55,045 nt of DNA from Elusimicrobiota bacterium. Lineage in GTDB: Bacteria > Elusimicrobiota > Elusimicrobia > UBA1565. Every line of letters begins with the position of its first letter. Positions within the stretch are counted from its first letter, which is position 1. The position numbers were made by a program, and so were the translations under genes. The notes below the pieces were generated by a model that saw only the letters and a list, made by a program, of their open reading frames with translations, searched no databases and was not told the origin of the DNA. The stretch spans positions 1-55,045 of the forward strand of contig JACPXC010000012.1 in assembly GCA_016196755.1 (NCBI GenBank), written 5' to 3'. Shown one piece after another: positions 1 through 55,045 of this stretch.

Positions 1-196
1 AGCCGAACAATGTCTACTAAAACAGACACGGCAACGGCTTGCCGACGGACCTGCGTCCAAGCAACGCAAATCGCACACAAGGGAGGTAACGGCCTAACGG
101 CTCATTGCTTCGGTAACATTCTTAACTGATTTGACAGGGGGGTGTGAGCAAGTTCACGCGGCGCGGCGCGTGGACATCTGGTATGTTTAGGGCGCC

Positions 197-1351
197 ATGA
201 AACTCCTGCTGGCCCTGGCCCTGGCCTTTCCCGCCCACGGAGCGACGATGAACGACGCCTTCGCCTTCGCGCTGCACGCCAAACTTCCAAAGGACGGCAA
301 TCTCTTCTACTCCCCGTACAGCCTCTCCTCGGCGCTGGCGATGGCCTGGGCCGGCGCCGGCGGCGAGACCGCGGCCGAGATGGCCAAGGTGTTGGGCTTC
401 ACTCAGGCCGCCGCCGAGGTGCACAAGGATTTCCAAGGGACCAACGAGGCGATCAACGCGGTGGGCAAGGCCGGGGTCGTGAAGCTCTCGGCGGCCAACT
501 CGCTCTGGGTCGAGAAGACGTTCGCGCTAAAGAAGGCCTTCACGGACCTCTGCGCCGGCGCCTACGGGGGCTCGGCCAACGGCGCCGATTTCAAACAGGC
601 CGCCGGGAAAGCGCGGTTGGCGATCAACGCTTGGGTGGAAGGGAAGACCGCCGGGCGCATCAAGGACCTTGTGCCCGAAGGCGGCGTCCATGCGCTCACG
701 CGTCTGGTCATCGCCAACGCGGTCTACTTCAAGGGCGACTGGGAGGACCCGTTCATGAACGAGTCCACCCAGCCCGCCTCGTTCACGAAGGCCGACGGCG
801 CCAAGGTGCAGGCCCAGTTCATGAACAAGACGAGTTGGCACCGCTTCGCCGAGCTGCCCGACGTCCAACTGCTCGAGCTGGCCTACAAGGCCGAGTCGGT
901 GTCGATGCTCATCGTCCTGCCCAAGAAGCGCGACGGCTTAAGAGACGTCGAGAAGCGCTTAAACGCCGCGGCGCTGGCCCGATGGACGGCGGCCCTGGAG
1001 GGCCGGAAGGTCCAGGTCGCCCTGCCCAAGTTCAAGCTCGAGCAGACCCTGTCCGCCGACAAGGCCCTGGCCGAGCTCGGCATGGCGCGCGCCTTCGACG
1101 CGGCCAAGGCCGACTTCTCCGGTATGAGCGAGGAGAAGGGGGTCTTCATCGGCGCGGTCCTCCACAAGGCCTTCGTGGCGGTCGACGAGAAGGGCACCGA
1201 GGCCGCGGCGGCCACCGCCGTCATGATGCCGGGCTCGGCCATGATGTCGGACCCGCCGCCGGTGTTCCGGGCCGACCATCCTTTCCTGTTCCTGATCCGC
1301 GGCCCCAAGGGCGTCCTGCTGTTCGTGGGGCGGCTGGCGGACCCGGCTTGA
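197..1351 (+). CDS. Secreted serpin (serine/cysteine protease inhibitor)
   Basis: A 384-residue protein with a Sec signal peptide (about residues 1-15) followed by a full-length serpin fold; family members are usually 350-400 residues. The reactive-centre loop is visible at residues 329-350. Its hinge E331-K-G-T-E-A-A-A-A-T340 has Gly at P15, Thr at P14 and Ala at P12-P9, the pattern of inhibitory serpins that insert the loop into sheet A. Counting from P17 = E331 puts P1-P1' near Ser347-Ala348, so an elastase- or subtilisin-like target is possible (inference). The C-terminal HPFLFLIR and GxVLFxGRL-type strands are also present. The ATG has no clear Shine-Dalgarno sequence; TATGTT at 182-187 lies 9 bases upstream. 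A secreted zincin-like protein follows two genes later, but no functional link is shown. Confidence 0.93.
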   Translation: MKLLLALALAFPAHGATMNDAFAFALHAKLPKDGNLFYSPYSLSSALAMAWAGAGGETAAEMAKVLGFTQAAAEVHKDFQGTNEAINAVGKAGVVKLSAANSLWVEKTFALKKAFTDLCAGAYGGSANGADFKQAAGKARLAINAWVEGKTAGRIKDLVPEGGVHALTRLVIANAVYFKGDWEDPFMNESTQPASFTKADGAKVQAQFMNKTSWHRFAELPDVQLLELAYKAESVSMLIVLPKKRDGLRDVEKRLNAAALARWTAALEGRKVQVALPKFKLEQTLSADKALAELGMARAFDAAKADFSGMSEEKGVFIGAVLHKAFVAVDEKGTEAAAATAVMMPGSAMMSDPPPVFRADHPFLFLIRGPKGVLLFVGRLADPA

Positions 1352-1371
1352 GTGTCCACGTGGACAGTCTT

Positions 1372-1821
1372 GTGGATATTTCGATCGCTCCTTTCCGGCC
1401 CGAGGACCAGGCCGAGGCCAAGAGCCTGGTCTTGGCCGGCTTGGTCGGGCACTGGGGCTGGCTCGACCCGACCAAGAACCCGGACTTGGAAGACATCGCC
1501 GCGGCCTACGCCGACGGCCTGTTCCTCGTCGCCCGCCAGGACGGCGCTCTCGTCGGCACCGGGGCCCTGTTGGCGCGCTCGACGGAGGTCGCCGAGCTCG
1601 TCCGGATGTCGGTGGCGGTCTCCCTGCGCCGCCGCGGCATCGGGCGGAGCATCCTCCATCGGCTCATCGTGGAGGCCGCGGCGCGCGGCTTTAAGCGCGT
1701 CGTCCTCGAGACCACGCAGACCTGGGACGAGGTCGTCGCGTTCTACCTCCGCAATGGCTTTCGTCTGACGCACCACGCCGGCGGGGACGCCCACTTCGCC
1801 TTCGACCTGGAGCCGGGGTGA
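1372..1821 (+). CDS. GNAT-family N-acetyltransferase
   Basis: A protein of about 149 residues with the GNAT core: an N-terminal strand (DISIAPFRPED), the acetyl-CoA pyrophosphate-binding segment R-R-R-G-I-G-R-S-I-L, and the C-terminal FYLRNGF motif typical of the family. It probably transfers an acetyl group from acetyl-CoA to an amine; the substrate cannot be read from sequence. The start is uncertain. No ATG is available, and GTG at 1372 gives the usual GNAT N terminus, while GTG at 1360 would add four residues. It follows the serpin by about 20 bases, and its stop overlaps the GTG start of the next gene by four bases (GTGA), so the three genes probably form one transcript. It is predicted to be cytoplasmic. 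Confidence 0.85.
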   Translation: MDISIAPFRPEDQAEAKSLVLAGLVGHWGWLDPTKNPDLEDIAAAYADGLFLVARQDGALVGTGALLARSTEVAELVRMSVAVSLRRRGIGRSILHRLIVEAAARGFKRVVLETTQTWDEVVAFYLRNGFRLTHHAGGDAHFAFDLEPG

Positions 1822-3323
1822 GGGCGGCGCTGGTCCTGGCCGCGGCTTTGTGGCCCGCCGCCGCCGGGGCTCAGCCGCTGCCTCCCACCATCATGGTGGC
1901 GCCGGCGTACTCGACGGGACCGCTCGACTGGGGTGCGTTGGGGGCCGACACGGGGACGCGGGTCCTCCTGCTCGGGAGTCCTTACACCTGTCCCGAGCTG
2001 GACTTGGCCCTGGCGCTCCACGCCGCCGAACTGGCGCGTGCCGGCATCACCCATTATTGGGTCCCGCCCGGCTGGGTCGGGTCGGGCGAGGACCAGGCGG
2101 GCCGTTCCGGGAGGGTCGCCTTCTCCTTGTATTCCCGGTTTCAAGCCGCTTTGGAAGCGGCTGGGGTCGCGGCCCTGGAAGTGGGCTACGATGACGGGGT
2201 CCCAAGCCCGGATTTCCCCGTCGCCCTGAGCTTGCCTCCCGATCCGCCGGGCCGGCGGACCGTGCGCTACCTTTTCAAGCCTCCGGGTGGAGCCTGCTTG
2301 AGCTCCGAATTCGAATGGGCCGCGCGCGCGGTGACAGGCTTCTTGGCGGAGGACGCGTCCGCCCGCCTCCTGCTGGTCGACTCGCCCCAGCGGCGCTCGG
2401 GCTTCAGTCTGGAGCAGCCGCTGGCTTGGCTCGGAACGCCCGTGCGCTCGCTGCTGCTGGTCGACGACCTGGGCTTCCTCGAAGGGCTCGAGGTCCCACG
2501 ACCCATCGGCCCTGGACTCTATCGGCCGCTAGGCAGGCCCGGCGACCCGCGGACCGAGATCGTCGTCCTGCCCGAGCTGCAGGGACGAGCCTGCCTCAAG
2601 GAGCATCGGCCTGAGCCGCGCCGCGCTCCCGAGGCCTGGGGCTGTGAGGAGCGGCCCCAGCTCTTCGACCGGCTCCTGCGGCTTTCGGAGCCGGTCCTCG
2701 CGGACCCGAAGGCCGCCGCCGAGTTGACGCACGCGCGCGGCGCGCTCGATAGGCTCGGGCCGCGGCGCCGGCTCTGCGTCTGCGAGTTTCTCGCGGGAGG
2801 GGGCCACGGCTGGAACCCGGCTTCCGGCAGCGCGGACAGCTCGGGACGCATCAGCCTCTCCAGTGATTCCGTCCGCGACCTTGCTCTCACCCTCAAGACT
2901 TTTTGGCATGAGGCCCAGCACGTCTACGACCACGAGGCGGTCGGAGCGGGGACTTATTCGATCGAGTGGGAGGAGCGCGCCTGGAGGGCGTCGTGCGCCT
3001 TCCTCGAGGGCTCCGTCCGGCTCGGCACGGAGGGCGCGGACCGCGTCCTCGGCGAGGAGTGCGGCAAGGCTTTCATCGAGCGCGCCAAGTCTTGGTGCGA
3101 AGTGCCCACGGCGGCGCAGGCGGCGCTCGCCGCCGCCGGCGACGCCGGTCCGCTGGCGGCAACGCGCTGCCGCGAGCTGGAGCGGGCGCGCCGGGGGAAC
3201 CCGCTGAGCCTCGAGGGATTCGAGCCGCGCTGGTCCGCGCGGGAATGCGCCCAACAGGCGCGCGTGGCCGGCGCGGAGAAAGGTGCCCGGAGCCGGCCGG
3301 TCTGCGGCGTCTGGGGCGAGTAA
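1818..3323 (+). CDS. Secreted protein with HExxH zincin-like motif
   Basis: A 501-residue protein starting at a GTG that overlaps the preceding stop. Residues 1-18 form a signal peptide ending A-G-A-Q. I do not recognise the family over most of its length. The C-terminal third contains F-W-H-E-A-Q-H-V-Y-D-H-E, with H364-E365-x-x-H368 matching the zinc-protease HExxH motif. Acidic residues in Y-S-I-E-W-E-E about 15 positions later could supply a third zinc ligand of the gluzincin type. Several cysteines (for example C-V-C-E and in the C-terminal quarter) suggest disulfides and an extracytoplasmic location. Protease activity is inferred from the motif only; an inactive or structural role remains possible. 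Confidence 0.7.
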   Translation: MRAALVLAAALWPAAAGAQPLPPTIMVAPAYSTGPLDWGALGADTGTRVLLLGSPYTCPELDLALALHAAELARAGITHYWVPPGWVGSGEDQAGRSGRVAFSLYSRFQAALEAAGVAALEVGYDDGVPSPDFPVALSLPPDPPGRRTVRYLFKPPGGACLSSEFEWAARAVTGFLAEDASARLLLVDSPQRRSGFSLEQPLAWLGTPVRSLLLVDDLGFLEGLEVPRPIGPGLYRPLGRPGDPRTEIVVLPELQGRACLKEHRPEPRRAPEAWGCEERPQLFDRLLRLSEPVLADPKAAAELTHARGALDRLGPRRRLCVCEFLAGGGHGWNPASGSADSSGRISLSSDSVRDLALTLKTFWHEAQHVYDHEAVGAGTYSIEWEERAWRASCAFLEGSVRLGTEGADRVLGEECGKAFIERAKSWCEVPTAAQAALAAAGDAGPLAATRCRELERARRGNPLSLEGFEPRWSARECAQQARVAGAEKGARSRPVCGVWGE

Positions 3324-3415
3324 GGCGCCCCCTGTCCTTCGGGGCCGGACCCGATAGGCCCGACGCCGCCCCTCGTCTGGGACGAAGGCCCCTCTCGCCC
3401 CCGACGGGCCTCCCC

Positions 3416-3421
3416 TACAAT
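3416..3421 (+). promoter_or_regulatory. -10 element (TACAAT) for the 3428 gene
   Basis: TACAAT ends six bases before the ATG at 3428, so transcription would begin at or next to the start codon (leaderless). No good -35 box is seen. Confidence 0.5.
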
Positions 3422-3427
3422 GGGGGC

Positions 3428-3880
3428 ATGACCAGAAAAGCCGTCCTATCTCTGGCCGCCCTGCTCTGCGCCGCCCCGGCCTTCGCCCAGGTCCTGACCA
3501 CTTTAGGCGCCGCCTCGGAGGCCTCCCGCGCCGCCGCCCTGCAGGCCGACCCCGGGGCCGCCAAGCGCGGCGCCGGGGACGCCTTCGACGAGTCCAACGG
3601 CTCGGTCAGCCCGCCGCCCGTCCTCGTCCCGGTCAAGAGCGAGCGCCCGGTGTCGGCCGACCTCATCGTCGGCACCCCCGGCAAGCGCCTGCTCCGCGAG
3701 CCCAAGAACCCTTTGACCTCCGACGACAAGGCCAAGCCCCAGAAGAGCGGCAACGGCGCCTGGTGGGGCCTGGGGGGCGCGGCGGCGGGCGCCGGCATAG
3801 GATTTCTGGTCGGCGGGCCGATCGGAGCCGTCATCGGGGCCGTGGCTTTGGGCCTGCTGGGCTTCCTTTTCGGCCCGTAA
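3428..3880 (+). CDS. Small secreted protein with C-terminal glycine-zipper hairpin
   Basis: A 150-residue protein. Residues 1-20 form a signal peptide with junction A-F-A-Q-V, the same junction as the lipid-operon proteins in this window. The middle (about 22-110) is polar and low-complexity. Residues about 115-150 form a glycine-rich hydrophobic hairpin (G-x-x-x-G spacing, G-G-P-I-G-A-V-I-G-A). Glycine-zipper segments usually pack within or across membranes, so this is probably an envelope-anchored protein. The gene at 38363 has the same plan: leader, polar linker, C-terminal zipper containing G-G-P-I-G. No family assignment is made. The ATG is chosen because the leader starts there and TACAAT lies just upstream. 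Confidence 0.75.
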   Translation: MTRKAVLSLAALLCAAPAFAQVLTTLGAASEASRAAALQADPGAAKRGAGDAFDESNGSVSPPPVLVPVKSERPVSADLIVGTPGKRLLREPKNPLTSDDKAKPQKSGNGAWWGLGGAAAGAGIGFLVGGPIGAVIGAVALGLLGFLFGP

Positions 3881-3886
3881 ATACGC

Positions 3887-3926
3887 GGGGCGCGAGTTGA
3901 TGGTCTCGAAGGACCACTCGCGCCCC
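3887..3926. other. Long intergenic hairpin
   Basis: A perfect 10-bp inverted repeat (GGGGCGCGAG at 3887-3896, CTCGCGCCCC at 3917-3926) encloses a second 5-bp stem (TGGTC/GACCA). It starts 7 bases after the stop of the 3428 gene and lacks a T tract, so it is better described as a 3' stabilising hairpin than a canonical terminator. Confidence 0.5.
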
Positions 3927-4043
3927 AGATTGGCCGCCGTCTCTACGCCCCCTGACGGCGGGTTGCGAACCCCGGCGGTATTTCCAGGGTAGCCCCGGCC
4001 GATAGATTCCGCAAGGCCCAAAAAGGGCCTAGCCGTTTTTGGC

Positions 4044-4049
4044 TATACT
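4044..4049 (+). promoter_or_regulatory. -10 element (TATACT) for the 4076 gene
   Basis: TATACT lies 26 bases upstream of the ATG at 4076, followed by a purine-rich Shine-Dalgarno-like GGGAGAGG at about 4062-4069. Just before it are two small hairpins (GGCCC/GGGCC and TAGCC/GGCTA). Confidence 0.45.
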
Positions 4050-4075
4050 GTCCTTCCCGCCGGGAGAGGTCCTCC

Positions 4076-4486
4076 ATGAGCCGTGCCGTATTCATCGCCT
4101 TAGCCGCCGTGTTGTCCGCCCTGGTCCCGTTCCTGATGGCCCAAGACGCGCCGCTGCCGTCGGCCTCCACTCCTGAGGCTTCCGTGGGCGTCGAGAAGCC
4201 GGCGCCGCGGCTGGCGCCGCCGGCCGCCCCGGCCCATGCCCGCCGCAACCTCGATTCCCCGACCGAGCTGGCCCGCGATTTGGCCGAGGTCGTCGCCTAC
4301 CTCGACGCCGGCCAGGCTTTCTTCCGGGCCTACCAGAAGGGCAGCCACACCGTCGAGGAGAACCGCCAATTTCTGGCCTTCCTCGAGACCTACGAGAAGG
4401 AGTACGCCGTGGCGCGCAAGGAAGTCGACGCGCTGCGCAAGTGGATCATCGAGCGCGGCACGCTCGACGAGGCCGCGAAGCCCTAG
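4076..4486 (+). CDS. Small secreted or periplasmic helical protein, unknown function
   Basis: A 136-residue protein with a signal peptide (residues 1-22, ending L-M-A-Q-D), a proline/alanine-rich spacer (about 25-55), and a charged C-terminal half predicted to be helical (about 60-130: E-L-A-R-D-L-A-E-V-V-A-Y-L, then T-V-E-E-N-R-Q-F-L-A-F-L-E). I do not recognise a family. It overlaps the convergent mutL stop tail-to-tail by four bases, so it is not part of the repair operon. A Shine-Dalgarno-like GGGAGAGG precedes the ATG. Confidence 0.7.
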   Translation: MSRAVFIALAAVLSALVPFLMAQDAPLPSASTPEASVGVEKPAPRLAPPAAPAHARRNLDSPTELARDLAEVVAYLDAGQAFFRAYQKGSHTVEENRQFLAFLETYEKEYAVARKEVDALRKWIIERGTLDEAAKP

Positions 4487-6228
4487 AGCGGGACCGCACC
4501 CGGCCGCCTGAAGCGCCGGGCCAGCTCTTCGCGGTCGAGGGCCACCATCGAGGGCCGCCCGTGCGGGCAGGCCGTGGCGTCCTTGCAGGCGCGCAGCGAC
4601 TCGAGCAGGGCCAGAGCCTCGCGCTCCGACAGAGGGTCGTGCGCCTTCACCGCCGCCTTGCAGGCTATGGTGGCCGTGGCGTCGTAGCGCGCATCGGCCG
4701 CCGCGGCCCCGGGGGCGGTCAGCCCGTCCAAGGCCCGGTGCACCGCGTCCTCGACCTGGCCGGCCTTGGCGAACACCGCCGGCACCGTCGAGACGCGCAA
4801 GGTGGTCTTGCCGAAGACCGCCACCTCGAAGCCGGCCCGGGCCAGGCGTTCCTTGCGGGCCAATGCGGCGGCCACGGCCGAGGCCGGCAGGACTACGGGC
4901 AGCGGCAGCATCAGGCGCTGGACCGCCACGCTCCCCGACTCGATCTCGGCCATATATTTCTCGAAGAGCACGCGCTCTTGGGCGGCGTGCTGGTCGACCA
5001 TGAGCAGGCCGCCGGAGGCCTCAAAGAGCAGATAGGCGCGCTCGATCTGGCCGAGGTAGCGGGCGCCCTCGTCGAACCACGGGCGCTGAGGACGGGGCTC
5101 GGGGCGGGAGATCGGCAGCTCCCTGGTCCGCGGGGCTTCCGCCGTGCGGCTCTCGGTCGGCGCCGGATAGGCGTAAGCCGGCGCGGGCGACGGCTGAGGG
5201 GCCTTGCCGAAGGTGAGGGTCGGGATGCCCTTGGCGGCCAGCAGGGCCTTCGAGACCGCGCGGGTCACCGTGTCGAACACCAGCGACTCCTCGCGGAAGC
5301 GCACCTCGCGCTTGGTCGGGTGGACGTTGACGTCCAAGAGCTCGGGCGGGGCCTCGAGCAGGACGACGGCCGCGGGATGGCGGGTGCCGTGCCGGAACGG
5401 CTCGTAGGCGCGGTAAAGGGCCTGCTGGACCGAGCGGCTGGCCACCGGGCGGCGGTTGACCAGGACGAACTGGAGGGCGCGCGAACCCACCAGGGCGTCG
5501 GGCGGGGAGACCAGGGCGCGCACCGTCAGGGAGGGGGTCTTGGCCTCGGCCCAGATGAGGGCGGCGGCCTTGTCCGTGCCCAGGACCTCGGCGGCGCGGC
5601 GCTTGAGGGCGTCCGGTCCGGCGGCGGGCTCGAAGCGCAGGCTCTCGCGACCCTCGGACTTGAGCGTGAAGCGCACGCCGGGGTTGGCCAGCGCGGCCTC
5701 CTCGACGACGCGCGCCAGCGCGCCGCGCTCGGAGGCGTCGGACTTGAGGAACTTGAGCCGCGCGGGGGTGTTGTAGAAGAGCTCGCGGACTTCGATGACG
5801 GTGCCCTTCACCGGGGCGGCGGCGGCATCCTTGGCCAGCTTGCCGCCGGCCATCGAGACGGCGCGGCCGGCCTTGGCGGCCTGCAGGGCGCTGGTCAGTA
5901 TGACCTTCGACACCGCGGCCACCGCGTAGAGCGCTTCGCCGCGGAAGCCGAAGCTGGCCAGACACTCGAGGTCCTCCAAGGCCCGGATCTTGCTCGTGGC
6001 GTGGCGCTCGAAGGCGGCCCGGCAGTCGGCGGCGTCCATCCCGCAGCCGTCGTCGGAGACCCGCAGGAGCTTCCGGCCGGCGCCCTCGGACTCGACGGCG
6101 ATGCGGGTCGCGCCGGCGTCGAGCGCGTTCTCGATGAGCTCCTTGAGGACCGAGGCGGGGCGCTCGACGACCTCGCCGGCCGCGATGCGGCTGGCCACGC
6201 CGGCCTCTAGGACGCGGACGGCACCCAT
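4483..6228 (-). CDS. mutL: DNA mismatch repair protein MutL
   Basis: A 581-residue MutL with an N-terminal GHKL ATPase: E30-L-I-E-N-A-L-D-A-G (motif I), D59-D-G-C-G-M-D (motif II) and the G-F-R-G-E-A-L motif. A Pro-rich linker leads to the C-terminal dimerisation/endonuclease domain. That domain carries D412-Q-H-A-A-Q-E-R-V-L-F-E (the DQHA(x)2E(x)4E metal-binding motif), A-C-K-A-A-V-K-A, and C-P-H-G-R-P near the end. It should therefore be a nicking MutL, as in bacteria without MutH, acting with MutS on mismatched duplexes. The ATG shares one base with the mutS stop (TGATG), so the two are translationally coupled. I chose this start because the family N terminus begins here. Confidence 0.97.
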   Translation of the reverse strand: MGAVRVLEAGVASRIAAGEVVERPASVLKELIENALDAGATRIAVESEGAGRKLLRVSDDGCGMDAADCRAAFERHATSKIRALEDLECLASFGFRGEALYAVAAVSKVILTSALQAAKAGRAVSMAGGKLAKDAAAAPVKGTVIEVRELFYNTPARLKFLKSDASERGALARVVEEAALANPGVRFTLKSEGRESLRFEPAAGPDALKRRAAEVLGTDKAAALIWAEAKTPSLTVRALVSPPDALVGSRALQFVLVNRRPVASRSVQQALYRAYEPFRHGTRHPAAVVLLEAPPELLDVNVHPTKREVRFREESLVFDTVTRAVSKALLAAKGIPTLTFGKAPQPSPAPAYAYPAPTESRTAEAPRTRELPISRPEPRPQRPWFDEGARYLGQIERAYLLFEASGGLLMVDQHAAQERVLFEKYMAEIESGSVAVQRLMLPLPVVLPASAVAAALARKERLARAGFEVAVFGKTTLRVSTVPAVFAKAGQVEDAVHRALDGLTAPGAAAADARYDATATIACKAAVKAHDPLSEREALALLESLRACKDATACPHGRPSMVALDREELARRFRRPGAVPL

Positions 6229-8843
6229 CAGAGCTTCTTCTTGAGCTCGGCCAGCAGGGTCAGGGCCTCGAGCGGGGTGAGGTCCGACGGGTCGGCCAGG
6301 CGCAGGGCGTGGAGGACGGGGTGCTCCTCGAACATGGGCAGGGAGGGCTGGGAGTCCGTGTCGGAGCGCGCCGGGGCCGGGGCGGTGCGGGCCTCGTTCT
6401 CGAGGCCGTGGAGGATCTCGCGGGCCCGGGCCAGGCAGGCGGGCGGCAGGCCGGCCAGCTCGGCCACGTGGATGCCGAAGGAGCGGTCGGCCGGGCCGGC
6501 CGAGATCTTGTGGAGGAACACGACCTCGGTGCGCCCCTCGGCGTTGGTCCACTCGCGGGCCTCGACCGAGGCATTCTTGACGCCGGGCAGGAGCGCCGCC
6601 AGCTCGGTGAGCTCGAAGTAGTGGGTGGCAAACAGCAGGCGCGGGCCGCGCGGGCCCTTCTCGTCCTTGTCCTCTCGGACGGCCTGGCGGTTTAAGTGCT
6701 CGAGCACCGCCCAGGCGATCGAGATGCCGTCATAGGTGGAGGTGCCGCGGCCGACCTCGTCGAGCAGGATGAGGCTGCGCAGGGTCGCCGAGCGCAGGAT
6801 GTGCGAGGTCTCGCGCATCTCGACCATGAAGGTCGACTCGCCCTTGGAGAGTTGGTCGCGCGAGCCGATCCGGGTGAGGATACGGTCGACGACGCCGATC
6901 CGGGCCGACTTGGCCGGGACGAAACTGCCCATCTGAGCCATGAGGGCGATGAGCGCGGTCTGGCGCAGGAAGACCGACTTGCCGCCCATATTGGGGCCGG
7001 TGATGACCAAGGACTGGGTCTCGCGGCCGTCGAGCTCGCAGGAGTTGGGCACGAAGGAGCCCGCCGGCAGGATCGCCTCGGCGATGGGGTGGCGGCCGTC
7101 GACGATGACGAGCTCGTGGGAGAGGTCGAGGACGGGCTTGGCGTAGTCGTTGCGCGCGGCGGCCTCGGCCAAAGACTGCAGGGCGTCGAGCTCGGCGGCC
7201 AGCGCGGCGAAGCGCCGCACCTGGGCGTCGGCGGCCAGGACGGCGGCGCGCAGGGCCTCGAAGAGCTCGAGCTCGCGCTTGAGGAACTTGTCCTCGGCGC
7301 CCAGGAGCTTGGTCTCGAGCTCCTTGAGCTCGGGGGTGATGTAGCGCTCGGCGTTGGTCAGGGTCTGCTTGCGGGTCCAGCGCGCCGGGGCCTTGGCCGA
7401 GTTGGCCTTGGAGACCTCGAGGTAGTAGCCGAACACCGAGTTGTAGCCGACCTTGAGCGCCACGCCGCTCTCGCGCTTCTCGCGCTCCTCGAGCTCGGCG
7501 AGCAGGGAGTTGCCGTCGGTGCGCACGCGCCGGAGCTCGTCGAGCGCGGCGTCGTGCCCGGGCCGGATGAGGCCGCCGTCGGAGAGCTTGGCCGGCGGGG
7601 CGTCGGCCAGGGCGTCGGCCAGGAGCGCGTGCAGGGTCTTGAGGGCGGGGGCGACGTCGGCGAGGTCCGTAGCTATGCCGGACAAGGCCGCGGCGGAGAC
7701 GCCGCCGCCCAGCCAATCTTCGAGCGAGGCGCGCGCGCCCAGGGCGGCGCGCAGGGCCGTGAGGTCGCGGGGCATGGCCGAGCGCGTGCCCATGCGGTTG
7801 ACGACCCGCTCGAGGTCCGACATCCCTTCCAGGATCTGGTGTAGGCGCGAGCGCTCCAGGGGCTTCTCGACGAGCTCGGCCACGGCGTTGGCGCGGCGCT
7901 CGACGGCGGGGAGCTTGGCCAAGGGGTTCAGGATCCACTGGCGCAGGCGGCGGCTGCCCATCGGGGTGGCGGTGTGGTCGAGCACGCCCCAGAGGGTGTG
8001 GGCCCGGCCGCCGGCGTCGGACTCGACGAGCTCGAGGGTGCGGATCGCGGCGTCGTCGAGCTGGAGCGCGTCCTGCGACTCGCGCAGGGTCGGGGCCGGG
8101 AGGTCCTGGAGATGGGCCTGGGTGGCGGCGACGTAGCTGCGCGCGGTCAGCGCGGCCTTGAGCGCCAGCGGGCGGTTGCGCCAGACGGACTTGTTGTCCC
8201 AATGCGCGGGGGCGGCGGACTCGGAGGCGGTGCGCTTCCAGTCCGAGACCGCGGCGCCGGGGCCCAGCAGGGCCTTGAGCCGCAGCTCGCCCTCGGCGGC
8301 GGCGGGGGCTAAGACCTCGGCGGGGCGCAGGCGGGCGAGGAGGGCCTTGAGCCCCTCGCGGCCGTGGTCGCTCATGGCCTGCTCGGCCCAGAACTCGCCG
8401 GTGGAGACCTCGACGACGGCCAGGCCCCAGCCCACGCTGTCGAGCTCGACGGCGGCCAGGTAGTTGGCCGAACGCGCGTCGAGCAGCTCGTCCTCGACGA
8501 CGGTCCCCGGGGTCATGACCCGGGTGACCTCGCGGCGCACGATGCCCTTGGCGGCGGCGGGGTCCTCCATCTGGTCGGCGATGGCGATCTTGTGGCCCTG
8601 GCGCAGGAGCTTCCCCATGTAGTGCGAGGAGGCGTGGTAGGGGATGCCGCACATCGGCAGGCCCTGGCGCTGGGTGAGGACGACGCCTAGGAGCGGGGCG
8701 GCGAGCTTCGCGTCGTCGCCGAAGAGCTCGTAGAAATCGCCCAGGCGGAAGAAGAGGATGGCCTGCGGATGGGCGGCTTTTAGGGCGCGGTACTGCTTGA
8801 GGAGAGGGGTGTCCTCGGCGCCCCGCTTGTCGACGGCGGGCAT
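6228..8843 (-). CDS. mutS: DNA mismatch repair protein MutS
   Basis: An 871-residue MutS1. The mismatch-reading motif is F37-Y38-E39 in G-D-F-Y-E-L-F, followed by the connector, lever and clamp domains. The ATPase has Walker A T-G-P-N-M-G-G-K622-S, Walker B (L-I-L-L-D-E-V-G-R-G-T-S-T) and the F-A-T-H-Y-F-E-L motif. It binds mispairs and small loops and recruits MutL, encoded directly downstream. I place the start at the ATG at 8843 rather than at upstream in-frame codons, because the family begins here and a TACAAT -10 box sits 7 bases before it. That predicts a leaderless mRNA. Confidence 0.97.
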   Translation of the reverse strand: MPAVDKRGAEDTPLLKQYRALKAAHPQAILFFRLGDFYELFGDDAKLAAPLLGVVLTQRQGLPMCGIPYHASSHYMGKLLRQGHKIAIADQMEDPAAAKGIVRREVTRVMTPGTVVEDELLDARSANYLAAVELDSVGWGLAVVEVSTGEFWAEQAMSDHGREGLKALLARLRPAEVLAPAAAEGELRLKALLGPGAAVSDWKRTASESAAPAHWDNKSVWRNRPLALKAALTARSYVAATQAHLQDLPAPTLRESQDALQLDDAAIRTLELVESDAGGRAHTLWGVLDHTATPMGSRRLRQWILNPLAKLPAVERRANAVAELVEKPLERSRLHQILEGMSDLERVVNRMGTRSAMPRDLTALRAALGARASLEDWLGGGVSAAALSGIATDLADVAPALKTLHALLADALADAPPAKLSDGGLIRPGHDAALDELRRVRTDGNSLLAELEEREKRESGVALKVGYNSVFGYYLEVSKANSAKAPARWTRKQTLTNAERYITPELKELETKLLGAEDKFLKRELELFEALRAAVLAADAQVRRFAALAAELDALQSLAEAAARNDYAKPVLDLSHELVIVDGRHPIAEAILPAGSFVPNSCELDGRETQSLVITGPNMGGKSVFLRQTALIALMAQMGSFVPAKSARIGVVDRILTRIGSRDQLSKGESTFMVEMRETSHILRSATLRSLILLDEVGRGTSTYDGISIAWAVLEHLNRQAVREDKDEKGPRGPRLLFATHYFELTELAALLPGVKNASVEAREWTNAEGRTEVVFLHKISAGPADRSFGIHVAELAGLPPACLARAREILHGLENEARTAPAPARSDTDSQPSLPMFEEHPVLHALRLADPSDLTPLEALTLLAELKKKL

Positions 8844-8850
8844 GAGGGAG

Positions 8851-8856
8851 ATTGTA
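8851..8856 (-). promoter_or_regulatory. -10 element (TACAAT) for mutS-mutL
   Basis: Read on the minus strand, GATACAAT ends 7 bases before the mutS ATG with no Shine-Dalgarno sequence between them, consistent with a leaderless transcript. Confidence 0.55.
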
Positions 8857-9009
8857 TCAAAGCGGGGCTGGCCCGGCGATGATCTGTCCGAGCTCGGCGC
8901 CGGAGGTGCCGAGGGCCAAGTGGGGAGCGAAGGCGCATATCGGGCCGTGTAGTCCTTCGTCCCCGTCGAGATGCCCCTAAGGCCCAAGAGATGGATGGGG
9001 GGAGGCCGC

Positions 9010-9015
9010 TATAAT
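9010..9015 (+). promoter_or_regulatory. -10 element (TATAAT) for the caleosin gene
   Basis: A consensus TATAAT ends 9 bases before the ATG at 9025. There is no Shine-Dalgarno sequence, so a very short or absent leader is expected. Confidence 0.6.
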
Positions 9016-9024
9016 CACCTACCT

Positions 9025-10149
9025 ATGAGATACCCGCTCCTGCTCGTCCTAGCCCTCGCCCCCCGGTCCGCCGGCGCCCAGGTCATGACGCGCCCCACGC
9101 TCCCTGTGGGCCGCTCCGCGATGCCCATTACCATAGCCGCCCCCGTGCTGCCCTCTGTCTCTCTGAGTGCCCCGTCATTGGCGGCTCCCTCGGCCGCATC
9201 CGCGCTACCGAGCCTCCCGGCGGCGGCGCTTCCCGTCGTCGCCAAGGCGGCCGTCGCCCTGGCGGCTGTCGCCGTCGCGGCCCCCGCCAAGGCCCAGCCC
9301 GCCGTCCGCGAGGGTCTTACGACCGTGGCCCGCGCCGTCGCCAAGCCCGCTCAGGCGGGCTCAGCGCTCTCCTCCTTCTATACCGGCTCCGTGCGCTCCC
9401 AGGCCGCTCCCTTCGCGTTGGGTTCCTACGCGCCGAGTCTGACCGCCGGGCTTTCCCGCAACGGCATCGCTCCCGCCGCGCGGTTCGAGTATCGCTGGGG
9501 CATGAAGAGCGCCGACCTCCCCGGCCGCACGCCGCTCGAGAAGCACCTGGCCTTCTTCGACTCGACCGGCGACGGCACCCTCACCGTGGCCAAGACGTTC
9601 GGCCGCTTGCGCGAGATGGGCTTCGGGTTCTTCGAGGCGGGCCAGGTCGCTTTGGGCATCCAGTTCGGCATCCGCTCCCTGCTCGGCAAGAACGCGCCGG
9701 GCGGCATCATGGCCGCCCTGACCCTGCGGGTCGACGTCGCCGACGCCCACCTCATCGGCCGCAAGGGCACGCATCACATCTTCGACCGCGAGGGGAACAT
9801 CGACGCCGAGAAGATGCGCCGGCTCTACTCCCGCAGTACCATGGGCGCCTATCGCGACATGAACGGCCGCGACAAGTCCGGCAGCTACCTCACCAAGGAC
9901 GAGATGCTGGCCATGGTGGCGGAGAACGCCCAGGCCGAGGACCCGGGCGCCGCGGGCCGCATCGGCAACCGGATCGAGTGGGAGATCATGTTCAAGCACT
10001 TCGCCGACGGCACCGTCACGCGCAAGGGCGTCGCGTTCCCCGTCATCACCACCGACTCCCTCACGAAGCTTTATGACGGCCGGCTTTACTACGAGAAGGT
10101 CGGCGACGTGGCCATCGAGCGCAGCGAGGCCGCGAAGGCCCGGCGCTAG
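9025..10149 (+). CDS. Caleosin-family protein with secretory leader and Ala/Pro-rich linker
   Basis: A 374-residue protein in three parts. Residues 1-18 are a signal peptide with junction A-G-A-Q-V. Residues about 20-155 are Ala/Pro/Val/Ser-rich low complexity. Residues about 165-370 match the caleosin/peroxygenase family: L-E-K-H174-L-A-F-F-D, an EF-hand loop D179-S-T-G-D-G-T-L-T-V-A-K, a less polar central stretch, A-H244-L-I-G-R-K-G-T-H-H-I-F-D-R-E-G (compare the plant I-H-x-A-K-H-G-S-D-S-G-x-Y-D-x-E-G), then I-E-W-E-I-M-F-K-H-F-A-D-G and the S-L-T-K-L-Y-D-G-R-L-Y-Y ending. Caleosins bind calcium and heme and sit on lipid droplets in plants and fungi. His174 and one of His244/250/251 are candidate heme ligands. 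The EF-hand has Lys instead of Glu at position 12, so calcium affinity may be altered. Location and peroxygenase activity are inferred. Confidence 0.82.
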   Translation: MRYPLLLVLALAPRSAGAQVMTRPTLPVGRSAMPITIAAPVLPSVSLSAPSLAAPSAASALPSLPAAALPVVAKAAVALAAVAVAAPAKAQPAVREGLTTVARAVAKPAQAGSALSSFYTGSVRSQAAPFALGSYAPSLTAGLSRNGIAPAARFEYRWGMKSADLPGRTPLEKHLAFFDSTGDGTLTVAKTFGRLREMGFGFFEAGQVALGIQFGIRSLLGKNAPGGIMAALTLRVDVADAHLIGRKGTHHIFDREGNIDAEKMRRLYSRSTMGAYRDMNGRDKSGSYLTKDEMLAMVAENAQAEDPGAAGRIGNRIEWEIMFKHFADGTVTRKGVAFPVITTDSLTKLYDGRLYYEKVGDVAIERSEAAKARR

Positions 10150-10189
10150 GCGCGCTCGCTTCGCCCTGGCGACCGGAGGGCGGCGGGGC

Positions 10190-10195
10190 TATCCT
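10190..10195 (+). promoter_or_regulatory. -10 element (TATCCT) for the 10202 gene
   Basis: TATCCT ends six bases before the ATG at 10202. The same hexamer at the same distance precedes the gene starting at 35827. Confidence 0.4.
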
Positions 10196-10201
10196 CTGGC
10201 G

Positions 10202-11404
10202 ATGAGTCCAGGACCTTCGCGCGAGACCGGCACCTTCGTCGGCTCCGGCACGTTCGGCCTCGACCCGCGCCGGGCGCTGGAAGTCCTCCGGGCCAGGGGC
10301 CTTGAGGCCGCCGACGCGGCGCCGCTGTTGTGGGTGCGGGTGGCGGTCCTCCAGGGAGCGGCCCGGGTCCGTCTCGAACGCCGGCCCGACGGGTTCGCCG
10401 CGCGATTCGACGGCGAGCCGCTGCCGCGCGTCTGCCTGTCGCGTCCTTTCGACCCGCTGTTGGGGGAGACGCCCGGCTCCGAGGCCGAGCGGCAGTTCGC
10501 CCAGGCGCTGCTCCATCTTTCCCATCCGGGCGTGAAGACGGCCGTCACCTCGCGCGAGGGGTCCGACACGCTCGTCGAAGCGGCCTGGCCGCGGCGCGTC
10601 CTGAAGCGGATGGGACATCCGGCGGGCTGGGAGCTGCGAGTTCCGGGCTCTCGGCTCGACCCGACGCCGATTCCGGTGACGCTGGCGGTCGGCGGGGCCG
10701 AGTCCGTCGTCCGGCCTTGGGCGCGACGACATGGGGCGGAGGGTTGGAGCGGGACGGTGGACGGGCTTCGTTGCGGCGTCCGCGTCCTCAAGGATTTCGC
10801 CGCCGAGCCGAACGCCCAGTTGGCCTTGCACGGCGTCGGGGTCACGGCCGTCCCCCTCGAGGGTTTCCCGCTCTCGGCGGACGGCTGGGCCGAATCCTCC
10901 GACCTGTCGCTCAACGCCTCGTTGTCGAAGGCGGTGGTGGACGCGGCACACCGGCGCGCGACGGCCGCGTTGGGAAAGGCCGTGGGGCTGGCGTTGACCG
11001 CGGGGTTGGCCCGCCACGCGAGGCGCATGGGGCTTGCCTCCGCCGCTTTGCGGCGCGACCGGAGCTTCCTGAGCGCGTGGCGGTCGGCCGCGGCGGAATC
11101 CGCCTTCAAGACGGGGCCGGGGCGGCGGGACCGCCTCGTCCGGGGAGTCTTCCGCCGTCCGTCCGGCGATGCGGGCCTCGTGGCGGACACGGCCGCATGG
11201 AACACGGCTTGGCGCTACGCGTTCCTCAACCGCTCCTGGCACCCGGAGTCGGCCGCGGTCCGGGCCGCGCTCCAGGAGGCGCCGCTCTTGTTGGACAGGG
11301 ACCTGCGGCCCCGACCGATGTCCCAGGCGCTGGCGGGGACGGCGAACATCACCGCGGACGACTCGGAGTTCCTGCGCCAGGCGAGCGCGCCTCGTAGGCG
11401 CTAG
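10202..11404 (+). CDS. Unrecognised ~400-residue cytoplasmic protein
   Basis: A 400-residue soluble protein without signal peptide or membrane segment. The N terminus (S-G-T-F-G-L-D-P-R-R-A-L-E-V-L, then V-R-L-E-R-R-P-D-G-F-A-A-R-F-D-G-E-P-L) resembles degenerate GHKL/Hsp90-like ATPase N-terminal regions seen in some large uncharacterised proteins. The Asn/Asp/Gly motifs needed for ATP binding are not obvious, so this is only a hint. The rest is Arg- and Ala-rich with no motif I recognise. The ATG at 10202 is chosen because the upstream in-frame extension covers the end of the preceding gene and reads as noise, and because TATCCT lies six bases away. Confidence 0.65.
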   Translation: MSPGPSRETGTFVGSGTFGLDPRRALEVLRARGLEAADAAPLLWVRVAVLQGAARVRLERRPDGFAARFDGEPLPRVCLSRPFDPLLGETPGSEAERQFAQALLHLSHPGVKTAVTSREGSDTLVEAAWPRRVLKRMGHPAGWELRVPGSRLDPTPIPVTLAVGGAESVVRPWARRHGAEGWSGTVDGLRCGVRVLKDFAAEPNAQLALHGVGVTAVPLEGFPLSADGWAESSDLSLNASLSKAVVDAAHRRATAALGKAVGLALTAGLARHARRMGLASAALRRDRSFLSAWRSAAAESAFKTGPGRRDRLVRGVFRRPSGDAGLVADTAAWNTAWRYAFLNRSWHPESAAVRAALQEAPLLLDRDLRPRPMSQALAGTANITADDSEFLRQASAPRRR

Positions 11405-11452
11405 CGCCAGGACGCAGCGGCCCCCGCGCCACTCACCACCTGCCCGTCGGTG

Positions 11453-11458
11453 TATAAT
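11453..11458 (+). promoter_or_regulatory. -10 element (TATAAT) for rimO
   Basis: A consensus TATAAT lies 28 bases before the rimO ATG. The short leader contains a GGGG/CCCC mini-hairpin and no clear Shine-Dalgarno sequence. Confidence 0.5.
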
Positions 11459-11486
11459 GAGGGGGTCGTCCCCACCTTAGCCCCCC

Positions 11487-12797
11487 ATGAAGACCAAGAC
11501 GCTCAAAAAGAACAAGGTCCAGGTCGTCACGCTGGGCTGCTCGAAGAACCTCTTCGACTCCGAGGTTTTGATGGGGCAGCTGCGCGACAACAAGTTCGAG
11601 GTGGAGCACGAGACCGGCTGCGACGACGCGGCGGTCGTGGTCATCAACACCTGCGGCTTCATCGACAACGCCAAGCAGGAGTCGATCGACACCATCCTGC
11701 GCTTCGGCGAGGCCAAGAAGAAGGGCTTGGTCGAGAAGGTCATCGTCACCGGCTGCCTCTCGGAGCGCTACAAAGACGACCTCATCAAGCAGATGCCCGA
11801 GGTCGACGCCTTCTTCGGGACCCGGGACCTGCCCAGCCTGCTCAAGTGCCTGGGAGCGGACTACAAGCATGAGCTCGTCGGCGAGCGGCTGCTGGCCACC
11901 CCGCGCCACTACGCCTACTTCAAGATCTCCGAGGGCTGCGACCGGCCCTGCTCGTTCTGCGCCATCCCGCTCATGCGCGGCAAGCACGTCTCGCGCCCTA
12001 TTGAGGAGATGGTGGCCGAGGCCAAGCGCCTGGCCGCGGCCGGCACGCGCGAGCTCCTGCTCATCGCCCAGGACTCGACCTACTACGGCCTCGACCTCTA
12101 CGGCAAGCGCCGTCTGGCCGACCTCCTGAAGGCCCTCTCCGACGTCGAAGGGATCGGCTGGATCCGCCTGCATTACGCCTTCCCGGCGGGCTTTCCGCTC
12201 GAGGTCTTAGACGTCATGCGCGAGCGGCCGAATATCTGCAAGTACCTCGACATGCCGCTCCAGCACGTCAGCGACAAGATGCTGGCCTCGATGCGGCGCG
12301 GCATCACCAAAGCCAAGTCCGAGGAGCTCGTGGCGACGATCCGCGACAAAGTCCCCGGCGTCGCGCTGCGCACCACGATGATCGCCGGCTACCCCGGCGA
12401 GACCAAGGCCGACCACGCCGAGATGCTCGCCTGGGTCGGGACCATGCGCTTCGACCGCCTCGGGGTCTTCGCCTACTCCCACGAGGAGGACACCCACGCC
12501 TTCTCGCTCAAAGACAACGTCCCCGCCAAGGAGAAGCGGCGCCGCTGCGAGGCGGTGATGGCGGCCCAACAGGCCGTCTCGCTCTCCCTCAACGAGGCCA
12601 AGGTCGGGCGGACCTTCAAGGTCCTCGTGGACTCGAAGGAGGGCGGGGTCTGGACCGGGCGCACGGAGCATGACTCGCCCGAGGTCGACAACACCGTGCT
12701 CGTCGACGCCAAGAAGCACTACCTGCGGATCGGGGACTTCGCCGACGTGCGGATCACGTCGGCCGAGGAGTACGATCTGATCGGCGTCCCGGTTTAA
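11487..12797 (+). CDS. rimO: Ribosomal protein S12 methylthiotransferase RimO
   Basis: A 436-residue radical-SAM methylthiotransferase. The N-terminal UPF0004 domain holds the three cysteines of the auxiliary iron-sulfur cluster (C18 in T-L-G-C-S-K-N, C56 in N-T-C-G-F-I, C90 in V-T-G-C-L). The radical-SAM motif is C151-D-R-P-C155-S-F-C158, and a TRAM domain closes the protein (about residues 370-436). The S-K-N and G-F-I-D-N-A-K-Q-E-S signatures favour RimO over MiaB, so the predicted reaction is beta-methylthiolation of a conserved Asp in ribosomal protein S12. It converges with the downstream secreted FGE-like gene, the stops overlapping by four bases. Confidence 0.96.
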   Translation: MKTKTLKKNKVQVVTLGCSKNLFDSEVLMGQLRDNKFEVEHETGCDDAAVVVINTCGFIDNAKQESIDTILRFGEAKKKGLVEKVIVTGCLSERYKDDLIKQMPEVDAFFGTRDLPSLLKCLGADYKHELVGERLLATPRHYAYFKISEGCDRPCSFCAIPLMRGKHVSRPIEEMVAEAKRLAAAGTRELLLIAQDSTYYGLDLYGKRRLADLLKALSDVEGIGWIRLHYAFPAGFPLEVLDVMRERPNICKYLDMPLQHVSDKMLASMRRGITKAKSEELVATIRDKVPGVALRTTMIAGYPGETKADHAEMLAWVGTMRFDRLGVFAYSHEEDTHAFSLKDNVPAKEKRRRCEAVMAAQQAVSLSLNEAKVGRTFKVLVDSKEGGVWTGRTEHDSPEVDNTVLVDAKKHYLRIGDFADVRITSAEEYDLIGVPV

Positions 12798-13633
12798 CGG
12801 ACGGCCCGGACGGGCCGAAAACCCAGCGAGTTGCTGGCCGCCCCGGCGTCGACCGCGAAGCGGAAGCGCGAGCGGGCCAGCGCGCCGCTGCCGACCCAGG
12901 AGCCGCCGCGATAGACCCGCAGGGAGTCCGGCCCGCCGCCCCAGATCCCGCCGTCCTCGGGCGCTCCCGAGTAGGAGGGATGGTAGGCGTCGGCGACCCA
13001 CTCCCAGACGTTGCCGGCCATGTCGCAGACGCCCTGCGCGGTCATCCCGAGCGGTTTGGAGCAGACCGGGGCGGTCGCGCCGCGGCCGCAGCCGGGGCCG
13101 CCGTCCAATAGCACGGCCCGCGTGCAGGCGGCGGTCTCGCTGCCCCAAGGGTAGGCCTGGTCCTTGCCGCCGCCGCGGGCGGCGTACTCCCACTGCGCCT
13201 CGCTGGGGAGCGAGCCCCCGACCCAGCGCGCGAAGGCCCGGGCCTGGTCCCAATCGACGCAGACCGCGGGCTTGTTGTCGGCCAGGAAGGCCGCCGGCAG
13301 GGGGCCCTCCTTCCAGTCCCGGCCGTTGAAGATCGAGCAGAGCCCGTCGGAGGTGTGGGCGGGGGAGCAGGCCCCGGCCGCCACGCAGCGGCGGTACTGG
13401 GCCACCGTCACCTCGGTGCGGGCGATCTCGAAGGCCGCGACGGAGACGGGATGGGGGGGCTGCTCGTCCTCATGGCCGCCGAGCGAGCCCATCAGGAAGC
13501 TGCCGGCGGGGACGAGCACCCAGTCGACCGGGGCGGCGGCCGCGGCCGGGGCCGTGGGGGACGAGGGCCGTCCCGGCGCGGCTTGGCCGGACGCGGCGGA
13601 GGCGGCCAGGGCCAGCAGGAGGGCTTGGAGCAC
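12794..13633 (-). CDS. Secreted FGE/SUMF1-domain protein (probably not a formylglycine generator)
   Basis: A 279-residue protein beginning at GTG with a signal peptide (M-L-Q-A-L-L-L-A-L-A-A-S-A-A-S-G-Q-A) and a short Ala/Pro spacer. The rest is a formylglycine-generating-enzyme-like domain: V-P-A-G-S-F-L-M-G-S, E-V-T-V-A-Q-Y, L-P-S-E-A-Q-W-E-Y-A-A-R-G, D-M-A-G-N-V-W-E-W and R-G-G-S-W. The cysteine pair that does the chemistry in true FGEs is absent (the motif reads G-S-W-V-G-S-G-A-L-A-R-S-R-F-R-F). About eight other cysteines could form disulfides. It is therefore better viewed as an extracytoplasmic binding or structural relative. TAGAAT lies five bases upstream of the GTG. Confidence 0.85.
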   Translation of the reverse strand: MLQALLLALAASAASGQAAPGRPSSPTAPAAAAAPVDWVLVPAGSFLMGSLGGHEDEQPPHPVSVAAFEIARTEVTVAQYRRCVAAGACSPAHTSDGLCSIFNGRDWKEGPLPAAFLADNKPAVCVDWDQARAFARWVGGSLPSEAQWEYAARGGGKDQAYPWGSETAACTRAVLLDGGPGCGRGATAPVCSKPLGMTAQGVCDMAGNVWEWVADAYHPSYSGAPEDGGIWGGGPDSLRVYRGGSWVGSGALARSRFRFAVDAGAASNSLGFRPVRAVR

Positions 13634-13638
13634 GCCTG

Positions 13639-13644
13639 ATTCTA
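13639..13644 (-). promoter_or_regulatory. -10 element (TAGAAT) for the FGE-like gene
   Basis: On the minus strand TAGAAT ends five bases before the GTG start and lies just past the stop of the upstream acyl-CoA synthetase gene. The FGE-like gene may thus have its own leaderless promoter. Confidence 0.45.
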
Positions 13645-15204
13645 CTACGCCGCGGAGCGCTTGGCGACCTCGCGTTCGCGCAGCAGGCGTTTTAGGGTCT
13701 TCTTCATCGCGTTCTTGGGCAGCTCGGCGACCACCTCGATCTCGCGCGGACGCTTGTAGGCGTCGAGGTTCTCGCGGCAGTGGCGGTGCAGGGCCGCGGT
13801 GTCCGCGGCGCTGCCCTCGGCCAGGACGACGAAGGCCTTGACCCGCTCGTCGCCGGCCGCGTCCGGCACGCCGATGACGGCGGCCTCGCGCGCGTCGGGG
13901 TGGGTGAGCAGGGCCTTCTCGACCTGGGCCGAGAAGACCTTGAGGCCTTTGACGATGATCATGTCCTTCTTGCGGTCGTGGATGCGCAGAGCGCCGTCTT
14001 CGTCGATGGAGCCCAAGTCCCCGGACTTGAACCAGCCGTCCTCGTCGATGGCCGCGGCGGTGGCCTCGGGGTCCTGGAAGTAGCCCTTCATGACGTTGGG
14101 GCCCTTGATCTCGACCTCGCCGTCGGCGGCCAAGCGGATCGCCACGCCCGAGACCGGAAGCCCGACCGAGCCCACGCGCGGCGCGCCGACCACGTTCATC
14201 GTCGCCACGGGGGAGGTCTCGGTCAAGCCGTAGCCCTCGGTGATCTCGAGGCCGAAGGCGCGCTTCATGTCGTCGTGGGTCGCCGTCGAGAGCGGAGCCG
14301 CGCCCGAGATGCACAGCCGCACGCGCGCGAAGAGGCCGCGCTCGCGGATGGCCGCCTGCAGGACGGCGTTCTTGGACAGGAGCACCCACACCGGCGGGAC
14401 CGCGGCGAGGATGGTTGCCCCGTGGCGGCCGGCGGCCTCGAGCCAGGGCAGCGGGGGGGCGATCTGGGTCCCGATGACGATCTTTCCGCCCAGGGTCAGC
14501 GGGGTCAGCACGCAGCAGGTCCAGCAGAAGGTGTGGAACATCGGTAGGACGGCCATCGCCACGTCGTCGGCGCTCATGCGCAGGCGCTCGGCGGCGGCGG
14601 CGCAGTTGGAGACCAGGTTGCGGTGGGTCATCATGACCCCCTTGGGGACCCCGGTCGTCCCGCTCGTGTAGAGGATGGCCACCGTCTCGTCGGGCTCGAC
14701 TTGCGCCTCTGCGGCGGCGGGCAGCGGCCCGTGGGCGGCCAGCGCGGGCCAAAAGCTCGCGGCATCCTCCGCGGGCTCCATATCGGTCGTCCAGACCGAC
14801 GCCAGCGAGGGCAGGAAGGTCCGCGCGGCGCGCACGCCGGGCAGGAGGTCGTTTTGCGTCACGAGCCCCTTGGCCCCGCAGTGGTCGAGCATGTAGCGCA
14901 GCTCCTCGGGGTTCTGGATCATGAAGTTGATCGGCACGGCCACCGCCCCGAGGCGGGTCAGGCCGAAATAGGCGGTGATGAAGGCCGGGTCGTTGCGGTG
15001 CAGGATCGCCACGCGGTCGCCGCGGCCGATCCCGGCGCGCCGGAACACGGCCGCCGCGCGCAGGACCTTGTCGCGCAGTTGGTCGTAGGTCCAGAGGGCG
15101 TCGGTCCCGTCGCCGGCGGGGAAGGCCAGGGCGGCGCGGGTCCCGTGCTCCAAGACCGTCCGGTCGAGGGCGGTGTTTAAGTCCAGCGTCTGGGTGGCGT
15201 CCAT
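13645..15204 (-). CDS. Long-chain fatty-acid--CoA ligase (AMP-forming), cytoplasmic
   Basis: A 519-residue ANL-superfamily acyl-CoA synthetase with the AMP-binding P-loop Y-T-S-G-T-T-G-V-P-K-G, the E-G-Y-G-L-T-E-T-S-P motif, the hinge region (D-G-W-F-K-S-G-D-L-G, D-R-K-K-D-M-I-I-V-K-G) and a C-terminal N-A-M-K-K-T-L-K-R lysine motif. It should activate fatty acids to acyl-CoA with ATP. It begins directly at the catalytic fold with no signal peptide or Ala/Pro linker, unlike the lipid enzymes encoded next door. It is the second gene after the lipase-like hydrolase (gap 9 bases), with an AGGAG Shine-Dalgarno at 15211-15215 spaced six bases from the ATG. The pair suggests fatty acid release followed by activation. 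Confidence 0.93.
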   Translation of the reverse strand: MDATQTLDLNTALDRTVLEHGTRAALAFPAGDGTDALWTYDQLRDKVLRAAAVFRRAGIGRGDRVAILHRNDPAFITAYFGLTRLGAVAVPINFMIQNPEELRYMLDHCGAKGLVTQNDLLPGVRAARTFLPSLASVWTTDMEPAEDAASFWPALAAHGPLPAAAEAQVEPDETVAILYTSGTTGVPKGVMMTHRNLVSNCAAAAERLRMSADDVAMAVLPMFHTFCWTCCVLTPLTLGGKIVIGTQIAPPLPWLEAAGRHGATILAAVPPVWVLLSKNAVLQAAIRERGLFARVRLCISGAAPLSTATHDDMKRAFGLEITEGYGLTETSPVATMNVVGAPRVGSVGLPVSGVAIRLAADGEVEIKGPNVMKGYFQDPEATAAAIDEDGWFKSGDLGSIDEDGALRIHDRKKDMIIVKGLKVFSAQVEKALLTHPDAREAAVIGVPDAAGDERVKAFVVLAEGSAADTAALHRHCRENLDAYKRPREIEVVAELPKNAMKKTLKRLLREREVAKRSAA

Positions 15205-15213
15205 GGTCAGCTC

Positions 15214-16290
15214 CTATTCCCGCAGGATCCAGCGCACGAGGCTCTCGGCGAAGTCGCCGGCCGAGGCCGGGTCGCGGCCCGCCGCGCCGGCGACCCGCCG
15301 GCCGAGGATGGTGTCGACGTGGTCCATGCCGTCGAGCGCGGCGTAGAACGCGCCGGGGATCACGCCCTGCTCGGGCGAGACGACGCCGTCGGAGGCGTGC
15401 GGGGGGCGGCTCGTGACGACCGAGAAGACGCGCAGGCCCGGGCGCAGGGCCGGGGGCGTAAGCGGTGCCTCGGCGCGCTCGCGGCGCGAGATCTGCTCGA
15501 GGGGGCGGCGCAGGAAGAGCGGGGCCGACTGGTAGGCCTGGTTGAACAAGCGCGCGTAGCGGCGCTGCCATTCCTCGAGCGGGGCCCGCCACAGGATGTG
15601 GTCGCTGACCGGGGTCCCGTAGTAGGGGCTCTGTAGGGCGAGGAGGGCCGCGACCTTCTCCTGGAGGCCGGGGTTATCGCGCAGAGCGCCCAGGAAGTCG
15701 AGCGCCCCCTTGCTGTGGCCGATGAGGATGACGGGCTTGGGCGAGGCGGCGATCGCCGCGGCCAGCGCGGCGCCGTTGGTCTCCACGGTGCCCGCGGGGT
15801 CGGTGTCGACGAGCTCCACGTCGAGGCCGAGTTCGCGCAGGCGGACCAGATAGGGCTGCATGTAGCCGGGCAGGTCCTCCCAGAGGAAGCCGCGCGCCAT
15901 GAGATAGCGGTAGCGGCCGGCGGCCTCGGGCAGCGGTTGAGCGGTTCCCTCCCGGACCTGCTGATAGCCGGATAATAAGGAGGCGGTGCGGTCGAGGGGG
16001 TTGGCCGCAGGGGAGGCCGCGGCGTCTGGTGCGATGGTGACCGTCTGCTCGACAGGGATCGCCTTAGCCGGGACGGCGCTCTCCCCGGGCCGGGGGACTT
16101 CACTGATGGAGAGTATGGGCAGGGCTGCGGGAAGCGTCGCCGCCTGGGCCGAGGCGCCCACCGGAGCCATGACCGGAGCGAAGCCCGTCATGGCCGAGAC
16201 GGTCCCGCGGTAGCGCAGGGCGGGGACCCTGGAAGGCGCCTGCGCCTGCGCGGCGGCGAGGAGGACGGACAGCGCCAGCGAGCCGATCAT
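15214..16290 (-). CDS. Exported lipase-like alpha/beta hydrolase
   Basis: A 358-residue protein with a signal peptide (about residues 1-18), then about 90 residues of Ala/Pro/Val-rich linker, then an alpha/beta-hydrolase domain. The nucleophile elbow is G-H-S193-K-G after a hydrophobic strand (P-V-I-L-I-G-H-S), followed by S-P-Y-Y-G-T-P. Asp301 (S-D-G-V-V-S-P) and His324 (G-M-D-H-V-D) complete a plausible triad, in the order of triacylglycerol lipases. It probably hydrolyses lipid esters outside the cytoplasm; the substrate is not proven. I place the start at the ATG at 16290 because the leader begins there and TACGAT lies eight bases upstream. An acyl-CoA synthetase follows after 9 bases. 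Confidence 0.85.
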   Translation of the reverse strand: MIGSLALSVLLAAAQAQAPSRVPALRYRGTVSAMTGFAPVMAPVGASAQAATLPAALPILSISEVPRPGESAVPAKAIPVEQTVTIAPDAAASPAANPLDRTASLLSGYQQVREGTAQPLPEAAGRYRYLMARGFLWEDLPGYMQPYLVRLRELGLDVELVDTDPAGTVETNGAALAAAIAASPKPVILIGHSKGALDFLGALRDNPGLQEKVAALLALQSPYYGTPVSDHILWRAPLEEWQRRYARLFNQAYQSAPLFLRRPLEQISRRERAEAPLTPPALRPGLRVFSVVTSRPPHASDGVVSPEQGVIPGAFYAALDGMDHVDTILGRRVAGAAGRDPASAGDFAESLVRWILRE

Positions 16291-16298
16291 AAGCGTGC

Positions 16299-16304
16299 AT
16301 CGTA
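16299..16304 (-). promoter_or_regulatory. -10 element (TACGAT) for the lipase/acyl-CoA synthetase pair
   Basis: On the minus strand TACGAT ends eight bases before the lipase ATG, with no Shine-Dalgarno sequence. Confidence 0.45.
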
Positions 16305-16520
16305 GCGTGGTGTACGCCCGGCTCGGAGGAGCCGAAGGGCCCAACGGCGCGTCGCTATGCGGCCCATGCCGAAAGCGGCCCACCGGTCTCTGAAGGTCGA
16401 AAGTCGGGCACGCATTTTCATGGGTCCCGAAAGGAGGCCGCAAGCCCGTCTAGGGGTTAGCGCGGCCTGTTTTGGTGTCAGACATTAAGATTTAGGCGCC
16501 GCCGGTTCTGCCGGAAACGA

Positions 16521-16539
16521 GGTTTCTCGACGAGAAACC
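16521..16539. promoter_or_regulatory. Perfect 19-base palindrome, candidate operator
   Basis: GGTTTCTCGACGAGAAACC is a perfect odd-centred palindrome (9-base arms, 1-base centre) in the divergent lipid-gene promoter region. Its size and symmetry suit a dimeric regulator such as a TetR- or GntR-type fatty-acid regulator (inference); no such regulator is encoded in this window. Confidence 0.5.
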
Positions 16540-16674
16540 ACTCCAGCCCCGGGGGGTCCGATGGGGCCAGGTCTTTAGGGCCCTATGCTTGCGCGTTTCT
16601 GGGACCTAGGACCTCTAGCTGTTTTCAGGGGATTTCTTACCATCGGACCGAGACGCTCAATTTGAGGGAAATCA

Positions 16675-19347
16675 ATGACCACGATCATCAAGAAGCATGT
16701 CGGGAGTCTTATCTCGGGCGCTCTGTTCCTCTCGGCGCCGGGCTCCTCGGCCTGGGCCCAGGTGACCGCCGCGCGTCTGGCGCCGGTCGGAACGCCGGTG
16801 CCCGGCATCGCGGCCGGCGCTGCTTCGCGCGTGGGCGCGGCGCCGGTCATGACTCCTTCCCTCGGACTTCCCGCCATGGGGGCGACGCCGTCCTTGGCTC
16901 AGCCCACAGTCACGCCTAGGCTGGCTCCTTCCGCGGCCGCCGCCGCGCCGATTGCGGCCGCCGCCGTTGCCGCCCAGGTCCAGGCCGCGTTGCCGTCCGC
17001 CAAGACCGCTCCGTTGGGGACGGTTGCCGCTTCTTCCTTAATAAGGGGCGAGGCTGCCGCTCAGAACGCCGAAAAGACCGCCTTCTCTGCCGCCGCCGGT
17101 CTCCAGACGATGGGCCGCGCCGCCAAGACCCGCGGCTTCGGCGCCTCCTTGGGCGCCTTCTTCGATGGTCTGCGCCCCGGCGCCGGCTCGCTCAACGGCG
17201 CCACGCCGGCCCGCGGCGGCAACGCCGCCGACCAGGCCGCCGACATGCTCAAGGGCGACAAGAGCCGCGAGCTGTTCCTGCCCGGCTTCTACTGGGGCGG
17301 CCTGGAGCTCGACGCCTTGGCGAAGGTCCCGGTCAACCTCGAGGACGGCGCCCAGGCCTCGCTCGACGCCTACAAGGCCCTGATCCGCTACGGCCTGCGC
17401 TCGAAGTCGGCCGGCGCGGCCGAGACCGCGAAGCTCCGCTCGGAGCTCGGCTCGATCCATACCATCCTCCTCCTCAAGAAGCTCGGCATCACCCTCAAGG
17501 ACCTCGAGACGCCGGTGATGGACACCAAGACCATCGACGACACCAACGACATCCCGGTTGAGATGCTCCAGCGCGCCGTCACGCTGGGCCTCCACAAGCT
17601 CAAGTTCCCGGCGGAGTTCGGCGGCCTCGACCTCCACCAGCGCGAGTATGTCCAGGTCCTCGAGACGATCGCTCCCATCTCGCCCGCCCTCGTTGGCCAG
17701 CTCAGCGCCCAGAACACCATCGGCACCGCCCCGCTTACGATGTTCGGCACCGAGGCGCAGCAGAAGAAGTACCTGCCGCGCCTGACCAGCGGCGAGGGGA
17801 TGGTCGCCTTCGGCCTCACCGAGCCCCTGGCCGGCACCGACCTCGATCGCCTGAGCACCACGGCCACCCTCAAGGACGGCAAGTGGAAGATCTCGGGCCA
17901 GAAGGTGTTCATCACCGGCATCATGGATGCCCAGATGGTCTATCTCGTCGCCGGCCACACCATCGTGGACGGCAAGGACGTCGGCCCGACCGTCTTCATC
18001 GTCGACGACCTGGGATTTAAGGTCAACGAGTCCTGGGAGGCGAAGAAGCGGAACCTCCTGCGCCTGGCCGACCGCGGCATGCGCATCACCCCTTGGACCC
18101 GCGACGGCTTCGAGTTCATGATGATCAAGGGCACCGACCAGGGCTTCATCCAGCTCACCGACTTCGAGATCCCCGCCGAGAACGTCCTCGGCCCGGTCGG
18201 CAAGGATGAGAAGGGCATGGACGGCAAGAAGGTGCCGCTGCGCAGCCTCAACAAGGGCCGCGCCGGCTTCGCCTACCTGGGCGCCAGCGCCGAGTGGTTC
18301 GCCGAGCGCCAGCTCGAGTGGGCCGCCGACCGCATGATGTTCGACATGTACGCCCCCAAGCGCGGCGAGGAAGGCCGCCAGGGCTACATGGAGTTCCCGG
18401 CCACCCTCATCGGCCGCTCGCGCATGAAGGCCGAGGTCCTCAAGGTGCTCTCGAAGTACGCCTCGGCCCTCATCGACGCGTACCCGAACTCCAGCGTGGC
18501 GGCGCTTTCGGCCCTCATCAAGGTCCGCGCCAGCCAGGCTAACTGGGAAAACGCGCTGGACACGCTCGAACTCGGCGGCGGGCACGCCCTCATCAAGGAC
18601 GCCCCCGGCCGGGTCTACCAATCGGTGCTCGACTCGTGGATCGCGCGCATCGTGGAGGGCGTCAACCCCGCGATGTCGCAGTTCCCGCACATGATGGCGG
18701 GCGGCAAGGTCATGAAGGCGATGGGCTCGCTGGGGGGCATGCTCAAGGCCGGGTGGATGCAGACCCTCAACTTCTTCGTCCCCTTCGCGGTGACGAGCAA
18801 GGGCGCCCTGAGCTGGAGCGAGGCCAAGTACGTCCAGCGGCGCACCGCCGAGTTCGCGATGCGCTTCGGCCTGTCGGCCCTCTTCCTCGGCCTCATCGGC
18901 TTCATCAAGTACGCTTGGGCCAAGGGCCAGGTGTGGAAGCTCTTCTGGCCGCCGACGCTGATCGCCGGGGTCATGAAGTCCTCCCAGATCGAGTTCGCCC
19001 CGCACCAGAACACCCTGATCCGGGCCGGCGAGGCGCAGGCCGACATCCTCTCCTTGGCCATGGTCCAGACCGAGCTCAACACCAACAAGGACATCGCCCC
19101 GACCCGGCGCTGGGTCCTCGAGCAGGCCGTGAAGGTCATGCAGTGGCAGATCCACCAGAGCCTAAGCTACATGAACCCGTGGGGCCATCCGGTCGAGAAC
19201 ATCCAGGCCGAGGTGGGCCGCCGCCTGATCGCCGAGGAGCTGGCGAACCCGGGTGACCGGCCGAACCGCGTCCGCGAGCACCAGGACTTCCTGGAGCGCA
19301 CGGCCGACGAGTTCCATACCCGTCTGCGTCAGGAGGCCGGTCGATGA
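16675..19347 (+). CDS. Acyl-CoA dehydrogenase-family enzyme with signal-peptide-like leader and linker
   Basis: An 890-residue protein, far longer than ordinary acyl-CoA dehydrogenases (about 380-600). Residues 1-28 form a signal-peptide-like leader with a basic n-region (I-I-K-K-H) and junction A-W-A-Q-V. Residues about 30-185 are Ala/Pro/Thr/Val low complexity. The core (about 200-690) has F-P-A-E-F-G-G-L, G380-L-T-E-P-L-A-G-T-D with its FAD/substrate motif, E-L-G-G-G-H at 632-637, and E661-G-V-N-P-A-M-S-Q in place of the usual E-G-T-x-E-I. The C-terminal 200 residues add a hydrophobic segment (about 727-748) and helices. Predicted reaction: FAD-dependent alpha,beta-dehydrogenation of acyl-CoA. 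It is first in a four-gene operon and overlaps the next gene by ATGA. AGGGA lies just before the ATG. Confidence 0.9.
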   Translation: MTTIIKKHVGSLISGALFLSAPGSSAWAQVTAARLAPVGTPVPGIAAGAASRVGAAPVMTPSLGLPAMGATPSLAQPTVTPRLAPSAAAAAPIAAAAVAAQVQAALPSAKTAPLGTVAASSLIRGEAAAQNAEKTAFSAAAGLQTMGRAAKTRGFGASLGAFFDGLRPGAGSLNGATPARGGNAADQAADMLKGDKSRELFLPGFYWGGLELDALAKVPVNLEDGAQASLDAYKALIRYGLRSKSAGAAETAKLRSELGSIHTILLLKKLGITLKDLETPVMDTKTIDDTNDIPVEMLQRAVTLGLHKLKFPAEFGGLDLHQREYVQVLETIAPISPALVGQLSAQNTIGTAPLTMFGTEAQQKKYLPRLTSGEGMVAFGLTEPLAGTDLDRLSTTATLKDGKWKISGQKVFITGIMDAQMVYLVAGHTIVDGKDVGPTVFIVDDLGFKVNESWEAKKRNLLRLADRGMRITPWTRDGFEFMMIKGTDQGFIQLTDFEIPAENVLGPVGKDEKGMDGKKVPLRSLNKGRAGFAYLGASAEWFAERQLEWAADRMMFDMYAPKRGEEGRQGYMEFPATLIGRSRMKAEVLKVLSKYASALIDAYPNSSVAALSALIKVRASQANWENALDTLELGGGHALIKDAPGRVYQSVLDSWIARIVEGVNPAMSQFPHMMAGGKVMKAMGSLGGMLKAGWMQTLNFFVPFAVTSKGALSWSEAKYVQRRTAEFAMRFGLSALFLGLIGFIKYAWAKGQVWKLFWPPTLIAGVMKSSQIEFAPHQNTLIRAGEAQADILSLAMVQTELNTNKDIAPTRRWVLEQAVKVMQWQIHQSLSYMNPWGHPVENIQAEVGRRLIAEELANPGDRPNRVREHQDFLERTADEFHTRLRQEAGR

Positions 19348-22300
19348 ACGTCACGCTCAGGCTGGGGCTCGTACTGTCGCTCACGGTCGGCCAGACCGCA
19401 CCGGCGGCCGCGCAGGTCGTCGGCGCGGCGCGGTCCGTCGCTCCCGTAGTGCCCGTGGCCGGCGTCGGCGCGGCGGGCGCGGGGTCGCGCAGCGTCCTGC
19501 CGTCCGCCAGCCTGGCTCCGGCGCTCTCGGCGCCCGTCCTTCCCGGCGCGGTCGCCCCGTCGACCCTCCGCCCGGCCCCGGCTTCCGTCTCGGCTCCCGC
19601 GGCCGTCTCCGCCGTCGCGGCGCCACAGGCGTCGCCGGCCGCCGCTGTCGCCGCGGCCCAGCCGCTCCGCTCGGTCATGAACGCCGTCGCCGCCGAGCAG
19701 GGCCGGCCCAAGCAGGATAAGCCCGTCGCCGCCGCCGCTCAGCTCGAGGCCATCGCCGGCAGGTCCGCCAAGTCCGGCAAAGCCGGCGTCGCCGGCTCCT
19801 TCGACGGCACCGCGAAGGCCGACCCGGCCGCCGCGGCCGCCAACCTCGTCGAGCTCAAGGCCGACATCGCCCAGCGTACCGGCCTGGTCCGGCCCTCCGC
19901 CAACGCCGCCGCCCCGCGCATCGCCGTGGTCGCCGCGGCGCGCCTGCCGCAGGGCAAATTCCCCAACAGCTACTCCAAGCGCGACAGCGCCAAGGACTTG
20001 GGTGCTAAGCTCGTCGGCGGCCTGCTCGACTCCGCGGGGATGACGCCCGAGTCTCTCAAGAACCTCTCCGAGTCCGGCAACGAGGTCAAGTTCCTCTTCG
20101 GCGCCGTCGACAACTCCGAGTCGCCCGACATCGGCCGCGAGATCGCCGTGAAGCTGGGACTCACCCACATCCCCGGCACCGGGATCGCCAAGAACTGCGG
20201 CACCAGCCTCGAGGCCGTGGGTTTGGCCATCGGCCAGTTGATCTCAGGCCAGGCCGACATCGTCGTGGCCGGCGGCGCCGAGTCGATGAGCCGCCTGCCG
20301 ATGATCACCAAGGACCCCGTCCTCAAGCAGCAGTTCATGACCCTGGCCGTCCTACCGTCGATGATCGCCTCGGCTTCGCTCATGCAGAAGCCCATGATGA
20401 TGTTCGCCTACGCCCAGACCTGGCTGGCGCACAAGTGGCACTTGATGACGACCCACCACCGCTTCGCCATCACCGAGGGCTTGCCGATCGACGGCGACGT
20501 CATGGCCGCCACCGCCCAGCGCCTGGCCGACAAGTACGGCGTGTCGCGGACCGACATGGACTGGTTCGCCTACAACTCCCAGAACCGCGCCGAGAAGGCC
20601 ACCCGCGAGGGCGCCTTCGCCGACGAGATCGTCTCCTACGATTCGGGCAAGGGTGTGGAGACCGTCGACCAGGGCATCCGCTTCGGCCAGTCGCGCAAGG
20701 GCTTCGGCAGCCGGAAGATCAAGCCGGTCTTCGGCACCGAAGACATCACCGCCGCCAACGCCAGCCAGATCTCCGACGGCGCGGCCGGCGTCATCTTGAT
20801 GCTGGAGGACAAGGCCAGGGAGCTCGGCCTGGTCCCGCTGGCCTTCGTCAGCGCCGTGGCCGACACGGCCGGCGACCCGCGCGAGATGGGCATCCAGCCC
20901 GCTTACGCCCTGCCCAAGGCTCTCAAGAAGGCCGGCGTGGCCCTCGAAGACCTCCAGGTCGTCGAGCTCAACGAGGCCTTCGCCGCCCAGGCCATCTCGG
21001 TCATGAAGGCCCTCGGCCTGCCGGCCGAGAAGGTCAATCCGCGCGGCGGGGCTATCGCCCTAGGCCATCCGCTGGCCGCCTCGGGCGCGCGCATCCTGAC
21101 CACCCTCATCCATACGATGATGCACAAGGGCCTCCACAAGGGCGCCTGCTCGTTGTGCATCGGCGGCGGCGAGGGCATCGCCGCGGTCGTCGAGCGCGAC
21201 GAGAACGGCATCCCCGAGGAGTACATCGCCGCCCTAAAGGGCAAGATGGCGGCGCGCGGCGTCAGCGCGCCCGTCGTCGAGGACGTCGAGCGCGCGCTTC
21301 GCGGCTTGCCGCCGATGCCCGACACCGAGACGGGCCACCACGCCGAGCTCGAGCGCTTCTTCTCCTTCCTCGACCAGTTCCAGCCGCTGCCGCGCTTCAC
21401 CGGAGCGGAGCGGAAGGCCTCCCCGGTGCTGGCGCGCCGGGTCGACGCCCGTATCGCCCGGGTCCAGGCCGACCTGGCCGCGTTCGACGACGCCGAAAAG
21501 ATCCGCAACCTGATCGTCTCGGTCTCCGAGGGCGTGGCCACCGTCGCCATCGACCGCGGGCCCGTCAACGCGATCAACGCCGACCTCGTCGAGGAGTTCG
21601 GCGCGGTGTTCCACGACCTCTCGAAGCGCTCGGACGTGAAGGCCATCGTCCTCACCGGCAAGGGCAAGACCTTCGTGGCCGGCGCCGACATCACTCTCAT
21701 CCAGTCCGCGGCCAACCCCGCGGAGGCCGCCGCGAAGGCGGCCGGCCTGCAGCGCCTGCTCGACAAGGTCGAGGGTTCCGAGAAGCCGATCCTCGTGGCC
21801 CTCAACGGCCAGACCCTGGGCGGCGGCTCGGAGTTGGCGATCTCGGCGCACGAGCGCTGGGCGGCCGGCACGGCCGAGTTGGCCCAACCCGAGATCAAAC
21901 TGCTCTTTAACCCCGGCGCCGGCGGCACCCAGCGCCTGGTGCGCCTCGTGGGCCTGACCGAGGCCCTGACGGCGATGAACTCCGGGCAGTCCTCCGACGC
22001 CCACACCGCCAAGGAGAAGGGCTGGGTCGACGAGGTCGTCGCGCCCGCCGAGCTCCTGACCCGGGTGCAGGCGCGGGCCCGTGAGCTGGCCGCCCTCCCC
22101 GACGCCGAGCGCGCGGCGTGGGTCAAGGCCCACCGTACGCTCGACAAGCCCGTGAAGCTGACCCTCATGGAGCGGATCGGCATGCTTTGGGGCGGCTTCC
22201 TCATCAAACGCGCGGTCGCCGACCAGACCCGCGCGCTGGGCAAGGACAAGGAGATCGCCATCCCCGCCATGATGGGGATCATCGACGCCACGCTGACCGG

Positions 22301-23672
22301 GATCAACGACGGTCCGCGCGCCGGGCTCGCCAAGGAGGCCGAGGTGTTCGGCAGGCTCGCCGCCTCGCCGGCGTCCAAGTTCGTCCAGCGGCTGTTTTTG
22401 CGCAGCACCGGCGGCCCCAAGCTCGAGGGGATCACCGACGGCACGGTGGAGCCGCTGGCGATCAATAAGGTGGCGGTGGTCGGCGCCGGCGCGATGGGCG
22501 CCGGTATCGCCCAGTTGGCCGCCTACGCCGACGTCCCGGTCGTCGTCAAGGAAGTGGCCCAGGGGCCGCTCGAGGCCGGGCTGGCCAAGATCAAGGGACT
22601 CTTCCAGGGCTTGGTCGAGAAGCTCGTCTACACGCCGGAGAAGGCCGCCGCGAAGTTCGCCAACGTCATCGGGCTGACCGACGACGCGGCGTTCAACGCC
22701 TCGGAGCCCGACCTCCTCATCGAGGCGGTCAAGGAAGACCTCGGCCTCAAGAAGAAGCTCTTCGCGCTGTGGGGCAAGAACCTCCCCGAGCGCACGATCC
22801 TCGCCACCAACACCTCGGCGCTCTCGATCACCACGCTGGCCCTGGCGTCGGGCCGTCCCGGCAAGGTCGTCGGCCTGCACTACTTCAACCCGCCGCACAA
22901 GCTGCCGCTCGTCGAGCTCATCCTCCCCGACAAGGAGAAGCTCAGCGCCGCCGAGCGCGCCGAGCTCGACCGCACGGTGGCCTCGGTGATCCCGTACCTC
23001 AAGAAGACCGGGCGCATGGTCGTCGTCACCCAGGACGCCCCGGGATTTATCGTCAACCGGATCCTGTTCCCCTACGTCAACACGGCCCTCCGTCTCGTCG
23101 AGGAAGGGGCGGGGGTCGCCCAGGTCGACGCCGCGATGCGCAAGCTCGGCGCGCCGATGGGGCCGCTGCAGCTGGCCGACCACATCGGCTTCTTCCTCGG
23201 CATCGAGGTCGGCGAATACCTCAAGGCTTCCTTCCCCCACGTGGGCAGCGCCTCGCTGATGCTCCAGGTGCTCAAGTCCTGGGGCCACGAGGGCTCGTAC
23301 TGGGGCGCCAAGAAGGGCTTCTACGTCGACGGCAAGCCGGTCGAGGCCCTGGTCCGCCAGGCCGCCGCGGTGGCCCGCGCCGTCGAGGCCGCCGAGCCGG
23401 CCACCCCCGAGGACCGCGCCAGGCTCATCGCCGAATTCTCGGCCAAGAAGGAGCAGTTGGCGGCCGCGGCCCAGCGGGGCCTGCGCACGCCTTCCGGCAA
23501 AGAGATCGAGGACCGGCTGGTCCGCGCCATGTACGACGAGGGCCGCGTCATCGTCGACACCGGCGTGGTCTCCTCCGAGGATGAGATCGACATCGCGATG
23601 ACGACCGGCATGGGCTTCCCGGTTCAGACCGGCGGACTCATGCGCTACGGCGCGCGCGGAGGCGCGAAATAA
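19344..23672 (+). CDS. Single-chain thiolase / enoyl-CoA hydratase / 3-hydroxyacyl-CoA dehydrogenase with leader
   Basis: A 1442-residue fusion carrying the last three steps of beta-oxidation. Residues 1-23 form a signal peptide with junction A-A-A-Q-V, followed by an Ala/Pro-rich linker to about 190. Thiolase (about 191-640): nucleophile C285 (N-C-G-T-S-L-E-A), N-E-A-F-A, H575 (A-L-G-H-P) and C605 (L-C-I-G-G-G). Enoyl-CoA hydratase (about 715-920): F777-V-A-G-A-D-I oxyanion segment, with E830 and E850 spaced 20 apart as in FadB. Hydroxyacyl-CoA dehydrogenase (about 1040-1440): G1047-A-G-A-M-G NAD motif and H1179/E1191 in H-Y-F-N-P and P-L-V-E-L-I. All key residues are present. The order FadA then FadB on one chain, behind a leader, is unusual. 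The ATG overlaps the upstream stop. Confidence 0.93.
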   Translation: MNVTLRLGLVLSLTVGQTAPAAAQVVGAARSVAPVVPVAGVGAAGAGSRSVLPSASLAPALSAPVLPGAVAPSTLRPAPASVSAPAAVSAVAAPQASPAAAVAAAQPLRSVMNAVAAEQGRPKQDKPVAAAAQLEAIAGRSAKSGKAGVAGSFDGTAKADPAAAAANLVELKADIAQRTGLVRPSANAAAPRIAVVAAARLPQGKFPNSYSKRDSAKDLGAKLVGGLLDSAGMTPESLKNLSESGNEVKFLFGAVDNSESPDIGREIAVKLGLTHIPGTGIAKNCGTSLEAVGLAIGQLISGQADIVVAGGAESMSRLPMITKDPVLKQQFMTLAVLPSMIASASLMQKPMMMFAYAQTWLAHKWHLMTTHHRFAITEGLPIDGDVMAATAQRLADKYGVSRTDMDWFAYNSQNRAEKATREGAFADEIVSYDSGKGVETVDQGIRFGQSRKGFGSRKIKPVFGTEDITAANASQISDGAAGVILMLEDKARELGLVPLAFVSAVADTAGDPREMGIQPAYALPKALKKAGVALEDLQVVELNEAFAAQAISVMKALGLPAEKVNPRGGAIALGHPLAASGARILTTLIHTMMHKGLHKGACSLCIGGGEGIAAVVERDENGIPEEYIAALKGKMAARGVSAPVVEDVERALRGLPPMPDTETGHHAELERFFSFLDQFQPLPRFTGAERKASPVLARRVDARIARVQADLAAFDDAEKIRNLIVSVSEGVATVAIDRGPVNAINADLVEEFGAVFHDLSKRSDVKAIVLTGKGKTFVAGADITLIQSAANPAEAAAKAAGLQRLLDKVEGSEKPILVALNGQTLGGGSELAISAHERWAAGTAELAQPEIKLLFNPGAGGTQRLVRLVGLTEALTAMNSGQSSDAHTAKEKGWVDEVVAPAELLTRVQARARELAALPDAERAAWVKAHRTLDKPVKLTLMERIGMLWGGFLIKRAVADQTRALGKDKEIAIPAMMGIIDATLTGINDGPRAGLAKEAEVFGRLAASPASKFVQRLFLRSTGGPKLEGITDGTVEPLAINKVAVVGAGAMGAGIAQLAAYADVPVVVKEVAQGPLEAGLAKIKGLFQGLVEKLVYTPEKAAAKFANVIGLTDDAAFNASEPDLLIEAVKEDLGLKKKLFALWGKNLPERTILATNTSALSITTLALASGRPGKVVGLHYFNPPHKLPLVELILPDKEKLSAAERAELDRTVASVIPYLKKTGRMVVVTQDAPGFIVNRILFPYVNTALRLVEEGAGVAQVDAAMRKLGAPMGPLQLADHIGFFLGIEVGEYLKASFPHVGSASLMLQVLKSWGHEGSYWGAKKGFYVDGKPVEALVRQAAAVARAVEAAEPATPEDRARLIAEFSAKKEQLAAAAQRGLRTPSGKEIEDRLVRAMYDEGRVIVDTGVVSSEDEIDIAMTTGMGFPVQTGGLMRYGARGGAK

Positions 23673-26038
23673 GCCATCCGCGCCGCGGCGCGTTCGCCGT
23701 CCTCAACGCGCTCGCCCTGCTCGCCCAGGCCGCCGCTCCCGCGGCGGCGCAGGTGCGCGCGGGGATCGCGGCCCCGGCCGCGGGGGCGCGGGTCGGGATT
23801 CCGCCGGCCGCGCTGGCGCCGACGTCGGCGCCCCTGGGCTCGGTATCGCTAGCCGTCTCCCTGCCGCTGCTGACGCCGGGCCTGACGTCCGCCCCGAGGG
23901 CAGTCCTTCCTAATGTAGAGACCCGTCCCGTGGCCGTTGCTGCCCCTCTTGCCGCGGAAGCTCTGCTTCCTGGTGTCGGTCCCCGTCCGGTCGCGGTCCC
24001 CGGCGCCTCGTCCGTCGTCCCTAAGGTCGCGGAAGGATCGGCGGTCCCCGGCGAGCGCCCCGTCCTCGGCGCGCTCAGCGGCGTCTCCGCGGCGGCGGCG
24101 AAGCCCGCCGCCTCCGCGGCCGCCCTGCGCACGGTCTACGACGCCGGTCCCGCCTTCAAGCGCGCGGGACAGGAGCCGGTCGTCGACCTCTCCGACACCA
24201 AGAGCGTCTACCGCGGCTTCCTGCGCCGCCTGGGCTTTCACTCCTACACGGCCGACATCGCCCAGTCGCGTGCCGAGCGCGCCCCTGTCCAGCACCAGGC
24301 CCAGGTCTTCGACGTGGCGGCCGACCGCCTCAAGGTCCTCGACGCCTCGCGCGAGTTGGCCGTGGCGGTGATGGCCGGCCTCGAGCGCCAAGGCTATTCC
24401 GAGGAGTCGGTAGAGCGGGCCGTCGATTTGGCCGCCCGGCTCATCGAGCTGCGTCCGCTCGAGGCGCCGTCCAACATGCCCTACTCGGTGCGGACGGCCA
24501 AGCGCCCGGAGCGCCTGCGCTGGCTCTTGGGCGTCACGCGCGACAAGGCCTCCAGCCAAGCCGGCCGGGTGCTCTCCGACGTCGCCGGCACGGTCTACTC
24601 GCCCGCGGAACTGGTCCCGCGCGAGGAGCTCCAGGCCCTGCTCGGGCACGTGCGCGCGGTGCTGAGCTCCATGTACGCCGACGTCGAGTACGGCGCGGGC
24701 CGCTACGCCGGGCGAGCCCTGGTCTCCTCCCTCGCGCGCCACGCGCGCCTCTTTGGCCGGCCCGAGCTCGAGGCGCGCCTCGCCTCGGCGCTGGCCGAGC
24801 GGGGCTTCAAGCTCTCCGACTACATCGGCAGCCGCTTCGAGCTGACCGACCGCTCGGGGAACAAGGAGGCCTTCGAGGTCCGCACCGGCGACATCCTCGG
24901 CACCCGCAGCCGCAGCCGGCGCTCTTCCGAGATCGCCATCGGCGCCGTGCCCCACCCGAGCCGCTGGTGGCACGCCTGGCGCGAGGGGCTCTTCGGCAGC
25001 ATCCTCGGCGTCTTCATGAAGCCGCTCGAGAAGTACCCGGTCCAGGTCGCCGGCCAGCCGGTGCGCAACTGGGTCCGGCGCAGCGTCCACGAGTGGCGCA
25101 AGTGGCTGGCCAACACCTCCCATTTCCTCAAGGGCTACTCCCACGCCGCCATCGCCGACGTCCGCGAGGCCGACGGGATCTACAACGTCCTGGTCTGGGA
25201 GAACGAGGTCGACCAGGGCGAAGGCGGCATCCGGCCGGTCAGCTTCTGGGACCAGTTCCTGGCCAAGGACTACCACGCCCGCTTCGGCTACGCGCGCTGG
25301 GACCCCTTCAAGGTGTGGGACGCTTTCCACGCGCAGGCCGCCGAGCGGGGCTGGCAGGAGTTCCCGCACCGCGTCGAAGACGGCGCCTGGCGCACGGTGC
25401 TCAGCCGCGAGGAGCACGAGGCCCTGCTGGCCATCCCGCGCGAGCGCGCCGGCGAGCTCGTCGACACGATGAACCGCCGGACGATGCGCCTCATCGAGGC
25501 GCTGATGACCGGCTTCGGGATCGGCTACGGCTACGGCCTGAGCAACTCGCTATTGCGCCTCATATGCACCACCACCCTCTGGCATGGCTTCCTGGTCGGC
25601 TCCCAGTTCGAAATGCAGTCGAAGCCCGACATGTTCCACCCGCTGACCTATCTCTTCAAATGGCTGGGGACCAAGAACACGGCCGGCCTCGACATGGCCG
25701 CGCGGATGATCTGGCCGGGCTCGTTGTTTGCCGACGACAAGGTCGCCGAGCACCGCTCGATCGACCTCGCCGGCCGCGACGGCGCGCGCCGGGCCGACGA
25801 CAACACGATGATGCAGGTCTACGCCGAGCGCGACCCCGCGCTCACCGAGCGCCTGCGCGAGGTCCTCAAGGACGGCGTCGCGGACCCCTTCGCCTTCCAA
25901 GACGGCACGCTCGAGACCGCCTTGCACCGCCAGTTGGTGGTGCGCCGCTGGCGCCGCCGCGACCCCGAGGGCAAGCGGGCCGGCGTCAGCCTTCCGCGCG
26001 GTTATCAGCGCGAGATCGAGATCCTATACGACCGGTGA
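23669..26038 (+). CDS. Unrecognised 789-residue protein of the lipid operon, with likely AUA start
   Basis: I do not recognise this protein. In the open frame a clear signal-peptide-like leader (S-H-P-R-R-G-A-F-A-V-L-N-A-L-A-L-L-A-Q) ends at A-A-A-Q-V, matching its operon partners, followed by Ala/Pro/Val linker to about residue 160. No ATG, GTG or TTG exists upstream of that leader before the in-frame stop at 23582. The only placed start is ATA at 23669, overlapping the previous TAA stop as ATAA. The first conventional codon, GTG 23753, falls just after the leader. The body is mostly soluble and rich in Trp/Arg (S-R-W-W-H-A-W-R, V-H-E-W-R-K-W-L), with a glycine/tyrosine-rich hydrophobic stretch (G-F-G-I-G-Y-G-Y-G-L-S-N-S-L-L-R-L). 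The context points to lipid metabolism. Confidence 0.7.
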   Translation: MSHPRRGAFAVLNALALLAQAAAPAAAQVRAGIAAPAAGARVGIPPAALAPTSAPLGSVSLAVSLPLLTPGLTSAPRAVLPNVETRPVAVAAPLAAEALLPGVGPRPVAVPGASSVVPKVAEGSAVPGERPVLGALSGVSAAAAKPAASAAALRTVYDAGPAFKRAGQEPVVDLSDTKSVYRGFLRRLGFHSYTADIAQSRAERAPVQHQAQVFDVAADRLKVLDASRELAVAVMAGLERQGYSEESVERAVDLAARLIELRPLEAPSNMPYSVRTAKRPERLRWLLGVTRDKASSQAGRVLSDVAGTVYSPAELVPREELQALLGHVRAVLSSMYADVEYGAGRYAGRALVSSLARHARLFGRPELEARLASALAERGFKLSDYIGSRFELTDRSGNKEAFEVRTGDILGTRSRSRRSSEIAIGAVPHPSRWWHAWREGLFGSILGVFMKPLEKYPVQVAGQPVRNWVRRSVHEWRKWLANTSHFLKGYSHAAIADVREADGIYNVLVWENEVDQGEGGIRPVSFWDQFLAKDYHARFGYARWDPFKVWDAFHAQAAERGWQEFPHRVEDGAWRTVLSREEHEALLAIPRERAGELVDTMNRRTMRLIEALMTGFGIGYGYGLSNSLLRLICTTTLWHGFLVGSQFEMQSKPDMFHPLTYLFKWLGTKNTAGLDMAARMIWPGSLFADDKVAEHRSIDLAGRDGARRADDNTMMQVYAERDPALTERLREVLKDGVADPFAFQDGTLETALHRQLVVRRWRRRDPEGKRAGVSLPRGYQREIEILYDR

Positions 26039-26049
26039 CAGGAGCGCTC

Positions 26050-28989
26050 ATGAAACGCCTCATCGCGTCCCTCCTCAGCCTCAGCCTCACCGCCGCGGCA
26101 CCCGGGCCGGCCGCCGCTAGGGTCATCGCCGGTTCCCTCCCGCGGGGCGGGACCGGCTCGGTCGTCCCCGTGGCCGCCGCGCTGGGTGGCGCGGGCGGGC
26201 GACTGGCCCCCGTGCTGTCCCAGCCGGCGGGCTTGAGCCCTGCTCTGCCCTCCCCGGCGGCGCCGACGCCGTCGCTGCCGACCCTCCACCACATCACTTC
26301 AGTTCGCGCTGTCTCTCCAGCCGCCGTCTCCGGGGTGGTCCCTTCCGCGCACCCGTCGGCGCAGGCCATGGCGGCCTCGATGCCCGGTTCGCCGGCGCCG
26401 CTCTTCTCTTGGGCGCCCAACCCCGCGCGCGTCCCGTCGCGCACCCCCGCCGCCGCCGCCCCGTCGGCGGCCGTCCACGCGGCGCCGGAGCGGATGGTCG
26501 GTTCCTTCAAGTACGTCCGCAGCGTCGAGACGGGCGTCGGCGCGGCCCTGTCGGCCTCCCCCGAAGCGGGCCTGCTCCGCCTCATGGACGGCGCCCAGCC
26601 GAGCGTCGCCGGCGGGTTCAACGCGGTGGCCGGCAATGCCGGGGCTGTCCACGGTTTCTCGCCGCTGTCGGCCGGTTCGGCCTACCTCCCGAGCGGGCGG
26701 CAGACCCCGGTCCCCGAGAAGCGCCCGGAGTACAGGCCGCGGGCGATCAACTCTTGGTTCCGGATGTGGGACACCCTCCTCTACCCCATCCTGAGCATCG
26801 CCTACCGGATATACTCGCGCGGCACGGAGAACCTGCCGACCAAGGGGGGGGCCTTGCTCCTGCCCAACCACGTCAGCTGGCTCGACGTCTTGCTCATCTC
26901 CCACGCCGCCAAGCGCCCGGTGCGCTTCCTGATGTACAAGCCCTACTACGACAGCCCCTACTTGCACTGGTTCGTGAAGGGCTTCGAGCCGATCCCGCTC
27001 GTCCCCGGCGACCCCGCCCAGGTCGAGTGGGCGCTGGCCGAGGCGCGCAGGGCCATGGAGGCGGGCGACACCGTCGCCATCTTCCCGGAGGGCTCGTTTA
27101 CCGAGAACGGCACGCTCAAGCGCTTCAAGCGCGGCCTCGAGACCATCGCCAAGGACTCCAAGGTCCCGGTCATCCCGGTCCACCTCGACGGGCTCTGGGG
27201 CTCTTGGTTCTCCAAGAAGCAGGGGACCTCGTTCTGGCATTCCCTCTTCAACATCGGCCGCCGTCTGACGGTGCGCTTCGGCGCGCCGCTTGCGGGCGAG
27301 GTCAACGTCGACACGGTGCGCGACGCGGTCGAGCAGCTGAGCGCCGTCAACATGCGCGAGCGCGTCCTCGCCGAGCGCAAGCCCCTCGGGGTGGCCCTCG
27401 TCGAGTCGGCCTTCCAGAACTGGGGCCGGCCCGCGATGTCGGACTCGACCGGGGTCTCGCTGACTTACGGGGAGATGCTGGCCGGGGCCAAGCTCTTGGC
27501 CGACCAGTTCGGCCCCGCGCTGGACGCTTCCCAGAACGTCGGCCTCTTCATGCCCTCCTCGGTCGGCGGCGCCATCTCCAACGCCGCGGTGGCCCTGCTC
27601 GGCAAGACCGCCGTCAACCTCAACTACACCGCCAGCAGCGACGCGCTCCGGCAGTCGATGGCCCAGGCCGAGGTCAAGACCGTCATCACCTCGCGGCGCT
27701 TCATGAGCGAGCTCGCCAAGCGCACGGGACGCAGCTACGACCTGGGCCCGGACGTCATCTACCTCGAGGACGTGGCCCCGCGGATCCCCAAGTGGAAGAA
27801 GGCCCTGACCTTCGTCCTCATGCGCGTGCTCGGCCGCTGGCTGACGCAATGGCTGCTCCTGCCCCGGGCGACGGCGCGGATGGAGGACGACGCCACGATC
27901 ATCCCCACCAGCGGCTCGACCGCGTTCCCCAAGGCCGTGCGCCTCTCCCACTTGAACGTCCAGTCCAACATCAAGATGATGGAGGAGCTCTTCGCCTTCA
28001 AGAAGACCGACGTGATGCTGGGGATCCTGCCGTTCTTCCACTCCTTCGGCTTCACCGAGACGCTGTGGATGGCCATCCTCAACGGCATCCACGCCGTCTA
28101 CCACGCCAACCCCTTCGAGACCGACGAGATCGACGCCCTCGGCCGGCAGTTCAAGCCGACCATCCTGCTCGGCACGCCGACCTTCCTGCGCCGCTACGCC
28201 CAGACGATCTCCAAGGAGGCGTTCGCCGCCATGCGCCTGGTCGTGGCCGGCGCCGAGAAGCTCTATATCCGCGACGCCAAGTCCTTCAACGACAAGTTCG
28301 GCATCACGCCGCTGGAAGGCTATGGGGCCACCGAGACCGCGCCGGTCTCCGCGGTCAGCGTGCCGGACGTCTACAAGGACCGCAACGGCGAGAAAGTCAT
28401 CGCGCAGGACGGCCGCCGCGACGAGTCGGTCGGCCGCCCGCCGCCCGGCGTGGCGATCCGCATCGTCGACCCCGAGACCGGCGCGTTCCTCGGCGCCGAC
28501 AAGCCGGGACACATCCTCATCAAGGGGCCGCACGTCATGCCGGGCTACTATGGCGACGCGGCGCGCACGGCCGAGGCGCTCAAGGACGGCTGGTATTACA
28601 CCGGCGACATCGGCACCCGCGACCGCGACGGCTTCCTCTTCATCACCGGGCGCATCTCGCGCTTCTCGAAGATCGGCGGCGAGATGGTCTCCCACGGTTT
28701 GGTCGAGGAGAAGCTCCAGGACGCCTCCGGGCAGCCGGAGCGCCGCTTCGCCGTCGCCGGGGCCCCCGACGCCAGGATGGGGGAGAAGCTCATCGTCCTC
28801 TACACCGACTTCGGCGCCACCCCCGAGGAGCTGCTCGCCAAGGTCGGCGACTCCTTGGGAGGGGTTTCCAAGCCGCGCGCGGTGAACTTCTTTAAGATCG
28901 CCGAGTTCCCGATGCTCGGCAGCGGCAAGCTCGACCTCAAGGCGGTCGCCGAGCTCGCCCTCAAGCTCGACGCCGAGCGCCTTCCCTAA
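26050..28989 (+). CDS. Aas-like acyltransferase / acyl-ACP (acyl-CoA) synthetase fusion with leader
   Basis: A 979-residue protein. Residues 1-23 are a signal peptide (K-R-L-I-A-S-L-L-S-L-S-L-T) with junction A-A-A-R-V, followed by about 190 residues of Ala/Pro/Ser-rich linker. A PlsC-type acyltransferase (about 235-420) shows N-H274-V-S-W-L-D279 (HX4D) and F345-P-E-G-S. An ANL acyl-activating domain (about 440-979) has T620-S-G-S-T-A-F-P-K628, G-Y-G-A-T-E-T-A-P, Y-T-G-D-I-G and the catalytic K960 in S-G-K-L-D-L. Such fusions reacylate lysophospholipid using acyl-ACP formed in situ (E. coli Aas). The P-loop has Ala for the usual Gly (T-A-F-P-K-A). AGGAG at 26040-26044 is a strong Shine-Dalgarno. 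It is the last gene of the operon. Confidence 0.92.
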   Translation: MKRLIASLLSLSLTAAAPGPAAARVIAGSLPRGGTGSVVPVAAALGGAGGRLAPVLSQPAGLSPALPSPAAPTPSLPTLHHITSVRAVSPAAVSGVVPSAHPSAQAMAASMPGSPAPLFSWAPNPARVPSRTPAAAAPSAAVHAAPERMVGSFKYVRSVETGVGAALSASPEAGLLRLMDGAQPSVAGGFNAVAGNAGAVHGFSPLSAGSAYLPSGRQTPVPEKRPEYRPRAINSWFRMWDTLLYPILSIAYRIYSRGTENLPTKGGALLLPNHVSWLDVLLISHAAKRPVRFLMYKPYYDSPYLHWFVKGFEPIPLVPGDPAQVEWALAEARRAMEAGDTVAIFPEGSFTENGTLKRFKRGLETIAKDSKVPVIPVHLDGLWGSWFSKKQGTSFWHSLFNIGRRLTVRFGAPLAGEVNVDTVRDAVEQLSAVNMRERVLAERKPLGVALVESAFQNWGRPAMSDSTGVSLTYGEMLAGAKLLADQFGPALDASQNVGLFMPSSVGGAISNAAVALLGKTAVNLNYTASSDALRQSMAQAEVKTVITSRRFMSELAKRTGRSYDLGPDVIYLEDVAPRIPKWKKALTFVLMRVLGRWLTQWLLLPRATARMEDDATIIPTSGSTAFPKAVRLSHLNVQSNIKMMEELFAFKKTDVMLGILPFFHSFGFTETLWMAILNGIHAVYHANPFETDEIDALGRQFKPTILLGTPTFLRRYAQTISKEAFAAMRLVVAGAEKLYIRDAKSFNDKFGITPLEGYGATETAPVSAVSVPDVYKDRNGEKVIAQDGRRDESVGRPPPGVAIRIVDPETGAFLGADKPGHILIKGPHVMPGYYGDAARTAEALKDGWYYTGDIGTRDRDGFLFITGRISRFSKIGGEMVSHGLVEEKLQDASGQPERRFAVAGAPDARMGEKLIVLYTDFGATPEELLAKVGDSLGGVSKPRAVNFFKIAEFPMLGSGKLDLKAVAELALKLDAERLP

Positions 28990-29758
28990 AAGACCATGAA
29001 GTAGGCGGTCCGCCGGCGGTCGGACATGAAGACCTCGGCGAACTGGAACATGAGCAGGGTCCGCCCGCCCTGCCGGTAGAGCTCCAGCGGCAGCATCGTG
29101 AAGCTGTTGTCGCTGGTGTGGCCGAGCCGGAAGCGGAAGCCCTTCTTCCCCGTGAGCACGTCGCCCGAGACCTCCATGCGGCCGTTGCCGGTCTGGACGG
29201 CGAGCTTGAGCTCGATGAGCTTCCCGCCGAGCCGGAGCTGGCCCTTTTGGACGCAGCCCTCCTCGTGCTCCGGGTCGCGGCAGCTGCCGAGGTCCACGCG
29301 CCGGAACACGCGCTCCGTGACCGGCGGCTCTTTGGCGTCGATCCCCGCCTCCGCGGCCTCGGTTCGCGCGCGCTTGGCCAAGAGCGCCGCGTCGGACTCC
29401 CTGCGGCAGCGCGCGCGCGCGGTCACGGCGGGATAGACGTGGGTGAGAGCGTGAGGCGTGCGCAGCTGGGCCAGCTTCTGCGGCTCGTAGGGCAAAAGGT
29501 GCACGCTCAGGCCCCGGGCCGGCACCCGGACCACCTCGCGGGCCGAGCGGTTGGCGTCGATCGTGACGCCTTCGAGGCCCTTGTAGCCGCAGTCGACCGG
29601 GTCCCCGCCCGAGCCGCGGTCGGGCGTGTAGTACTCGCGCACCGCGATGTGGGACGCCGAGAAGCCGACGACCTCGTAGCGGTTGAAGTCGGTCCAGCGC
29701 GGGGTAAGGCCGGGAGCGGCGGCGTGTGCTGTGAGGGAGAGCAGCAGGGCTAGGACCA

Positions 29759-29759
<1 letters not shown>
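28986..29759 (-). CDS. Secreted protein of unknown function, coupled to a TPR kinase
   Basis: A 257-residue protein with a signal peptide (M-V-L-A-L-L-L-S-L-T-A-H-A-A-A) and a mostly beta-rich body. The segment Y-E-V-V-G-F-S-A-S-H-I-A-V-R-E-Y-Y-T-P-D-R-G-S-G is vaguely like DUF2259-type secreted proteins, but I do not commit to this. Four or more cysteines (D-C-G-Y, R-C-R, S-C-R-D, G-C-V) fit disulfides. The ATG shares one base with the stop of the upstream kinase gene (TGATG), so the two are co-translated and may act in one pathway. Its stop overlaps the convergent acyltransferase gene tail-to-tail. Confidence 0.7.
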
Positions 29760-32179
<2,420 letters not shown>

Positions 32180-32183
32180 AGGG

Positions 32184-32214
32184 ACACTTCACCCCTGAGG
32201 GGTCTTAGAAGTGT
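32184..32214 (-). promoter_or_regulatory. Nested inverted repeat overlapping the kinase promoter
   Basis: ACACTTC (32184-32190) pairs with GAAGTGT (32208-32214) around an inner ACCCCT/AGGGGT palindrome (32191-32203). A minus-strand -10 candidate TACACT overlaps the outer arm, so the structure covers both promoter and leader of the kinase gene. It could be an operator or a leader hairpin. Confidence 0.4.
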
Positions 32215-32242
32215 AGAGCCCGACTTTCCCGTCGTCAAGGGC

Positions 32243-33760
32243 CTAGCGCAGGTCCTTGAGCGACCTGCGGTAGAGCTTGTAGAGGGTCGTCGGCTGGCGC
32301 CCGGCCGGCAGCATGTGCTCGAGCGTCCCCCAGTAGAAGCCGCCGCCCAGGCTTTCGGGCAGCAGGGCCGGCGCCGCCCCGTTGAAGAGCAGGATCAGGT
32401 CCTTGCGCGCCGCGTCGGAGTCCGTGGGGCCCAGCCACCAGTAGGGCGGAGGCTCCGTGCCGTCGCCGAAGCCCCAGCCGCCCAGGTAGAAGGTCTTGCC
32501 CGGGAAATGGCGGCGCAGGGACTGGAAGGCGGGTTCGAGCGCCAGGCCCAGCGGGTGGCGGTGGGGATAGACGCTGAGCCCCACCGAGTCGAGGCCGGCC
32601 CCGAAGCCGCGCTCCTTGGCCCAGGCAAGCCAATCGTGCAGTCCGTGGCGGTCGTCGGGGGCCGTGCCGTCCCACCAATGCAGGGTGGCCGCGGTCTCGA
32701 GGCCGGCGTCCACGCGCTTGACCTCGATGACGGCCTTCTGGATGCAGAGCAGGATCGTCTCGTCGGCCAGCGGCCGGCGCCCGCCCAGCCAGGTCCCGTT
32801 GGGCTCGCTGGCCACCTCCCAGACCCGGACGGCGTCCTTGTAGCGGGTGACGAGGTTGCGAGTCCGCTCGGCGTAGAGCTCCGGGGTCAGCTCCGCCGGC
32901 CAGAGCTGGCTGTCGAGGACCGAGCCCATGACGCTGAGCTTGCGGGCGGCCAGGGCCTTGAGCAGCTCGTCGTAGAGCGTGAAGGAATCGGGCCGAGAGA
33001 AGACGAAGTCCTTGGGCGGCACGGCGAAGACCACGCGCACCCAGTCGGCCCCCGCGTCGGCCAGCTGTCGGGCCAGGGGCTCGAAGGCGGTGACGCGGGA
33101 GGCTACCGTCTCGTCGAGCGAGAGCCCCCAGCGCAGGGCCGGGACGCGCTTGGCGTCGGCGACGGTCTGCCGGCCGTGCTCGAAGAGCACCTGCTGCCAG
33201 GCCAGCGAGACCGCGGCCAAGGCCTCGTCGAAGCGGGCCGCGCGCTTGCGGCGCTCGGCCGTGCCCGTGGCGTCGGCGACCGCGGCCTTGGCGTCGGCCA
33301 CGAGGCGCTTGGCCTTGGTACTCGAGGCATAGGGCGGCTTCCAGGCCAAGCCGCGCTCCTTGAGCGACTCCATCATGGCCGTATAGGCCCAGCGCGCCGC
33401 CTCCTCGTTGATGAGCAGGGTGCGGCCGTCCTCGTAGCCTTCTCCGCCGGCGTCGAGCGTCACGGTCGAGTAGCCGTCCCGCGGGAGCGGCCAGGGCAGC
33501 GTGGCGATCATGCGCTCGCCGCTCTCCCAGCGCCAGGCCGGAGAGCTCGAGCCGGCCACCCACCACGGCCGGCCCTCGAGCGCCGCCCCCCCGGGGGCTG
33601 AGAGCCGCAAGCCGGCGGTCGGGGAGGCGCCGCGTGGGTCGAGCAGACGGCGTAGGGCGGCCTGGTCCATCAGACGGCCGTCGGCGTCGTAGGCCTCGAT
33701 GTGGACCACGGCGGCGCGGGCCGGGACGGCCAGCAGGGCGGCTAGGGCGGCGGCGAGCAT
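32243..33760 (-). CDS. Secreted TIM-barrel glycoside-hydrolase-like protein
   Basis: A 505-residue protein with a signal peptide (about 1-16), an N-terminal beta-rich region (about 20-115), and a TIM-barrel-like domain from about 190. The segments A-D-W-V-R-V-V-F and V-W-E-V-A-S-E319-P-N-G-T-W resemble the strand-4 acid/base motif (N-E-P-like) of clan GH-A enzymes such as GH5/GH39. Later W-W-D-G-T, L-S-V-Y-P-H and F-Y-L-G-G-W-G-F fit barrel strands, but the nucleophile Glu is not certain. It may cleave polysaccharide outside the cell; family and substrate are unassigned. TACAAA lies six bases before the ATG. Confidence 0.7.
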   Translation of the reverse strand: MLAAALAALLAVPARAAVVHIEAYDADGRLMDQAALRRLLDPRGASPTAGLRLSAPGGAALEGRPWWVAGSSSPAWRWESGERMIATLPWPLPRDGYSTVTLDAGGEGYEDGRTLLINEEAARWAYTAMMESLKERGLAWKPPYASSTKAKRLVADAKAAVADATGTAERRKRAARFDEALAAVSLAWQQVLFEHGRQTVADAKRVPALRWGLSLDETVASRVTAFEPLARQLADAGADWVRVVFAVPPKDFVFSRPDSFTLYDELLKALAARKLSVMGSVLDSQLWPAELTPELYAERTRNLVTRYKDAVRVWEVASEPNGTWLGGRRPLADETILLCIQKAVIEVKRVDAGLETAATLHWWDGTAPDDRHGLHDWLAWAKERGFGAGLDSVGLSVYPHRHPLGLALEPAFQSLRRHFPGKTFYLGGWGFGDGTEPPPYWWLGPTDSDAARKDLILLFNGAAPALLPESLGGGFYWGTLEHMLPAGRQPTTLYKLYRRSLKDLR

Positions 33761-33766
33761 CCCGGC

Positions 33767-33772
33767 TTTGTA
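33767..33772 (-). promoter_or_regulatory. -10 element (TACAAA) for the GH-like gene
   Basis: On the minus strand TTACAAA ends six bases before the ATG, without a Shine-Dalgarno sequence. It is divergent from the 33823 gene. Confidence 0.4.
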
Positions 33773-33806
33773 ACAAAATCGAGCTTTAATTTCCTAAGAC
33801 GCCTGC

Positions 33807-33812
33807 TACAGT
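33807..33812 (+). promoter_or_regulatory. -10 element (TACAGT) for the 33823 gene
   Basis: TACAGT ends ten bases before the ATG at 33823, in the short AT-richer divergent intergenic region. Confidence 0.4.
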
Positions 33813-33822
33813 CCGAGGGACC

Positions 33823-34200
33823 ATGCGTCTGCTTCTCGTGCTCGCCCTGGCGTTTCTCATCTACGCCCATCAGACGATGGGGATGTCGACGCTCGAGGAG
33901 ACCTCCTGGGAGGTCCGCGTCGGGCGCACGCCGTTTTTCCCGTTCGCGCCCAAGGACACCCTGTCGTTCGGGCGCGGCCGCTTCGTCTCGGCGCGCTTCC
34001 TGGCTGACGGCTACTCGCCGTCCGGCTACGGGCCGGCCGCGGGCGGCGACTGGCACGCCCGCCAGAAGTCCTCCGACGGAGGGGTCATGGAGTGGCGCGG
34101 GAAGGTCTCGGGCGACCGCATCCGCGGCACCGTCACCGTCACCCGCGCCGACGGCGCGGCCAAGATCTACAAGTTCCGAGGCCGGCGCCGGGGCGTTTGA
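33823..34200 (+). CDS. Small secreted beta-rich protein, unknown function
   Basis: A 125-residue protein with a hydrophobic N terminus (R-L-L-L-V-L-A-L-A-F-L-I-Y-A) serving as signal peptide or anchor. The rest alternates as short beta strands (T-S-W-E-V-R-V, K-D-T-L-S-F, R-F-V-S-A-R-F, M-E-W-R-G-K-V, I-R-G-T-V-T-V-T, I-Y-K-F-R-G). This is the pattern of small lipocalin-like or META-like barrels in which a strand pair reads D-x-L-x-F-x-x-G-x-F. No family is claimed. It stands alone between a divergent glycosidase-like gene and an FAD oxidoreductase. Confidence 0.7.
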   Translation: MRLLLVLALAFLIYAHQTMGMSTLEETSWEVRVGRTPFFPFAPKDTLSFGRGRFVSARFLADGYSPSGYGPAAGGDWHARQKSSDGGVMEWRGKVSGDRIRGTVTVTRADGAAKIYKFRGRRRGV

Positions 34201-34224
34201 GCGCGGTCTTGTTTTATATTTTTA

Positions 34225-34230
34225 TATAGT
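34225..34230 (+). promoter_or_regulatory. AT-rich promoter with TATAGT for the FAD oxidoreductase gene
   Basis: An isolated AT-rich tract (34211-34230), conspicuous in this GC-rich DNA, contains TATATT and TATAGT about 30-45 bases before the ATG at 34260. Confidence 0.45.
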
Positions 34231-34259
34231 GAGTCGCCCGGGCTCAGGGGCGAACACTA

Positions 34260-35402
34260 ATGTCCCATGACGTCATCGTCGTCGGCGGCGGCATCATCGG
34301 AGCCTCGGCAGCCTATGCCTTGGCCCGGCGCGGCCACAAGGTCCTGGTCATGGACCAGGTCTCGATCCCCAACCCGCAGGGCTCCTCCGACGACCACGCC
34401 CGCGTCTTCCGCCTGACCCACGGCAAGGACTCCTTCACGACCGACCTGGCGGCGCGCACCATCCCGCTCTGGAAGGAGCACGAGCGGACCTTCGGCGAGG
34501 AGTTCCTCACCCAGAACGGCGTGCTCGACCTGGCCAGCGGCGACGGCAAGGTCGAGGAGGCCAGCTACAAGACCCTCTCCGACCTGCGCCTGCGCGTGGA
34601 GCGCCTGAGCAGCCAGCAGGTTGCCGAGCGCTACCGCATGATCCGGCCGCGCTGCTGCAAGTTCGCGGTGTTCCACCCCGACGGCGGCATGGTCTGGGCC
34701 AAGCGCGCGATCGAGGCCTTTTCGCGCGGGATCCTGCGCTCGCGCGGCGCCCTCGAGCCCGGGGTCAAGATCGTCAAGATCCTCAGCGACAAGGGCAAGG
34801 TCACCGCGCTCAAGGACTCCAAGGGCAAGTTCTGGCGCGCCGAGCACTACGTCTTCGCCTCCGGAGCCTGGACCCGCGAGGTGCTGGCCGACTACGGCAT
34901 CCCCGTGGCGATCACCCGCCAGGAGTGCCTGTACCTGCGTCCGCCGCGCAACCAGGGCCGCTACCGCCCGACCCATTTCCCGGTGTTCTCGTTCTCGAAG
35001 CTCGGCGTGCACGGCTTCCCGGTCCACATCCACGGCTTCATGAAGATCGGCTACCACCGCGCGGGCGTCGAGAACCGGGCCCCCGTCATCCCGCTGCTGC
35101 CCGACCGCAAGTTCGAGGGCCAGGCCCGCCAGGTCTTCAAGGACTTCGTCCCAGACCTGGCCGACTTCAAGGAGATGGAGGGCCGGGTCCACTACTACAC
35201 GCGCACCCCGGACGGAGACTTCCTGCTCGACCAGCTCCCCGGGGTCGACAACGCCTGGCTGGCGGCGGCCTTCGCCGGAGGAGGGCCGATGTTCGCCCCG
35301 CTGGTGGGGCAGATCCTCTCCCAGCTGGTCTCGGGGGAGAAGCCCGCGGTGAACCTCCACCGCTTCCGCATAAGCCGCCTCAGGCTTCGCCCGAAGGCCT
35401 AG
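34260..35402 (+). CDS. FAD-dependent oxidoreductase, DAO/sarcosine-oxidase family
   Basis: A 380-residue DAO-family flavoprotein. The N-terminal dinucleotide-binding motif is V-I-V-V-G-G-G-I-I-G-A-S-A-A-Y-A-L-A, ending at an acidic residue (V-M-D). A second FAD contact is F-A-S-G-A-W-T-R, and the C-terminal D-N-A-W-L-A-A-A-F-A-G-G-G-P-M-F-A-P replaces the usual S-G-H-G-F-x-x-x-P. It is closest in layout to monomeric sarcosine oxidase or N-methyl amino-acid oxidases, but no covalent-FAD cysteine is obvious and the substrate is unknown. It has no signal peptide and should be cytoplasmic. It is a single gene; its stop overlaps the convergent small secreted gene. Confidence 0.88.
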   Translation: MSHDVIVVGGGIIGASAAYALARRGHKVLVMDQVSIPNPQGSSDDHARVFRLTHGKDSFTTDLAARTIPLWKEHERTFGEEFLTQNGVLDLASGDGKVEEASYKTLSDLRLRVERLSSQQVAERYRMIRPRCCKFAVFHPDGGMVWAKRAIEAFSRGILRSRGALEPGVKIVKILSDKGKVTALKDSKGKFWRAEHYVFASGAWTREVLADYGIPVAITRQECLYLRPPRNQGRYRPTHFPVFSFSKLGVHGFPVHIHGFMKIGYHRAGVENRAPVIPLLPDRKFEGQARQVFKDFVPDLADFKEMEGRVHYYTRTPDGDFLLDQLPGVDNAWLAAAFAGGGPMFAPLVGQILSQLVSGEKPAVNLHRFRISRLRLRPKA

Positions 35403-35827
35403 CGTTGAGCGTCTTCGGCGAGGCCGACCCTCACCATGCCGGCCCAGGCGCCGCCCCAGGCGGCGTCGGCCAGGGCGCGCCAGGGGGCCAGGGCCGCGCG
35501 CAGGGCGGTCTCGGTGCGCGCGGATACCGAGTCGACGGGCGTCGCGGACGGCAGCGCGGGCATGCGCAGGACGGCGCGCTCGGCCGCGAGCGCCGCGCGC
35601 TTGGGGAACCAGTTGCGCCGCCGCCCGCCGAACCCGGCCGCCACGGCCTCGGCGCCGGCGGGGCGCAGGGCCATGGCGTCGAAGGCCACATCGAGGGCCG
35701 CGCGCCGGCCCGGGTCGGAGGGATTCTCGCGCACGAGCAGGGCCGCCAGGGCCGCGTGGCGCAGGGCGTCGGCGCGCGCCGCGGCGGGCGCGGCGAGGAG
35801 CAGGACGGCGAGCCCCATCTCTCGCAT
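35399..35827 (-). CDS. Small secreted Ala/Arg-rich protein, unknown function
   Basis: A 142-residue protein with a signal peptide (M-R-E-M-G-L-A-V-L-L-L-A-A-P-A-A-A-R-A) and a helical, Ala/Arg-rich remainder with no motif I recognise. Its coding reality is supported by the leader, by TATCCT six bases upstream of the ATG, and by its tight convergent packing against the FAD oxidoreductase gene. A start two codons later (second Met) is possible but would move away from the -10 box. Confidence 0.6.
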   Translation of the reverse strand: MREMGLAVLLLAAPAAARADALRHAALAALLVRENPSDPGRRAALDVAFDAMALRPAGAEAVAAGFGGRRRNWFPKRAALAAERAVLRMPALPSATPVDSVSARTETALRAALAPWRALADAAWGGAWAGMVRVGLAEDAQR

Positions 35828-35833
35828 GAGGGC

Positions 35834-35839
35834 AGGATA
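35834..35839 (-). promoter_or_regulatory. -10 element (TATCCT) for the 35827 gene
   Basis: On the minus strand TATCCT ends six bases before the ATG. TTAAGC, 17 bases further upstream (35857-35862), is a weak -35 match. Confidence 0.45.
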
Positions 35840-35899
35840 GCCCCGCGCGGCCCGGCGCTTAAGGGTCGATGGGCCCGGGCGGCGGCCGGCGCTCGCCCC

Positions 35900-36598
35900 A
35901 TGCTCCTCTGGGCCCTATGCCTGACGGCCGGGCCGGCCGCGGGCGAGACGGTCAAGTTCAAGTCGGCCGACGGCATCGCGTTGGTCGCCGAGTGGCGGGC
36001 GCCGCGGCGCGGCCAGCCGGTGTTCGTCCTGCTCCACGGTCTTGGGGCGGGCCGCGGCGAGTGGCGGGATTTCAGCGCCCGCGCGGCGGCCAAGGGCTGG
36101 GGGACGCTGGCCGTCGACATGCGCGGCCACGGCGACTCCGGCGGTCCGCGCTTCACCGAGTTCCGCACCCCCGAGGCCTGGGCCCTGCTCGAGCGCGACG
36201 CGCAGGCCGCGGTGGAGTGGCTCCTGCGCGTGCGCCACGTGGCCCCGGAGCGGGTCGTCCTGGCCGGCGCCAGCATCGGCGCGAACCTCGCCCTGCGCGC
36301 CGCCTGCGACATCCCCCGCGCGCGCTTCGCCGTCCTGCTCTCTCCGGGCTGGAACTACCAGGGCGTGACCCTGCCCGACGCGGTGGCCTCCTACCGCAAC
36401 CCCATCGTCTTCGCGGCCGCGCCCGACGACGCCTATGCGTTCAAGTCCTCGCAGGAGGCCCAGCGGCTGGCCAACCGCCCCGAGGGCGCCTTGCTGCGCG
36501 CCGGCAAGGGCCACGGGGTCGGCATGCTCGCCGGGCCGGCCAACAAGGCCTTCGCCGACGAGCTATTCGCCAAGCTCGCCGAGCTCGTCGCCCGCTAG
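35900..36598 (+). CDS. Secreted alpha/beta hydrolase
   Basis: A 232-residue protein with a short signal peptide (M-L-L-W-A-L-C-L-T-A-G-P-A-A-G) and an alpha/beta-hydrolase fold. It shows the oxyanion-hole L-L-H-G-L-G-A-G, the strand V-D-M-R-G-H-G-D-S-G-G, the nucleophile elbow L-A-G-A-S-I-G-A-N, a late Asp (A-A-P-D-D-A) and His (G-K-G-H-G-V-G). It resembles dienelactone hydrolase/monoglyceride-lipase-type esterases. The substrate is unknown; with other exported hydrolases nearby, an extracytoplasmic esterase role is likely. The ATG is chosen because the leader begins there. Confidence 0.85.
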   Translation: MLLWALCLTAGPAAGETVKFKSADGIALVAEWRAPRRGQPVFVLLHGLGAGRGEWRDFSARAAAKGWGTLAVDMRGHGDSGGPRFTEFRTPEAWALLERDAQAAVEWLLRVRHVAPERVVLAGASIGANLALRAACDIPRARFAVLLSPGWNYQGVTLPDAVASYRNPIVFAAAPDDAYAFKSSQEAQRLANRPEGALLRAGKGHGVGMLAGPANKAFADELFAKLAELVAR

Positions 36599-36607
36599 CG
36601 GGGCGGC

Positions 36608-37117
36608 CTAGGCCGGCTTGCCGGCCTTCTTGGGGCCGGAGCGCGTGGCGAGGAAGGTCCGCATCTCCTTGAGGTAGGCCGCGGCCTTCTGGATGTCGGG
36701 GTAGTTGATGCGGATGCCGCGCTTGGACCAGCCCTTGTAGGCCTCTTCGTCGACCCACTCGCGCAGGTCGAGGCCGGTGGCGTCGCGGTAGATCGTGATC
36801 CGGACCACGAGCTCCACGCCCGGCTTCTTGGGAAAGCGTCCCAGCTCGACGTCCTCTGTGGCCTCGGCCTCCTTGGGCAGCGTCTCGAGCGCGGCGATGA
36901 CGCCGTCGAGCACGGCGCCCTTGAGCGTCACCCCGGCCTTGGTCGGTCCGGCGTAGGCGTCGCGCTTGACGAAGGTGCGGATCGAGCCGAACGGGTAGCC
37001 CTTGAACTCGTCGACGTAGAAGCGCAGCTCCGAGGTCTCGTTGACGGGCAGGCGGCCGACGTCCTTGAGGGGCTTGAACTCGACGTTCTCCGGGGACTGC
37101 GCGGTCTCTTCGCTCAT
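36608..37117 (-). CDS. Tandem PC4/Sub1-domain ssDNA-binding protein
   Basis: A 169-residue acidic-to-basic protein with two copies of the PC4 (transcriptional coactivator p15) fold: residues about 29-65 (E-L-R-F-Y-V-D-E-F-K-G-Y-P-F-G-S-I-R) and about 105-155 (V-E-L-V-V-R-I-T-I-Y-R-D-A-T-G-L-D-L-R-E-W). PC4 proteins bind single-stranded DNA as dimers; two copies in one chain could form an intramolecular pseudo-dimer (inference). A Lys-rich tail ends the protein. The ATG has a good GGAGG Shine-Dalgarno (minus strand, 37125-37130). Upstream lies a GGAAC-N17-CGTA promoter nearly identical to that of the RAYT gene at 43626. Confidence 0.8.
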   Translation of the reverse strand: MSEETAQSPENVEFKPLKDVGRLPVNETSELRFYVDEFKGYPFGSIRTFVKRDAYAGPTKAGVTLKGAVLDGVIAALETLPKEAEATEDVELGRFPKKPGVELVVRITIYRDATGLDLREWVDEEAYKGWSKRGIRINYPDIQKAAAYLKEMRTFLATRSGPKKAGKPA

Positions 37118-37143
37118 GGTGAAATCCTCCCTATCCCCATATA

Positions 37144-37169
37144 TACGCCGACCCCCCCTATTGAGTTCC
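37144..37169 (-). promoter_or_regulatory. ECF-sigma-like promoter GGAAC-N17-CGTA for the PC4 gene
   Basis: On the minus strand GGAAC (37169-37165) and CGTA (37147-37144) are separated by 17 bases, the usual spacing of extracytoplasmic-function sigma promoters. The 30-base segment 37145-37174 region shares about 26 of 30 positions, including a run of seven Gs and TCGGCGTA, with the region upstream of the RAYT gene. Confidence 0.5.
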
Positions 37170-37227
37170 CTCTCCGACGGGGGCCTCGGGCGGAGGCTCG
37201 GGGGAGCGCGAAGCTCACGCAGCGAGT

Positions 37228-38232
37228 CTAACGGACCCGGCGCGGCGCGTCAAGCGCTAGGCCAGCGTTGACGGTCCCGGCGCGAAGATCAGCCCGGTAA
37301 CGCAGGCGCAGCTCTCCCACTCTCGTGAGCCGGTCGGAGCGGCCGACCTCGACCTCGTAGACTCCGGGAGCGAGCCGCTTCGCGGCGCCGTGCCAGGGGA
37401 AGGACCCCTCGAAGCCGCCGAGCTTCTCCATGTCGGCGCTCAGCGTCTTGACGGCCTTGCGCTTGGACCAGCGGCGGCTGGCCGACAGGCCCTCGGCGGC
37501 GGCCGAGAAGCGCCGCCAGGCCCAGCAATCGACCAGTTCGCGCGGCGTGCGCGCCGGGCCGCCCTCTCCCAGCACGGCCTCGTCGTAGCTGCGCGGACAG
37601 GGGACCGGGTCGGGCTCGGGGATGAGCGAGCGGCGCACCAGGGCCACGGCCTCGGACTCGTCGGGGTCGGGAGCGGCCGGACGTGCCGGCACGGCGCGGC
37701 GCGGCGGCGCGGCGGGGCGCGCCGCGACGTCGGCGGCCGGGACGGGGACCGCCGCGGGGATCTCCGCGACCGAGACGCGGCTGGGCCCGGGAACCGGCGG
37801 AGCGGCGACGCTGGCCGTCGGCTCGGCGCGTCCCATGAAGGACCAGCAGAGCCCTAAGACCGCCAGCACGGCCGCGCCCCCGGCGGCCAGCGTGACGCGG
37901 CCGATGAGCCGCGTGAGGGCGGTCTCCACGGATGCCAGCCGGGCCTCGATCTTGGAGAGGTCCTTGGCGGCGGCCTCGAGGGCGGCCCGGCGGTTGGCCT
38001 CATTCGCGGCGACCTGGCGCCGGTTGGCCTCGGTGCGCGCCCTGCGTTCGCGGGTCTCCAGGAGCAGGGCCAACAGCGGCACGTCGCCGGCCTCGGTCCA
38101 GCGGTCTTGCTCCGCCTCGTAGCGGTCCTCGGTCTGCACCAAGGTCAACCGGCTGAAGTCCGGCAGAGCCGTGAGGGTCTCGGCTTCTAGAGGACCGTTG
38201 AGGCGCTTGTCGAGGTAGGCGTAGTACTTCAC
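37228..38232 (-). CDS. Single-span membrane protein with GYF-like N terminus
   Basis: A 334-residue protein starting at GTG. Residues 1-55 (K-Y-Y-A-Y-L-D-K-R-L-N-G-P-L, then L-T-L-V-Q-T-E) look like a GYF_2/DUF4339-type adaptor domain, usually cytoplasmic. A charged coiled coil (about 60-110) and one membrane span (about 115-135, L-A-A-G-G-A-A-V-L-A-V-L-G-L-C-W) follow. Next comes a Pro/Ala-rich linker, and then a C-terminal extracytoplasmic domain (about 195-334) with E-L-V-D-C-W-A-W-R-R-F and beta strands. The function is unknown. A duplicated, mirror-image promoter links it to the divergent gene at 38363. Confidence 0.7.
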   Translation of the reverse strand: MKYYAYLDKRLNGPLEAETLTALPDFSRLTLVQTEDRYEAEQDRWTEAGDVPLLALLLETRERRARTEANRRQVAANEANRRAALEAAAKDLSKIEARLASVETALTRLIGRVTLAAGGAAVLAVLGLCWSFMGRAEPTASVAAPPVPGPSRVSVAEIPAAVPVPAADVAARPAAPPRRAVPARPAAPDPDESEAVALVRRSLIPEPDPVPCPRSYDEAVLGEGGPARTPRELVDCWAWRRFSAAAEGLSASRRWSKRKAVKTLSADMEKLGGFEGSFPWHGAAKRLAPGVYEVEVGRSDRLTRVGELRLRYRADLRAGTVNAGLALDAPRRVR

Positions 38233-38240
38233 GGCTCTCT

Positions 38241-38269
38241 AGGATGGCCCCGGAGCGTCGCGGATTCAA
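38241..38269 (-). promoter_or_regulatory. Promoter TTGAAT-N17-CATCCT for the 38232 gene
   Basis: On the minus strand a -35 TTGAAT and -10 CATCCT are spaced 17 bases apart, and the -10 ends eight bases before the GTG start. The segment is nearly identical, base by base, to the divergent promoter at 38316-38345. Confidence 0.5.
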
Positions 38270-38315
38270 GACCCAGGTGGGTCCTTGGGCCTATGAAAGT
38301 GAAGGCCCAACGCAC

Positions 38316-38345
38316 CTGAATCCGGGACGCTCGCGCGGCCATACT
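38316..38345 (+). promoter_or_regulatory. Promoter CTGAAT-N18-CATACT for the 38363 gene
   Basis: It mirrors the promoter at 38241-38269: the TGAATCCG-GACGCTC block lies in the -35/spacer region in both, followed by GGCCAT at the -10. A CGGAGG Shine-Dalgarno (38353-38358) precedes the ATG at 38363. Confidence 0.5.
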
Positions 38346-38362
38346 CTGGAAACGGAGGCCGC

Positions 38363-38968
38363 ATGAACCGCTCGCTGAACGCTTCAGCCCTAATCTTAGC
38401 CTTGGCCGGGAACTGCCTAGCCGGCCCGATGGTCCAGCTCGGAAACAGCGCGGCGGTCTCCGAGTCCGCGGCCGGAACCGCCTCCTTGGGCGCGGCCAAG
38501 GCGGCCTCGGGCCAGGCGCTCGGGGAAGGCGCGGCTCCCGCCCCCGTGGCGGCGGAGGAGACCGGCGCGCGCGCCGATTTCAAGACTTCCTTGATAAACG
38601 CGGAAGGGCGCAAGCTCTCGCTCAAGGCCAAGGAGCCGCCGTCGCCCAAGGGGCCCGGCCTGCTCGCCCGCACGGGCTCGACGCTCAAGGAACATTCCGC
38701 CGAACTGCTCTCGGGGGGGATCGGGATGGCCGGGGGAGCCCTGGCCGCCAAGGTCGCCGGGTTCGGTCTGCTCGGCGGGGTGCTCGCCGGGGGCCTCATC
38801 GGCGTCGGCGCGCTCTATCTGCACAAGAAAGGCGAGACCGGCGCGGCCATCGGCGCGGCCAGCTTCGGCCTGGCCGGCTTGGCCCTGGGCGGTCCGATCG
38901 GCGGCATCGTGGGTGCCGTGGTCGGCGGGCTGGGCGCCTGGATGCTCAAGAAATTCTTCTACGGTTGA
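38363..38968 (+). CDS. Secreted protein with C-terminal glycine-zipper membrane hairpins
   Basis: A 201-residue protein with a signal peptide (about 1-20, ending L-A-G). The middle (about 25-110) is Ala/Glu/Lys-rich and likely disordered. The C-terminal 90 residues form two glycine-zipper hairpins (G-G-I-G-M-A-G-G-A-L-A-A-K-V-A-G and G-G-P-I-G-G-I-V-G-A-V-V-G-G) separated by a short basic loop, closing with K-K-F-F-Y-G. The layout matches the smaller protein at 3428, so these may be a family of envelope proteins. Function is unknown. The divergent GYF-like membrane protein shares its promoter sequence. A strong intrinsic terminator follows. Confidence 0.7.
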   Translation: MNRSLNASALILALAGNCLAGPMVQLGNSAAVSESAAGTASLGAAKAASGQALGEGAAPAPVAAEETGARADFKTSLINAEGRKLSLKAKEPPSPKGPGLLARTGSTLKEHSAELLSGGIGMAGGALAAKVAGFGLLGGVLAGGLIGVGALYLHKKGETGAAIGAASFGLAGLALGGPIGGIVGAVVGGLGAWMLKKFFYG

Positions 38969-38989
38969 GCCCTAGCAACAACGGATGAG

Positions 38990-39025
38990 TTTACGCGCCC
39001 GAGGCGCGTAAATTTATTCGTTTTT
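38990..39025 (+). terminator. Rho-independent terminator after the 38363 gene
   Basis: A perfect 9-bp stem, TTTACGCGC (38990-38998) with GCGCGTAAA (39004-39012), and a 5-base loop, followed by a T-rich tail (TTTATTCGTTTTT). Confidence 0.85.
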
Positions 39026-39067
39026 CTGGTTCACAAAACCCAGACAGGCGCCGGTCGAGCCCGTTGC

Positions 39068-39073
39068 TATAAT
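39068..39073 (+). promoter_or_regulatory. -10 element (TATAAT) for the TIGR03546/TIGR03545 pair
   Basis: A consensus TATAAT ends six bases before the GTG start at 39080, giving a predicted leaderless transcript. Confidence 0.6.
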
Positions 39074-39079
39074 CAGGCC

Positions 39080-39586
39080 GTGAACCCGTTCCTCAAGCCG
39101 CTGCGCCTGCTCGCTCAGGCCCTGGCCGCCCTCGACGGTCCCCGTCCGATGGCCGCTGGGCTGGCCTTGGGCCTGGCCGTGGGCCTGATCCCCAAGTCGA
39201 GCCTCCTCGCGCAGTTGGGCCTGCTGGTGCTGGCCTGCCTGCAGGTCAACCTCGCCGCGGCCTACGGCGCGGCGGCGCTGGTCTCCTTGGCCGCCCCGCT
39301 GGCCGACCCGCTGGCTCACGCCGTCGGCAGCGGCCTGCTCGTGAAGGCGGGCTTCCTCAAGCCCGTGTGGACGGCGCTCTACAACCTCCCGCTCGTCCCA
39401 TGGACCGGCTTCAACAATACCGTGACCATGGGTTGGCTGGTCTTGGCCGCCGTCGCCGCCTACCCCGCCTACCGCGCCGCGCTCCCGCTCTGCGAGCGCT
39501 ACGCGGCGACCTGGTCGGCGCGCGTGCGCGCCCTGCCGGTGGTCAAGCTCCTGCTCGGCGCCGAGTGGGGCGCGAAGCTCGGATGA
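39080..39586 (+). CDS. TIGR03546-family membrane protein
   Basis: A 168-residue integral membrane protein starting at GTG, with about four hydrophobic segments (P-M-A-A-G-L-A-L-G-L-A-V-G-L-I-P, L-A-Q-L-G-L-L-V-L-A-C-L, A-L-V-S-L-A-A-P-L, and W-L-V-L-A-A-V-A-A-Y-P). The G-L-I-P-K-S-S-L motif and the N-N-T-V-T-M-G-W motif fit the conserved hypothetical family TIGR03546, which is related to DUF2062. Family members occur next to TIGR03545 proteins, and here the next gene is one, overlapping by ATGA. The molecular role is unknown; an envelope-biogenesis partnership is the usual guess. Confidence 0.82.
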   Translation: MNPFLKPLRLLAQALAALDGPRPMAAGLALGLAVGLIPKSSLLAQLGLLVLACLQVNLAAAYGAAALVSLAAPLADPLAHAVGSGLLVKAGFLKPVWTALYNLPLVPWTGFNNTVTMGWLVLAAVAAYPAYRAALPLCERYAATWSARVRALPVVKLLLGAEWGAKLG

Positions 39587-41325
39587 TCCGCTGGTCGGCC
39601 TTGGGAGCGCGCCTGGCTGTGGTGGCCGTCATCTGGGCGTTCTTCGCGCTGGCTTTCGACCCGCTGCTTAAGCGCGGGATCGAGCGCGCCGGCTCGGCCG
39701 CCCTGGGTGCCAAGCTCGAGCTGGGTTCCTTTAAGACCCGCTTCTTCCCGCCGTCGGTCCGCGTCGCGCGGCTGGCCGCGGCCGACGCCGAGGACCCGAT
39801 GCGCGACCTGGTCGTCGTCGGAGCCGCGCGCTTCGAGCTCGAGGGCCGGCCGCTGCTCGAGAAGAAGCTCGTGGTCTCGGCCGCCACGCTCGAGGGCCTG
39901 GCCTTCGGCACGCCGCGCAAGAGCTCCGGGGCCCTGCCGTCGGCGCCGCCCTCGCCGGCCGCCGAGGCGCTGGGGCGCTGGTCGCAGGAGGCCAAGGCGG
40001 CCGTGGCCGGGGCGGGGGAGAGCGCGAAGGACGACCTGACCGCCCGCTATAAGGTCGACCCCGAGGCACTGGCCTCGGTCAAGCTGGCCCGCGAGCTCGA
40101 GGCGCGCTGGAACGCCTCTTATGAGGATTGGGACACCCGGCTCAAGGCCTTCGATGTCCAGCGCAAGGTCGCCGAGATAGAGGCCCTGGCCGCCAAGGCC
40201 AAGGCCGGCGCTCCCGCCGAGCGCGTGGCCGCGGCGCTCGAGGTCTCCAAGAAGGTCAAGGAGGCGCGCGCCGAGCTCCAGGCCATCGAGCAGGGCCTGC
40301 GCGCAGCGGCCGCGCGCGCCAAAGCCGACCTGGGGGCCGTGGCGCGCGCCAAGGAGAGCGACCTGCAGGCCGCGGCCGCGCTGCTCAAGCTTCCCGTCTT
40401 CGACGCCGAGACCGTCACGGGCTACCTGGTCGGGCCGCGGGTCGCCGCCTGGGTCTCCCGCGCGGCGCGTCTGGCCGCGGCCTCGCGCGGCGGCGCCCCC
40501 GAGGCCAAGCCGCTGGCCCGCGGCACGGAGGTGCCGTTCCCCAAGGCTCGCTCCTGGCCGCGCTTCTGGGTCAAGAAGGCCGTGCTCTCGGGCGTCATCG
40601 ACCTCGGCGGGCCGCTCGAGTTCAAGGGCGAGGCCGCCGACTGGGCCAGCGAGGCCGCCCTGGTCCCCGGTCCCGCGCGCCTGCACCTGGCCGGCGCGCA
40701 GGGCGACCGCTCGGTCTCGGCCACCGTGGCGCTCGACCGCCGCGGGCCGGAGCCGGCGGCCAGTCTCGAGGCCCGCGTGGCCGGGCTTGCCTTCGCCGCG
40801 CAGTCCTTCGGCGAGGGTTCTTTCGCGGTGGAGGCCGGCCCCGGCCGCGCCGACGCCGCGGCGCGCCTGGGGTTCTCCGGCGGCGCCCTCTTGGGAGACT
40901 TCGCCGTGAAGGCCGTGCCGTCCTCGCTTAGCGCGCGCGGGGCGGGGGCCAACCCGCTGGTCGTCCGCGCGCTGGGAGAAGCCCTGGCCTCGCTTAAGAC
41001 GATCGAGGTCAAAGGCGCGGTGGCGGGCACGCCCGACGCGCCGCGGCTGTCCTTGAGCTCGAACCTCGGCCGGGCCACCGGCGACGCCCTCAAGCGCGTG
41101 GCCGGACGCGAGGCCGAGGAGCGCCTGGCCGGCGTGCGCGCCAAGATCGACGCGGCGGTCAAGGAGAAGGTCGGCCCGCTCTCCGAGCGCATCGACGGCC
41201 AGGCCAAGGGCCTGCTCGACGCGGCCGGGCTCGGGGATAGGCGGCTCAAGGAACTGCTTGGAAAGGCGACGGGGCCGATGAAGCTGCCGGCGGGGTTGCC
41301 TCAGCTCAAAGGCCTATTCAAGTAA
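39583..41325 (+). CDS. TIGR03545-family AsmA-like envelope protein
   Basis: A 580-residue protein with one N-terminal membrane anchor (A-R-L-A-V-V-A-V-I-W-A-F-F-A-L-A-F) followed by L-K-R-G-I-E-R-A-G-S-A-A-L-G-A-K-L-E-L-G-S-type sequence, the opening of AsmA/TamB-like proteins. Residues about 130-300 are a long charged coiled-coil-like region (A-R-Y-K-V-D-P-E, E-A-R-W-N-A-S-Y-E-D-W). The C-terminal half is repetitive beta structure (L-E-A-R-V-A-G-L, I-E-V-K-G-A-V-A-G-T-P-D-A-P-R). It is the constant neighbour of TIGR03546 proteins. It probably spans the periplasm; lipid transfer, as in AsmA-like proteins, is inference. It ends 12 bases from the convergent prc stop. Confidence 0.8.
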   Translation: MIRWSALGARLAVVAVIWAFFALAFDPLLKRGIERAGSAALGAKLELGSFKTRFFPPSVRVARLAAADAEDPMRDLVVVGAARFELEGRPLLEKKLVVSAATLEGLAFGTPRKSSGALPSAPPSPAAEALGRWSQEAKAAVAGAGESAKDDLTARYKVDPEALASVKLARELEARWNASYEDWDTRLKAFDVQRKVAEIEALAAKAKAGAPAERVAAALEVSKKVKEARAELQAIEQGLRAAAARAKADLGAVARAKESDLQAAAALLKLPVFDAETVTGYLVGPRVAAWVSRAARLAAASRGGAPEAKPLARGTEVPFPKARSWPRFWVKKAVLSGVIDLGGPLEFKGEAADWASEAALVPGPARLHLAGAQGDRSVSATVALDRRGPEPAASLEARVAGLAFAAQSFGEGSFAVEAGPGRADAAARLGFSGGALLGDFAVKAVPSSLSARGAGANPLVVRALGEALASLKTIEVKGAVAGTPDAPRLSLSSNLGRATGDALKRVAGREAEERLAGVRAKIDAAVKEKVGPLSERIDGQAKGLLDAAGLGDRRLKELLGKATGPMKLPAGLPQLKGLFK

Positions 41326-41337
41326 TAAACGGCGGAG

Positions 41338-43491
41338 TTATCGGAATCGTTTCGGGGCCGAGGCCGCGTCTACGGTCTGGGCGATGAGGTCCGACAGGAC
41401 GTTGAGCGACTCTTCCAGCATTAAGTCCGGCGCCGGCCCGGCTTTCGCGTAGGATTCGTCGTCCTCGTCCTTATCCTTCTCGACGGGCCCCGTCGACGGC
41501 TTGGGCGCCTGGGCCGGCGCGGTCGACAAGGCCACGCCCTCGAGAGCTTCCAGCGTGATATCCAGGCCGACCTGGGGGGGCACGGCCCGGACCGCGCGCT
41601 CCTTGCGGCGTTTGGCGTCGCGCGCCTCGTCGGCGGCCTTCTCGGCCCGGCGCTTGGCCTCGTTGACCGACACCGATTTTTTCGCCAGGTCGTCTTTGTA
41701 AGCGGCGATGTCCTCGCGGACGTAGGCCCATTCCGCCGAGGCGGCGACGCGCTCCTGCGAGGCCCGGAGCAGCCGGGGGAGGAGGGCCGTGACCTGCGGG
41801 GAGGCCGGGTAGCCCACCGGCGCGATGCGGTCGTAGGGCAGGGCGTTGGGGAGGGCCGACTCGGCGATCTCCATCTCGTCTTCGACCGAGGGCAGGGTCA
41901 CGTCCGGGATGACCCCGCGGTTCTGGGTCGAGCCGCCCGAGACCCGGTAGAACTTCTGGATGGTCAGGTGGACGGCGCCGGCCTTGTAGGCGCCCAGCGA
42001 GGGCGGCATCATGCGGTCGAGGTCTATGACGGTCTGGACCGTGCCCTTGCCGAAGGTGCTCTTGGCTCCGACGACGACGGCACGTCCGTAGTCCTGGAGG
42101 GCCCCCGCAAGGATCTCCGAGGCCGAGGCGGAGCCGCGCGAGGTCAGGACGACGAGCGGCTCGGGGTGGGAGACGGCGCGGGCTCCGGATTCGAGGACGG
42201 TGACGCCCCCGGAGGTGTCCTTGACCTGGACGACCGGGCCGTCGCCGATGAAGAGGCCGGTCAGGGCCAGGGCCTCCTGCAGGGAGCCGCCGCCGTTGCG
42301 GCGCAGGTCGAGGACCAGGCCCTCGGCCCCCTTCTTGCGCAGGCTGGCGAGGAGGGCGGCGACGTCGCGCGTCGTGCTCTTGCCCTCGCCGCGCGCTCGC
42401 ATGTCGGCATAGAAGGAAGGCAGGTCGATGACGCCGAGCGGCCGGGTCCGGCCGTCGGGGCCGGGGACTTGGAGCAGCTTGGCCTTGGCCTCCTGGTCGC
42501 GCAGGTGGATCTCGGCGCGCACCAGGCGGATGAGGACGCGGGTGTCGGGGGCGGCGGCGTCGGCCGGGATGACGCGCAGGCGGACGACCGTCCCTTCCTT
42601 GCCGCGGATGAGCTCGACGACGCGGTCGATCTTCATGCCCACCACGTCGGTGAACTCGGCGGCGTCGCCCTGGGCCACCGCGACGATCTTATCGCCCGGC
42701 TTGAGGCGCTTGTCGACCTCGGCCGGCCCGCCGGGGACCAGGCGCAGGACGCTGGTGTAGCCCTTCTCGGTGCGCAGGGCGGCGCCGATGCCGACCAGGC
42801 TCAGGCGCATGCCGATGTGGAAGTTGTCCTCCTTGGGGGCGGTGAAGTAGTCGGTGTGCGGGTCGTAGACCCGGCACAGCCCGGAGAGGAAGTTCTGCAG
42901 GACGTCGTTGGCCTCGAAGGTCTTGTAGTTGTCGGTCAGGCTGTCGTAGTGGTCGGTGACGACCTTGACCGGGTTCTCGTCCTTGGCGCCCTCGAGGCGC
43001 GAGCGCAGGAGCTCGAACTTGATGTTGAGGCGCCAGCGCTCGTCGGCCTCGGCGGCGTTGGCCGGCCACGGGAGCTTATGGCCCTCGAGCGCGGCTGACT
43101 CGTCGGCCGTGAAGGTCACCGTTGACGCGACCATGCGGGCCACGAACGCGCGGCGCTCCGCGAGGCGCTTCATGAACCGGTCGTAGACCGCGTAGGCGGC
43201 CCCGACGTCGCCCCCGCGGACCCTTGCCCCCAGGGTGTCGCCGTAAGCCGCCGTGAAGCCGTCGATGTCGGCCTTGGTGAAGATGAGGTGGTTGTAGTCG
43301 TAGCTCTCGAGGACGTTGAGCAGGAACTGGGCCGACATCGTGGAGTCGATCGGCCGCCGGTCGTAGTGTCCGCGCTCGAGGGTCTCGGCCACCGTATGCC
43401 CCAGCGCCGGCCCCGCCGTGATGGGCTCGACCGCGCCCGCCGCCAAGGGCGCGCAAAGCAAAAGGGCCGCCAGTAGGCTCCGGAGGGTCAT
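41338..43491 (-). CDS. prc: Tail-specific (C-terminal processing) protease Prc/Tsp, S41 family
   Basis: A 717-residue periplasmic protease with a signal peptide (M-T-L-R-S-L-L-A-A-L-L-L-C-A-P-L-A-A-G-A). An N-terminal helical domain (about 25-225) is followed by a PDZ domain (about 230-320), the S41 catalytic core and a C-terminal helical region. The catalytic dyad sits in G-S-A-S456-A-S-E-I-L and T-F-G-K482-G-T-V-Q, aligned with Ser430/Lys455 of E. coli Prc. The D-L-R-R-N-G-G-G-S motif is present. It degrades or trims periplasmic proteins from their C termini. TATCAT lies seven bases before the ATG. The acidic tail (D-K-D-E-D-D-E-S-Y) is an unusual addition. Confidence 0.95.
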   Translation of the reverse strand: MTLRSLLAALLLCAPLAAGAVEPITAGPALGHTVAETLERGHYDRRPIDSTMSAQFLLNVLESYDYNHLIFTKADIDGFTAAYGDTLGARVRGGDVGAAYAVYDRFMKRLAERRAFVARMVASTVTFTADESAALEGHKLPWPANAAEADERWRLNIKFELLRSRLEGAKDENPVKVVTDHYDSLTDNYKTFEANDVLQNFLSGLCRVYDPHTDYFTAPKEDNFHIGMRLSLVGIGAALRTEKGYTSVLRLVPGGPAEVDKRLKPGDKIVAVAQGDAAEFTDVVGMKIDRVVELIRGKEGTVVRLRVIPADAAAPDTRVLIRLVRAEIHLRDQEAKAKLLQVPGPDGRTRPLGVIDLPSFYADMRARGEGKSTTRDVAALLASLRKKGAEGLVLDLRRNGGGSLQEALALTGLFIGDGPVVQVKDTSGGVTVLESGARAVSHPEPLVVLTSRGSASASEILAGALQDYGRAVVVGAKSTFGKGTVQTVIDLDRMMPPSLGAYKAGAVHLTIQKFYRVSGGSTQNRGVIPDVTLPSVEDEMEIAESALPNALPYDRIAPVGYPASPQVTALLPRLLRASQERVAASAEWAYVREDIAAYKDDLAKKSVSVNEAKRRAEKAADEARDAKRRKERAVRAVPPQVGLDITLEALEGVALSTAPAQAPKPSTGPVEKDKDEDDESYAKAGPAPDLMLEESLNVLSDLIAQTVDAASAPKRFR

Positions 43492-43498
43492 CGTCCGA

Positions 43499-43504
43499 AT
43501 GATA
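43499..43504 (-). promoter_or_regulatory. -10 element (TATCAT) for prc
   Basis: On the minus strand TATCAT ends seven bases before the prc ATG, with no Shine-Dalgarno sequence. Confidence 0.45.
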
Positions 43505-43552
43505 GACGATTATCTCCTTTCGCGCCGTATCCCTTTTGTAAATGCCTAAACG

Positions 43553-43583
43553 ACGGTGCCAGACATAGAGAAACTAGAGAAGT
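43553..43583 (+). repeat. Left 31-bp inverted repeat of the RAYT element
   Basis: It begins ACGGTGCCAGACAT and matches the reverse complement of 44640-44670 at all 31 positions. It is followed directly by an internal AAGTTC/GAACTT hairpin (43580-43597). Confidence 0.9.
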
Positions 43584-43590
43584 TCTAGAG

Positions 43591-43616
43591 GGAACTTTTT
43601 TGGGGGGGTCGGCGTA
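43591..43616 (+). promoter_or_regulatory. ECF-sigma-like promoter GGAAC-N17-CGTA for the RAYT gene
   Basis: GGAAC (43591-43595) and CGTA (43613-43616) are 17 bases apart. A run of seven Gs and TCGGCGTA are shared with the PC4-gene promoter at 37144-37169. The CGTA lies 9 bases before the ATG. Confidence 0.5.
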
Positions 43617-43625
43617 CTTGTGGGC

Positions 43626-44450
43626 ATGGGACGCCAACCAAGGATTCACCTAGACGGCGCGATATATCACGCCATGGCCCGCGGCAACGGCGGGCGGCTC
43701 ATCTTCAAGAGCGACGACGACTACCTCTTCTTCCTGGGAATACTTGCCGAAGTCGCGCGCAAGACGCGTTGCTCGATCCTCGCATTTTGCCCGATGCCCG
43801 ACCATTTCCACCTGCTCGTCAAAGTCTCGGATATCCCGCTCAGCGACATCATGAGCCGCCTGCTGTCGCGCTATGCGAAGCGCTTCAACGCCGTGCATCG
43901 GCGCCGCGGGCACCTCTTCCAATCGAGGTACAAACCAAAGCTGTGCATGAATCAAACCTACCTCCTCACCCTGCTCGTCTATATCCATATGAATCCCGTC
44001 AAAGAGGGGCTGGTTTCCGCTCCCGGCGATTGGCCGTGGTCGAGCCATAAACAGATTCTGGGACCGGTGCACTCGTCGCTGCTGGCTTTGGACGAGACGC
44101 TCGCCCTTTTGGCCGATGATCCGGAGAGCGCAAGGCGTCGCTATGCCGCCCTGCTGGAGGAAAAGCTGGATGGTTTCGCGCCGACGTTTGAAGCGGACCT
44201 CGAAATTCCGCCTCCAAGCCCTCCTCCGCCGGTTCTCGCCACTCTCGACGAAATAGCGACGGAGCTCTGGAGGCGGGCGGGAACGAGCATCAGGGCTCTG
44301 CCGGGGACGAATCGGTGTCCGAAGATTTCTCGACTCCGGCGGGAGTTCACCCAGCTTGCCTCTGATGCGGGCCATGCGAATTCCGCCATAGCGGCATTTT
44401 TGGGGATTCACCCCACAGCGGTGGGGCAATACCTCCGCTCGTTAGGTTGA
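43626..44450 (+). CDS. REP-associated tyrosine transposase (RAYT, Y1_Tnp/IS200-like)
   Basis: A 274-residue HUH endonuclease of the TnpA_REP group. The N terminus R-I-H-L-D-G-A-I-Y-H-A-M-A-R-G-N-G-G is diagnostic. The metal-binding HUH is H60-F-H62 in M-P-D-H-F-H-L-L-V-K, and the catalytic Tyr is probably Y119 in L-V-Y-I-H-M-N-P-V. W-P-W-S-S-H closes the catalytic domain. The C-terminal extension (about 195-274) ends in a DnaA-like helix-turn-helix (A-I-A-A-F-L-G-I-H-P-T-A-V-G-Q-Y-L). Such proteins cut and join single-stranded DNA at REP-type hairpins. I use ATG 43626 rather than GTG 43620 because of the family N terminus and the promoter position. All catalytic residues are intact. Confidence 0.95.
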   Translation: MGRQPRIHLDGAIYHAMARGNGGRLIFKSDDDYLFFLGILAEVARKTRCSILAFCPMPDHFHLLVKVSDIPLSDIMSRLLSRYAKRFNAVHRRRGHLFQSRYKPKLCMNQTYLLTLLVYIHMNPVKEGLVSAPGDWPWSSHKQILGPVHSSLLALDETLALLADDPESARRRYAALLEEKLDGFAPTFEADLEIPPPSPPPPVLATLDEIATELWRRAGTSIRALPGTNRCPKISRLRREFTQLASDAGHANSAIAAFLGIHPTAVGQYLRSLG

Positions 44451-44591
44451 GGAATCCAGGCCCAGTGGCGACAACCGGCAGGCCGATAGTCCCAGGGCCA
44501 AGAGAGCCTAATGCCGCCGGTCCGCTACCCGTGCGGCCCAAGGCATATCTGACATAAGCGCCTATACTCATCTTACAGCCGCAACGGATTT

Positions 44592-44632
44592 CGGAGCCCC
44601 CTTCCACCACCTCCAGGGGGCTCCGGTTTTTT
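44592..44632 (+). terminator. Strong rho-independent terminator inside the RAYT element
   Basis: A perfect 10-bp GC-rich stem (CGGAGCCCCC at 44592-44601, GGGGGCTCCG at 44616-44625) with a 14-base loop, followed by GTTTTTT. It insulates the hemE operon from transcription out of the element. Confidence 0.85.
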
Positions 44633-44639
44633 GGGGGAG

Positions 44640-44670
44640 ACTTCTCTAGTTTCTCTATGTCTGGCACCGT
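44640..44670 (-). repeat. Right 31-bp inverted repeat of the RAYT element
   Basis: It is the exact reverse complement of 43553-43583. It ends 45 bases before the hemE ATG. Confidence 0.9.
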
Positions 44671-44697
44671 AGTCGTGGTGGGAGCGGGGCCTTTTGG

Positions 44698-44703
44698 TAA
44701 TAT
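44698..44703 (+). promoter_or_regulatory. -10 element (TAATAT) for the hemE operon
   Basis: TAATAT lies 12 bases before the hemE ATG and just outside the right repeat of the RAYT element. Any -35 box would therefore fall close to or within the element's end. Confidence 0.4.
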
Positions 44704-44715
44704 CAGGTCCCCGCC

Positions 44716-45735
44716 ATGCGATTTCTTGATGCCTGCCGTCTGAAGAAGGTCGACGCCACGCCGGTCTGGTTCATGCGCCAGGCGGGGCGCTACATGCCCG
44801 AGTACCGGGCCATCCGGCGGAAGGCGTCCTTCCTCGAGATGTGCACCGATCCCGCGATCGCCGCCGAGGTGACGCTTCAGCCGGTGCGCTTCATGGCGGT
44901 CGACGCGGCGATCCTGTACGCCGATATACTGCTGCTGGCGCGCCCGATGGGGCTCAAGCTCGAGTTCGTCAAGGGCGAGGGGCCCGTGCTGACCCCGCCG
45001 GTACGCTCGGCCAAGGCCGTGGCCGCCCTGCGCGCCTTCGACCCTGACGTCGAGCTGGGGTTTGTCATGGACGCGATCCGCCTCGTGCGCCGCGAGCTGG
45101 CCGGCCGCATTCCGTTGATCGGATTTGCGGGAGCGCCGTTCACGGTGGCCAGCTATTTCATCGAGGGCGGTCCCTCCAAGGATTACCGCTGGACGAAGCT
45201 CATGATGCACGCCGAGCCGCGGCTCTGGGCGGCGCTCATGGCCAAGATCGCCGACGCCACGGCGGCCTATCTGCGCGCCCAGGTGGCGGCCGGGGCGCAG
45301 GCCCTCCAGCTCTTCGACTCCTGGGTGGGCGCGCTCTCGCGCGAGGACTATCTCCGGAGCGTGAAGCCCTGGTCCGACCGCGTGCTGGCCGCCGCGCGCC
45401 GCACCGGTGTGCCGGTCGTCACCTTCGGTACCGGCACCGCTCCCTTCCTCGAGGACTTCGCCGACTCGCCGGCCGACGTGGTCGGCGTGGACTGGCGCCT
45501 GCCTCTGGACGCCGCGTGGCGCCGCATCGGCAAGAGGGCCATCCAGGGCAACATGGACCCGGTCCTCCTGTTCCTGCCGCGGCCCCAGCTCAAGAAGGCC
45601 GTGCGCGCCGTGCTCGCCGAGGCCGGCGGGCGGCGCGGCCACGTCTTCAACCTGGGACACGGCATCCTCCAGGAGACCCCGCCCGACAACGTCCGCGCCG
45701 TGGCCGACTGGGTACACGAGTGGACGGCGCGCTAA
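44716..45735 (+). CDS. hemE: Uroporphyrinogen decarboxylase HemE
   Basis: A 339-residue HemE converting uroporphyrinogen III to coproporphyrinogen III. The signature P-V-W-F-M-R-Q-A-G-R-Y-M-P-E-Y lies at the N terminus, with the substrate-binding Arg and the following Asp (A-A-I-L-Y-A-D-I-L). G-F-A-G-A-P-F-T-V-A-S-Y, F-D-S-W-V-G and the late N-L-G-H-G-I motif are all in place. The length is normal for the family (about 340-355). It opens a run of six tightly packed genes: hemE, hemH, hemY, a DUF155-like gene, an M16 peptidase and an alpha/beta hydrolase. The hemH start lies inside its 3' end. Confidence 0.97.
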   Translation: MRFLDACRLKKVDATPVWFMRQAGRYMPEYRAIRRKASFLEMCTDPAIAAEVTLQPVRFMAVDAAILYADILLLARPMGLKLEFVKGEGPVLTPPVRSAKAVAALRAFDPDVELGFVMDAIRLVRRELAGRIPLIGFAGAPFTVASYFIEGGPSKDYRWTKLMMHAEPRLWAALMAKIADATAAYLRAQVAAGAQALQLFDSWVGALSREDYLRSVKPWSDRVLAAARRTGVPVVTFGTGTAPFLEDFADSPADVVGVDWRLPLDAAWRRIGKRAIQGNMDPVLLFLPRPQLKKAVRAVLAEAGGRRGHVFNLGHGILQETPPDNVRAVADWVHEWTAR

Positions 45736-46634
45736 TACCTTCCGCCGTTCTCGTGATGGCGTACGGGGCGGCCCGGAGCCCGGCCGAGATCCCCGCCTAC
45801 CTGGCCGACATCCGCGGCGGCCGTCCCGCGCCGCCGGAGCTCCTGGCCCAGGTCACCGAGCGCTACGCCGCCATCGGCGGCTCGCCGCTGTTTGCCATCA
45901 CCGACGCCCAGGCGGCGGCCCTGTCCAAGGCCCTGGCCGCGCGCGGGCTCCCGGCCCGCGTGGCCGTGGGGATGCGCCACGCCGAGCCCACGATCGCCGC
46001 GGCCGCCGCCGCGCTGGCCAAAGAAGGCATCAAGGCGGTGGTCGGCCTGCCGCTGACGCCGTTCCAGTCCCGTCTCTCGGTGGGCGCCTACTACAAGAAG
46101 CTCGAGGAGGCCGCGGCCGGCCTTGCCGTGCGCCGGGTCGGGGACTGGCACGCCCATCCGCGCCTCGTGGCGGCCTACGCGGCGCGCACCTTCGAGGCCC
46201 TGGCGCGCGTCCCCGAGGCCCTGCGCGGGCGCACCGAGCTCCTGCTCACGGCGCACAGCCTGCCCAGCCGCATACTGGCCGACGGCGACCCCTACCCGCT
46301 CCAGCTCGAGGAGACCGCCGGGCTCGTGGCCCAGGCCTGCGGCTTCGCCTCCTGGCGCTTCGCCTACCAGAGCCGCGGAGCGGGTGCCGAGCCCTGGCTG
46401 GGTCCCGACGCGGGCGCCGTCCTCGAGGAGTCGGCCGCCGCCGGTGCTAAGGCCGTCGTGCTCTGCCCGGTCGGGTTTGTCTCCGAGCACATGGAGACGC
46501 TCTACGACATCGACGTCCTCTATAAGGGAAAGGCGGCGGCCCTGGGTCTGGCCTTCGAGCGCGCCGGAGCCCTCAACGACCATCCCGATTTCATCGCCGC
46601 GCTGGCCGATACCGCGGCGTCGGGCCTGCCATGA
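45720..46634 (+). CDS. hemH: Ferrochelatase HemH
   Basis: A 304-residue ferrochelatase (metal insertion into porphyrin). The N terminus S-A-V-L-V-M-A-Y-G-A matches the family opening, T-A-H-S-L-P-S-R holds the conserved metal-site His, and S-E-H-M-E-T-L-Y-D-I-D holds the conserved Glu. S-P-L and G-L-P-L-T-P-F-Q-S are also family-like. Given the HemY-type oxidase next door, it could act on coproporphyrin (CpfC-type) or protoporphyrin. The start is chosen at GTG 45720, overlapping hemE by 16 bases, because later candidates (GTG 45753, ATG 45756) would remove the first strand. Its stop overlaps hemY by ATGA. Confidence 0.95.
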   Translation: MDGALIPSAVLVMAYGAARSPAEIPAYLADIRGGRPAPPELLAQVTERYAAIGGSPLFAITDAQAAALSKALAARGLPARVAVGMRHAEPTIAAAAAALAKEGIKAVVGLPLTPFQSRLSVGAYYKKLEEAAAGLAVRRVGDWHAHPRLVAAYAARTFEALARVPEALRGRTELLLTAHSLPSRILADGDPYPLQLEETAGLVAQACGFASWRFAYQSRGAGAEPWLGPDAGAVLEESAAAGAKAVVLCPVGFVSEHMETLYDIDVLYKGKAAALGLAFERAGALNDHPDFIAALADTAASGLP

Positions 46635-48031
46635 GCCGCGTCGTCGTCGTGGGAGGCGGCATCGCCGGCCTCGCCTGCGCCTACCGCCTCGCGAAGGCCG
46701 GGGCCGAGGTCGTGCTCCTCGAGGCCGCCCCGCGCCTGGGCGGCAAGATCCTCTCCGAGAAGGTGGGCTCGGTGACCTTCGAGGGCGGTCCGGACTCCTT
46801 CATCACGTCCAAGCCCGTCGCGCTCGAGCTTACGCGTGAGCTCGGGCTCGAGGAGCGCCTGCTCCCGACCGGCGACGTCGACAGGGACGTCTTCGTCTAC
46901 TCCCGCGGGCGGCTGCGGCGCTATCCCGACGGCCTCATGCTGATGGCTCCGGCCGAGGTCCTGCCGTTTCTCGCCTCCGACCTGGTCGGCTGGAGGACCA
47001 AGCTGCGGATGGGCTTGGACCTCCTGCTGCCGCGCGGGGGCGCGGGCGATGAATCGCTGGGCGCCTTCACCCGCCGCCGCTTCGGCGGCGAGGCGCTCGA
47101 GGTCGTCGTCGCCCCCATCATGGCCGGCATCTTCGCCGGCGACCCCGACCGCCTGAGCCTGGCCGCCACCTTTCCCAAGTTCCCCGAGCTCGAGCAGCGT
47201 TGGCGCAGCGTGATCCTCGGCCTGCGCGCCGACCGCGCGCGCCGCGCCGGCCTTAAGGCCGCGGCGGCGCCGGCTCGGCGCGTGACGATGTTCATGGCGA
47301 TGAGCGGCGGTCTCGAGACGCTGACCGCGGCCTTGGCCGCGCGCCTGCCCGCCGGCGCCGTGCGCCTGCGAGCGCCGGCCGAGTCGCTGACGCGGACCGG
47401 GGACCGCTGGGTCGTGCGCGCCAAGGGAGAGGAGCACCCGGCCGACGCCGTCGTCCTCGCGGTCCCGGCCTCGGCCGCGGCGCGGCTGACGGCGGGCTTG
47501 GACCCCGCGCTTTCGGCCGAGCTGGCCTCCGTCCGCTACGTCTCGACGGCCACGGTCACGCTCTCCTACCCCGCCGGCACCTGGGGCGGGCGCCTCCGGG
47601 GCTTCGGCTTCGTGGTCGACCGGCGCGAGATCGCCGTGGTGACGGCGGCCACCTTCTCGACGAGCAAGTTCCCCGGCCGCGCGCCCGACGGCACCGAGGT
47701 GCTGCGCCTCTTTCTCGGCGGCTGGCGCCGGGAGGAGATGGTGGACTGGACCGACGAGCGCATCCTCGCCGGCGTCCGCGCCGACCTGCGGCGCATCCTC
47801 GGCGCCGACCCCGAGCCGGCCGCCGCGCGCGTCTACCGCTGGCCGGCCGCCAACCCGCAGTATGTGGTGGGGCACCAAGCCCTGGTGGCCCGACTCGAGG
47901 AAAGGCTAGGCTCCCATCCGGGCCTGCTCCTGGCCGGTTCCTCTTATAAAGGAGTGGGCATCCCCGACTGCGCGCGCTCGGGCACCGAGGCGGCGCGGCT
48001 GGCGTTGGAACTCAAGGGAGGCGTGGCCTGA
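46631..48031 (+). CDS. hemY: Oxygen-dependent (copro/proto)porphyrinogen oxidase, HemY type
   Basis: A 466-residue flavoprotein. It has an N-terminal FAD-binding G-G-G-I-A-G-L-A-C-A-Y, L-E-A-A-P-R-L-G-G-K-I, F-E-G-G-P-D-S-F, and the C-terminal A-G-S-S-Y-K-G-V-G-I-P-D-C-A-R-S-G typical of PPOX/CgoX. It removes six electrons from the porphyrinogen using O2, so heme synthesis here appears to depend on oxygen, or to tolerate it. It sits between hemH (4-base overlap) and a DUF155-like membrane protein (1-base overlap). Distinguishing protoporphyrinogen from coproporphyrinogen oxidase would need phylogeny; no hemQ is seen in the window. Confidence 0.95.
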   Translation: MSRVVVVGGGIAGLACAYRLAKAGAEVVLLEAAPRLGGKILSEKVGSVTFEGGPDSFITSKPVALELTRELGLEERLLPTGDVDRDVFVYSRGRLRRYPDGLMLMAPAEVLPFLASDLVGWRTKLRMGLDLLLPRGGAGDESLGAFTRRRFGGEALEVVVAPIMAGIFAGDPDRLSLAATFPKFPELEQRWRSVILGLRADRARRAGLKAAAAPARRVTMFMAMSGGLETLTAALAARLPAGAVRLRAPAESLTRTGDRWVVRAKGEEHPADAVVLAVPASAAARLTAGLDPALSAELASVRYVSTATVTLSYPAGTWGGRLRGFGFVVDRREIAVVTAATFSTSKFPGRAPDGTEVLRLFLGGWRREEMVDWTDERILAGVRADLRRILGADPEPAAARVYRWPAANPQYVVGHQALVARLEERLGSHPGLLLAGSSYKGVGIPDCARSGTEAARLALELKGGVA

Positions 48032-49131
48032 TGCGCGGCGAAGTCGTCTACATGTACGCCTATGACGTGGCCTATGAGATCGACCTGGTCCGCGCCCGCG
48101 GGGCCCTGACGACCGCCGAGTTCCGCGAGCTGACCCCCGCCAAGACCCTGCCGCGCGACTACCCGTTCTACAAGCCGCTGGGCATCGCCAAGGACCCGGT
48201 GACGGTGCAGACGGCCCTGGGCCTCTTGACCGTGCGCCGCGAGGCCAAGCTCTTCTCGATCGGCGGCCTCTCGGTCATGCTGCGCGTGGAGTTCGAGGTG
48301 CCCGAGCTCGGCAGCCTCCTGAGCTACCACAACCCGCTCGTCGAGGACGGCGGGCGTCTCGACGACGTGGCCGGCGCCTTGGCCGAGGAGGTCCTGCAGG
48401 CCATCCGCCCCATCGCGGTGCGCCCCGCGGCCGGGCGCGGCAGCCCCGAGGCCTACACGGTGTTCTGCGTCAGCGACCCCTCTCCCTCGGCCGGCGGCAA
48501 GACCGCCGAGATGTGGCTCGAGGAGTGGCGCGACGAGGTGGCCGGTCTGCTCACCGAGGAAGCCGACTTCGACCGCCTCTCCGACGCCGAGGTCCGGGAG
48601 ACCACGCGCTGCTCCTTCTCCTACACAAACGACGACCTGCTCGTCATCGACTGGGACGCGGCCCTGGTGCTCGACCCCACCGGGGCCACCGACGACGTGC
48701 TCTACATCCTTGAGGTCGCCAACCTCCAGCTCACCGAGCTGCAGATCTACGACGGCATCCTCGACCGCACGCTCGAGAGCGCCTACGACGACCTCGAGCG
48801 CTTCGCCGCCAGCCCGCCGCTGCTCGGCGGGCCTGGCGACGTCCTGCCCCGGCTCAAGACCGTGCTCATCGACCTGACCAAGTTCTCCGAGGAGATGACC
48901 AACATCACGAAGTTCTTCGGCGACTACCATCTGGCCCGCGTCTATATGGGCGCTCGCGAGCGCTTCCACCTGCAGGAGTGGGAGCGCTTGCTCGAGGGCC
49001 GCCTCGAGCGCCTCGACGGCGTCTATAAACGCATCTCCGACGACCAGGCCAGCCGGCGCATGATCCTGCTCGAGGTGGCCATCGTCGTGCTCTTCGTGGT
49101 CGACCTGGCGAGCATCTTCCTCAAGAAATAG
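48031..49131 (+). CDS. DUF155/RMD1-like protein with C-terminal membrane anchor
   Basis: A 366-residue protein. The long soluble part includes Y-A-Y-D-V-A-Y-E-I-D-L and, later, E-V-A-N-L-Q-L-T-E-L-Q-I-Y-D. It is followed by a helical stretch (R-L-E-R-L-D-G-V-Y-K-R-I-S-D-D-Q-A-S-R-R) and one C-terminal membrane span (I-L-L-E-V-A-I-V-V-L-F-V-V-D-L) ending in K-K. This order (helical coil, then tail anchor) resembles the DUF155/RMD1 family, but the N-terminal match is loose. Its ATG shares one base with the hemY stop, placing it firmly in the heme operon. A membrane-associated role in heme handling is possible but only contextual. Confidence 0.65.
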   Translation: MRGEVVYMYAYDVAYEIDLVRARGALTTAEFRELTPAKTLPRDYPFYKPLGIAKDPVTVQTALGLLTVRREAKLFSIGGLSVMLRVEFEVPELGSLLSYHNPLVEDGGRLDDVAGALAEEVLQAIRPIAVRPAAGRGSPEAYTVFCVSDPSPSAGGKTAEMWLEEWRDEVAGLLTEEADFDRLSDAEVRETTRCSFSYTNDDLLVIDWDAALVLDPTGATDDVLYILEVANLQLTELQIYDGILDRTLESAYDDLERFAASPPLLGGPGDVLPRLKTVLIDLTKFSEEMTNITKFFGDYHLARVYMGARERFHLQEWERLLEGRLERLDGVYKRISDDQASRRMILLEVAIVVLFVVDLASIFLKK

Positions 49132-49141
49132 GGGGCGTCCC

Positions 49142-52036
49142 ATGAACTTTCTCGCCGCGCTGGCGTTGATATTGTCCTTCCCGGTCATGGCCCAGGATTG
49201 GGCCTCCTCCTCGCGCTTGCCCGCGCCGCTGCCGGCCCCCGTCCCCGGCGACCCCATGCAGGCGACGGTCCACCGGCTTCCCAACGGCCTGACGGTCTAC
49301 CTCTCGCCCAACCGCCAGGTCCCGCGCATCACGGCTCATATCGCCGTCCGCGCCGGCGGCGCCCAAGACCCGGCCGACTCGACGGGCATGGCCCACTACC
49401 TCGAGCACATGCTCTTTAAGGGCAGCAAGCGCCTCGGCACGCTCGACGCCGCCAAGGAGAAGGTCCACCTCGACCGCATCGCCGCGCTCTACGAGACGCT
49501 CTTCGGCGAGACCGACGTCGAGAAGCGCAGCAGCCTCTACGCCGAGATCGACCGCGAGAACCAGGCGGCCGCGAAATTCGCCGTCCCCAACGAGCTCGAC
49601 AAGGTCTACAAGACGCTCGGGATCACGGGCGTCAACGCCTACACCTCCAACGAGCGCACGGTCTACACCTGCGACATGCCCAAGAACCGGCTCGAGGCCT
49701 GGGCCAAGCTCGAGGCCGACCGCTTCGCGGCCCCGGTGTTCCGCCTCTTCCAGAGCGAGCTCGAGACGGTCTATGAGGAGAAGAACACCTGGCTCGACGA
49801 CGCCGGCACGGTCATCTCCGAGGCGCTCGATAAGGCGCTCTACAAGGACCACCCTTACGCCACGCCGATCCTGGGCACCATCGAGCACCTAAAGAACCCC
49901 TCGCTGGCCAAGATGTACGAGTTCTACGCTTCCCACTACGTTCCCAACAACATGGCCGTCGTCCTGGCCGGCGACTTCGAGCCTGAGCAGGCTCTGGCCC
50001 TCATCGAGAAGCACCTGGGCGCCTGGAAGCCCAAGGCTCTGAGCGCGGACCGCCATCCGGCCATCCCGCCGCTGACCAAGCCCGAGCGCGTCGAGGTCCG
50101 CTACGAGTCCGAGGAGATGATGCTCATGGCCTGGCCGACGGTGCCGGTCTCTCATCCCGACGCCGACGCCGTCACCGTCATGGACATGGTGGTGTCCAAC
50201 GCCGAGTCCGGCCTCGTCGACCTGCGCCTCAATCAGGCCCAGAAGGTCAAGACGGCCGGCTCGACGCCGGGCTTCCGCAACGAGGCCGGGGTGTGGACGA
50301 TGTGGGCGCTCCCCAAGGAAGGCCAGACCCTCGAGGAGGCCGAGGCCCTGCTCATGGGGATGGTCGCCGACCTCAAGAAGGGCGATTTCAGCGAGGAGGA
50401 CCTCAAGGCCATCGTGCTCGACTTCGAGATCGGCGAGAAGTACAAGCTCGAGTCCAACGGCTCTCGGGTCTCGGAGATGGTCGACGCCTTCGCCGAGTAC
50501 GCCGAGTGGCCCGAGCGCGCGGCGCGCCTCGAGCGCCTGCGCCGGGTCACCAAGGACGACGTGGTCCGGGTCGCCAACAAGTACCTGGGCGAGGGACGGG
50601 CGGTGGCCTACCGGCGCAAGGGCAAGCCCGTCATCCCGTCGATGACCAAGCCCGCCTTCACCAAGGTCGACATCGCTCCCGGCCGCGAGTCGGCCTTTTA
50701 TAGGGACGTCATCCGGACGCCGGCCGCGCCGATCGAGCCCAAGTGGGTCAAGAAGGGCGCCGACTACGTCGAGGCGCCCACCGCGTTCGGCAAGGTCGTG
50801 GCGGTCAAGAACCCGGTCAACGACCTGTTCTCGCTCTCCTACAACATCGAGCGCGGCCGCCGGCACGACCGCGCCCAGTGCGCCGCGGTGGGGCTCTGGG
50901 GAAAGTCCGGCGCCGGCGAGCTCTCGGCCGACGCGCTCAAGCGGCGGCTCTACGCGCTGGGGATCAAGATGAACGCCTGGTGCGGCGAGGCGAGATCGGG
51001 TTGGAGCCTGGCGGGCCCCGATGCCAGCCTCGAGCCGGCGCTGGCGCTCTTGCGGACGCGCTTTCAGTCCCCCAACGTGGAGCCGGGAACGCTCGAGAAG
51101 ATGACGGCCATCTGGATCGGCCAGCACAAGGACAGCAAGATCGACCCGGGCGCTATCAACGGCGCGCTGACCGAATGGGCCGAGCGCGGCGCCGAGAGCG
51201 CGGTCCTGCTCGACTTAAGCGACGCCGAGCTCAAGGCCCTTAAGGAATCCGACCTCAAGGCCGCGCTGGCCGACTTCCCGGCCTGGCAGGGCCGGGCCGC
51301 CTACGTGGGGCCGCGCTCGGCCGAGGCGGTGGCCGAGCTCCTCAAGGAGCCAGGCGCGGCCTACAAGCCCGCCCCCGAGCGCCGGCCGGTGACCTACGTG
51401 AAGCCGGAGGGCCCGCGGGTCATCTTCACGCACCGCGACATGGTCCAGTCCAACGTCGGCCTCTACGCGGCCGACGGCACCGTCGAGCTGGAGCGCTCGG
51501 TGGACTACCGCTTCTACAACAACTACATGGGCGGCGGGATGAGCTCGGTCATCTTCCAAGAGGTGCGCGAGGCGCGCTCCTTGGCCTACTCGGCCTGGGG
51601 CGGCTACGGGACGGGCAGCCGTCCGGGCGACGAGAACCGCCTCATGGGGCGGCTGGGCTGCCAGGCCGACAAGACCATCGACGCGGTGGAGCTTTTGGGA
51701 AAGCTCCTCAAGGACCCGCCGGCCTTCGAGAGCCGCTTCAAAGAGGCCAAGGAATCCATCCTGCAGACCTACCGGACCGACCCGCTCACCTTTCGCGAGG
51801 TCCCGGGCGCGGTGCTGGCCTGGGAGGACCTGGGGCTCTCCGAGGACCCGCGGCCGAAGCGCTTCGAGCGCTCGAAGGGCTACACGCTAAAGGATTTGTT
51901 GGCCTTCTCGAAGCGCTTCAAGGACAAGGCCCTTACCGTCCACATCCTGGGCAACCGCGAGCGGGTCGACATGAAGGCGCTGACCAAGTTCGGGACGCTG
52001 ACCGAGAAGACGGTCGACGAGCTCTTCCCGTACTAG
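49142..52036 (+). CDS. Secreted M16 (insulinase/PqqL-type) zinc peptidase
   Basis: A 964-residue two-lobed M16 peptidase with a signal peptide (M-N-F-L-A-A-L-A-L-I-L-S-F-P-V-M-A-Q). The inverted zinc motif H85-Y-L-E88-H89 is intact, and the downstream Glu ligand lies in E-T-V-Y-E-E-K-N (about 208-215). The separation from HxxEH is longer than usual, with an insertion of charged helices. The second lobe (about 520-964) lacks HxxEH and keeps the R-Y-like substrate features (N-N-Y-M-G-G-G-M-S-S, A-R-S-L-A-Y). It should act outside the cytoplasm on peptides or small proteins. An AGGGGG Shine-Dalgarno-like tract precedes the ATG, 10 bases after the previous stop. Confidence 0.93.
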   Translation: MNFLAALALILSFPVMAQDWASSSRLPAPLPAPVPGDPMQATVHRLPNGLTVYLSPNRQVPRITAHIAVRAGGAQDPADSTGMAHYLEHMLFKGSKRLGTLDAAKEKVHLDRIAALYETLFGETDVEKRSSLYAEIDRENQAAAKFAVPNELDKVYKTLGITGVNAYTSNERTVYTCDMPKNRLEAWAKLEADRFAAPVFRLFQSELETVYEEKNTWLDDAGTVISEALDKALYKDHPYATPILGTIEHLKNPSLAKMYEFYASHYVPNNMAVVLAGDFEPEQALALIEKHLGAWKPKALSADRHPAIPPLTKPERVEVRYESEEMMLMAWPTVPVSHPDADAVTVMDMVVSNAESGLVDLRLNQAQKVKTAGSTPGFRNEAGVWTMWALPKEGQTLEEAEALLMGMVADLKKGDFSEEDLKAIVLDFEIGEKYKLESNGSRVSEMVDAFAEYAEWPERAARLERLRRVTKDDVVRVANKYLGEGRAVAYRRKGKPVIPSMTKPAFTKVDIAPGRESAFYRDVIRTPAAPIEPKWVKKGADYVEAPTAFGKVVAVKNPVNDLFSLSYNIERGRRHDRAQCAAVGLWGKSGAGELSADALKRRLYALGIKMNAWCGEARSGWSLAGPDASLEPALALLRTRFQSPNVEPGTLEKMTAIWIGQHKDSKIDPGAINGALTEWAERGAESAVLLDLSDAELKALKESDLKAALADFPAWQGRAAYVGPRSAEAVAELLKEPGAAYKPAPERRPVTYVKPEGPRVIFTHRDMVQSNVGLYAADGTVELERSVDYRFYNNYMGGGMSSVIFQEVREARSLAYSAWGGYGTGSRPGDENRLMGRLGCQADKTIDAVELLGKLLKDPPAFESRFKEAKESILQTYRTDPLTFREVPGAVLAWEDLGLSEDPRPKRFERSKGYTLKDLLAFSKRFKDKALTVHILGNRERVDMKALTKFGTLTEKTVDELFPY

Positions 52037-52983
52037 TGGACAACCGTCGTCTGGCCGGGGCCGTCGTGCTGGTGGCGGCGGCGGCCGTCACGGTTTTTAA
52101 CCTCAACGCCTACCGCCACGCGGTGGCGATGGTGCGCTTCGGCGAGCAAGGCGCGGTCCGCACCGGACGGCCGGACCGGATAGGCTGGCTGGAGAAGGCG
52201 CGGGTCCTCGTCATGGGCATCGACCTGCCGCGGCCGATGGCGGAGGCCTTCCCGGAGGTCCCCTATCGGACGATCCGCTTCCCGACAAGCGACGGCCTGA
52301 CGCTGGAGGCCTGGTACGTCCCCGCTGAGCGCCCCAAGGGCACGGCCATCGTCCTGCACGGCTACGCGGGGGAGAAGTCGTCGATGCTGACGCGGGCCAC
52401 GGCCTTGCGGGAATTGGGCTGGTCCTGCCTTCTAGTCGACTTCCGCGGCGTGGGCGGCTCCGACGGGCGCGAGACGACGCTGGGCTGGAAGGAGGCCGAG
52501 GACGTCCTGGCGGCGGTGCGCTTCACCCGCGCGGCCTTCCCGGGCAAGACCGCGGTCTACGGGGTCTCGATGGGGGCTGTGGCCGCCCTGCGGGCGTTGG
52601 GGCCGCTGGGGGCCAAGGCCGACGTCCTCATCATCGAGTCGCCCTACGATACGCTCGAGCGCACGACGCGGGCGCGCTTTACGATGATGGGCCTGCCGTC
52701 CTGGCCGGCGGCCGACGCGCTGCTCTTCTGGGGCGGCCTGCACGCGGGTTTCAGCTCCGGCGACTTCGCGCCGATGGCCTTCGCCGAGACGGTGACGGCG
52801 CCGACCTTGGTCTTCCACGGGGCCGGCGACCGCTACGTGAGCGAAGAGGACGCCCATCGCGTGGCCATGGCGCTCCCCAAAGGCACCTTGGTCGTGTTCC
52901 CCGATTGCGGCCACAGCGGCTTCCTCAAGGCCGACCCTGAGAAGTGGCGGAGTTGGGTCTCTCGGGCGCTGGCGTCAGCCTAG
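52036..52983 (+). CDS. Membrane-anchored alpha/beta hydrolase
   Basis: A 315-residue protein starting at GTG, which shares one base with the preceding TAG stop. An N-terminal anchor (L-A-G-A-V-V-L-V-A-A-A-A-V-T-V) leads into an alpha/beta-hydrolase domain: L-H-G-Y-A-G-E-K, V-D-F-R-G-V-G-G-S-D-G, nucleophile elbow Y-G-V-S-M-G-A-V-A, an Asp in G-A-G-D-R-Y-V, and a His in D-C-G-H-S-G-F. It is of the YqkD/BEM46-like type. The substrate is unknown. It ends the heme/M16 gene run and overlaps the convergent SDR gene by 9 bases. Confidence 0.88.
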   Translation: MDNRRLAGAVVLVAAAAVTVFNLNAYRHAVAMVRFGEQGAVRTGRPDRIGWLEKARVLVMGIDLPRPMAEAFPEVPYRTIRFPTSDGLTLEAWYVPAERPKGTAIVLHGYAGEKSSMLTRATALRELGWSCLLVDFRGVGGSDGRETTLGWKEAEDVLAAVRFTRAAFPGKTAVYGVSMGAVAALRALGPLGAKADVLIIESPYDTLERTTRARFTMMGLPSWPAADALLFWGGLHAGFSSGDFAPMAFAETVTAPTLVFHGAGDRYVSEEDAHRVAMALPKGTLVVFPDCGHSGFLKADPEKWRSWVSRALASA

Positions 52984-53754
52984 CCCGTGGGTGATGGCGC
53001 CGTCGACGACGATCTGGGCGCCTGAGACGTAGCCGGCGCGCTCCGAGCACAGGAAGGCGATGACGTCGCCGATCTCCTCGGGCTTGGCCAGCCGCCGGAC
53101 CGGCACGGCCAGGGCGGCGCGCTTGCGCTCCTCGTCGATGTGGAGGCCGCTCTTATGGGCGCGGATCTCCAACAGATGCGTCTGGCGGTCGGTGTCGGTG
53201 GACCCGGGCAGGACGCAGTTGACGGTGATGCCGTGGGGCCCCAGCTCCTTGGCCTGCAGGCGGCTCATGGCGCCGAGGCCGGCGCGCAGGGTCGACGAGA
53301 TCGAGAGGACGGGGTCGGGGTCCTTGGCGACGAGGGACGTGATATGGACGATGCGGCCCCACTTGGCTTCCTTCATCTGGGGCGAGGCCAGGGCCACCAT
53401 GCGCACGGCGTTGAGCACGGTGTTGTCGAAGCCCTTCTGCCACTGCTCCTCGGTCAGATCGCCGATGAGACCGGCGGCCGGGCCGCCGGTGTTGGTGACG
53501 ATGATCTGGGGAGGCCCCAAGGTACCGGTCGTGGCCTTGAACCAAGTCTCGATGTCGGCTTTGGAGGCCACGTCGCAGCGCACGGCCATGTGGGGGGCGC
53601 CCAGCGTGGCGGCGGCCTCCTTGATGCGGTTGGCGTCGAGGCCGCAGATGGAGACCTTGGCGCCTTCCCTCGCAAGAGACTGAGCGGCGGCCAGGCCGAT
53701 GCCGCGCGTGGCGGCGGCGACCATGGCGACTTTGCCTTTGATTCCTAAGTCCAT
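52975..53754 (-). CDS. Atypical short-chain dehydrogenase/reductase lacking the YxxxK pair
   Basis: A 259-residue SDR with a cofactor-binding motif A-A-A-T-R-G-I-G-L (a variant of TGxxxGIG), N-T-G-G-P in place of NNAG, and catalytic-type Ser140 (H-I-T-S). At the position of the catalytic Tyr-x-x-x-Lys it reads S153-S-T-L-R157-A-G, so both residues are replaced. This variant belongs to the L-S-x-x-x-R-A-G subgroup of FabG-like proteins. The C-terminal V-S-G-A-Q-I-V-V-D-G-A is normal. Ordinary Tyr-based hydride transfer is therefore doubtful. GATAAT lies six bases before the ATG, with TTGACC 17 bases further upstream. Confidence 0.88.
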   Translation of the reverse strand: MDLGIKGKVAMVAAATRGIGLAAAQSLAREGAKVSICGLDANRIKEAAATLGAPHMAVRCDVASKADIETWFKATTGTLGPPQIIVTNTGGPAAGLIGDLTEEQWQKGFDNTVLNAVRMVALASPQMKEAKWGRIVHITSLVAKDPDPVLSISSTLRAGLGAMSRLQAKELGPHGITVNCVLPGSTDTDRQTHLLEIRAHKSGLHIDEERKRAALAVPVRRLAKPEEIGDVIAFLCSERAGYVSGAQIVVDGAITHGLG

Positions 53755-53760
53755 GCGGGG

Positions 53761-53789
53761 ATTATCGGGCTTATGGACGGCGGGGTCAA
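53761..53789 (-). promoter_or_regulatory. Complete promoter TTGACC-N17-GATAAT for the SDR gene
   Basis: On the minus strand the -35 TTGACC (53789-53784) and -10 GATAAT (53766-53761) are 17 bases apart, and the -10 ends six bases before the ATG. This is the best two-box promoter seen here and supports leaderless transcription. Confidence 0.65.
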
Positions 53790-53902
53790 ACCAGCTTCTT
53801 GCGCTCTTTCTGGACCTTCTCGCGGATGGACTCGCGCAGCTCCTGGATGGTGGGAGGCTTCGGGCGCTTCCACGGGCTGGCCTTGGGCTTGTTCTTGAGC
53901 AT
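53786..53902 (-). CDS. 38-residue highly basic small ORF
   Basis: A short ORF of 38 residues beginning M-L-K-N-K-P-K-A-S-P-W-K-R-P-K-P and ending in a charged helix (I-Q-E-L-R-E-S-I-R-E-K-V-Q-K-E-R-K-K-L-V). GGAG lies five bases before the ATG, and the frame is free of stops in an otherwise empty gap. A small nucleic-acid-binding or ribosome-associated protein is conceivable. The stop overlaps the -35 box of the SDR gene. Evidence is limited to the start context and composition. Confidence 0.45.
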   Translation of the reverse strand: MLKNKPKASPWKRPKPPTIQELRESIREKVQKERKKLV

Positions 53903-54029
53903 AGGGGCTCCGAGCGAATTGGATTTACGCCCGATGATTATCGGAGCTTAGGGGGGCCGGCGGTATAGAGGGGCGGTGAATTTTTTTCAACACCGCATGG
54001 ACTATGGGGCGAGGTTTGCGCGCACCCGT

Positions 54030-54878
54030 TCAGTGCGGGTAGAGGACGGTGTTGACCGTGGCGATCCGGACCGCGGGGTCCTTCGCGACCTCGTCGCGGT
54101 AGTCTCTCGTGCCCTTGTCCGCCGGGACGAGGATCTTGACGATCGGCGGGTAGCCGGGCTCGTCCATGATGACGCCGCCGATGCGAAAGCCCTTCTTCGC
54201 CGCCCAGGCCTCGACGTCGACGGCCGGCTCGAAGGCGACGACGAGCTCGCCGGAGACGAATCGCATGCCGGTCGTGCCGTCTTCGATGGTCGTCGCCCGC
54301 GTCCAGCGCGCCCTCTCGGCCGGCGACTCTTCGACGGACAGCTGCGGCGCGTTCGGCGCCTCGACGTAGGCCGGCGTCAGTCCAAACGGCGCGCGCAGCG
54401 TCAGCGTCTGGCCGCCGTAGGCGTAGAGCTTGATCCGGTCGGACTCGATCTCGACGGTGAACTCGAAGACGTCGCCGGCCGCAAGCTTCGTCGGGACCGG
54501 GTTCGCCGCGGGTGTGATCGGGATGGTCCGGACGGGCTCGGGCCCGCGCACGAGGCGCACGGCCCAGTCCCCGAGGTCGTTGGGCACGTCGATGTCCTCG
54601 AGAGCGGTGTAGCGCCCGCGCAAGGTGGCCTTCTCGCCGGCCTTCATCGGTTCGTCGGGAACGCCTTCGAGCGTCATGACCGCCGACGGCCACCTCGTCG
54701 TCGCATCCGGCCTCCAGTCCGGCGCCACCGGAGAGCCCTCGATCCCGCTCGGATGCATGCGCTCGCTGGCTTCGCGCGCGTTCTGGAGCAGCGTGGAGAC
54801 GTCGGGCATCGGCGGCAGGGCCGACTGGGCCCGCGCGGAGGAGGCGGAAAGAAGCAAGACGACGAAGATGGCGTTCAT
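54030..54878 (-). CDS. Secreted protein with inhibitor-I9/propeptide-like C terminus
   Basis: A 282-residue protein with a signal peptide (M-N-A-I-F-V-V-L-L-L-S-A-S-S-A-R-A-Q-S). A middle beta-rich domain (about 60-175) contains M-T-L-E-G-V-P-D-E-P-M-K-A-G-E-K-A and I-T-P-A-A-N-P-V. The C-terminal 75 residues (G-E-L-V-V-A-F-E-P, then V-A-K-D-P-A-V-R-I-A-T-V-N) resemble subtilase propeptide/inhibitor I9-like folds, though no protease domain follows. It might act as a stand-alone inhibitor or chaperone, which is speculative. TAGGCT, a poor -10, ends six bases before the ATG. Confidence 0.7.
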   Translation of the reverse strand: MNAIFVVLLLSASSARAQSALPPMPDVSTLLQNAREASERMHPSGIEGSPVAPDWRPDATTRWPSAVMTLEGVPDEPMKAGEKATLRGRYTALEDIDVPNDLGDWAVRLVRGPEPVRTIPITPAANPVPTKLAAGDVFEFTVEIESDRIKLYAYGGQTLTLRAPFGLTPAYVEAPNAPQLSVEESPAERARWTRATTIEDGTTGMRFVSGELVVAFEPAVDVEAWAAKKGFRIGGVIMDEPGYPPIVKILVPADKGTRDYRDEVAKDPAVRIATVNTVLYPH

Positions 54879-54884
54879 ACCCCT

Positions 54885-54890
54885 AGCCTA
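54885..54890 (-). promoter_or_regulatory. Possible -10 element (TAGGCT) for the 54878 gene
   Basis: On the minus strand TAGGCT matches only the TANNNT frame and ends six bases before the ATG. Confidence 0.25.
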
Positions 54891-54936
54891 CGAGAATCGC
54901 GGCGGTGGTACGCCGTAAGGCCGTGCATTACCAGCG

Positions 54937-55045
54937 GGTGCGAGTCCCGTCCGGGCAGGCGTCGGAGCGCCCGGTAGCAGGCCCCAGCAGCGGAGGGAAA
55001 CCTCCGGTGCCGAGTGGGGCGTCAAGAGCCTCCTACGGGAGGGAG
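54937..55045 (+). mobile_element. 5' end of a probable group II intron (continues past the window)
   Basis: The sequence starts with GTGCG, the group II 5' splice consensus. It folds into nested GC-rich stems: CCGGGC with GCCCGG, GCCCC (54981-54985) with GGGGC (55016-55020), enclosing CGGAGG-GAAA-CCTCCG (54991-55006, a GNRA tetraloop). Then comes CCTCC-TACG-GGAGG (55029-55042). This density of capped hairpins after GTGCG suits intron domain I of bacterial retroelement introns. No reverse-transcriptase sequence is visible because the window ends. Confidence 0.55.

Follow-up and report, generated by a model that had tools for sequence, protein, structure and literature searches.

Caleosins have so far been studied as oil-body peroxygenases of plants and fungi, where their defining features are a single EF-hand, a region that binds lipid and a pair of invariant histidines coordinating the haem (PMC5957377, PMC6309107); their origin has been placed in the eukaryotic ancestor (PMC6309107). 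An open reading frame on a contig of an Elusimicrobiota bacterium (55,045 nt, hereafter the window) raises the question of whether a protein of this family is exported by a bacterium, and what role it might have there. The preliminary description of the locus had treated exported bacterial caleosins as unfamiliar. Bacterial caleosins as a class are already known, caleosin domains having been reported, as here, in Sorangium cellulosum (PMC5957377) and in Legionella spp. (PMC7542358). By their description, the Sorangium proteins reportedly keep the EF-hand, both histidines, the lipid-binding domain and a normal length, whereas the window protein is degenerate and carries an export signal.

Layout and family assignment of the protein

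The reading frame at 9025–10149 (+) is translated into a protein of 374 aa. An alternative start lies upstream at 8971, and 9025, where the signal peptide begins, is from its sequence the sensible one. The probable Sec signal peptide (MRYPLLLVLALAPRSAGA, followed by Q; residues 1–18, 9025–9078, cleavage near AGA/Q) is evident by eye and composition, and strongly suggests that the protein is exported. It is followed by a linker rich in Ala, Pro, Val and Leu (residues 19–113, 9079–9363), which ends in the short motif ALSSFYTGS (9364–9390), comparable to ALSAFYAGS and ALDSFYSGS in the alpha-dioxygenase–caleosin fusions of genomes G204 and G199. The exported layout proposed for the protein was thus recovered.

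A single Pfam family was detected by hmmscan, PF05042 (Caleosin), with an E value of 3e-16 and 60.2 bits for a curated cut-off of 27 bits; the match covers most of the domain (residues 168–357, 9526–10095; profile positions 3–168 of 170). In a whole-genome profile search the locus scored 61.5 bits and none of 14 control genomes was matched, so that the match is not due to chance. The caleosin identity first read from motifs is thereby confirmed, and the motifs themselves are in place: LEKHLAFFD at 171–179, AHLIGRKGTHHIFDREG within 239–257, IEW at 317–319 and SLTKLYDG at 345–352. Codon use (GC3 0.90 versus GC2 0.54) is consistent with a real gene, and ordinary bacterial genes, among them mutS and rimO, lie on the same contig.

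A signal peptide, a long Ala/Pro/Val-rich linker, a short F-D-G motif and then an enzyme domain make up a layout that is common among the exported proteins of the host. It is found in the window at 15214–16443 (−), 16675–19347 (+), 19344–23672 (+) and approximately 23690–26038 (+), as well as at loci L018, L019, L029 and L084, and the enzymes concerned include Endonuclease I, PLD, an S41 protease and beta-oxidation enzymes. The FDG motif was present in 5 of 10 such proteins in the host and 4 of 5 in genome G203 (0.08 in shuffles), versus 16 of 332 ORFs. A stricter form, L..[F][FWY]..G, did not hold in this second genome, where only the simpler motif did. The motif is perhaps a sorting or processing signal.

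Relatives and key residues

A PF05042 search across Elusimicrobiota matched 10 of 341 genomes and revealed three kinds of caleosin domain protein. Class I consists of canonical, stand-alone exported caleosins from the same taxonomic order as the host (L003/G181, L004/G187, L005/G205 and L006/G182). Like the window protein they are exported, share 30–31% identity with it and, in two cases (G181, G187), have the Ala/Pro linker, but both of their histidines are kept and their EF-hand is complete, and they score 121–149 bits against PF05042 versus 60 bits; a second EF-hand was detected by the Pfam scan in L005 and L006. Class II has two members, both divergent and stand-alone: the window protein and L007 of genome G214. 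In L007 the first haem histidine is replaced by Arg and the second is kept. Class III proteins are large and exported, and have a weak caleosin-like domain close to their C-terminus. Profile–profile comparison indicates homology between the domains of class I and those of class III (probability 99.6%, E 2e-24); the EF-hand and second histidine are lost in all class III domains, and the first histidine is retained only in G171 and G204.

In the phylogeny with bacterial matches that had been proposed earlier, the window protein groups with the stand-alone caleosins and Arabidopsis AtCLO1, apart from the class III domains, with a support of 100/100. Its branch is long (1.59) and its exact placement is unsure. 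Profile searches did not find a window-type gene in either of two other genomes of the host genus; the host genome itself was sampled as about 850 kb of sequence. A scan of genome contigs with the window protein as query gave no matches. With the canonical set it returned four Elusimicrobia MAGs and nothing from other phyla, using few peptide patterns, so that absence elsewhere is not implied. Relatives were not found among the viral contigs or plasmids scanned.

Key residues were located by alignment to AtCLO1, in which H70 and H138 coordinate the haem (PMC5216026). The AtCLO1 reference sequence used scores 255 bits against PF05042, and its length and two histidines agree with the table in PMC5216026. 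His174 (9544–9546) is the equivalent of H70 and is kept. The place of H138 is taken by Arg246, or by Lys247 if the gap is shifted by one (9760–9765), so that the second invariant ligand is lost; the window protein is the exception here, the other stand-alone Elusimicrobiota caleosins all having a histidine at this position (5 of 5). The EF-hand loop DSTGDGTLTVAK (residues 179–190, 9559–9594) is degenerate, with Thr at position 3 (T181) and, as described earlier, Lys at position 12 (K190), and it gave no EF-hand match in the Pfam scan, which detected one in L003–L006. The lipid-binding hydrophobic domain was likewise not found: the caleosin domain has no P...PSP..P proline knot, and its best 19-residue mean hydrophobicity is 1.1, versus 2.05 for AtCLO1.

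Compared with the plant and fungal CLO/PXG proteins (PF05042, EC 1.11.2.3; Arabidopsis CLO1 and RD20/CLO3), the window protein thus shares the whole-length profile match, the first haem histidine, the FFD at the EF-hand start and the C-terminal YDG motif. In contrast, it adds a signal peptide and a 90-aa Ala/Pro linker, replaces Glu12 of the EF-hand by Lys, has Thr at position 3 and Arg or Lys for H138, and has neither a proline knot nor a strong central hydrophobic anchor. The alignment shows two of the three key sites of the domain to be altered. Because it lacks the second histidine and a conserved calcium-binding EF-hand, we have filed it, on the strength of these residues, as a divergent caleosin-family protein rather than as a caleosin/peroxygenase (EC 1.11.2.3). 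The haem peroxygenase function suggested earlier is not supported: the first ligand is kept and the second is not; with EF-hand positions 3 and 12 also changed, canonical peroxygenase activity of this copy is doubtful. In the helix after the EF-hand, an additional histidine (‘IH’ or ‘SH’) is conserved throughout the Elusimicrobiota domains of classes I and III, where AtCLO1 and L007 have Asn and the window protein has Gln; it is a possible alternative haem ligand.

AlphaFold2 models, each made from a six-sequence input, were obtained for the window domain (pLDDT 78.8, pTM 0.77) and for the canonical L003 (pLDDT 79.2, pTM 0.75). The order of helices and strands is the same in both, which supports one common fold; the models do not alone identify it as the plant caleosin fold. 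Sequence search found no caleosin structure in the PDB, and a PDB fold search gave no convincing relative of the window model. Both models match the same three giant-virus proteins (probability 1.00, TM about 0.5–0.65). These are uncharacterised proteins of Edafosvirus, Harvfovirus and Yasminevirus (BFVD A0A3G4ZVQ5, A0A3G5A5K6 and A0A5K0U776), which from this predicted likeness may be unrecognised caleosins.

Fusions of alpha-dioxygenase and caleosin-like domains

Beyond the window, nine other Elusimicrobiota genomes encode an exported alpha-dioxygenase that has a divergent caleosin-like domain fused to it. The fusion proteins, among loci L106–L115, are about 1100–1400 aa long and have the order signal peptide, linker, animal-haem-peroxidase domain (PF03098), membrane helices and caleosin-like domain; L106 of G175 is an unfused alpha-dioxygenase. 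The PF03098 domain is specifically that of an alpha-dioxygenase, its closest solved structures being the rice and Arabidopsis fatty acid alpha-dioxygenases (L106 versus 4kvj, E 1.7e-119; L108, the G204 fusion, versus 4hhr, E 1.1e-76). The distal histidine, catalytic tyrosine and proximal histidine are conserved in all 11 copies, which places the fusion partner among the fatty acid alpha-dioxygenases. Ten of the 11 alpha-dioxygenases found in Elusimicrobiota bear the caleosin-like domain, the exception being that of G175; in the G205 fusion this domain is interrupted by the contig end.

The host has a fusion of its own on contig C67 (L116:5912–10123, −), in which only the second half of the caleosin domain remains, and which is also joined to a domain that G199 and G203 encode as a neighbouring gene of its own. 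One certain case of a class III domain without the dioxygenase was found, likewise in the host (C37:95061–96842, L002/L117), and it groups in the tree with the congeneric fusion. Four genomes (G181, G182, G187 and G214) have a stand-alone caleosin and no detected alpha-dioxygenase, and a partnership between the two is therefore not obligatory.

The same two enzyme families meet in Arabidopsis, where CLO3 interacts with alpha-DOX1 on the lipid droplets of leaves and the two turn 18:3 into 2-hydroxy-octadecatrienoic acid (PMC10327486), and where, as the review summarises Shimada 2014, they jointly make 2-hydroxy fatty acids. In contrast to this oil-body pair, the Elusimicrobiota pair is fused and exported, with membrane helices between the domains, and its caleosin part lacks the EF-hand and H138. 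Fungal dioxygenases fused to P450 (PMC13049297) offer an analogy. Judged by titles and abstracts, no literature joining a bacterial alpha-dioxygenase with a caleosin was found, and a survey of alpha-dioxygenases (PMC8720084) mentions neither Elusimicrobia, nor a fusion, nor caleosin. As far as we searched, the exported caleosin form and the repeated fusion are undescribed in the literature, databases beyond Elusimicrobiota having been covered only sparsely.

Genomic neighbourhood and possible role

The preliminary description had linked the caleosin to lipid genes nearby, and these lie 3.5–14 kb away, partly on the opposite strand. The Pfam matches to an AMP-binding enzyme or acyl-CoA synthetase (13645–15204), an acyl-CoA dehydrogenase (16675–19347, +) and a thiolase–hydratase–dehydrogenase fusion (19344–23672, +) are real, whereas the ‘lipase’ (15214–16290) is only a weak, sub-threshold match to a serine hydrolase (E 0.015). 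RimO, a formylglycine-type sulfatase-modifying enzyme and opposite-strand genes intervene. Genome G184, of the same genus, keeps the downstream neighbour of the caleosin (89% identity) with a different gene upstream of it, and no stand-alone caleosin was found there; the caleosins of the canonical relatives sit amid unrelated genes. An operon or synteny with the lipid genes was rejected on these grounds, and since the relatives' caleosins are placed elsewhere, we see no genomic link to the lipid genes, and the proposed functional link is not supported. The alpha-dioxygenase–caleosin fusion, although outside the window, is the better functional lead.

Coenzyme A chemistry is normally cytosolic; the acyl-CoA dehydrogenase and the 1442-aa thiolase/enoyl-CoA hydratase/hydroxyacyl-CoA dehydrogenase chain both have apparent signal peptides, and thiolases of ordinary length are also present in the host genome. 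The protein encoded at 10169–11404 (+) has no Pfam or NCBIfam match and belongs to a large paralogous family, most members of the host's taxonomic family having some 5 to 15 matches per genome. Searches for WS/DGAT and lipoxygenase gave no matches in nine genomes, the host being included for WS/DGAT, but were made without a positive-control match, so that absence is not implied.

The reading we favour, with about even confidence, is that the window protein is a divergent, non-canonical lipid-binding accessory of the envelope, in the context of extracytoplasmic fatty-acid alpha-oxidation. It would be a secreted, periplasmic or surface protein that retains the fold and the first haem-ligand histidine. 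Its canonical Ca2+-dependent haem peroxygenase function has most likely been lost, given the changes in the calcium loop and at the second haem ligand, and it may instead bind lipids or fatty acids. The most plausible setting would be alpha-oxidation by the alpha-dioxygenase–caleosin fusion of the same lineage, its presumed partner. The profile match, the residue losses, the tree, the models, the fusions, the truncated fusion of the host and the plant CLO3/alpha-DOX1 interaction all argue for this accessory role.

Residue loss does not prove inactivity, and H250 and H251 of THHIFD, adjoining the altered position, could supply a ligand. A haem peroxygenase still working in the envelope with His174 and such a substitute, and needing no calcium, would also fit relatives that retain both canonical histidines and a full EF-hand. 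However, the two histidines lie about four residues out of register, the altered position is a histidine in plants as well as in the five other stand-alone relatives, and mutation of one invariant histidine (His85) abolishes the activity of A. flavus AfPXG (PMC5808235), which makes this unlikely. The gene was not found in the two other genomes of the genus, so that the copy may be dispensable or decaying, under relaxed selection, without a conserved role and heading for loss, and the long branch and lost metal and haem residues would agree; yet its reading frame and export signal are intact, its codon bias is strong, most fold-defining columns are retained and its AlphaFold2 model is confident, and we consider such decay distinctly unlikely. 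A lipid-droplet coat or oxidase acting with the lipase and the beta-oxidation enzymes encoded nearby has their proximity in its favour and is highly improbable: the domain has neither a proline knot nor a strong hydrophobic anchor, exported proteins cannot coat cytosolic droplets, neither operon nor synteny joins the genes, the lipase is doubtful, and WS/DGAT was unmatched in the host by the uncontrolled search.

A broader proposal goes beyond the accessory role, namely that Elusimicrobiota perform extracytoplasmic fatty-acid alpha-oxidation through an exported, membrane-anchored alpha-dioxygenase–caleosin-fold fusion, a bacterial counterpart of alpha-DOX1/CLO3, with the window caleosin supplying the half missing from the host fusion; we regard it as unlikely in this full form. 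The repeated fusion nevertheless provides a gene-fusion argument for placing alpha-dioxygenase and caleosin in one pathway. Exported bacterial caleosins, some of which have an EF-hand without gaps in its key positions and the two haem ligands in place, are small test proteins that offer a chance at a caleosin structure, and the window copy is a natural experiment on the caleosin fold without its canonical calcium and haem sites.
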